DNA of 35,293 nt from Muribaculaceae bacterium (GTDB taxonomy: Bacteria; Bacteroidota; Bacteroidia; Bacteroidales; Muribaculaceae): assembly GCA_017620635.1 (NCBI GenBank), contig JAGAUV010000070.1, forward strand, positions 1-35,293, written 5' to 3'. The translations under genes and the position numbers were made by a program. Positions 1 through 35,293 of this stretch are shown one piece after another. Position 1 is the first letter of the stretch. Each line of letters begins with the position of its first letter. The notes below the pieces were generated by a model. The model worked only from the letters and a program-made list of their open reading frames with translations, did not search any database and had not been told where the DNA came from.

Positions 1-923
1 TGCCCGAGCTTTACTCGTGGATAGAGAGCGTCATGGCCGCCCACGGGTTCAGCTATGAAGTGATATTCGTTGATGACGGCTCTACCGACGGTTCTTGGAA
101 AGTAATCGAAAAGCTGTCGGCAGAGCATCCGTCGCATGTCCGCGGAGCATCTTTCCGTCGCAACTACGGCAAATCGCCGGCCCTCAACACAGGCTTCAAA
201 ATGACTCGCGGCGAGGTTGTGATAACGATGGACGCCGACCTGCAGGACAGCCCCGACGAGATACCCGAGCTTTACCGTATGATACACGACGAGGGCCTCG
301 ACCTCGTGTCGGGCTACAAAAAGAAGCGCTACGACCCCTTGTCGAAGACCATACCGACCAAGCTCTTCAACGCCACCGCACGACGCGTGAGCGGCATACA
401 CAACCTCCACGACTTCAACTGCGGCCTCAAGGCCTACCGCAACAAGGTGGTAAAGCATATCGAGGTATACGGCGACATGCACAGGTATATCCCTTATCTG
501 GCCAAGCAGGCCGGTTTCGACAAGATAGGGGAGAAAGTAGTGCATCACCAAGCCAGAAAATATGGCAAGACGAAATTTGGCCTCGACCGCTTCGTAAACG
601 GCTATCTCGACCTTGCCACATTGTGGTTTACAGGTAAATTCGGCAAGAAGCCCATGCACTTCTTCGGCCTGTTAGGCAGCCTGATGTTCTTTCTCGGCTT
701 TATAGCCATTGTGATTGTAGGCGCTGTAAAACTCTACAACATGCACATTGGCGCCCATTATATACTTGTGACCGACTCTCCATATTTTTACATATCTCTC
801 ACTCTGATGATTCTGGGCTCGCAGCTTTTCCTTGCCGGCTTCGTCGGAGAACTCGTAGTGCGCAACTCCCCCCGGCGCAACGATTATGAGATAGAAGCAG
901 AAATAGACACCATAACAGAATGA
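1..923 (+). CDS. Family 2 glycosyltransferase, membrane-anchored (5'-truncated by window)
   Basis: This is a GT-A fold glycosyltransferase of the DPM1/GtrB type, which moves a sugar from a nucleotide donor onto a polyprenyl phosphate at the inner face of the cytoplasmic membrane. The frame is open to base 3, upstream of the first ATG at 33, so the start lies outside the window and 306 residues are visible. Seen: the DDGSTDGSW nucleotide-binding motif near the visible N-terminus, the DADLQD metal-binding motif about 40 residues later, and two C-terminal hydrophobic segments typical of GtrB-like enzymes. The stop overlaps the next start as ATGA. The family is clear; the sugar and lipid acceptor cannot be told from sequence. 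Confidence 0.9.
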   Translation, partial: PELYSWIESVMAAHGFSYEVIFVDDGSTDGSWKVIEKLSAEHPSHVRGASFRRNYGKSPALNTGFKMTRGEVVITMDADLQDSPDEIPELYRMIHDEGLDLVSGYKKKRYDPLSKTIPTKLFNATARRVSGIHNLHDFNCGLKAYRNKVVKHIEVYGDMHRYIPYLAKQAGFDKIGEKVVHHQARKYGKTKFGLDRFVNGYLDLATLWFTGKFGKKPMHFFGLLGSLMFFLGFIAIVIVGAVKLYNMHIGAHYILVTDSPYFYISLTLMILGSQLFLAGFVGELVVRNSPRRNDYEIEAEIDTITE

Positions 924-1429
924 TTAAGCAGCTACTGACTCACGACAGATACTCGTGCCGCTCCTATAGCGACAGAATCCCTACAGCCGGACAAATACGC
1001 GAAGTGCTCGAGACCGCCCACATGGCGCCGTCGGCCTGCAACCGCCAGCCATGGCGGCTTATGGTCATAGGCCCCGACGATGAAGAGGGGCGCCAGGCTG
1101 TAGCCGCGGCATACAACAGGCCCTGGATATTATCGGCACCCTACTATGTGATAGTATGCGGTGTCGCCGACGAGGCATGGGTGCGGCCGTTCGACAACAA
1201 ATGTCACGTGGATGTAGATGTGGCCATCCTGACCGAGCACATATGCCTCGCCGCAAGCGAAGCCGGGCTCGCCACTTGCTGGGTATGCAATTTCGATCCT
1301 GCCGAGCTGACTTCGAAAATCGAATTTCCTCAGGGTGTAGATCCTGTGGTCATACTGCCCACTGGCTATCCGGCAACGACCGACATACCCGAGAAAAAGC
1401 GTAAAGAATTAGACGACATCCTGATCTGA
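920..1429 (+). CDS. Nitroreductase family protein
   Basis: This 169-residue protein has the compact FMN-dependent nitroreductase fold. The N-terminal SCRSY segment and the MAPSACNRQPW segment (residues about 35-45) match the flavin-phosphate and isoalloxazine-contacting parts of the family, and the C-terminal part has the usual PVVILPTGYPA strand. Known members are homodimers that reduce nitro compounds, quinones or flavins with NAD(P)H; the natural substrate here is unknown. It starts inside the stop of the glycosyltransferase (4-nt overlap) and is followed after 4 nt by the DUF6452 gene, so it is probably part of one operon. The family is solid, the substrate is not. Confidence 0.88.
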   Translation: MIKQLLTHDRYSCRSYSDRIPTAGQIREVLETAHMAPSACNRQPWRLMVIGPDDEEGRQAVAAAYNRPWILSAPYYVIVCGVADEAWVRPFDNKCHVDVDVAILTEHICLAASEAGLATCWVCNFDPAELTSKIEFPQGVDPVVILPTGYPATTDIPEKKRKELDDILI

Positions 1430-1433
1430 CAAG

Positions 1434-1988
1434 GTGAAGAGAAGCTTACTGAAATATTATATTGTCATTACAGCTGCGCTGTCGGCCGTCACGGCATGCA
1501 ATACGACCGGCTGCCTCGACAACCAGAGCGCACTGCCCCTCGCCGGCATGTACTCGTCGGCCACGGAGAAGCCTGTCACAATAAAGAACGTAGAAATCAG
1601 CGGTGTAGGAGCACCCGGCGACTCCATACTGCTCGACAAGAGCAAAAGCGTGTCGGAGATCTATCTGCCCATGCGCTCCACCCGGCAACAGACTTCGTGG
1701 CGATTACGATATTACCAGGAAGGTCTCGAGGGCATCGAAGACATCATAACATTCGACTATGAGTCAGTGCCCCAGTTCGTTTCTGAAGAATGCGGCGCGA
1801 TGTATTTCTACCGCATCACAAACTTCAGCTACACCGAAAATCTGATAGACTCCGTAGCCGTTACCGATTCGCTCATAACCAACGTGGAGCGCGAACGCAT
1901 CAGAATCTATTTCCGCACGGCAAACCCCGACACTCCCGACGAACCCGAAACACCAGAAACTCCCGATACGCCCGATGAAGAGAGCTAA
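1434..1988 (+). CDS. DUF6452 family lipoprotein
   Basis: This 184-residue protein begins at a GTG codon 4 nt after the preceding stop. It has a short basic, hydrophobic signal peptide ending in a lipobox (VTAC, cysteine 22), so it is probably lipidated and held at the outer membrane or in the periplasm. The segment GCLDNQSALPLAGMYS just after the lipobox is what I recognise as the Bacteroidales family DUF6452. The C-terminus is a low-complexity tail of P/E/T/D repeats. It overlaps the DUF6048 gene by 14 nt, a neighbour pairing that I recall recurring in Bacteroidales. No biochemical function is known to me. Confidence 0.8.
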   Translation: MKRSLLKYYIVITAALSAVTACNTTGCLDNQSALPLAGMYSSATEKPVTIKNVEISGVGAPGDSILLDKSKSVSEIYLPMRSTRQQTSWRLRYYQEGLEGIEDIITFDYESVPQFVSEECGAMYFYRITNFSYTENLIDSVAVTDSLITNVERERIRIYFRTANPDTPDEPETPETPDTPDEES

Positions 1989-2922
1989 ACTACTCATATT
2001 ATGCCTTCTGGCCATGATAGCGCTCGTTACGGCATCGGGCCGTGAACGCCGACGGATAAGCCCGGTGCAGACACAGGCGGCGCAGACGCAGTCGATCAAC
2101 GAGACAGCAAACGACACCTCGCGCATCAATGCCAAAATACGCGCGGCCGCCGGCATGACCTATGTCAACGACAACGGCTTTACCGTATATGTCGACACTA
2201 TTACGGGCGACGAGTGGATCGACTCTACCGTGATAGTCCATATACCGAAGATGGAGTATCCGCTCTTTCAGTCGCTCAGCGTAGGCGTAAACATATGGGA
2301 CCCCATGACGCGAGCTTTCGGCCAGCACTACGGCCTTGCCGACGCATGGGTCGAGCTTTCGCTCCACAACCGCTACCGCCCTATCGTAGAGGTAGGTCTC
2401 GGATCGGCAAAGTATACTCCGGCCGGCATGAACTTCACATACAACTCCCCCACCAGTGTGTACTTCAGAATAGGAGCGAACTACAACTTCTTCTATAACT
2501 CCAATCCGGATTATTCGCTCTTCGCCGGATTGAAATACGGTTTTTCGCCCTTCAGTTTTTCGGTAAACGACGTGACTGTCAACTCGCCTTACTGGGATGA
2601 GACAGCAAAATTCGACATACCGTCGCAACGGGTCACAGCCGGGTGGTTCGAGCTCAATTTAGGACTCCGCGTCAAGCTGTGGGGCCCGATATCGGCAGGC
2701 TGGACATTCCGCTACAAGAGCATACTCCACGAGAGCAAAGCCAATTACGGCAAGCCATGGTATATACCGGGCTACGGCACACGCAACGCCATAGGCGGCT
2801 CTTTCTCGATAGTATATACACTTCCGCTCGACTACCTGAACAAGCCCAAGGACAAAGATGTTGTAAATATAGCCGACGACATAGACAAGCCGGCTGTCGA
2901 CAACATAAAACCCGAAAAATGA
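1975..2922 (+). CDS. DUF6048 family protein, probable outer-membrane or periplasmic
   Basis: This 315-residue protein has an N-terminal Sec signal peptide (residues about 1-20). The body is rich in aromatic and glycine residues arranged like beta strands of a barrel or barrel-like domain. The segments VGVNIWDPMTRAFGQHYG and HNRYRPIVEVGLG are what I recognise as the Bacteroidales family DUF6048. The start overlaps the DUF6452 gene by 14 nt and the stop overlaps the SDR start as ATGA, so the three genes are likely translationally coupled. A role together with the DUF6452 lipoprotein at the cell envelope is inferred from that pairing only. Confidence 0.8.
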   Translation: MKRAKLLILCLLAMIALVTASGRERRRISPVQTQAAQTQSINETANDTSRINAKIRAAAGMTYVNDNGFTVYVDTITGDEWIDSTVIVHIPKMEYPLFQSLSVGVNIWDPMTRAFGQHYGLADAWVELSLHNRYRPIVEVGLGSAKYTPAGMNFTYNSPTSVYFRIGANYNFFYNSNPDYSLFAGLKYGFSPFSFSVNDVTVNSPYWDETAKFDIPSQRVTAGWFELNLGLRVKLWGPISAGWTFRYKSILHESKANYGKPWYIPGYGTRNAIGGSFSIVYTLPLDYLNKPKDKDVVNIADDIDKPAVDNIKPEK

Positions 2923-3656
2923 AAAAGATAATAATCATCGGCGCATCGTCGGGTATGGGCATGCGCATAGCCACCGACTTCGCCCGTCTGGGTTGGCGCG
3001 TAGGCATTGCGGCTCGCCACGAGGACCGTCTGAAAGCCGTGAAGGACCTTTATCCTGACCGTATCGAGTACATGACAATCGATGTAGCGGCACCCGATGC
3101 CACCGAACGTTTCTATAAGCTAATAGAACTGATCGACGGCATGGACTATCTGCTATACTCGGCCGGCTGCGGCTGGAACAATCCGGAGCTCGACGAAACC
3201 TTCGACGAGCGCACCATCGATGTCAATGTGAAAGGGTTTACACGAATAATCAACGCGGCCTACAAGTACTATAAAGACACCGCCAATCTGCACCGTGGAC
3301 ATATAGCAGCGATAACATCGGTCGCCGGAGTCAAAGGCATAGGCATCTCGGCAACTTATAGCGCTACCAAACGTTACCAGTGGGCTTACCTCCAGGCTAT
3401 CGACCAGCTCGCGCACCAGCAGCATGTCAATGTGTCGGTAACAGATATCCGCCCCGGCTTTGTAGACACTCCTCTGCTCTCGGGCGACAAGAACTATCCT
3501 CTTCTGATGAGCATCGATTATGTGGCGCCACGTATCGAGCGTGCAATCGTACGCCACCGCCGCGTAGCCGTGATCGACTCGCGTTGGGCCGTGATCACAG
3601 CCTTATGGCGCATGATACCCGATCCGCTCTGGCGCCGGCTCGAACTTAATTTCTGA
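2919..3656 (+). CDS. Short-chain dehydrogenase/reductase (SDR)
   Basis: This 245-residue classical SDR is an NAD(P)-dependent oxidoreductase. Visible motifs are GASSGMG (8-14) for cofactor binding, the structural YSAG segment (80-83, in place of NNAG), Asn103, catalytic Ser134, Tyr147 and Lys151 in YSATK. A basic Arg near residues 32-33 may favour NADP. The ATG at 2919 overlaps the preceding stop as ATGA, and the longer upstream open frame reads through the DUF6048 gene in another frame, so the short start is preferred. It is the last gene of the left operon and converges on the protease gene. The substrate is unknown. Confidence 0.92.
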   Translation: MKKIIIIGASSGMGMRIATDFARLGWRVGIAARHEDRLKAVKDLYPDRIEYMTIDVAAPDATERFYKLIELIDGMDYLLYSAGCGWNNPELDETFDERTIDVNVKGFTRIINAAYKYYKDTANLHRGHIAAITSVAGVKGIGISATYSATKRYQWAYLQAIDQLAHQQHVNVSVTDIRPGFVDTPLLSGDKNYPLLMSIDYVAPRIERAIVRHRRVAVIDSRWAVITALWRMIPDPLWRRLELNF

Positions 3657-3672
3657 TTATCGACACCGACCC

Positions 3673-3711
3673 ATTATATGTGACAGAGTTCAGACTTCTG
3701 CCACATATAAT
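3673..3711. terminator. Inverted repeat between convergent genes, possible bidirectional terminator
   Basis: A perfect 10-bp AT-rich stem (ATTATATGTG, 3673-3682, with CACATATAAT, 3702-3711) is extended inside by a further near-perfect CAGAG/TTCTG stem. It lies between the SDR stop at 3656 and overlaps the last codons of the convergent protease gene. No strong T-run follows on either strand, so a terminator role is plausible but unproven. Confidence 0.4.
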
Positions 3712-5006
3712 TGTGCGTTTTCATATTTGGTAACCTTTACGGCCTTGTGTGCGGCGACAAACGGACCTACCGACACGGCGTCGAACACTTCTCCGTCGAT
3801 CTCAACTTTTCCGGCCGGGCGCAGATCTGTCACGGTCGTGCCTTCATGGCCGATATAACGCGAAGGCGACATGTCTACCCCCACAAAACCGTCGGAAACC
3901 TTGAGCTCGGTCTGCAGTTCGGCATGTCGGCGGAAAACCTCAGGGCCATGCGACGAGGTGAGATATACCACGGCACCCACAGCAAGAAGTGTGCCTATGC
4001 CCACTACGACAAGCGAACGGCACAGCGAAGAGAAGTCGAAACCGGTAACGGCATCGTTGCTCAGCATACCTCCGACAAGAGACGCCACTATAGCAATGAT
4101 ACCGGCAGTACCTGTAACACCGAAACCGGGTATCACAAATATCTCCAGCGCTATCAGCACCACACCAAGGAGGAAACAGAGCAGAACCCACGAGGGCATG
4201 CTTCCGCCTACAAACATGGGCAGGAAATAAAGCACCGTGGCCACACACGCCACAGCAGCGGCAAATCCAAGACCGGGTGTGTGCATCTCCATATATATAC
4301 CGCCGAGAATGAGCATGACAAGGAAGGCCCTTACACCGGCATTGGCCAGGAAGCCCATGATATCGTCGACCAGGGTACTCTCGTAGTAGCAGACATCGGC
4401 ACCTGCCATATTCAGATCGGCAAGCACATCATTGATGCCCGGAGCTATACCGTCGGCATATCCGCAGTCTACCGCCTGCAGGGATGTGAGCGACACCGAC
4501 ATCTCAGGATTGACCATCGAGGCCGCTATCTCAGGGTCGCGCCGCCACACGGTGCTGTCGCCGACAGTCTTGCGTCCGTGATGCTCGGCTGTCGAACGCA
4601 TTATAGTGCTCATATACGACTGGTATTTTTCTGGCATGGGCTCGCCGGCTCCGTTGACGACAGTAGCCGAGCCCATACTTGCGGCCGGCGCCATGTACAC
4701 ACTGTCGCATGCCAGGGCTATAAGCGCTCCGGCAGACGCAGCATTGACATCGACATATGCCACCGTAGGCAACGGACAGCGCAGCAATGCCGTGCGTATG
4801 GAGTCGGCGGCATCCACGGCACCGCCGTAGGTGTTGAGCTTGAGCAACAGAAGGTCGGCTCCCATCTCGATGGCTTTGCTCTCGCCCTTGCGGAAGTGAT
4901 GGAAGGCGCTCTGGTCGATCTCCGTCTCGACGGGTATTACATACACACGCTGCGACAAGGCAGTAAGCGAGATCAATGCGAAGAGGATAACGATGATATG
5001 TTTCAT
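3690..5006 (-). CDS. NfeD-family membrane serine protease (ClpP-class, long form)
   Basis: This 438-residue protein has a signal peptide (about 1-18), a ClpP/SppA-like domain (about 20-220), four or so hydrophobic segments (about 230-340) and a C-terminal OB-fold NfeD domain (about 360-438). The probable nucleophile is Ser91 in NAASAGALIAL and Lys127 is a candidate dyad partner, as in the archaeal 1510-N protease. Known long-form NfeD proteins are linked to stomatin and membrane quality control; no stomatin/SPFH gene is visible here. The ATG at 5006 overlaps the flippase stop as ATGA; the TTG at 5015 also opens the frame but is less likely. Last gene of its operon. Confidence 0.9.
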   Translation of the reverse strand: MKHIIVILFALISLTALSQRVYVIPVETEIDQSAFHHFRKGESKAIEMGADLLLLKLNTYGGAVDAADSIRTALLRCPLPTVAYVDVNAASAGALIALACDSVYMAPAASMGSATVVNGAGEPMPEKYQSYMSTIMRSTAEHHGRKTVGDSTVWRRDPEIAASMVNPEMSVSLTSLQAVDCGYADGIAPGINDVLADLNMAGADVCYYESTLVDDIMGFLANAGVRAFLVMLILGGIYMEMHTPGLGFAAAVACVATVLYFLPMFVGGSMPSWVLLCFLLGVVLIALEIFVIPGFGVTGTAGIIAIVASLVGGMLSNDAVTGFDFSSLCRSLVVVGIGTLLAVGAVVYLTSSHGPEVFRRHAELQTELKVSDGFVGVDMSPSRYIGHEGTTVTDLRPAGKVEIDGEVFDAVSVGPFVAAHKAVKVTKYENAQLYVAEV

Positions 5007-6055
5007 GACTGACAATTATTTCGAGCTTTCTTACCGAAGTATCCGGGCAGCAATGCCACACCGGCGATAAGGTAGATATAATAGCTGAACAGGCGCCATA
5101 CAAGGGCAAGCACAGCCGCTATGCCGAGATCGCCAATAAGGTCGCCATAATAGTTTGCGAAAAGCCATTCGCTTATTCCGCTGCCACCGGGCGTGGGGCT
5201 TACCATAAGCACGACCCATACCACAAACTGACGGCCGAAGACAAGCAGACCCGACGCTGCCGGCACAAAGGCCCAGAAAAGAGCGTTGACCATGAAATAG
5301 CGCGAGAACCAGCTCAGCACAGTACCGCCGAACACCTGTGCCCACCATCGCAAGGAGCGTCCTTTGACCCACGACGATGTGGCGACCATATTGTCGGCCA
5401 TTGCCTCTATGTGCTCATGCCATCGGCGCAGCCATCGCCACGACGCTATATGCTTCAGCACGCGCTGCGATGCCTCGGGACGGCCTATGATAGCGATGTA
5501 AAGTATGGCTGTCCACACACATATGCCGGCATACACGAGCCAGAACATAAGTTTGACACCACCGAGAAACAGCTCCGACCCTCCGGCTTCGAGACCGGGC
5601 ATGCCAAACAGATCGTCCCACGGAAGGATGAGCAGAATAACAGGACAGAACACGACGAAAAAGAGCTCGTCGAGAAACAAGGTTGTCAGTGTCAATGCTG
5701 TGGCTCTGCCAAGCTTGATGCCTTCACGGTTGAGATAGAATATAGCCAACGCGCTGCCGCCGACCACCGAGGGCGTGATAGCCGATGTGAAGGCACACAT
5801 TATATCGGTGCGCCAGGCACGTTTCCATGTCAGATCGCCGTCCGCTATGGTATGGAAGCGCCATGCGAGGCCGAAGTCACGGCCAAATACAAAGAGCAGG
5901 GCCAGGCATATGCCTATGATAGTATGGCTGTCGAATACGATAGACCTGAGTGTGGCCGAGTCGATATCGCGGCGGAAGAGCCACATGGCGACACCGACAC
6001 TGAGCAATATCGGCAAGATGGTGCGCCAAAGTGTTTTCGACAGCTCTTTGCTCAT
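5003..6055 (-). CDS. Flippase-like integral membrane protein (YbhN/AglD/LPG-synthase TM family)
   Basis: This 350-residue polytopic membrane protein has about eight hydrophobic segments. The conserved segments GRDFGLAWRF, TPSVVGGSALAIFYLNR and SPTPGGSGISEW are typical of the UPF0104 / lysylphosphatidylglycerol synthase transmembrane region superfamily. Members are thought to move lipids or lipid-linked intermediates across membranes; none of the soluble aminoacyl-transfer domain of MprF is present. It starts 3 nt after the ThiE-like stop and overlaps the protease gene by 4 nt, so it sits in the middle of an operon. The family is clear, the cargo unknown. Confidence 0.87.
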   Translation of the reverse strand: MSKELSKTLWRTILPILLSVGVAMWLFRRDIDSATLRSIVFDSHTIIGICLALLFVFGRDFGLAWRFHTIADGDLTWKRAWRTDIMCAFTSAITPSVVGGSALAIFYLNREGIKLGRATALTLTTLFLDELFFVVFCPVILLILPWDDLFGMPGLEAGGSELFLGGVKLMFWLVYAGICVWTAILYIAIIGRPEASQRVLKHIASWRWLRRWHEHIEAMADNMVATSSWVKGRSLRWWAQVFGGTVLSWFSRYFMVNALFWAFVPAASGLLVFGRQFVVWVVLMVSPTPGGSGISEWLFANYYGDLIGDLGIAAVLALVWRLFSYYIYLIAGVALLPGYFGKKARNNCQS

Positions 6056-6058
6056 GGC

Positions 6059-6628
6059 TTACTTTGTGAGACTGATTAAATTTCTTACAGCTGAAACAGG
6101 ATCGTCGGTATCGAAAACGCCGTCGGTCACATAGAAGCCGTCGAAGCCTTTTTCGATATAGCCGGAATAATCGGCGAGAAGTGCACCGGCAGTCACGACG
6201 GCGACAAACGGCACCTCCGCCCCACCCTTCCGGGCGTCTCCGATGATCGAACAATCGACACCGGGAGCAAGCGTGAGGTAATCGATATCGGCTCTTGCAA
6301 GCGCCACGGCCGAGTCGGCCGAAGCTATTCCGGCGCCTATGATAGCCTCCGCGCCGAGATCCTCGCGAACTTTCGCAGGATTGGCACCGGGAGTGAGATA
6401 CACCCCGTGGGCACCAAACTCACGCACGGCATCGATGTCGTTCTCCACAGAAAGCATCACGCCGGCATCGCGACACAACGGCACAAGTTCCTCGGCGACA
6501 TCGCGCCAGGCTCCCGGCTCGGCACCGGGCATGGATATCACAAGCCAGCCACAACCGCCTTCGACGGCCATCTGACCCATCTCGCTTATAGTGTACAGCT
6601 CATTAGAAGCAAGTCGCAATTGTATCAT
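6059..6628 (-). CDS. ThiE/TenI-like protein, probable inactive thiamine-phosphate-synthase paralogue
   Basis: This 189-residue protein has a TIM-barrel pattern of the thiamine phosphate synthase / TenI family: SVENDIDAVREFGAHGVYL aligns with the ND...GVHLG region and the C-terminal FDGFYVTDGVF with the last strand. Motifs expected of an active synthase are altered: GVHLGQxD has become GVYLTPGAN, GxSxH has become GAGIASADS, and the K of the TxTK loop and the AIGGI phosphate loop are not evident. An open frame with a TTG start extends to 6694, but it runs across the promoter at 6665-6695, so the ATG at 6628 is chosen. No thi genes are nearby. It may be a TenI-like or regulatory protein rather than a synthase. 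Confidence 0.72.
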   Translation of the reverse strand: MIQLRLASNELYTISEMGQMAVEGGCGWLVISMPGAEPGAWRDVAEELVPLCRDAGVMLSVENDIDAVREFGAHGVYLTPGANPAKVREDLGAEAIIGAGIASADSAVALARADIDYLTLAPGVDCSIIGDARKGGAEVPFVAVVTAGALLADYSGYIEKGFDGFYVTDGVFDTDDPVSAVRNLISLTK

Positions 6629-6664
6629 TTCAAGGATATTTTGGATCGTATATTGATTGCAAGA

Positions 6665-6695
6665 CAAAATTACGAAAATTTCGTTATCTTTCAAA
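6665..6695 (-). promoter_or_regulatory. Consensus Bacteroidota promoter for the ThiE-like/flippase/protease genes
   Basis: On the - strand, TTTG (6692-6695), a 19-nt spacer and TAATTTTG (6665-6672) match the -33/-7 consensus exactly. It overlaps the end of the phosphoesterase gene. Transcription would start near 6658 and leave a leader of about 30 nt before the ATG at 6628. Confidence 0.8.
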
Positions 6696-7194
6696 GGCTT
6701 TCAGGGCCGAGTTCGATTACCTCGCAGTCGCGCATGTCGGCGCCATCTATTACGAGCTTGACAAGTGTACGCACTTTCTGCCAACCCTGCGTGCCGGCGG
6801 CGCCGGGATTGATGTGCAGGAGCGACAGTTCTTTGTCGTACATTACCTTGAGGATATGTGAATGTCCGTCGACCATGAGACCTATACCCTCCTCCCGAAG
6901 CATCTTCTTCATCCCCGGCGACCAACGGCCCGGATAGCCTCCGATATGAGTAAGGAGTACTTTGATTCCTTCTATGGTAAAGATCTCGAGCTCGCTGCAG
7001 CGCCGTCGCACCATACCTGTATCGGCATTTCCACACACGGCGCGCACGGTCGGCACCACTTCGCGCAGGCGCTCTATTATGTCATAGTCGCCCACATCGC
7101 CGGCATGCCACACCTCGTCACAGCCGGCGAAATAGCGTGCGTACCTGTCGTCCCACTTGCCATGTGTATCACTAAGTATACCTATTCTCTTCAT
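6691..7194 (-). CDS. YfcE/MJ0936-type metallophosphoesterase
   Basis: This 167-residue calcineurin-like phosphoesterase shows all the metal-binding motifs in order: DTH (Asp9, His11), GD (Asp33), GNAD (Asn56), His83 and GHSH (His111, His113). Its length is that of the YfcE/YsnB phosphodiesterase subfamily, a cytosolic enzyme that cleaves phosphodiesters in vitro with manganese or nickel. It is divergent from the GH27 gene. Its stop lies inside the next promoter, so downstream genes can be read from both this gene's promoter and the internal one. The physiological substrate is unknown. Confidence 0.92.
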   Translation of the reverse strand: MKRIGILSDTHGKWDDRYARYFAGCDEVWHAGDVGDYDIIERLREVVPTVRAVCGNADTGMVRRRCSELEIFTIEGIKVLLTHIGGYPGRWSPGMKKMLREEGIGLMVDGHSHILKVMYDKELSLLHINPGAAGTQGWQKVRTLVKLVIDGADMRDCEVIELGPESL

Positions 7195-7198
7195 GTTA

Positions 7199-7229
7199 CA
7201 AAATTAACTAAAAAGTTGCGTCGTACAAT
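7199..7229 (-). promoter_or_regulatory. Promoter for the phosphoesterase gene, only 4 nt from its ATG
   Basis: On the - strand, ATTG (7226-7229), a 19-nt spacer and TAATTTTG (7199-7206) fit the consensus, with one mismatch in the -33 box. Only 4 nt separate the -7 box from the ATG at 7194, so the transcript would be leaderless or nearly so. It overlaps the opposing promoter at 7216-7246. Confidence 0.55.
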
Positions 7230-7246
7230 AAATTTATATAATTTTG
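7216..7246 (+). promoter_or_regulatory. Promoter for the GH27-SGNH gene pair
   Basis: TTGC (7216-7219), a 19-nt spacer and TAATTTTG (7239-7246) match the Bacteroidota -33/-7 pattern. The expected start near 7253 gives a leader of about 20 nt to the ATG at 7272. Confidence 0.7.
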
Positions 7247-7271
7247 TACAAACACAATCACAATTCATCAA

Positions 7272-8870
7272 ATGCCTAATACCTTAAAAAAACTGATACT
7301 TTCATCCGCTGTGGTGTTTTCACTTGCTCCGGCTGTCACAGCCATCGAAAAGCCGACAATGGGATGGAGTTCATGGAACACATTCGCGATCAACATATCC
7401 GATTCCATAATAATGCGTCAGGCCGACGCCCTTATAGAAAAAGGACTCGACAAAGCAGGATATCTCTATATAAACATCGACGACGGATTCTTCGGCGGCC
7501 GCGACAAGGCCGGCCATCTGCTCATCCACCCTACCCGTTTTCCCAACGGCCTCAAGCCTGTAGCCGACCACATACACGACCTCGGACTCAAAGCCGGCAT
7601 CTACAGCGACGCCGGGCACAAGACCTGCGGCTCGATATGGAGCGGCGACACCATAGCCAAAGATGTAGGTCTCTATGGTCATGAGCTCGAGGACTGTGAC
7701 CTGTATTTCAACGACTGCGACTTCGATTTCATCAAAGTAGACTATTGCGGAGCCGACGGCGGCATAGACGGCAACCTCAACTATGAGCCGCGCGACCGCT
7801 ACACAGCCATCCGCAAAGCCATTGACGCCACACGACGCCCTGACGTACGCCTGAATATATGCCGCTGGGCCTTCCCCGGCACATGGGCCAAGGACATCGC
7901 TGTGTCGTGGCGCGTGACAGGCGATATCCGCGCCGAGTGGGAATCGGTACGCAGCATCATCGACGAAAGCCTCTACCTGGCTCCTTATGCCGGCGGCGGT
8001 CACTACAACGACATGGACATGCTCGAGGTCGGACGCGGCATGAGCGACGAGGAAGACCACACGCACTTTGCCATCTGGTGTATCATGTCGTCGCCACTGA
8101 TGATAGGATGCGACATGAGCACTCTTAGCGACAAAAGCCTCGCGCTGCTGAAGAACGAGGAGCTGATAGCTCTAAACCAGGATCCGCTCGGTCTGCAGGC
8201 ACACGTAGCCAAGACCGACGGCAACACATATGTGTTCGTCAAGGATATTATCGAGGAACTCGGCACACAGCGAGCTGTAGCATTCTACAATCCCACCGAC
8301 AGCGAGGCCGAAATGAGCATCGATTTTGCCGACTTACAGCTTGGCGGCAATGTGGAGATGCGCGATGCCTCGGCAAAGAAATCGATAGGCACACACAAGG
8401 GGGCATACAAAGTAAAAGTACCGGCTCACGGCACAAGAGTGTACACCCTGAAAGCCGAGAAACGCCTGCCGCAGACCAAATTCGAGGCTGAAAACGCATA
8501 TCTACATGAGTATCAGGAGCTCTACCAACCCGAATCGGTAGGCTCGGCCTATGTCCGCCGCCAACCCGGCACATCAGGCGGTGCCGTCGTGACCAACATC
8601 GGTTACCGTCCGGCCAACGACCTCGTATGGCGTCAGGTTGTAGTGCCGGCCGAGGGCGACTACGATGTGACTGTAGCTCTGATACCCGAAGGCCGATGCC
8701 AACTCCAGATATCGGCCAACGAGGACCCGTACATACGTTTCAAGTTCGAGGAGAAGAGCGACCCCACCACCGTGACCGCACGCCTGCACCTTAAAAAAGG
8801 CGTAAACTCGATTCGCCTCGCAAGCACAGAAAAAGCACCCGTAATAGACTGCATGACAATAAACCTATAA
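7272..8870 (+). CDS. GH27 alpha-galactosidase with C-terminal carbohydrate-binding-like domain
   Basis: This 532-residue enzyme would release terminal alpha-galactose (or, in some members, alpha-N-acetylgalactosamine) by a retaining mechanism. It has a Sec signal peptide (1-24) and a TIM barrel opening with MGWSSWN (30-36). The likely nucleophile is Asp157 in IKVDYC and the acid/base is Asp218 in RVTGDI. A beta-sandwich follows (about 315-395), then a CBM6/35-like module (about 402-532) beginning FEAENAYL. Location is probably periplasmic or surface. The SGNH esterase follows after 3 nt, suggesting co-transcription and joint action on decorated galactosides. Substrate is inferred from the family only. 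Confidence 0.93.
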   Translation: MPNTLKKLILSSAVVFSLAPAVTAIEKPTMGWSSWNTFAINISDSIIMRQADALIEKGLDKAGYLYINIDDGFFGGRDKAGHLLIHPTRFPNGLKPVADHIHDLGLKAGIYSDAGHKTCGSIWSGDTIAKDVGLYGHELEDCDLYFNDCDFDFIKVDYCGADGGIDGNLNYEPRDRYTAIRKAIDATRRPDVRLNICRWAFPGTWAKDIAVSWRVTGDIRAEWESVRSIIDESLYLAPYAGGGHYNDMDMLEVGRGMSDEEDHTHFAIWCIMSSPLMIGCDMSTLSDKSLALLKNEELIALNQDPLGLQAHVAKTDGNTYVFVKDIIEELGTQRAVAFYNPTDSEAEMSIDFADLQLGGNVEMRDASAKKSIGTHKGAYKVKVPAHGTRVYTLKAEKRLPQTKFEAENAYLHEYQELYQPESVGSAYVRRQPGTSGGAVVTNIGYRPANDLVWRQVVVPAEGDYDVTVALIPEGRCQLQISANEDPYIRFKFEEKSDPTTVTARLHLKKGVNSIRLASTEKAPVIDCMTINL

Positions 8871-8873
8871 CAA

Positions 8874-9566
8874 ATGAAGAATTTAGCCGCAATAATTGTT
8901 ACTATCGCATCAGCACTCACACTGAATGCGCAGGAAGCGATCAACTGGGCGAATTTCGGCCGCTACGCCGCCGAAAACGACACAATCATAGCTCATGCCA
9001 CTTATCCCAAAGTCGTACTGATGGGCAACTCTATTACCGAAGGATGGCCGGTGCAGCGTCCTCAGTTCTTTACCCCCGAGACAGGCATTGTAGGCCGTGG
9101 TATCTCAGGTCAGACATCCTACCAGATGCTGGTGCGCTTCCGCAGCGATGTTGTCGACCTCAAGCCCAAAATCGTGGTCATCAACGCCGGCACCAACGAT
9201 ATCGCCCTCAATTCGGGTGCTTATGACGAAAACCACACTCTGGCCAATATCATCACAATGGCAGAGATAGCTAAGGCTAACGGCATTACACCGGTCCTTT
9301 CTACCGTGCTTCCGGCCGGTGGTTTCAGCTGGCGCCTGGAGGTTACAAATGCCATGGAGCAGATACAGAGCCTCAACGGCCGCATCAAGGAATATGCCGT
9401 AGAAAACGGCATATACTTCGTGGACTACTTCACACCGCTTGTCAATAGCGATCACACCGCCATGAGCCCCGGTTTTGCCAGCGACAATCCCGGTGTACAT
9501 CCTAACGGCGACGGCTACGATGTGATGCAAGTAGTGCTGATGGACGTACTCAAACAACTCAAATAA
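8874..9566 (+). CDS. SGNH/GDSL-family hydrolase (secreted esterase)
   Basis: This 230-residue protein has a signal peptide ending near residue 19 and the SGNH blocks in order: MGNSITEGW with nucleophile Ser53, GRGISGQTS with the oxyanion Gly, NAGTNDI with Asn108, and GVHPNGDGY with His209. The Asp normally three residues before the catalytic His is replaced by Pro; the nearest upstream Asp is Asp204, five residues before the His. Known relatives remove acetyl or acyl groups from sugars or act on lipids. Coupling to the GH27 gene suggests a carbohydrate esterase that exposes galactosides. No strong terminator follows; a weak imperfect hairpin lies at 9573-9600. Confidence 0.88.
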   Translation: MKNLAAIIVTIASALTLNAQEAINWANFGRYAAENDTIIAHATYPKVVLMGNSITEGWPVQRPQFFTPETGIVGRGISGQTSYQMLVRFRSDVVDLKPKIVVINAGTNDIALNSGAYDENHTLANIITMAEIAKANGITPVLSTVLPAGGFSWRLEVTNAMEQIQSLNGRIKEYAVENGIYFVDYFTPLVNSDHTAMSPGFASDNPGVHPNGDGYDVMQVVLMDVLKQLK

Positions 9567-9629
9567 AACGCAGCGAAGCAACTGCAAAGCTTTGCTCCGC
9601 AGAATTTAAGTCTAAAACATCAAAAAAAT

Positions 9630-9660
9630 TTTGCGAAACCAAAAATAGTAGCTAACTTTG
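9630..9660 (+). promoter_or_regulatory. Consensus promoter of tRNA-Pro
   Basis: TTTG (9630-9633), a 19-nt spacer and TAACTTTG (9653-9660) match the Bacteroidota consensus exactly, ending 16 nt before the mature tRNA start. Confidence 0.82.
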
Positions 9661-9676
9661 CAGTCGCTTAGCCAAT

Positions 9677-9749
9677 CGGGGTGTAGCACAGTTGGCAGCG
9701 CGCCACGTTCGGGACGTGGAGGTCGGAAGTTCGAGTCTTCTCACCCCGA
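9677..9749 (+). tRNA. tRNA-Pro (anticodon CGG)
   Basis: The 73-nt cloverleaf has acceptor arms CGGGGTG (9677-9683) and CACCCCG (9742-9748), an anticodon stem CCACG/CGTGG around the loop TTCGGGA with anticodon CGG, and a T-arm containing GTTCGAGTC. The discriminator is A at 9749. The 3' CCA is not encoded and would be added after transcription. It has its own promoter and an intrinsic terminator. Confidence 0.95.
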
Positions 9750-9761
9750 CAAAATTTAAGC

Positions 9762-9796
9762 AAATGGGTTTAACTCGTTGAGTTAAACCCATTTTT
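9762..9796 (+). terminator. Rho-independent terminator of tRNA-Pro
   Basis: A perfect 15-bp stem (9762-9776 with 9780-9794) closes a 3-nt loop; the right arm runs into five T at 9792-9796. It lies 12 nt after the tRNA. Confidence 0.88.
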
Positions 9797-9806
9797 ATAA
9801 ATCAAT

Positions 9807-9825
9807 CGGGACAAAAACGGGACAA
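9807..9825. repeat. Short direct repeat CGGGACAA downstream of tRNA-Pro
   Basis: Two copies of CGGGACAA (9807-9814 and 9818-9825) are spaced 11 nt apart just beyond the tRNA terminator. This is seen in the sequence; whether it is part of an old attachment site or chance is not known. Confidence 0.45.
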
Positions 9826-9875
9826 GCCGTTCTTTCCCACATGTTTTTTCCCTATAAAAAGACCGACAATACAAC

Positions 9876-9907
9876 AAAAAAAAGTCCTCGCCAAAAGAAG
9901 ACGAGGG
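9876..9907 (-). terminator. Terminator-like hairpin after the HicB-like gene
   Basis: On the - strand a short 5-bp GC-rich stem (CCTCG at 9902-9906 and CGAGG at 9886-9890) is followed by a run of T (9876-9883). The stem is short, so the call is moderate. Confidence 0.5.
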
Positions 9908-9939
9908 AGCGTTCAGAGAGAACAATTTTAAAGGGCAGA

Positions 9940-10347
9940 TCAGACAAGCTGTAACTGGCTTAATTCCTGACCAAAAGCGTGTAAAGCAGACTGAATCTTG
10001 GCTGTTGTTTTTGGCGAGGGATTGCGATAGCCGTTGGCATACTGGGAAAGCTGAGCGGCAGATATGCCTGTCAGCTTTGAAAGCCCGGCATAAGTAAGTT
10101 TGCCGGCATAATATAGAAGAAACGAAGGCACATCGTATGCGAAGGAAAAATCAGCCTCGACAAATTCCTTGCCTTCCTCCTCGAATAATTTGCGCATATC
10201 GTTGTAAGCCTGATTCCACTCAGCCATAGCCTCAGCTACCGTAGCCCCTTCTCCAACGAGACCGTATGGCAGATCTGCCTTGTCATCCATATATGATGAA
10301 TATGTACCATCGCTTTCGCGGACAATGTAAACTTTTATTGTATTCAT
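9940..10347 (-). CDS. HicB-like antitoxin with C-terminal helix-turn-helix, no HicA partner
   Basis: This 135-residue protein has an N-terminal HicB-like domain (about 1-55, with the ATVAEAMAEWNQAY segment after a short sheet) and a C-terminal XRE-type helix-turn-helix (about 82-125, LSKLTGISAAQLSQYANG). In HicAB modules HicB neutralises the small RNase HicA and represses its own promoter. No HicA-sized reading frame with a plausible start lies in the flanking 150-200 bases on either side, so this is an orphan. It may act as a stand-alone repressor, or its toxin may have been lost. It has a consensus promoter and a hairpin after the stop, so it is a single-gene unit. Confidence 0.82.
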   Translation of the reverse strand: MNTIKVYIVRESDGTYSSYMDDKADLPYGLVGEGATVAEAMAEWNQAYNDMRKLFEEEGKEFVEADFSFAYDVPSFLLYYAGKLTYAGLSKLTGISAAQLSQYANGYRNPSPKTTAKIQSALHAFGQELSQLQLV

Positions 10348-10364
10348 TAGTTAGATTTACGTTG

Positions 10365-10395
10365 CAAATGTAATGCTATTATTTTTAGTAGCAAA
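10365..10395 (-). promoter_or_regulatory. Consensus promoter of the HicB-like gene
   Basis: On the - strand, TTTG (10392-10395), a 19-nt spacer and TACATTTG (10365-10372) match the consensus exactly. The start would be near 10358, leaving a leader of about 10 nt. Confidence 0.8.
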
Positions 10396-10440
10396 ATATT
10401 TAACTAAATGATATCGACAAAAATGTTATGACATATACGA

Positions 10441-10475
10441 CAATCGCCTGCAAGCTCATAGTTTGCAGGCGATTG
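10441..10475 (-). terminator. Stem-loop after the second GH27 gene
   Basis: A perfect 13-bp stem (10441-10453 with 10463-10475) closes a 9-nt loop, 17 nt past the GH27 stop on the - strand. No long T-run follows, so termination may be weak or the hairpin may only protect the transcript end. Confidence 0.6.
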
Positions 10476-10492
10476 TAATATTATTGTGTCAG

Positions 10493-12718
10493 TTATTTAC
10501 GGGGAGTTACCTTCAGGAGTCTTACGCCGTGACGGGGTATCATCCATTCGGGCTTGCTTGTGTCGAGATCGGTCTGACGCCAAACATCACGCAGGCCGGC
10601 GGCACCGTTTATGCCGAGCGCCTTGTAATATTTGCCGAGGTTGACATTCGTGCCTTCTTCGCCAAGATTGAACAATCCGACAGCAATAGTGCCGTCGCTT
10701 AACGGACGAGCCCATACCTGTATATCGCCGTCTTCTGTTACCAGATCGGCCTGTTTGCCGAGAACGTCCTGGTTGATGGCATTTACCTCATTGTTGCACA
10801 GCAGATTGAGTGTAAAGTCGTCGAGCTGAGAGATATCGCAGCCGATAAGCATGTTGGACGCCAGAAGCGACCACAGCGAGATGTGCGAGTACTGTTCGTT
10901 AGCTGTAAGACGTGAATCGCGGAGATTATCGCTCCAGCCCACTTTGCCTACAACGAGCATATCGGGGTCGTTCCAACCGCCGGGGCCGGCATAGGGAGCG
11001 AGACCTTTCTGGCTCTTGAAACCGATTTCGAGCACAGAGGGCCATGTATCGACGATATCGCCGGTGGTTCGCCAAGAGTTGGCATCGACATCGCGGCCCC
11101 ATTTCCATACATCACGCATGCCATACTGGCAAAGGCTGTAGAAGATATCACGAGGCTGCTCACGAAGATATTTCTCCATATGCAGATAGGGGCGGATATA
11201 CGACGACACTGTCGCACGGTCGCGTTCTTTCACATGCTTGGTATTATAGCCGCACCAGTCATATTTAAGGTAGTCGATACCCCATTCGTTGTAGCTTTCG
11301 GCATCCTGCTGCTCATGGTCGAGAGAGCCGAGATAACCGCCACAGGTAAGGTCGCCGGGCGACGAATAGATACCGAACTTCAGACCGTTGTCGTGCAGCC
11401 AGTCGCCAAGGCCCTTCATGTCGGGGAATTTCTCATTTACCACGATCTTGCCTTCGGGTGTACGCTCGGGAGCTTCCCAGGCGTCATCGATATTGATATA
11501 TGCATAGCCATAGTCGGCAAGGCCTTTGTCGATAAGAGCCTGGGCGCTCGATATCACTCTGTCCTGAGTTACCGACAGGCCCCAACAGTTCCACGAGTTC
11601 CAGCCCATCGGAGGGGTAAGAGCCATCTTATCATCGCCCACATAGAGAGTGAAGTTCTGAGTGGCTTCGCCCTTGGCGTTCTTGGCTTTGACGGTAAAAG
11701 GATACTCGCCTGCCTTTTCGATCTTGCCCGACAGAACGCCGTTTTCAGGATTGAGAAAAAGGCCGGCCGGCAGATCGGTGCTTGAGAATGTCATAGGTTT
11801 CACACCCGACACACCGAAGCGGTAGTGTACAGGCGATCCGGGACGGACACCATATACAGGAACCGTATTGAAACGCGGAGTCTCCGGTGCGGCAGGAGTG
11901 AGAATATACTTGGGCTCATAGACGGTTTTTACCGACTGACCTGTTTTCTTGTCGGTAAATGTGGCTACAAAACAGGTGTTCTCCTTATCGCCCACAGCCA
12001 TTTCGGCAAATACAGGTTTGTTAGGCCGCAGGGTCAGTTTGCGGACAGACGAATCGAATACCTTTCCATCGGCGAGGTCGATAAGCTGAAGGCTCAGATT
12101 ACCCTGGATGTTGACGGGCAGTTTGCACGACAGCTCCACTTTGCTGCCTGGTTTGCCGTCGACTGTCGCGCTCTTGTTTGTCAGCGACACCATATCGGCA
12201 AGGTCGGCTACACGCACCGACACGCCCTGACCGTACATGCCGCCGGGTTGGTTGCCGTTATAGCAGCGTATGGCTATCACATTGTCCTTGCCCCAGCGGA
12301 TAGCCTTGCTGTTCAGAGGCAGGAAGTAGCGGCGAGGAGTGCTCCATGCTGTCGAATAGCCTTCCTTATCGCCGGGGAAGGTACCTGTCTGACCTATTTT
12401 TTCGCCGTTGAGAAAGGTCTCGTCCACATCATCGATAGAGCCGAGATCGAATACTATGTATTCGCCCTTCTTATCATTATTCCCGGGAGTGAAATGTATG
12501 CGATACCAAGCCTCGTGAGTTTCCGGGTCTACACCCTGATGATCCCAGTTGCGCGACATATCGATATTGCGCCACGACGAATCGTCGAACTCGGTCTGTT
12601 TGTATTCAGGTTTGTCACCTATCGTAAACTTTGCATCTCTTGTCTGGAGAAGAGTCTGAGCAAAGCCAAGCGTAGCTGTCAGCAGCACGGCTGTTAAGCT
12701 TAAAAGCTTTCTTTTCAT
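10493..12718 (-). CDS. Multidomain GH27 alpha-galactosidase
   Basis: This 741-residue secreted enzyme has a signal peptide (1-20), an N-terminal jelly-roll resembling GH2 sugar-binding domains (about 25-175), an intermediate beta domain (about 180-275), a putative-Ig/cadherin-like domain (about 280-361, with the LPAGLFLNPENGVLSG motif) and the GH27 barrel from PPMGWNSWNCWG (369-380). Nucleophile is Asp487 in YLKYDWCG and acid/base is Asp554 in RTTGDI. Released sugar is most likely alpha-galactose. The domain order differs from the shorter GH27 at 7272-8870, so the two are not recent duplicates. It is a single-gene unit with promoter and stem-loop, divergent from recJ. Confidence 0.93.
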   Translation of the reverse strand: MKRKLLSLTAVLLTATLGFAQTLLQTRDAKFTIGDKPEYKQTEFDDSSWRNIDMSRNWDHQGVDPETHEAWYRIHFTPGNNDKKGEYIVFDLGSIDDVDETFLNGEKIGQTGTFPGDKEGYSTAWSTPRRYFLPLNSKAIRWGKDNVIAIRCYNGNQPGGMYGQGVSVRVADLADMVSLTNKSATVDGKPGSKVELSCKLPVNIQGNLSLQLIDLADGKVFDSSVRKLTLRPNKPVFAEMAVGDKENTCFVATFTDKKTGQSVKTVYEPKYILTPAAPETPRFNTVPVYGVRPGSPVHYRFGVSGVKPMTFSSTDLPAGLFLNPENGVLSGKIEKAGEYPFTVKAKNAKGEATQNFTLYVGDDKMALTPPMGWNSWNCWGLSVTQDRVISSAQALIDKGLADYGYAYINIDDAWEAPERTPEGKIVVNEKFPDMKGLGDWLHDNGLKFGIYSSPGDLTCGGYLGSLDHEQQDAESYNEWGIDYLKYDWCGYNTKHVKERDRATVSSYIRPYLHMEKYLREQPRDIFYSLCQYGMRDVWKWGRDVDANSWRTTGDIVDTWPSVLEIGFKSQKGLAPYAGPGGWNDPDMLVVGKVGWSDNLRDSRLTANEQYSHISLWSLLASNMLIGCDISQLDDFTLNLLCNNEVNAINQDVLGKQADLVTEDGDIQVWARPLSDGTIAVGLFNLGEEGTNVNLGKYYKALGINGAAGLRDVWRQTDLDTSKPEWMIPRHGVRLLKVTPRK

Positions 12719-12754
12719 GGATTAATTAAATGTTAATGTTAGGTTTTAGAAGCT

Positions 12755-12785
12755 CAAAGTTAATGAATTTTTAGTAATTTTGCAA
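12755..12785 (-). promoter_or_regulatory. Promoter of the second GH27 gene
   Basis: On the - strand, TTGC (12782-12785), a 19-nt spacer and TAACTTTG (12755-12762) fit the consensus. A leader of about 30 nt precedes the ATG at 12718. The site overlaps the recJ -7 box on the other strand. Confidence 0.7.
12775..12782 (+). promoter_or_regulatory. -7 box for recJ-recQ
   Basis: TAATTTTG matches the -7 consensus 28 nt before the recJ ATG. The 19-nt-spaced upstream position reads GCTC, a poor -33 box, so the promoter may be weak or need activation. Confidence 0.45.
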
Positions 12786-12810
12786 TCGAACGACAAAAGA
12801 AGACTATCCG

Positions 12811-14544
12811 ATGACACGAAAATGGAATTACCCGTCGCTATCAAGCGAAGAGCAGCGCCTTGGAGCAGAGCTTGCACGGCGTTATTCCAATTGTACTCCG
12901 GTCGCCGATCTTTTGGTGCAGCGCGGCATTACCACTATCGACGCCGCCGAAAAATTCTTCCATCCCTCGCTACGCGACCTCCACGATCCATTCCTGATGC
13001 CTCAGATGGATATCGCTGTAGAGCGCCTCAACAGAGCCATGGGATCGAAAGAAAAGATCATGGTATACGGCGACTATGATGTCGACGGCACCACCGCCGT
13101 GGCTCTGGTCTACCGTTATCTGCAGAACTTCTACTCCGAGCTCGATTTCTATATCCCTACACGCTACGACGACGGCTACGGCATATCATTACAGAGTATC
13201 GACATGCTTGCCGAGCAGGGCGTGTCGCTCGTGATCATTCTCGACTGCGGCATCAAGGCCATCGACGAGATCAAATATGCCGCCGAGCGAGGAATCGATT
13301 TCATAATATGCGACCACCACATGCCCGACGACGAGTTGCCGCCGGCCGTGGCCATACTCAATCCCAAGCTCGAAGGCTCCACCTACCCCTGTCCCCACCT
13401 GTCGGGATGCGGTGTGGGCTACAAGTTCATGCAGGCATTCTCGATAAGCAACGGCATAGCCACAGCCGAGCTCGAAAGCATGCTCGATCTCGTGGCCGTG
13501 AGCATCGCCGCCGACATAGTGCCTATGATCGACGAGAACAGGGTGCTCGCCTACATGGGTCTGAAGAGACTCAACAGCAACCCCAATATGGGTCTGAGAG
13601 CCATTATCCGTACTTGCGGACTGGGCGGCAAGGAAATAACGATCAACGACGTAGTGTTCAAGATCGGTCCGCGCATCAACGCTTCCGGACGCATGCAGAG
13701 CGGACGTGAGGCTGTAGAGCTGCTTGTCGCACGCGACTCAAAGGAAGCCGCAAGGCGAAGCCTCGAAATCGACCAGTACAACAAAGACCGCAAGGAACTC
13801 GACAAACGCATTACCGAAGAGGCCAACGCCATCCTCGAAGCGCGCGGAGAGATGCACTCGCCCAAAAAGTCGATTGTAATATACAACAAGGACTGGCACA
13901 AAGGAATAATTGGCATCGTGGCGTCACGCCTTACCGAACTCTACTACAAGCCTTCGGTAGTGCTTACCCTTACCAACGGACTTGCCACCGGCTCGTCGCG
14001 CTCGGTGCAGGGTTTCGATATCTACAAAGCCGTGGAGTCGACACGCGATCTGCTCGAAAACTTCGGCGGACACACATACGCCGTCGGTCTTTCGCTGCGA
14101 CAGGAGAACATACCTGAGTTCACACGCCGCTTCGAGGATTATGTATCGGCAAACATACTGCCCGAGCAGATGACGCCGCAGATCGACATTGACGCCTTCC
14201 TGTCGTTTGCCGACATCACTCCCGAGCTGGTATCTATCCTCAAGCTCTTCAACCCCTTCGGCCCCGGCAACCGCAAACCCACATTCTGCACGCGAAGAGT
14301 CAAGGACTTCGGCACGAGCAAACTCGTCGGCCGCAACCTCGAGCATATCAAGCTCGAGCTCGTCGATGACACATCCGGCAGGGTTATCAACGGCATTGCT
14401 TTCAATATGGCATCGTATTTCGAACACATACATGCCGGCGCTACATTCAATATCTGCTACACAATAGAGGAAAACAACCACCAGAACGCCTCTTCGCCCC
14501 TGCAGCTCTTAGTCAAACAAATACGACTGGGCGACGGAATATGA
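12811..14544 (+). CDS. recJ: Single-stranded-DNA-specific exonuclease RecJ
   Basis: RecJ degrades single-stranded DNA 5' to 3' in recombinational repair and mismatch repair. This 577-residue protein has the DHH-family metal motifs: GDYDVDGTTA (residues 87-96), ILDCGIKA (143-150) and DHH (168-170). The DHHA1 region includes SGRMQSGREA in the middle and the ATGSSRSVQGFDI segment, followed by a C-terminal OB domain. Length is normal for the family. Its stop overlaps the recQ start as ATGA, so the helicase and the nuclease that acts on its unwound strands are made from one message. Confidence 0.96.
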   Translation: MTRKWNYPSLSSEEQRLGAELARRYSNCTPVADLLVQRGITTIDAAEKFFHPSLRDLHDPFLMPQMDIAVERLNRAMGSKEKIMVYGDYDVDGTTAVALVYRYLQNFYSELDFYIPTRYDDGYGISLQSIDMLAEQGVSLVIILDCGIKAIDEIKYAAERGIDFIICDHHMPDDELPPAVAILNPKLEGSTYPCPHLSGCGVGYKFMQAFSISNGIATAELESMLDLVAVSIAADIVPMIDENRVLAYMGLKRLNSNPNMGLRAIIRTCGLGGKEITINDVVFKIGPRINASGRMQSGREAVELLVARDSKEAARRSLEIDQYNKDRKELDKRITEEANAILEARGEMHSPKKSIVIYNKDWHKGIIGIVASRLTELYYKPSVVLTLTNGLATGSSRSVQGFDIYKAVESTRDLLENFGGHTYAVGLSLRQENIPEFTRRFEDYVSANILPEQMTPQIDIDAFLSFADITPELVSILKLFNPFGPGNRKPTFCTRRVKDFGTSKLVGRNLEHIKLELVDDTSGRVINGIAFNMASYFEHIHAGATFNICYTIEENNHQNASSPLQLLVKQIRLGDGI

Positions 14545-16520
14545 GCGACGACATCCCCTACGGGTACTACGACTTCAGCGTATACGAAGACGACGAGGAC
14601 GGTGCCGACAGCAATGTCGACGCCACGCCGGCCGATATACTTGAAAAATACTGGCACTATACAGCTTTCCGCCCCATGCAGGCCGAGATCATCGACTCGG
14701 TCCTCGGCGGCCACGACACCATAGGCCTCCTGCCCACAGGCGGCGGCAAATCAATAACCTTCCAGGTGCCGGCACTCATGCTCCCGGGCATCACAATAGT
14801 AGTCACGCCCCTGGTGTCGCTGATGAAAGACCAGGTCGACAACCTCAAGCGGCGCGACATTCCGGCGGCTTGTATCTACATGGGCATGACCAAGCATCAG
14901 GCCGACTACGCCTACGAACGCTGCCTGCAGGGACGTGTGAAATTACTCTACGTCGCGCCCGAGCGCCTCAGCCGCGACTCATTCCTAAGTCAGCTCGCAC
15001 GATGGCAGATAAGCCTTATTGTAGTCGACGAGGCACACTGCATATCACAGTGGGGCTACGATTTCAGACCGTCGTATCTGCGCATCCGCGATCTGCGCGA
15101 GCGCATACCGTCGGCTCCGGTCCTGGCCCTCACGGCTTCGGCAACACCCGAGGTAGTCGCCGACATCGCCGGGCAGCTCGACATGAAAGAGCCTCGCCGA
15201 TACTCGCTGAGCTTCACTCGCGACAACATATCATTCCTCATCAGGCACACCGACCGCAAATTTGTAAAACTGCTTCAGATACTGGCCGCCGTCGATGGCT
15301 CGGGCATAATATACGTGCGGTCGCGCCGACGCACAGTCGAAATCGCCGACGCACTCGCAAAAGCAGGCATAAGTGCCGCCGCCTACCATGCCGGCCTCGA
15401 CTTCGAGACCAAGACATCGCGGCAGGACAGCTGGCAGGACGGCTCGACAAGAATAATGGTGGCCACTACGGCATTCGGAATGGGCATCGACAAGCCCGAC
15501 GTACGACTTGTCGTACACTACGACCTGCCATCCACTCTCGAAGAATACTATCAGGAGGCCGGACGTGCCGGACGCGACGGCAAAGCATCTGTCGCAGTGC
15601 TGCTCGCCGACGAGCGCGACAAAGCGACTCTGGCGCGACGTGTCGCCGAAGCATTCCCCTCAAAGGATAAAATACGTCTTGTCTACGACGAAATATGCCG
15701 CTTTCTCGCCCTGCCCATGGGCGAAGGATTCGGAGCGCTGTTCGAATTCAACCCTGCCACGATGTGCACTCGCTACAGCATGCAGCCGCGCACGGTAATG
15801 ACAGCCATAGGCTTTCTCGACCGCGCCGGCTACTTCAGCTTCATCGAAGAGCTCGAGACACGTTCGCGCGTCATGATACGCGTACAGCGCAATGAGCTCT
15901 ACGATATCGACTTCGAGCCACAGCAGGAAGAAGCCATGCACTATATGCTCCGCAACTATCCCGGCCTGTTCGCCGACTACGTATTTATCGACGAGGTAGC
16001 CATGGCTCATGCCCTCGGATGCCGCCCCGACGACATCTACAAGATACTCGTGGAGATGCGGCGCCAACACACCATCTACTACGTGCCGCGTACATCGACA
16101 CCCTACATCTACTTCACGGCCAACCGCATACCGTCCGGGCAGCTGTCGATACCCCGGACAATCTACGAAGACCGCCGGTCGAAGATGGAAGAACGCACGG
16201 CCGCGATGAAAAAATTCGCTTACGACGACAGCTCATGCCGTGTGGCCACGATGCTGCGCTACTTCGGCGAAGACATCCCCGACGATTACGCCTGCGGCAA
16301 ATGCGACGTATGCCGCAGCCGGCGCCCACATGCGAGCTTCGACACGGCAGCCTTCGAAGAATGGCTCTACAAGGCTATCGGCGATGCGCCCGAAGGCCGT
16401 ATCGCATTATCCGACATCGATGCCGTCATGCCCCTTCGCTCGGCCGAGGCCGGCGAGCACATACGCCGCATGGTTGCCGACGGCAGGCTAAGATTCGACG
16501 GCATCTACATATCCGTATAA
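14541..16520 (+). CDS. recQ: ATP-dependent DNA helicase RecQ
   Basis: RecQ is a 3'-5' DNA helicase that works with RecJ to process gapped or broken DNA. This 659-residue protein has an acidic N-terminal stretch (about 10-25), Walker A LLPTGGGKS with Lys70, DEAH at 163-166 followed by CISQWGYDFRPSY, and the helicase C-terminal motifs FGMGIDKPDVR and QEAGRAGRDG. The zinc-binding cysteines lie near residues 565-590 (CR...CGKCDVC), followed by a short winged-helix-like tail. I do not recognise an HRDC domain at the C-terminus. It is translationally coupled to recJ and ends 1 nt from the convergent FAD oxidoreductase stop. Confidence 0.96.
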   Translation: MSDDIPYGYYDFSVYEDDEDGADSNVDATPADILEKYWHYTAFRPMQAEIIDSVLGGHDTIGLLPTGGGKSITFQVPALMLPGITIVVTPLVSLMKDQVDNLKRRDIPAACIYMGMTKHQADYAYERCLQGRVKLLYVAPERLSRDSFLSQLARWQISLIVVDEAHCISQWGYDFRPSYLRIRDLRERIPSAPVLALTASATPEVVADIAGQLDMKEPRRYSLSFTRDNISFLIRHTDRKFVKLLQILAAVDGSGIIYVRSRRRTVEIADALAKAGISAAAYHAGLDFETKTSRQDSWQDGSTRIMVATTAFGMGIDKPDVRLVVHYDLPSTLEEYYQEAGRAGRDGKASVAVLLADERDKATLARRVAEAFPSKDKIRLVYDEICRFLALPMGEGFGALFEFNPATMCTRYSMQPRTVMTAIGFLDRAGYFSFIEELETRSRVMIRVQRNELYDIDFEPQQEEAMHYMLRNYPGLFADYVFIDEVAMAHALGCRPDDIYKILVEMRRQHTIYYVPRTSTPYIYFTANRIPSGQLSIPRTIYEDRRSKMEERTAAMKKFAYDDSSCRVATMLRYFGEDIPDDYACGKCDVCRSRRPHASFDTAAFEEWLYKAIGDAPEGRIALSDIDAVMPLRSAEAGEHIRRMVADGRLRFDGIYISV

Positions 16521-16521
16521 G

Positions 16522-18384
16522 CTACTTGTAGAGATCGCCCAAGGTAGAGCCCTCGTTATACTGCTGGTTATTAGGCAGAGAGGCATCGCCGACACCTTCG
16601 GCCATAAGTTTCTTCAGCTCGGGAAGATAACGCTGATAAAGCTGACGCGGCATTACGCCATGATCGTTGCATATCTTTGCCGCCATACCCACTACCTCGC
16701 CCAGTATGCCGGTGGTACGCATCACCCGGGTAGTTCCCAGCGCGATATGGGTAACACTGATATCGCGGCCTGCCATAAACAGATTGTCGACATTGCGCGA
16801 ATAAAGACAGCGGAACGGCACAGGATAAGGATGTATTACCTTGTGAATGGCTATCGACTTGAACTCGGCGTCGGGGAAGTGCACCGAGTTGATCGAGTCG
16901 GGGTAATGAAGATCTATCGACCATGTCGTGGCGCCGGTGGCATCCTCATGGGCCACATGCTTGATCAAATCGTCTTCTTTGAGCACATAGTCGCCAAGCA
17001 GTCGGCGCGACTCACGCTTGCCCGAGATGTAAGCCACCCAATCGAGTTTGCGGCAGGCGAAATCATCGCGTTTGCCGTAGCGGTTCTTAAGATATGACCA
17101 GTTGGAGTAGACCACCATAAGTCCGTAGTCGCGTATGCGCTCGAAATTCTCTATCTGGTTTACGTTCATACCTGTCTCCCAGGTCCATTCGCCCATGACC
17201 ACAGGTTCCGCCGACTCTTCGTTAAAATTCAGGCCATATTCAAATTCAGGGAATCTTACCGGCTTGTCGCTCTTTACCGAGTACCACTGCACCGAGGCCC
17301 CGAGAGTCAGACTGTCGGCCACTTCTGGCGCCGACGGTTCGCCATATTCACTGCGTGCCTCGCGGCCCATGCGCCAGTCGGCTCCGGCAAGAGCACCTAC
17401 ACTGCCGTCGCCCGTACAGTCAGCGAAGAGAGGCGCCGACAGACTTATACGGTCGCCGCTATTGATATGCTGTGCCGTTACCGACTTTATCCTGCCGTCG
17501 GCTGTCTCGGCGGCAATGACTCTGTACGACGGATAAAGAGTGATATTCTTCTCGGCATCGACAAAATCCTGTTTCTTATGATCCTCGTAGTAATCAGCAG
17601 GCTGCGCATTGCCCTGACGCAAGGGGCCGAACTCTTTCTGAAGGTCGCCCAGGCGTTTGTAAGGCCCGGCTTCGATACGGCCGCCGAGATGCACGCGAAT
17701 CTCTGAACTGTTGTTGCCGCCAAGCACAGGACGGTCATTCACAAGAGCCACCTTCTGGCCAAGACGAGCCGCCGACACTGCCGCGCTGATACCGGCAACA
17801 CCGCCGCCGACAACCACCAGATCATATCTCTCCTCGATATTCCGTACCGGATGAGGATCGACATCCTCTCTGAAACGAGCCAGAGCGTCGGCCTCCTCAG
17901 GCGGCACATCGCCCTCGTCGGTAAAATATACCGCATCGCAACGGCCGTCGAAGCCGCTGAGATCACGAAGCACCACCTTAGCCTGCTTTTTCGACTCGGG
18001 TATGTTTACCTCGCCGGCATACTGCCACATCCAGCGATCGCCCTCACAGCCCAGTTCGCCTCCAACATTTTTACCGTTGACAAGCAGACGGAAACGGCCC
18101 GGACCTTTCTTGTCGCTCCACGGCGAAGTCCAGTTGAACGTCCGCACATACACCTTATATCTGCCCTTGTGCGCAAAATCCACTGCCGTAGACGCATCAT
18201 CTACCGGCCGGCCCAAGCCATGGGCAAGCAGATAAGGCGAGCCCATCTTCTCCATAAACTGCTGGTCAGTGACCCAGCCGCCCTTATCGGTAAAACTTTC
18301 AGTCTCGATCAGAATCCTGTCGGCGCTCGCCGACGCTGCACCACCGAGAATAATAATAAATAATATTAGTCGTAACGCTTTCAT
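16522..18384 (-). CDS. Secreted FAD-dependent oxidoreductase with N-terminal carbohydrate-binding-like domain
   Basis: This 620-residue protein has a Sec signal peptide (about 1-20), a beta-sandwich domain resembling a carbohydrate-binding module (about 25-160) and a FAD-dependent oxidoreductase domain of the FAD_oxidored type (about 185-580). The dinucleotide motif VVVGGGVAG (about 190-198) and the flavin-proximal GGNNSSEIRVHLGG and MAGRDIS segments are clear. Such proteins are common in Bacteroidota glycan loci and often mislabelled xanthan lyase. The ATG at 18384 is chosen because it begins the signal peptide directly; another ATG at 18408 adds eight non-hydrophobic residues. The oxidised substrate, presumably a sugar or glycan part, is unknown. 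Confidence 0.87.
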   Translation of the reverse strand: MKALRLILFIIILGGAASASADRILIETESFTDKGGWVTDQQFMEKMGSPYLLAHGLGRPVDDASTAVDFAHKGRYKVYVRTFNWTSPWSDKKGPGRFRLLVNGKNVGGELGCEGDRWMWQYAGEVNIPESKKQAKVVLRDLSGFDGRCDAVYFTDEGDVPPEEADALARFREDVDPHPVRNIEERYDLVVVGGGVAGISAAVSAARLGQKVALVNDRPVLGGNNSSEIRVHLGGRIEAGPYKRLGDLQKEFGPLRQGNAQPADYYEDHKKQDFVDAEKNITLYPSYRVIAAETADGRIKSVTAQHINSGDRISLSAPLFADCTGDGSVGALAGADWRMGREARSEYGEPSAPEVADSLTLGASVQWYSVKSDKPVRFPEFEYGLNFNEESAEPVVMGEWTWETGMNVNQIENFERIRDYGLMVVYSNWSYLKNRYGKRDDFACRKLDWVAYISGKRESRRLLGDYVLKEDDLIKHVAHEDATGATTWSIDLHYPDSINSVHFPDAEFKSIAIHKVIHPYPVPFRCLYSRNVDNLFMAGRDISVTHIALGTTRVMRTTGILGEVVGMAAKICNDHGVMPRQLYQRYLPELKKLMAEGVGDASLPNNQQYNEGSTLGDLYK

Positions 18385-18424
18385 AATACACTCAGCGAAG
18401 ATACACATTTTTAATTACAATGTT

Positions 18425-18454
18425 ATTGTATCTTAAAAAAAAACATTAACTTTA
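18425..18454 (+). promoter_or_regulatory. Probable promoter of the ECF sigma gene
   Basis: ATTG (18425-18428), an 18-nt spacer and TAACTTTA (18447-18454) resemble the -33/-7 consensus with one mismatch in each box. It ends 10 nt before the ATG, so the leader would be very short. A run of nine A fills the spacer. Confidence 0.4.
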
Positions 18455-18464
18455 TGCCCCGTAT

Positions 18465-19077
18465 ATGATACCGACAAGGACCGAAACAGAAACAGAACTT
18501 ATGAAAGCCCTGGCAGGAAACTCTGTCGATGCTTTCACTCTGATTTACAACATGTATATCAGGCAGCTCAGATCCTATGTCTATAACATGGTATCAGACT
18601 GGGAAGAGGTAGAGGATATCTTACAGGAAACATTCGCCAATCTATGGCGCTACCACGACAGGATAGACCCTGGTAAATCTCTGGCGACACTGCTTTTTAC
18701 AATAGCACGACGCCAGGCACTTAATTCTCTCCGCAACAGACGGATGTACGACTTTTCTATTGATTCATATTGCCCTCTGACCGAGAACTTCATGAACAAA
18801 GCTAACTCAAGCGCAAGAAATGGGAATGGGGGGGGTAAATACTTGGTTAACAACAGATTATATTTTGCACATCCTGGAATACCGGGAATTTGAGGCTGCG
18901 ACCGAACGAGCCATAAGGCGTCTGCCATTGAAGCAAAAAGAAATAGTCGAACTGCTCATACTCGACAAAGATATCAATCAGATTGCCGACACCCTCAATC
19001 TGAGCGTGAAAACTATACGCAACCTGCTCTCTGCGGCAAGAAAACAATTACGCTCTATCCTGACTCAACGTACCTGA
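18465..19077 (+). pseudogene. ECF-type RNA polymerase sigma factor split by a frameshift at a G8 tract
   Basis: An intact gene would encode about 203 residues. The first frame (18465-18893) holds sigma region 2, with the DILQETFANLWRYHDR core-binding segment and the LLFTIARRQALNSLRNR helix, then runs into a foreign tail and a stop at residue 142. The second frame (from 18820 to 19077) holds region 4, with RAIRRLPLKQKEIVELL and the helix-turn-helix INQIADTLNLSVKTIRNLL. The frames switch at eight G (18828-18835). One G fewer, or two more, joins them. Sequence quality in both halves is undamaged otherwise. No FecR-type anti-sigma gene is adjacent. It may be phase variable, a recent pseudogene or a base-calling error. 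Confidence 0.88.
18828..18835 (+). repeat. Homopolymer of eight G inside the sigma factor gene
   Basis: Eight consecutive G fall in the linker between sigma regions 2 and 4, preceded by TGGGAAT so that 11 of 14 bases are G. This is the exact point where the two reading frames must be joined, and is a classic slipped-strand site. Confidence 0.9.
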
Positions 19078-19101
19078 GAAGATATTGAATAAAGTAAATG
19101 A

Positions 19102-19133
19102 TTCCCCGGTTACCATAATTGGAAACCGGGGGA
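19102..19133. terminator. Stem-loop between convergent sigma and susD genes
   Basis: CCCCGGTT (19104-19111) pairs with AACCGGGG (19124-19131), with a possible two-base extension, around a 12-nt loop. It lies between the sigma stop (19077) and the susD stop (19155). T-runs are weak on both sides, so a bidirectional terminator is likely but not certain. Confidence 0.55.
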
Positions 19134-19154
19134 TCTTTACCAATTTATAACCAT

Positions 19155-20855
19155 TTAGTAACCGGGATTCTGCTTCATATTCTTGTTGATAAGCACCTCA
19201 TTTGTCGGTATAGGCCAGAGATACTGACGGTCGTCCCAATTACGCTTGCTCATAAGATCGACGCATCCGGTAGCCGCCATATGCTCGAATGTAGGAATAC
19301 CGTTTTCATCGATTTCAGGATTGCAGGGCCAGAACCAGTTATCGTCGTCGACATTCTTTTTCTGTTTGGCCACATCGCGCGGATGAGCATACTCATTAGT
19401 ATACACCTGATCTGCGATACGCCAGCGCATGATGTCGGAGAAGCGGCGGTTCTCATTGGCAAATTCCATACGACGCTCCACCCTCAGCTGAGTACGCATC
19501 TTGGCCTGAGGCAATATTGTAAACTCAGGATAATTGTCGGTGTCCGATTTGTCTACACCATAAGCGCGTGCGCGCACTTCATTCATGGCGTCGATCACGC
19601 TTTGATCTATCTCGTTGAGTTCTATCTTTGCCTCAGCATACATCAGCAGGACATCGGCATAACGCATGTCTATCAGATCGTTTTCGGTCTTATAACCATT
19701 CTGTGTCCAGCTCTCATCCACACCTTTCTTCCACCCCAGACTGTTGAACGACGCATACTCGGCCACGCCGTGAGAGTCGGTATTCGAAACCATGCTGCCT
19801 GTATTATAATTCATGACCTGTGTGGTGTAAGGATTGGGGTCGAACACGACACCGAGGAACACAGAGCCGAAAGGTATAATAGTCTCACTCAGGCGAGGGT
19901 CGCGGTTCTTAAAAGGATCATGACAGTCGAAAAGCGGAGATTCGTCTACCGGCAGACCATCGGTACAGGTAAATGAGGCCAGCAGAGCCCACGACGGACA
20001 TTTGGCCATCCAGCCACCGCGAGTACGAGGCAAAACGTTCTGTGCAAGATACGATCCGACATACTGATCAAGCTCGATCGAACGGGGTATGGCAAATATA
20101 CGTTCAGGCGACTTGCGTGTGCTCGCATGGAAGAACTCGCCGAAATCGGGGTGTAAGGAATAAACACCCAGATCCATGCAATCCTTGGCTGCCTTTGCGG
20201 CAACGCTGAAATCTCCTAAATAGAGTGATGCACGGGCTTTATATGCCATTGCGGCACCCTTGGTGGCACGCACTTCTCCCGACGTAGTGGTAGGCAGTAG
20301 CTCTATGGCATCGTCGAAATCCTGATATATCTGTTTTATCACATCTGCTTTAGGAGTCCTGCCTTTAGTAAGTCCCTCTTCTATATTGATGTTGGTAAGG
20401 ATGAGAGGCACATCGCCGAATCGCGACACCAGCTTGAAATATGCAACTGCGCGTGCAAATTTCGTTTCGCCGATATACTGGTTTATCTTAGCCGGATTGG
20501 CTCCGTTCTCTATAGCACGGTCTACACTTTCGAGCACTGTATTGGTACGAGCAATAAGCTTATACTGGTTGTTCCACAGCGTCGACACAATGCCGCTCTG
20601 GCCATTGAGCACACCACGCTCTATCTCCGACGGTTCCTGACGGCGCATGCCGTCGTCACTCCAATCGTGGTTATCATCTCCGTCCTGACCCCAGAAGTCG
20701 ATCTTGTAGAAGTTGTTGACCGACATCCTTATTTCGTTTTCGTTGGAATACCAGCTCTCCGAAGAGCCCTGAGACAGTGGAGTGAGGTCGAGATCGTGAC
20801 AGGAGGCAAACGATACTCCCATCGCTGCCAATATCATAAACTTTAGTAATTTCAT
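19155..20855 (-). CDS. SusD/RagB-family surface glycan-binding lipoprotein
   Basis: This 566-residue lipoprotein binds glycan at the cell surface and forms the lid over its SusC partner. The signal peptide ends in FASC with lipidated Cys19, followed by HDLDLTPLS, the typical SusD start. Tetratricopeptide-like helices (about 90-240) include the FARAVAYFKLVSRFGDVPLI segment, and the C-terminus has the LRVERRMEFANENRRFSDIMRW motif. The ATG at 20855 is chosen for the lipoprotein signal, 13 nt after the susC stop; upstream in-frame codons overlap susC. The ligand cannot be read from sequence. Confidence 0.95.
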   Translation of the reverse strand: MKLLKFMILAAMGVSFASCHDLDLTPLSQGSSESWYSNENEIRMSVNNFYKIDFWGQDGDDNHDWSDDGMRRQEPSEIERGVLNGQSGIVSTLWNNQYKLIARTNTVLESVDRAIENGANPAKINQYIGETKFARAVAYFKLVSRFGDVPLILTNINIEEGLTKGRTPKADVIKQIYQDFDDAIELLPTTTSGEVRATKGAAMAYKARASLYLGDFSVAAKAAKDCMDLGVYSLHPDFGEFFHASTRKSPERIFAIPRSIELDQYVGSYLAQNVLPRTRGGWMAKCPSWALLASFTCTDGLPVDESPLFDCHDPFKNRDPRLSETIIPFGSVFLGVVFDPNPYTTQVMNYNTGSMVSNTDSHGVAEYASFNSLGWKKGVDESWTQNGYKTENDLIDMRYADVLLMYAEAKIELNEIDQSVIDAMNEVRARAYGVDKSDTDNYPEFTILPQAKMRTQLRVERRMEFANENRRFSDIMRWRIADQVYTNEYAHPRDVAKQKKNVDDDNWFWPCNPEIDENGIPTFEHMAATGCVDLMSKRNWDDRQYLWPIPTNEVLINKNMKQNPGY

Positions 20856-20868
20856 GGATAGTCTGTAG

Positions 20869-23800
20869 TTAGAATTTAACATTGGCGCCAATCAGGAATG
20901 ATTTTGTAATCGGGTAGCTGCCGGCTCCCTGTTCGGGATCCCAGCCCTTGGGATGATTGCCAAATGTAAGGAAATCTGTACCGGTTACATATACCCGGAG
21001 AGTCTGAATACCGGCTACACGGGTTATACGGTTGGGCAGCGTATAGCCGAGTGTAAGGTTCTTGAGTCGCAGGTAATGGCCGTTATAGAGCCAGTAGTCC
21101 GAAGTCGTCGTATTGTTGCCGAGATTCGATGATGTAAGACGGGGGAAGAACACTCCGTTATTCTGCTCGGCTGTGTTGTTGGCACTCCAGTAGTTGCCCT
21201 CAAGCAGTGTCGGGAAGTTGAGCCAGTTCTCGCTGTAGCCTACCCACTGGTTGTAATGATACATGCGGTTCCATTTACCCACGCCCTGGAATGCGAAATT
21301 CAGGTCGAAATCTTTCCACTGCACGCTACCGCCAAATCCATAAGAGAAACGGGGAAGCGATCCGCCAAGAAGTACTCGGTCATATTCAGGCGAGATAACA
21401 CCGTCGGGCACTCCGTCCGGACCTGAGATATCCTTGTACTTGATATCGCCGGGACGCGTGTTTTTGTTGAGCAGCGCCGAATTATCGATCTCTTCCTGAG
21501 TCTGGAACAGTCCGTCGCTCAGATAACCGTACCATTCGTTAAATTCCGAGCCCTCCATTTTTACCTGACTGCCGAGGAACTGAGTACCGTTGAGATCGCC
21601 CATCTTAGATTTGAAATCCGATACGTTGGCAGAAACCGAATAGCTGACTTCGCCTATCTTGTCCATCCAGCCTAATTCAAGATCCCAGCCGTTGGTATGC
21701 ATGCGGCCGGCGTTGACCTGAGGATTTGCATAACCGATAAATTTCGGTATCTCAAGGGCAAGGAGCATATCCTTGGTATTCTTGCGATAATACTCGAAGC
21801 TCGCGCGCAGACGGCTGTTGAGGAAATAGGCATCAAAGCCGACATTCCACGACTCGGTCGTTTCCCATGTGATATCAGGCACTGCATATGTTTCCTGTCC
21901 GGCTACCTGATATGAAATAGGCTGTCCGTTCTTGTCCAGGAAGATAGCATTGCGATAGACGATAGTGGCCTGATAAGGATACCAGCTGCCGAGACGCTCG
22001 TTGCCAAGGCGGCCCCACGAACCACGAAGCTTTAAATAATTGAACCAGCTCATATTGGCCTTTTCCCAGAATTTCTCCTGCGAGAGAATCCAGCCTACCG
22101 ACACAGAGGGGAAGTTGGCCCAGCGGTTGCTCTTGGAAAAGCGGCTTGAACCGTCGCGGCGGAAATTGAACTGCACCAGATAGCGATGGTCGAAGTTGTA
22201 GTTGGCACGGCCAAAGACAGAGTGATAGGCACCATTTGTCTTGCTACCGTAGTTGGAGCGGAATTCCTTGGAACCAAGGTCGAGATAAGGATAGTCGTGA
22301 AGCTCGTAAGCATCGCGGCCGGCTCCCATGACCTCCCAGTCGCCATACCAGTCCTCATAGCCTACCATGGCAGAGACATCATGCTTGCCGAAAGTATTGT
22401 TGTAGTTGGCAAAGAACTGCGTGGTAATTTCGTAATCGTTGTTGCGCACCTCGCGAAGCGTGGTCTGGGCAAAACCGCCCTGATAGCCGGCGACGACACC
22501 GGGTGCCGATTCGACTGAATAAGGTACCTGACGGACAAAATTCTTTGTTTGCGTAGTATTCCACTGCGGAGCTACGACACCCGATATCACAAGGCCTTCG
22601 AAGGGACGGATATCGATACCGAGACGTCCCTGCACGCGCTGATAGATTGTTTCGGAAGAGCCGCCATCTTCAAGTTTGGCTATAGGGTTCTCTCCGCTCT
22701 TTACATCACACCAGCTGCCGTCGGCCCACTTGACGCCATATATAGGCGGCATGGCGAGATAGTGCATGTCGAGAGGATTGATCTGGGCATTCTTGATATG
22801 ACTGCGCTGGAAGAAGAAATCGAGATGCGACGAGATATATTTATTGATATCATAGTCGGTGTTGCTACGCACGTTCATACGCTTGAAGTCTTTGTTCTTG
22901 TAGAAACCGTCGTGATCGTCGAAACGCAACGATGAAGTGTTACGTATTTTCTCTCCGCCGCCCGATATGGTAAGTGTGTGCACCATTCGGGTAGAGGTGT
23001 CGTCTATCATAAGCGAACGCCAATCGGTGTTGGGATATTTGATAGGATCATTAGCGTTGTTCTCCCAATATTTGTCGATATGTTCCTGACCGTAGACCTG
23101 GTTCCAGCCGGCTGCCGGGTTATCGTTGTAGCGCAGCTCGTTGGCCATCTCCATAAAACGTGTGGCATCCACAAATGTGTTCTTATAGGTCTGCTTGCTC
23201 CAGCCGTATTCAAAATTATAGCTGAGATTGATGGTGCCGCTTTTGGCTCGTTTGGTAGTAACAAGGATAACACCCGATGCTGCACGCGAACCATAGATCG
23301 CAGCCGAAGCTGCATCCTTGAGCACAGAGATCGACTCTACATCGTCGGGGTTGACTGTATTTATATTTCCCGGAACACCATCGATAAGCACCAAGGGGCT
23401 CGAATCATTGATTGTGGTAATACCGCGCACCTTGATATCGCCGCCGGCATCCGGGTTGCCGCTCGAACGCGTCACTGTCACGCCCGACATCGTACCCTGC
23501 AGCGCTTCCGACAATGTGGTCGCGCGGCGCGATGCCACCTGCTCGGCACTCGCGGTTGCGATAGAGCCTGTAAGATCGCCCTTTCGCTGTGTGCTATAGC
23601 CGACCACAACAACCTCGTCGAGATTAAAATTGCTCGGTTCGAGGCTGATTGTCATCGCCTTGCCCGGAACAGCTTCTACTATCTGCATCTTGCAGCCTAC
23701 ATACGAAATTTCAAGTCGGGCCCCCTTTGGAACCTTGATGGAGAACTTACCGTCGACGTCGGTAGTAGTGCCGAGCTGCTCGCCGGCTACCTTTACAGAC

Positions 23801-23979
23801 GCACCGATAATCGGCTCTCCATTGAGATCTGTAACTGTGCCTTCGATCACGCTTGCTGTCTGCGTATCGGCTACGGATGCTTCGGCCGGTCCGGCTGTTG
23901 AGCCTGCATGTGAATGCAACGGAGCCGCCACCGCCATTACGCTCATTAGGAACGCACAGCTGATTAGTCGTTTGTACAT
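20869..23979 (-). CDS. SusC/RagA-family TonB-dependent outer-membrane transporter
   Basis: This 1036-residue transporter imports oligosaccharides across the outer membrane using TonB energy. It has a signal peptide (about 1-26), a carboxypeptidase-regulatory-like domain (about 43-120, VIEGTVTDLNGEPIIGASVKV), the TonB-box region DEVVVVGYSTQ, a plug domain (about 135-245, with VRGITTINDSSPLVLIDG and SVLKDAASAAIYGSRAASG) and a 22-strand barrel ending in an aromatic C-terminal residue (FLIGANVKF). There is no N-terminal STN signalling domain, so it is not built to drive an anti-sigma factor. It follows the 823-residue protein gene by 27 nt. Confidence 0.96.
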   Translation of the reverse strand: MYKRLISCAFLMSVMAVAAPLHSHAGSTAGPAEASVADTQTASVIEGTVTDLNGEPIIGASVKVAGEQLGTTTDVDGKFSIKVPKGARLEISYVGCKMQIVEAVPGKAMTISLEPSNFNLDEVVVVGYSTQRKGDLTGSIATASAEQVASRRATTLSEALQGTMSGVTVTRSSGNPDAGGDIKVRGITTINDSSPLVLIDGVPGNINTVNPDDVESISVLKDAASAAIYGSRAASGVILVTTKRAKSGTINLSYNFEYGWSKQTYKNTFVDATRFMEMANELRYNDNPAAGWNQVYGQEHIDKYWENNANDPIKYPNTDWRSLMIDDTSTRMVHTLTISGGGEKIRNTSSLRFDDHDGFYKNKDFKRMNVRSNTDYDINKYISSHLDFFFQRSHIKNAQINPLDMHYLAMPPIYGVKWADGSWCDVKSGENPIAKLEDGGSSETIYQRVQGRLGIDIRPFEGLVISGVVAPQWNTTQTKNFVRQVPYSVESAPGVVAGYQGGFAQTTLREVRNNDYEITTQFFANYNNTFGKHDVSAMVGYEDWYGDWEVMGAGRDAYELHDYPYLDLGSKEFRSNYGSKTNGAYHSVFGRANYNFDHRYLVQFNFRRDGSSRFSKSNRWANFPSVSVGWILSQEKFWEKANMSWFNYLKLRGSWGRLGNERLGSWYPYQATIVYRNAIFLDKNGQPISYQVAGQETYAVPDITWETTESWNVGFDAYFLNSRLRASFEYYRKNTKDMLLALEIPKFIGYANPQVNAGRMHTNGWDLELGWMDKIGEVSYSVSANVSDFKSKMGDLNGTQFLGSQVKMEGSEFNEWYGYLSDGLFQTQEEIDNSALLNKNTRPGDIKYKDISGPDGVPDGVISPEYDRVLLGGSLPRFSYGFGGSVQWKDFDLNFAFQGVGKWNRMYHYNQWVGYSENWLNFPTLLEGNYWSANNTAEQNNGVFFPRLTSSNLGNNTTTSDYWLYNGHYLRLKNLTLGYTLPNRITRVAGIQTLRVYVTGTDFLTFGNHPKGWDPEQGAGSYPITKSFLIGANVKF

Positions 23980-24006
23980 GTTTTTTTAAGTTTCAGGTTA
24001 TTAGAT

Positions 24007-26478
24007 TTACTGGTATATTAAATTAGTTGTTACCTTTGCGTTCGCGTCGCTCCTGAATCGAATCCATCTGGCCTGGAAATCATCAGGAAAATTGAAACTG
24101 TATTTCTCGCCGGCTTTCAGCGACACGCTCTTGTATTTCATCCAGTCGCCGTTGCCGCTCGGATCTGCCTCTATTGTAATTTCTACCGGCGAATCCGATT
24201 CCATTTCAAGCTCGCGTTTGTCATAGAAACCTATCAGATAAGGATCTGACACGTCGCCGGCACTTACCATGGCATCGATCCAGGGACCACCCTCGCCGAC
24301 GGGTTTACCAAACGCCCATATGTCGTCGATGTCTCCTGCCCACAGAGCGGCCTTACCATCGGCCGAACGTATGATATGCGGATTATCGGCTTTAATATCA
24401 TCGATACCGGTAATCAGGAATAGACCACGATAAGTGGCATAGTCGTTGAGAGCTATATCGCTCGAGGCCACCGGCCGTATTTTAGCAAAGCCATCGGCAT
24501 TTTCGGCCGGCAATTCAAAGAACGTGCCCATGCAGGAAAACATATCGCGCTCTGTAGCTATCTCTCGGCACACACGACTTTCGCCCTTGTCGGTCATCTG
24601 TGCCATTTCGCGGCAGGTTATAGGCAGACGCCAGCGGCGACCGCGGTCATCAACGATAAGTACCGATCCACGTTCTATCGTAAACGGCTGTTTGAGAATC
24701 GCCATACGGTCTTTGATATAATATTCTGTGGGGACATCGCTCTTGGCTACAAGATTCATGTCGCCGTCGAGTTCATAATAGCCGACATCCTTTGTCTTGC
24801 CGTTCTTATCCATTCTGTTCACAAGGATACCGAGAGCCCGGCGATTATCGGACAATGGCCACATAAGACCTCCCGTGCGTTCATTCGACGAGCTACGTGC
24901 AAGGCCGGCCATAAGAGCGTCATCGCCTTGCTCGTAATTGTTTGTGCCGGTATAAGAGAAACCGGCTGTGGCCTTGGTGTCGCTGTCGCTTACCACTCTT
25001 ATCCACTCGCCTTTTTGGTTTGACGGGACTGAATAGGCTACACTCTCCCCTGCTCCGATGCGAAACGACTTGATCGTTCGCCATGATCCCTTGCCGTTTA
25101 TATCGGCCTGCAGTGTAAATTTTACCTCTTTGTCGCCGTCATTTTTCAGCCACGCCATGCGCTTGTTCCATCCGGCAAAAAGGAAAGGCTCGGAAGGAAC
25201 ACCCTTCCTGACATATTCATTAGCCCACACCTGCCCCTCGGCTGTAGTAGCGCCGAGTCTGTCAGGACGATCGGACGATGTAAACCAGAGATTGCTGTTC
25301 GACTGGCCGGGGCCGGCTATGCCTCCTTTGAATTTACGGGTATTCAAGAACTCGCTTTTGGCAGTCACATCGCAGCCGAATACAATTCCGTCATTGTAGC
25401 CTGCGAAATCGCCTATCACTTTGAGATAGGCTCCTCGCGGACGTATTCCCTTCGTGTTGGAAGCATTGAAAGAAGATGGGAAACGCCAGAACATGCCATG
25501 CATGGTCATAAGATAGTCGGGATTTGAATCACTGCCTACATTGCGTATTCGGGGCCATTCCGTGTTCCAGCCATGAGCGCCATCGTAGGAGTGACTCGCT
25601 TTGGGCAGGCGGTAAAAACTCCAGCCCGTCCCGGAATCACGACACGCCAGTATGACAGACTTGGCATCCCAGCCCAATGCCCAGATTGGATCAGACATAG
25701 GGTTCTTATTGCCTTCAATGCCACCGGGCCCTGTTACCTCTGTAAACTGACAACGGCGCACGATTGTCCAGTCCTTGCTCTTGCCGTCCCACTCGGCAAG
25801 TACTCCGGCTTCGATAAACGGATTGGTCAGCGCTTCCTGACAGCCCTCGCCATTGTTTGAATACACCATTACACCCTGACCGGAGTAGAAACCTTTGCCA
25901 TGTACACCGGGCAAGAGGTCGTTCCCGGGGCCATAACCTTTATGCCCTTTCTGCGATATATGGTTACCGTCAGGAAAAATCTCCTTGACGGCAAGTGTGT
26001 TGACATCGACATCATAGAATCCCTCTTCCATCGTGGCATACATAATCTTGCCTTCCGGATCTGTCAGATGTCGGGCATTGCCGGTGTGGCGGCCCGGCAT
26101 TGTTTTATAATCTATTACTCTTACCTTTCCATTACCGTCAATGGCATACGGGCCGATAAAAAGCTGATTGCTCTCACGATGTATCATTCTGTTGGCCGGG
26201 GTGCCTCCGATACTCTCGCTGTGCACGATCACACTTTTGTCTGGCTTGATCTCATACAATTTGTCACTTGACCCGTCGGGACAATGCGGAGCATATGTTA
26301 CCACCCACAGACTGCCGGCCCATGGCACAACGGCTCCTGTGCCGCATTCTCCTTCATTATTATAATAAGCGATATGGGGATAGATGCCTGAATATTCCGG
26401 ATATTCCGCTCTCACGCCCATAGACGACAGGCAAATGACTGCGACCGTAATAAATCGCGAGATGTTAAAATGATTCAT
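24007..26478 (-). CDS. Large secreted protein of unknown function with a duplicated C-terminal module
   Basis: This 823-residue protein has a signal peptide (about 1-24) and begins its mature part with EYPEYSGIYPHIAYYNNEG. Recurrent strand-turn patterns ending in aromatic residues (about 40-420) suggest a beta-propeller. A module at about 395-508 recurs at 710-822: both contain a SxP(F/Y)L...KR start, a GxGxW loop, a KS...AGE strand and a WIR..SD strand, with about a third of aligned positions identical by eye. I recognise no glycoside hydrolase or lyase signature. It is the first gene of the susC/susD operon, so a surface or periplasmic glycan-binding or glycan-cleaving role is inferred from position only. 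Confidence 0.75.
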   Translation of the reverse strand: MNHFNISRFITVAVICLSSMGVRAEYPEYSGIYPHIAYYNNEGECGTGAVVPWAGSLWVVTYAPHCPDGSSDKLYEIKPDKSVIVHSESIGGTPANRMIHRESNQLFIGPYAIDGNGKVRVIDYKTMPGRHTGNARHLTDPEGKIMYATMEEGFYDVDVNTLAVKEIFPDGNHISQKGHKGYGPGNDLLPGVHGKGFYSGQGVMVYSNNGEGCQEALTNPFIEAGVLAEWDGKSKDWTIVRRCQFTEVTGPGGIEGNKNPMSDPIWALGWDAKSVILACRDSGTGWSFYRLPKASHSYDGAHGWNTEWPRIRNVGSDSNPDYLMTMHGMFWRFPSSFNASNTKGIRPRGAYLKVIGDFAGYNDGIVFGCDVTAKSEFLNTRKFKGGIAGPGQSNSNLWFTSSDRPDRLGATTAEGQVWANEYVRKGVPSEPFLFAGWNKRMAWLKNDGDKEVKFTLQADINGKGSWRTIKSFRIGAGESVAYSVPSNQKGEWIRVVSDSDTKATAGFSYTGTNNYEQGDDALMAGLARSSSNERTGGLMWPLSDNRRALGILVNRMDKNGKTKDVGYYELDGDMNLVAKSDVPTEYYIKDRMAILKQPFTIERGSVLIVDDRGRRWRLPITCREMAQMTDKGESRVCREIATERDMFSCMGTFFELPAENADGFAKIRPVASSDIALNDYATYRGLFLITGIDDIKADNPHIIRSADGKAALWAGDIDDIWAFGKPVGEGGPWIDAMVSAGDVSDPYLIGFYDKRELEMESDSPVEITIEADPSGNGDWMKYKSVSLKAGEKYSFNFPDDFQARWIRFRSDANAKVTTNLIYQ

Positions 26479-26551
26479 TTAAGATATTAGATTTAGATAA
26501 GGTAATGTGATATATAGTTATACACACCAACTTCTAAAATATCCCGAAAAA

Positions 26552-26565
26552 AATAAGCGCTTATT
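26552..26565. promoter_or_regulatory. Palindrome resembling a LacI-family operator
   Basis: AATAAGCGCTTATT is a perfect 14-bp palindrome with the AAnCGnTT core of LacI-family operators. It lies 74 nt upstream of the first gene of the susC/susD operon. A second inverted repeat, GCTTGC (26585-26590) and GCAAGC (26605-26610), lies just upstream. I find no TAnnTTTG box between the palindrome and the gene. Confidence 0.45.
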
Positions 26566-26640
26566 ATTCCCTTGACCCTTATTAGCTTGCGACTATTTAT
26601 GCCGGCAAGCGCACGGTGGGGGCAAGTATGCGGACAGACA

Positions 26641-26678
26641 TAAAAATAAAGGCGGATTGTGCTCACGCATGATCCGTC
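26641..26678 (-). terminator. Probable terminator of tRNA-His
   Basis: On the - strand, CGGAT and ATCCG form the base of a hairpin with an inner TGC/GCA stem, followed by a T-rich tail (TTTATTTTTA). It begins 33 nt after the tRNA. The stem is interrupted, so the call is moderate. Confidence 0.45.
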
Positions 26679-26710
26679 TTCGAAGGGGAATAAATGAATG
26701 TTATTTGTTG

Positions 26711-26785
<75 letters not shown>

Positions 26786-26800
26786 ATCTGTTTTGCGGTG

Positions 26801-26832
26801 CAAAGTTACGACTTTTTATCGGTCTGTGCAAA
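26801..26832 (-). promoter_or_regulatory. Promoter of tRNA-His
   Basis: On the - strand, TAACTTTG (26801-26808) is preceded by TTGC at a 19-nt spacing (26828-26831) or TTTG at 20 nt (26829-26832). It ends 15 nt before the tRNA. Confidence 0.75.
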
Positions 26833-26898
26833 TATTTTTTTGAAAAATTTTCACACCAATCCGCGCCGGCCATAGCTTTGCGCCGCATTACCAATTAC

Positions 26899-28239
26899 TT
26901 AGACTAATTTGAAGGGGCGACGATACTCGTAGTGGTACAGGCGGTGTGCACGCGCTTCGGGATCGTTGATAAACGAACGGGTGGCCGGATCCCACTTAAC
27001 CGGGCGTTTGAGCTCGGTGGCGATGTTGGCAAGGCAGCACAGGGTGTTTGTACTATTGCCCACCTCTACGGGAGCGACGGGATTCTCGCGTGAGCGTACG
27101 CAGTCGATAAAGTTCTGCATATGCGGCGAGCTGACCTCGTACGAGCCTTTTTCCTGACGGCTCTTGTCTTCAGCCTTGGCAAGCAGTTCGGGATCGAAGC
27201 ACTCGATATAGCCGCGTGATACTTTGAGCCAGCCTTTAGTACCGATAAACTGTATACCCTGGCCGCCTTCCTCGCGGTAAGGCTGCTCGGTCATCACGAT
27301 ACCGTTCTGATACTTCATGGTCAGGTATTCGGCGCCGTCATAGCCTTTGGGTATATACTCGCAGGGAGCGGAACCGTCCATGCCTATTGCAGCCTGGGCG
27401 ATATCAAACATGTGTGCGCCCCAGTCGGCGGTATAGCCGTTGCCGGTCTCGCAGTACCAGCGCCATGCACCCCAGAGCTGCTCGTTCTTTTCGGGCTCGA
27501 GCTCGATGGGAGGACAAAGGTCGGGATGATAGTGGATCTTCGGGTCGTTGAGCGGACCGAGCCACATATTGAAGTTGAGGGTAGCCGGTACGGGCTGTTC
27601 GGGGAGGTTGAACGGTGTTGGAGGATCGCCCACCTTGGCGTAGATTTTCTCAATATGTCCGAGAGCGCCTTCGCGTACGAGTGCGATAGCTTTCTGGAAC
27701 TCGCCGCTTGAGCGCTGCTGGCTGCCTACCTGGAGCACGCGGTTGTTGTTGCGCACGGCCTTTACCATCTCCTCGCCCTCGCGGATTGTGAATGCGAGAG
27801 GCTTCTGGATATATACGTCCTTGCCGGCCTGGCAGGCATGTATCGCTGTCAGGGCATGCCAGTGGTCAGGAGTAGCGATCGATACTGCGTCGATGTCCTT
27901 GCGGTCGAGCAGATCTTCATAAAATTCATACAGATCGCAGCGCTGGGGCTGTGCGGAGTTCTTCTGCCATCCTTCGACACGGCGTTTGAAGCGTGCAAGC
28001 TTCAGTTGGTCCACATCACATCCGGCGACAACCTGCACACCGGGGCACTGTGTAAAACTCGAGAAGTCATATAGACCCTGCTGGCCAAGACCTATGAAGC
28101 CCATTACCACCCTGTCGCTCGGTGCGATGCGCTGGCCGTTGATCTTCCAGCTCGGCAGTATTGTAAGCCCCACAAGACCCAAAGCCGACAGCCCGAGAAA
28201 CTCTCGGCGAGTCATGCCTTTTTTCTTTTCTTCACTCAT
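26899..28239 (-). CDS. Tat-exported Gfo/Idh/MocA-family oxidoreductase
   Basis: This 446-residue protein has a twin-arginine signal (TRREFLG, Arg11-Arg12) and then a Rossmann domain with MGFIGLGQQG (46-55), the IATPDHWHAL segment (121-130) and QKP (145-147, the usual EKP motif). The C-terminal half is the alpha/beta substrate domain of the family. Tat export implies folding with bound NAD(P) before crossing the membrane. Known relatives oxidise or epimerise sugars, and some are GH109 glycosidases or glycoside 3-oxidoreductases. The ATG at 28239 is chosen because it directly precedes the Tat signal. Single gene, next to tRNA-His and the SusC/D locus; substrate unknown. Confidence 0.9.
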   Translation of the reverse strand: MSEEKKKGMTRREFLGLSALGLVGLTILPSWKINGQRIAPSDRVVMGFIGLGQQGLYDFSSFTQCPGVQVVAGCDVDQLKLARFKRRVEGWQKNSAQPQRCDLYEFYEDLLDRKDIDAVSIATPDHWHALTAIHACQAGKDVYIQKPLAFTIREGEEMVKAVRNNNRVLQVGSQQRSSGEFQKAIALVREGALGHIEKIYAKVGDPPTPFNLPEQPVPATLNFNMWLGPLNDPKIHYHPDLCPPIELEPEKNEQLWGAWRWYCETGNGYTADWGAHMFDIAQAAIGMDGSAPCEYIPKGYDGAEYLTMKYQNGIVMTEQPYREEGGQGIQFIGTKGWLKVSRGYIECFDPELLAKAEDKSRQEKGSYEVSSPHMQNFIDCVRSRENPVAPVEVGNSTNTLCCLANIATELKRPVKWDPATRSFINDPEARAHRLYHYEYRRPFKLV

Positions 28240-28290
28240 TGTATTATCTTTAGGTTTCGTTAAGGTTTTCGACTGTTTTCTATCTGAGAG

Positions 28291-28298
28291 CAAATATA
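28291..28298 (-). promoter_or_regulatory. -7 box upstream of the Gfo/Idh/MocA gene
   Basis: TATATTTG on the - strand matches the -7 consensus, 51 nt before the ATG. The position 19 nt upstream has no TTTG, so only half of the promoter is convincing. Confidence 0.4.
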
Positions 28299-28383
28299 AA
28301 CATTTTCCCTGACAATCATATCACATTCCATAAAAAATCTTCACAATCGCAAGCAAACATGCCATATCTGCCAACAAAATATA

Positions 28384-28426
28384 TAGCGGAAGCGCCCCGG
28401 TCGGCATGACCGGGGCGCTTGCTATA
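28384..28426 (-). terminator. Strong stem-loop terminator after nuoN
   Basis: A 13-bp GC-rich stem (28390-28402 with 28408-28420) closes a 5-nt loop and is extended by a further 6 bp (TATAGC/GCTATA) across a 2-nt bulge. On the - strand it follows the nuoN stop by about 25 nt and runs into TATATATTTTG. Confidence 0.8.
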
Positions 28427-28449
28427 GAAAATTTGTCAAAGTCTTATTG

Positions 28450-29928
28450 TCAACCGATAAAGAATGCGTTCATCGGGCTCACTGCGGTAAGGTCGAGCAG
28501 GCTGCTGTAGAAGAAACTTACAATACCGAGCACGAGGATGCCGCCGACAGTAATCCAGAGGCCGAGGCGTTCGCTGCAGGCCGAGCGGAAGGTGGGCACC
28601 ACACATTCGTCATCGCTTATAAACATAGCCTTTACTACCAGGAGGTAATAGTAGAGCGACACGATAGTGTTGATCAACGCAATGAGCACAAGCACATAGA
28701 TCGCTACTGTGCCATGGTTGATAGCGCCGGTAAAGATAAAGAACTTCGAGAAGAATCCGGCAAAAGGAGGGATACCGGCCAGAGAGAACATGGCAAGCAT
28801 CATCGCTACCGACAGACGGGGATTGGTCTTGTAGAGACCGCGGTAATCGTCCATCGACACCTTGCCTGTCGCATTCTCTATAGCGCCTATCACGCCGAAG
28901 GCTGCGAGGTTGGAGAAGATATAGACAAGCACATAGTACATCAGCGCCGCCATACCCATGGCATTGTAGGCGATAACACCGAGCATGATATAACCGGCCT
29001 GCGAGATCGACGAGAAGGCAAGGAAGCGCTTCATGTTGCGCTGGCGGATAGCGAAGAGGTTACCGATTGTGATAGTGAGGATGATCAGGGCGTAGAGCAT
29101 CCACTCCCATATCTGCGAGTAGAGTGCGCCGAAGACCTGGCTCATCACTACAAGGAACGCGAATGCCGTGGCGCCTTTCGATATTACCGAAAGATAGCTT
29201 GTGACCGATGTGGGCGCGCCCTGATATACATCGGCGGTCCAGAGGTGGAAGGGTACGAGCGACAGCTTGAAACCGATACCGGCGATCACAAAGGCTATTG
29301 CCATTACAAGCATGGTGTTGCACTCGGCGGTAAGAGCGAAGTAGATGTCGTTGAAGTACATCGAGCCGGTAAGGCCATAGACAAACGACAGACCCATCAT
29401 GAAGATAGCCGACGAGAACACTGCGGTAAGAATGTACTTCACGGCAGCCTCGTGGCTCTCATAACGGTTTTTGTCGAGAGCGACCATTGCGGCAAGAGGA
29501 AGAGAAGCGCACTCAAGACCGATGACGAAAAGGAGGAAGTGACGGCACGAAATCATCAGATACATACCGAAGAGAGTCACAAGCAGAAGCTCGTAGAACT
29601 CGCCGCGGCGCATCGTCATGGCCTCGCTGTTGGTCCATTTGATCGACTGGATAAGCACTATCACTACGCCTACATTCAGGATATTCTTGATCGCGGCCAT
29701 TACCGGCGATGTGGCGTACATGCCGGCGAAAGCCGATATATCGCCCGAAGGTGCCAGGCAGTAGCTGCAGAATCCGCCAAGGGTAATGAGCAGCATAAGC
29801 ACTGTTGTGAATACGGGCAGGCCTTTCTGAGCCCCTCGTGGCATGAAGGTGTCGTAGAGGAACACCAGCAGGAAAACGACCAGCAGGCCGATTTCTTGCT
29901 TCATAGCTAAAAACTGTGAGTAATCCAT
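28450..29928 (-). CDS. nuoN: NADH-quinone oxidoreductase subunit N
   Basis: This 492-residue polytopic protein is one of the three antiporter-like proton-pumping subunits of respiratory complex I. The segments SRHFLLFVIGLECASLPLAAM (near 130), VPFHLWTADVYQGAPTSV (near 225) and the Lys/Glu pattern in helices 5, 7 and 12 are family hallmarks. Length is normal. It is the last gene of the nuoI-N block, 20 nt after nuoM, and is followed by a strong stem-loop. Confidence 0.95.
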   Translation of the reverse strand: MDYSQFLAMKQEIGLLVVFLLVFLYDTFMPRGAQKGLPVFTTVLMLLITLGGFCSYCLAPSGDISAFAGMYATSPVMAAIKNILNVGVVIVLIQSIKWTNSEAMTMRRGEFYELLLVTLFGMYLMISCRHFLLFVIGLECASLPLAAMVALDKNRYESHEAAVKYILTAVFSSAIFMMGLSFVYGLTGSMYFNDIYFALTAECNTMLVMAIAFVIAGIGFKLSLVPFHLWTADVYQGAPTSVTSYLSVISKGATAFAFLVVMSQVFGALYSQIWEWMLYALIILTITIGNLFAIRQRNMKRFLAFSSISQAGYIMLGVIAYNAMGMAALMYYVLVYIFSNLAAFGVIGAIENATGKVSMDDYRGLYKTNPRLSVAMMLAMFSLAGIPPFAGFFSKFFIFTGAINHGTVAIYVLVLIALINTIVSLYYYLLVVKAMFISDDECVVPTFRSACSERLGLWITVGGILVLGIVSFFYSSLLDLTAVSPMNAFFIG

Positions 29929-29948
29929 TGCAATTTATACTGAGGGGT

Positions 29949-31475
29949 TTACATGCCTAGCACGCGGAAGATCTCGGGCGTGAAGGTGGTATTGATCAGA
30001 TTATTGAAGAAGTTGGGGAAGCAACCGATGGCTGCGACACAGAGGATCAGTGTCACTGTCGAGAGGCGTTCCCACCATGTGGCGTCGGTAAGTGTGCGGT
30101 GATGGTCGTCGTAGACCGGACCGAAGAGCAGCTTGCCGACAACTCGCAGGATATACACCGCGGTAATAACGATCGAGCAGCAGGCGATGATGGTAAAGAC
30201 AAGCTTGAGCGAACCTGCTCCGGCGAGATACTCTGCCATACCGGCCTTGAACGAACCTACGAAGATCGTCATCTCAGCCACGAAGCCGCTGAGGCCGGGG
30301 AGACCGAGCGATGCCATACCGGCAATCACATAACATACCGACAGGTAAGGCATGATCTGCATCATACCGCCCATCTGGGTAATCTCACGTGTGTGTGTAC
30401 GGCCATAGATCATACCGATCAGGGCGAAGAAGAGAGCTGTCATAAGACCGTGCGAGAGCATCTGCATGATAGCGCCCGTCATGGCTGTGGAGTTGAGCAT
30501 CAGGATAGCGAAGAGCACAAGACCGCAGTGCGAAACCGACGAATATGCGTTGATGTATTTGAGGTCGGTCTTGACGCAGGCGCAGAAGGCACCGTAGACA
30601 ACCGAGATACCGGTCAGGATAAGGAAGATGAACGACAGCTCCTTGGCGGCGAAAGGCATCAGGTAGATGGCCACGCGGAAGCAGCCGTAACCGCCGAGCT
30701 TCATAAGAACGCCGGCATGAAGCATCGACACCGCTGTGGGGGCCGAGGCATGGCCGTCGGGGCTCCAGGTGTGGAAGGGGAACATAGCGCCCAGTACACC
30801 GAAACCGACAAAGGTCATCGGGAAGAGGAACTGCTGCCAGCCATGGGGGATAGCGTCATACGCTGCGATCTCGAGGATGTTCCAGGTCAGCTGGCTGCCT
30901 TCGGGTGCCGAATGGTAGTAGATGCCGATAAGGCCGAGCATCAGGAATGCCGAGCCGCCCATAAGCATCAGCGTCAGCTTCATGGCCGAATAGTTCTTGC
31001 GGCCCGAACCCCATACACCGATGAGAAGATACATAGGGATAAGAGCGACCTCATAGAACATGAACATTGTGAACAGGTCCACCGAGATAAAGAAGCCGAA
31101 CACACCTGTCGACAGAAGGATAAGCCAGAGGAAGAACTCCTTGGGCTGCTGGATAGTCCATGAGGCGAAAGAGCCGGCAAAGACTATAAACGACGACAGG
31201 ATGAGCATAGCTATCGAGATACCGTCGACACCGACGGCGAGATTGATATGCAGGGGAGCGAACCACGACCACGAGCCCGTGAAGAGCATGGGGTCGTTGT
31301 TACCGGTAGCGCGTATGGCCAGGTATTCTACCAGCACATATACCGACAGTGCAAGCAGGGCGGTAGAACCGGCTACGGCAACGGCGCGTATCTGCTTGAT
31401 ATTGCGGCACAGGCCCAGGCCGGCAAGCATGATTACCGGTATTACCACAAAATAGATTAATATATTGGAAAACAT
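29949..31475 (-). CDS. nuoM: NADH-quinone oxidoreductase subunit M
   Basis: This 508-residue polytopic membrane protein is the second antiporter-like subunit of complex I. The FMFYEVALIPMYLLIGVWG segment carries the conserved helix-5 Glu, and FPFHTWSPDGHASAPTAVSMLHAGVLMKLGGYG spans the helix 7-8 signature. It sits between nuoL (35-nt gap) and nuoN (20-nt gap) in the usual order. Confidence 0.96.
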   Translation of the reverse strand: MFSNILIYFVVIPVIMLAGLGLCRNIKQIRAVAVAGSTALLALSVYVLVEYLAIRATGNNDPMLFTGSWSWFAPLHINLAVGVDGISIAMLILSSFIVFAGSFASWTIQQPKEFFLWLILLSTGVFGFFISVDLFTMFMFYEVALIPMYLLIGVWGSGRKNYSAMKLTLMLMGGSAFLMLGLIGIYYHSAPEGSQLTWNILEIAAYDAIPHGWQQFLFPMTFVGFGVLGAMFPFHTWSPDGHASAPTAVSMLHAGVLMKLGGYGCFRVAIYLMPFAAKELSFIFLILTGISVVYGAFCACVKTDLKYINAYSSVSHCGLVLFAILMLNSTAMTGAIMQMLSHGLMTALFFALIGMIYGRTHTREITQMGGMMQIMPYLSVCYVIAGMASLGLPGLSGFVAEMTIFVGSFKAGMAEYLAGAGSLKLVFTIIACCSIVITAVYILRVVGKLLFGPVYDDHHRTLTDATWWERLSTVTLILCVAAIGCFPNFFNNLINTTFTPEIFRVLGM

Positions 31476-31510
31476 CTTTTTACTGATTTTTATGTGTTTG
31501 CACAGTCATG

Positions 31511-33541
31511 TTAGATTAAGCAGAGTACTGTGACACCGCCCAACAGAAGGACTCCGACAAGATAGTACCATACATACATCTGGATCTGGCCCGACTGCAG
31601 AGGCTTGATTGCCTCGGAAGCCTTGTTGGTCATGGTGGCGAAAGCGTCCATCGTGCCGTCGATGATATGACGGTCGAACCATGCAAGCGGACGGCAGACG
31701 CATCCGAAGATGATGCGGTGGGTAATAAACATGTAGAGCTCGTCGAAATAGAAGCGGTGGTAGCACCAGGTCCAGAGTGCCGGAAGCGCGTTCTTGAACT
31801 TGGCAGGAAGATTGTTTTCCTTGCGGTACATCACTGTGGCGAGACCGATAGCGAGGAGGGCTACGATAAGGCTTATCGCGGCGACGCTCCAGTCAAGAGC
31901 CTTGAGGTTGGTAAAGAAATCGACTTCGCCGAACATCGGATGACCGTTCCATGTTACCAGATTGCCGAAAGGCACGAAACCGGCAACGCAGCTCACTGCG
32001 GCAAGGATAACCAGCGGTGTGGTCATTGTCCAGGCCTGGTCGTGGGGCTCGTGGTGGCCTTCGGGTGTCTTGTGCTCTTTCCACCAGAAGATGAGGTAGT
32101 AGAGACGGAACATGTAGAAGGCGGTAAGACCGGCTACTGCCGACATCCATACATACCACAGAGTCGACTGGCCGAAGCAGGCTGTCAGGATCTCGTCCTT
32201 GGAGAAGAATCCGGCAAAAGGTATGATACCGGCTATGGCGAGACAGCCGATAAGGAATGCGATATGGGTTATCGGCATATGCTTGCGGAGGCCGTGCATC
32301 TCTGTGTAGTTGTTCGACCCGATTGCGTGGATGATAGCACCGGCGCAGAGGAAGAGCAGAGCCTTGAACATAGCGTGTGTAAAGAGGTGGAACATCGAGG
32401 CCATATAGCCCAGACCGTGGTGGAACTCGGGGCGTGCGACGCCGAGCGATACCATCATGAAGGCGATCTGCGATATTGTCGAGAAGGCGAGCACACGCTT
32501 GATATCAAGCTGTGTGCAGGCTACCATGGCGGCATAGAGAGCTGTCACGGCACCGACTACCACGATGATATTGAGAGCCGCTTCTTCCATAAGGTAAAGA
32601 GGGAAGAGACGGGCCACGAGGTATACACCGGCAACAACCATGGTAGCGGCGTGGATAAGAGCCGATACCGGGGTGGGACCTTCCATAGCGTCGGGAAGCC
32701 AGATGTGGAGAGGCATCATTGCCGACTTGCCCATGCCGCCCATGAAGATCAGCACGAGAGCCCATGTGAGCACCGATGCGCCCATAAATGTGGGAGCAGC
32801 GCTATTGGCGAAGATACCCTTGATATACTCGGCCGTACCGAGGTTGACCTGGCTGACACCGGCCATACCCTCTACGGGTATCGAGGTAAGCTCGGTAAAA
32901 TTGAATGTACCGGTATACCACGACAGGGTAAGGATACCGATCAGGAAGCCGAGGTCGGCGAAACGGGTAACGATAAAGGCCTTCTTCGATGCCGACACCG
33001 CGCTCGGTTTTGTATAGTAGAAACCGATCAGCAGGTAGGACGAAGCACCCACGAGCTCCCAGAAGATATACATCTGGAAGATGTTGGGAGCGACTACCAA
33101 GCCGAGCATCGAGAAGCTGAAGAGCGACAGGAATGCGTAGAAACGCTGGAAGCCGTGCTCGAACACGCCGTGGTGGTCGCGCATATAGCCCATGCTGTAG
33201 AGATGCACCATAAACGAGATGGTGGTAATGACTACAAGCATCATGGCCGATATAGGATCAAGCAGGAAGCCCAGTTTGATTACAAGTGTGTCGGTAAACT
33301 GCAGCCAGGTCTGGTCGAAGACAAGATACTGCAGGCGTTCGCCGGCTCCGTTGACAAAGATATCTGCACCGGAGAAGAAATATTGGAATGCCGTATAGTA
33401 GGCCAGCACCAGGACGGTGCCCATGCCGAGTGTGCCCAGGATACCGGCCAGCTTATGTGTCATCTTCATGCCCGTAAGGCCGAGGAAGATAAACATAAAC
33501 AGCGGTATGGCCAGAATTAGGATAGGAATCGTAACGTCCAT
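31511..33541 (-). CDS. nuoL: NADH-quinone oxidoreductase subunit L
   Basis: This 676-residue protein is the distal antiporter-like subunit of complex I, with the long lateral helix at its C-terminus. FWELVGASSYLLIGFYY carries the helix-5 Glu and the HIWLPDAMEGPTPVSALIHAATMV segment the helix 7-8 signature; HLFTHAMFKALLFLCAGA marks the second half. It starts 6 nt after nuoK. A long antisense open frame over most of it is a codon-bias shadow. Confidence 0.97.
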   Translation of the reverse strand: MDVTIPILILAIPLFMFIFLGLTGMKMTHKLAGILGTLGMGTVLVLAYYTAFQYFFSGADIFVNGAGERLQYLVFDQTWLQFTDTLVIKLGFLLDPISAMMLVVITTISFMVHLYSMGYMRDHHGVFEHGFQRFYAFLSLFSFSMLGLVVAPNIFQMYIFWELVGASSYLLIGFYYTKPSAVSASKKAFIVTRFADLGFLIGILTLSWYTGTFNFTELTSIPVEGMAGVSQVNLGTAEYIKGIFANSAAPTFMGASVLTWALVLIFMGGMGKSAMMPLHIWLPDAMEGPTPVSALIHAATMVVAGVYLVARLFPLYLMEEAALNIIVVVGAVTALYAAMVACTQLDIKRVLAFSTISQIAFMMVSLGVARPEFHHGLGYMASMFHLFTHAMFKALLFLCAGAIIHAIGSNNYTEMHGLRKHMPITHIAFLIGCLAIAGIIPFAGFFSKDEILTACFGQSTLWYVWMSAVAGLTAFYMFRLYYLIFWWKEHKTPEGHHEPHDQAWTMTTPLVILAAVSCVAGFVPFGNLVTWNGHPMFGEVDFFTNLKALDWSVAAISLIVALLAIGLATVMYRKENNLPAKFKNALPALWTWCYHRFYFDELYMFITHRIIFGCVCRPLAWFDRHIIDGTMDAFATMTNKASEAIKPLQSGQIQMYVWYYLVGVLLLGGVTVLCLI

Positions 33542-33547
33542 AATGCT

Positions 33548-33859
33548 TTAGAATTTCATTTCGTTAAGTGAGCGCACGTCGATATTCTTGGCGGCTCTGA
33601 AAATGTTGATGATGATAGCGATTGCAAGCGCTGTCTCCGCTGCCGCGATAGCTATGGCGAAAAGGGTAAAGAACATACCCTCCATCTGCTCGGGATAGAG
33701 GTAGCGGTTGAATACCACGAAGTTGATATCGACGGCATTGAGCATAAGCTCCAGCGAGATGAGCATGGCGATCATGTTCTTTCGTGTGATAAAGCCATAA
33801 ACGCCGCAGCAGAACATCACCAGAGCAGGTACGATGTAGTATATTGCTGTTATTTCCAT
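33548..33859 (-). CDS. nuoK: NADH-quinone oxidoreductase subunit K
   Basis: This 103-residue protein has three transmembrane helices with the two buried Glu residues of the family, in ISLELMLNAVDINF and AAAETALAIAI. The ATG at 33859, 4 nt after the nuoJ stop, gives the usual length of about 100; an in-frame ATG at 33886 would overlap nuoJ by 23 nt and add a polar leader absent from the family. Confidence 0.95.
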   Translation of the reverse strand: MEITAIYYIVPALVMFCCGVYGFITRKNMIAMLISLELMLNAVDINFVVFNRYLYPEQMEGMFFTLFAIAIAAAETALAIAIIINIFRAAKNIDVRSLNEMKF

Positions 33860-33863
33860 AGTA

Positions 33864-34379
33864 TCAACGTTTGCGGGCAACGACAACGCCGCCGATTATA
33901 CATGCGAGCAAGAGTACGCTGACAGCCTCGAAAGGCAGCAGATAGCCGCCGTGGCCTGAGCCCAGAAGGGCCTCGCCGACACTCTGCATGTCGGGGGTCT
34001 CCATGACCGGCTTGGTCGCCAGTGCGACACTGACGCGGCTCACAAGAGCATAGCCGGCGATAAGGAGCGTGACTACGGCTGCGAAAGCACCGAGAAAACG
34101 CGACTTTGAGGTCAGACGTTCGGTGTTGTCGCCCGGTTTGCTCGTAAGAAGGATGGCAAAGACAAACAGCACCACGATACCGCCTGCATACACTGCGATC
34201 TGCACGGCGCCGAGGAACTCATAGTCGAGCATGAAGTAGACCACGGCTGCGGCAAATAGTGTGAACAGCAGATAAGTGGCGGCACGCAATATCTTGCGCG
34301 TTGTGACGGCCATCACTGAGAAGACTATCATCGACAGTGCGACGATAAAATACAAGATTATACTTCCTACTGATTCCAT
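33864..34379 (-). CDS. nuoJ: NADH-quinone oxidoreductase subunit J
   Basis: This 171-residue membrane protein has five predicted helices. The LDYEFLGAVQIAVYAGGIVVLFVF segment (near residues 50-75) is the conserved third helix with its pi-bulge, central to coupling in complex I. It starts 6 nt after nuoI and ends 4 nt before nuoK. Confidence 0.95.
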   Translation of the reverse strand: MESVGSIILYFIVALSMIVFSVMAVTTRKILRAATYLLFTLFAAAVVYFMLDYEFLGAVQIAVYAGGIVVLFVFAILLTSKPGDNTERLTSKSRFLGAFAAVVTLLIAGYALVSRVSVALATKPVMETPDMQSVGEALLGSGHGGYLLPFEAVSVLLLACIIGGVVVARKR

Positions 34380-34385
34380 ATCGGT

Positions 34386-34991
34386 TTATTTATTTTCCTC
34401 TGTTGCGGAAGCCCCGGGGGCTGCCTTTGGTGCGGCTGCCGCTTTGGCGGCGGCTGCCTTGGCCTTGGCCTCGGCGATCTTGGCCTGGCGCTCGGCCTCG
34501 ATCTTGGCAAGCTGTTCGGGTGTGGGTTCCGGTTCCTCTTTTTCGGGGAGGTAGTTGAGCTGTTTTACAAGCTTGGAACGGGTAAAGACGGCCTGCTCGA
34601 AATCATTGTCGAACTCTATCGCGCCTGTCGGGCAATTGGTCACACAGAGCTGGCAGAAAGTGCAGCTGCCAAGATCGTAGAGATACTTGACCAGCTTTTT
34701 CTTCTTGGTGCCCTGCATGGTGGTTACCATCTTGGTCTCGATAGCGATAGTGCCGTTGGGGCAGCTGCGCTCGCAGTTCTGGCATGCGATGCACTTGTGG
34801 TTGCCCTCGGCATCATAGATAAATTTTAGCTGTGCGCGGAATCGCTCCGGCCACTGATGCTCGGTGCGGTTCTCAGGATAGCACTCGGTGATCTTGGGAG
34901 TCACAAACTCCTTGCCGGTCACTTTCATGCCCTTCAGCAGACTCAGGATACCCGAGCCTAAGGTTGAGAAATATTCAGATACACTACCCAT
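34386..34991 (-). CDS. nuoI: NADH-quinone oxidoreductase subunit I, with Ala/Lys-rich C-terminal tail
   Basis: This 201-residue ferredoxin-like subunit carries the two 4Fe-4S clusters N6a and N6b that pass electrons to N2. The cysteines are 67, 70, 73, 77 and 110, 113, 116, 120, each in a CxxCxxCxxxCP motif. Residues about 151-201 form an extra tail rich in Ala, Lys and Glu, with no metal ligands. The upstream neighbour is atpG (59-nt gap) rather than nuoH. No Bacteroidota-type promoter is evident in the gap, so the gene may be read from the atp transcript. Confidence 0.95.
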   Translation of the reverse strand: MGSVSEYFSTLGSGILSLLKGMKVTGKEFVTPKITECYPENRTEHQWPERFRAQLKFIYDAEGNHKCIACQNCERSCPNGTIAIETKMVTTMQGTKKKKLVKYLYDLGSCTFCQLCVTNCPTGAIEFDNDFEQAVFTRSKLVKQLNYLPEKEEPEPTPEQLAKIEAERQAKIAEAKAKAAAAKAAAAPKAAPGASATEENK

Positions 34992-35050
34992 TGGGATGAG
35001 GTCTTGTTTGGTTTACTGTTTATATTATAAATCTTTCGATTCTATCACTG

Positions 35051-35293
35051 TCAATCGCGTCTCTGCCCGCCGACAATATCGAGAAGCTCGGTCGTAATGC
35101 TGTCCTGGCGCTTCTTGTTGTATTCGAGCTGTAACTGCTCGAGCAACTTGTGTGCATTGTCGTTGGCGCTCTGCATAGCCATCACACGGGCGGCCTGTTC
35201 GCTGGCCCTGTTCTGTGCGAACGCTTCCTGCATCTGCGACAGCAGGAACATAGGCAGAACAGTGCGGAATATCGTCGGGGCGTCCGGCTCGAA
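35051..35293 (-). CDS. atpG: ATP synthase F1 gamma subunit, C-terminal part (cut by window)
   Basis: The last 80 residues are visible; the frame is open to the right edge, beyond the internal ATG at 35251. The segment RVMAMQSANDNAHKLLEQL followed by LEYNKKRQDSITTELLDIVGG is the conserved C-terminal helix of the gamma rotor shaft. In Bacteroidales atp operons gamma is usually the last gene, which fits a new transcription block starting right after it. Confidence 0.95.
   Translation of the reverse strand, partial: FEPDAPTIFRTVLPMFLLSQMQEAFAQNRASEQAARVMAMQSANDNAHKLLEQLQLEYNKKRQDSITTELLDIVGGQRRD

Follow-up and report, generated by a model that had tools for sequence, protein, structure and literature searches.

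Positions 18465-19077 on the plus strand of the 35,293-nucleotide window (the whole stretch of DNA analysed, which is one entire contig of a Muribaculaceae assembly of 2,195,094 bases in 77 contigs at 88.6% completeness) encode a Bacteroidetes-type ECF sigma factor whose two halves lie in different reading frames, with the frame changing at a run of eight consecutive G (G8). The reading that we put forward, which we judge the likeliest of those considered though short of probable, is that the orphan gene encodes an entire ECF sigma factor of the TIGR02985 type, that slippage at the G tract in its linker switches it ON and OFF, and that the assembly caught it OFF. The proposal starts from what is directly established, namely the anatomy of the gene, the coincidence of the frame change with the tract, the absence of other damage to the gene, and a separate class of runs of eight or more G (G8+) in the source genome that also splits a second gene. 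From these observations we infer variation of the tract in the population, reversibility of the change, activity of the joined protein and whatever the sigma factor may control.

Table 1. Features of the sigma factor gene and its neighbourhood in the window
Feature	Coordinates	Strand	Evidence and remarks
Upstream ORF, region 2 and linker	18465..18893	+	142 aa at G8; Pfam Sigma70_r2 (PF04542) 9.9e-16
Region 4 ORF	18820..19077	+	85 aa from ATG 18820; Pfam Sigma70_r4_2 (PF08281) 7.1e-11
Linker G8 tract, between region 2 and region 4; frame changes here	18828..18835	+	Sequence
TAA abutting the 3' end of the tract	18836..18838	+	Ends the main frame at G6 and G9, and the ORF from ATG 18820 at G7 and G10
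FAD-dependent oxidoreductase	16522..18408	-	Pfam FAD_oxidored 1.8e-72; divergent from sigma gene; positional neighbour only
SusD-family protein	19155..20891	-	Pfam SusD_RagB 1.2e-51; convergent with sigma gene; positional neighbour only
SusC/RagA TonB-dependent transporter	20869..23979	-	TIGR04056 1.2e-281; Pfam Plug, CarbopepD_reg_2

Besides the two Pfam domains, the TIGR02985 model (short name Sig70_bacteroi1, a sigma-70 subfamily) matches the region 2 half at model positions 2-74 of 162 and the region 4 half, in the other frame, at positions 98-161, so that the two matches are adjacent and do not overlap; scored separately, the pieces reach 61.1 and 44.5 bits, both below the whole-protein cut-off of 126.4. 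Both domains of a Bacteroidetes ECF sigma factor are therefore present, and the single continuous polypeptide that would carry them is interrupted by the frame change at G8. These matches bear out the original prediction, made from the letters of the DNA, that two preserved halves of a sigma factor lie in different frames and that the change falls exactly on eight G. No second lesion was found in the sigma gene by script, the joined sequence running for 203 codons without a further stop, and GC content by codon position in the region 4 half, read in its own frame (0.51/0.34/0.47, against 0.53/0.39/0.56 in the SusD gene), retains a coding-like base pattern. As in SSR contingency genes, the frame is set by the length of a repeat tract within the gene, and the gene is otherwise intact. 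Its G8 is the longest G/C run of the window, the next being one C6. The two adjacent matches to one sigma model, combined with the lack of a second lesion, argue for the contingency switch.

Varying the tract length by script gave products of 203 aa at G7 and 204 aa at G10, the two lengths at which the region 4 frame is joined to region 2, and products of 142 aa at G8, 124 aa at G9 and 123 aa at G6. The claim that removing one G or adding two would restore a protein of about 203 residues is thus correct, as is the claim that the G8 product lacks region 4, since the upstream ORF carries the Sigma70_r2 match and region 4 lies in the other frame. Under the proposed mechanism, replication slippage from G8 to G7 or G10 would restore the joined frame and turn the sigma factor ON, whereas G8 or G9 would break the frame and leave it OFF. 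Cells would then turn the sigma factor ON and OFF randomly, the OFF state being the one present in the assembly.

The same tract also governs an internal start. Among lengths G6 to G11, the region 4 frame can be read from ATG 18820 at just two, G8 (giving 85 aa) and G11 (giving 86 aa), in agreement with the suggestion that this codon could open region 4 alone; at G7 the same ATG yields 5 aa, closed by the TAA directly after the tract. That only G8, among G6 to G10, opens this frame would suit a two-subunit sigma factor in which G8 is the working state and regions 2 (142 aa) and 4 (85 aa, from ATG 18820) are made as overlapping polypeptides, an arrangement with a counterpart in SigO-RsoA of B. 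subtilis, whose sigma4 and sigma2 domains are placed on separate proteins in a section of PMC8103513. We consider this very unlikely, as the region 2 ORF ends at G8 in an unrelated out-of-frame tail and no two-frame split between regions 2 and 4 occurs among the listed genus and family matches outside the source genome. Transcriptional slippage or ribosomal frameshifting at G8 could instead provide some full-length protein, keeping the gene always partly ON. RNA polymerase slippage would be in keeping with eight G that lead into the correct frame, but we regard this explanation as highly improbable.

The sigma factor has no close relative in the genomes searched. The best-scoring matches are 34% identical among the 48 other genomes of the genus and, over region 2, 40% identical among the 396 others of the family, while none in the order reached E 1e-18 among 392 other genomes; no ortholog above about 40% identity was found in these overlapping sets. 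A pattern scan of GTDB contigs returned no relative of the sigma factor and one exact-pattern scan of viral contigs returned no match, both scans being of a kind that may leave out near records of the source genome, and a plasmid search likewise gave no match. The homolog alignment comprised 21 rows, 12 of them informative, the 9 minus-strand loci not having been turned and being unusable. In this alignment the G8 tract maps to the linker, which is variable, between the domains, and G/C runs in the 12 usable homolog genes do not exceed 6. About 13 residues of the joined protein, beside the tract, are missing from most of these 12 homologs; these extra residues make the linker unusual and leave the ancestral frame right at the tract unconfirmed by homology, a point that weighs against the contingency switch.

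Such an isolated gene might also have suffered a frameshift that became fixed recently; it would then be an orphan that the cell can do without, perhaps gained by horizontal transfer, and would be turning into a pseudogene without adaptive switching. The absence of a close ortholog in the genus and of any counterpart at this place in two orthologous loci is in keeping with this, as is the G+C content of the sigma gene (0.45, below the 0.53 of the window), and even in a neutral gene the G tract would be the likeliest site of a first frameshift. The 203 codons free of any other lesion speak against it, as does the retention of the tract by a genome that otherwise avoids G7, and we hold this explanation to be unlikely.

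The sigma gene stands alone between the divergent FAD oxidoreductase gene and the convergent SusD gene. Orthologous oxidoreductase/SusD/SusC loci are found in two congeners (G007 and G018) at 45-59% identity, and neither has a sigma gene at the corresponding place. A sigma-FecR pair does lie near the orthologous locus of G018 (L073), but that sigma factor is only 22% identical to the one in the window. Of 26 other window genes scanned with Pfam, 25 match a family, the exception being an 823-aa neighbour of SusC; no FecR domain was detected at E 0.001, and an informal look at the same genes revealed no other broken gene. At its N-terminus the window SusC is about 90 residues shorter than both orthologs, its CarbopepD_reg_2 domain beginning at residue 45 as against 132-133, and the extra N-terminal part of one ortholog gives a weak FecR_C match below cut-off. 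The window thus contains neither the adjacent anti-sigma gene nor the SusC with an N-terminal signalling domain that define a sigma/FecR anti-sigma/SusC trans-envelope system. Because there is no FecR match, SusC is N-terminally short and the sigma gene has the FAD oxidoreductase and SusD as neighbours, a classical sigma/anti-sigma/SusC relay is not seen, and the link between the sigma factor and the adjoining SusC/D locus is weak and positional only. The original prediction of a slipped-strand switch for a regulon beside SusC/D accordingly divides in two: the switch itself gains from the sound halves, the break at the tract, the separate G8+ class and other split genes, whereas the SusC/D regulon fares poorly in the face of two orthologous loci devoid of the sigma gene, 26 genes without FecR and a short SusC.

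Run lengths in the source genome place the tract in an unusual class. By the expectation from dinucleotide shuffles of the window (a mean of 2.96 G7 matches, with 2 observed), runs of at least seven G are not rare. Exact counts over the 2.2 Mb genome are 67 for G6, 3 for G7 and 8 for G8 or longer (five G8, two G9 and one G11), so that the genome avoids G7, which is compatible with the shuffle result in the window. A geometric tail fitted to G6 and G7 (ratio 0.045) predicts 0.14 G8+ runs against the 8 observed (P = 3e-12); the probability of eight such runs becomes 5e-4 at a tail ratio of 0.15 and 0.20 at 0.25. The G8+ tracts of the source genome therefore look like a class separate from the normal run-length distribution. 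Homopolymer positions were listed in 328,681 bases of the MAG.

Three of the eight G8+ tracts are genic, splitting the sigma factor gene and an acyltransferase gene and lying in frame in the gene for a 791-aa protein. The acyltransferase-3 gene (contig C21, L091 3754-4906, minus strand) is split at a G9, with PF01757 matches at 3-257 and 271-323 occurring in order in two frames. In its G002 ortholog (64% identical) the frame is open and the stretch retrieved contains no G/C run reaching 6, and the acyltransferase tract is therefore lineage-specific. In the 791-aa protein (contig C31, L092 4016-4023) a G8 near the start is in frame; the protein looks, by eye, like an outer-membrane protein, matches no Pfam family even at E 10 and has no close ortholog, the 48 other genomes of the genus yielding a single match, at 22%. 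Two intergenic tracts precede TAnnTTTG, which we take to be the Bacteroidetes -7 box: a G9 on contig C57 (L094 4054-4062) lies 23 nt before this motif, followed by a GH43 lipoprotein and SusC-type pair starting 136 nt downstream, and a G8 on contig C17 (L090 4034-4041) lies 19 nt before it, followed by a putative lipoprotein starting 174 nt downstream. The remaining G8+ tracts are located near a tRNA-Val gene (C43) and between convergent genes (two on C74). The excess of G8+ runs and the splitting of the acyltransferase gene at one of them favour a contingency locus, but such an excess could also arise from mutational expansion in tolerated places.

At least one run of G8 or longer is present in all 49 genus genomes, source included. 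Matches to GGGGGGGG are distributed very unevenly among them, from 3 (G005) to 440 (G027), a long tract being counted several times. The first eight relatives served as the congener sample, in which 68 distinct tracts, 8 to 16 bases long, were counted by hand and 63 were fetched, the five near contig ends being left out. Frames were read by eye in 22 tract-strand cases, and the split and in-frame tracts given here are clearly genic examples rather than a full count; ambiguous tracts (such as L135, L136, L155, L161, L165, L177 and L180) were placed in neither list. A codon-usage score tried as an automatic classifier missed the sigma gene itself, among others, and was dropped, while a rule taking the longest open frame on each side called polA (L132) split when it is in frame.

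Four clearly genic tracts split their genes, in three of the eight congeners (G002, G004 and G007). In G007, a CotH protein is cut at a C10 shortly past its signal peptide and a protein kinase is cut at a C10 before its C-terminal part or extension (L172 1833-3400 and L173 1588-2938). In G004 (L150 926-2745), a C8 separates a TPR protein from its membrane segment and from a C-terminus that matches GerE/LuxR weakly (E 4e-4, short of the curated cut-off); this is a second regulator cut by a homopolymer, here between its TPR portion and the putative DNA-binding portion. The fourth is a DUF3109 gene of G002, presumably a housekeeping gene, which is split at G8 and of which both pieces match. Five further genic tracts are in frame: two in G001, within polA (DNA polymerase I, L132 193-2973, G8) and a BioG/methyltransferase gene; two in G003, within a TolQ/ExbB-like gene (near the start, a later start being possible) and the gene of a secreted protein; and one in G008, at the C-terminus of an fn3-containing protein. 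In G003:C49 (L145), a G13 is found together with its flank to either side of an N gap, an assembly artefact at a long tract.

The split TPR-GerE/LuxR-like regulator, protein kinase, CotH protein and DUF3109 gene extend to congeners the arrangement expected of the contingency switch; the DUF3109 case also counts against it, since it indicates that sporadic loss or error happens at such tracts, and the duplicated G13 that long tracts trouble assemblies. Both bear on the most serious rival, already named as the main one in the original prediction and still to be taken seriously, which is an assembly or sequencing error over a true G7 in an intact sigma gene. Homopolymer indels are a classic error, the assembly is in 77 contigs at 88.6% completeness, a likely housekeeping gene is likewise split at G8 in another genome, and these two congener cases indicate that tract indels in MAGs can be accidental. 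Pointing the other way, G001 (polA and the BioG/methyltransferase gene) and G003 (before or in the start of the TolQ/ExbB-like gene) keep G8 or G9 in frame, which shows that such lengths do not invariably lead to misreading; moreover, two of the three genic G8+ tracts of the source genome would need to be wrong. On this evidence we regard an error as rather unlikely, though by no means negligible.

We pooled the 8 tracts of the source genome with the 63 fetched from congeners and, after dropping 3 with N in their flanks, analysed 68 of the 71. AT-rich flanks were present in 21 of the 68. A putative secreted, membrane or lipoprotein ORF, called by a crude script rule, starts 50-200 nt downstream on the G strand in 10 of the 21 tracts with AT-rich flanks as against 3 of the 47 others, and on the C strand in 3 of the 21 and in 3 of those 47; the intergenic tracts thus show no significant preference for one strand (10 versus 3, P = 0.09), which detracts from the contingency reading. 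TAnnTTTG occurs 10-39 nt after the tract in 11 matches on 10 tracts (140 tract-strand combinations). The G strand holds 9 of these matches, and one, surely by chance, is on the C strand of the sigma tract itself; equal bins upstream of the tracts hold 3, and one single bin elsewhere (70-79) also reaches 4. Nine tracts have the motif 18-34 nt after them on the G strand. The placement of these boxes is suggestive only, and the tract pattern of the genus looks, by its sequence, like the anatomy of contingency loci. It is possible, though on balance doubtful, that these tracts form a genus-wide contingency system based on poly-G, which would add to DNA inversion another type of phase variation, and in which G8-16 tracts would lie near the -7-type boxes (TAnnTTTG) of secreted, membrane and lipoprotein genes and inside regulators and surface genes, would be rare and set apart in the source species, and in one instance would put an ECF sigma factor, and hence a regulon, under random ON/OFF control.

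If the sigma tract varies in real populations, gut Bacteroidales could bet-hedge whole regulons by slippage, which tools directed at inversions only would miss, and seemingly broken regulators in MAGs of Muribaculaceae would need a check of tract length before being labelled pseudogenes. DNA inversion is the mechanism for which gut Bacteroidales are known: a 2025 review covering Bacteroides fragilis and B. thetaiotaomicron describes DNA inversions, and the terms 'slipped' and 'homopolymer' are absent from its main text (PMC12632263). Poly-G tracts of 7 and/or 8 are given as overrepresented in only 9 of the genomes analysed in PMC2831843, the main text of which mentions neither Bacteroides nor Bacteroidetes. 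Outside the Bacteroidales, a putative phase variation mechanism, unspecified in the part of the article concerned, is put forward for adhesin genes of Ornithobacterium hominis (PMC13183296). A search of titles and abstract openings of top-ranked matches in the open-access literature found no report of a homopolymer-switched ECF sigma factor or Muribaculaceae gene.

Poly-G tracts are an established site of phase variation in Campylobacter and Neisseria, and Helicobacter has contingency loci of the same kind. The sigma gene resembles these loci in having an in-gene G/C homopolymer with a length-dependent frame, in a genome with few such tracts, several of them in or before surface-related genes; it differs in that the tract lies in an ECF sigma gene and is known from one assembled length. 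A precedent for the proposed switch in a regulator gene is the C8 tract of mga in Streptococcus pyogenes, where, according to PMC10330708, switching is reversible, slippage by one base alters target expression, and Mga functions with a C8 or C6 tract but loses its function with C7, the size change falling at its C-terminus. Both genes encode transcription regulators and carry an 8-base homopolymer, but Mga works at C8, whereas the sigma factor is broken at G8, has its tract between two sigma domains and is known here from sequence alone. The frameshift phase variation that Stibitz described in 1989 in Bordetella pertussis reportedly concerns the regulator bvgS. A table in PMC11868660 lists this frameshift phase variation and credits it to Stibitz 1989. 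The likeness would be frameshift phase variation of a regulator, in another regulator class and another organism. SigO-RsoA likewise has regions 2 and 4 on separate polypeptides, in a fixed two-protein arrangement, whereas in the window it is the length of the tract that decides whether the protein is split, and the split probably abolishes function. Within the Bacteroidales, work by Nakayama-Imaohji in 2009 is said to have described invertase-driven phase variation of SusC/SusD in Bacteroides fragilis. That system shares with the switch proposed here random ON/OFF variation in this order with SusC/D-type proteins, but its mechanism is site-specific inversion, not tract slippage.
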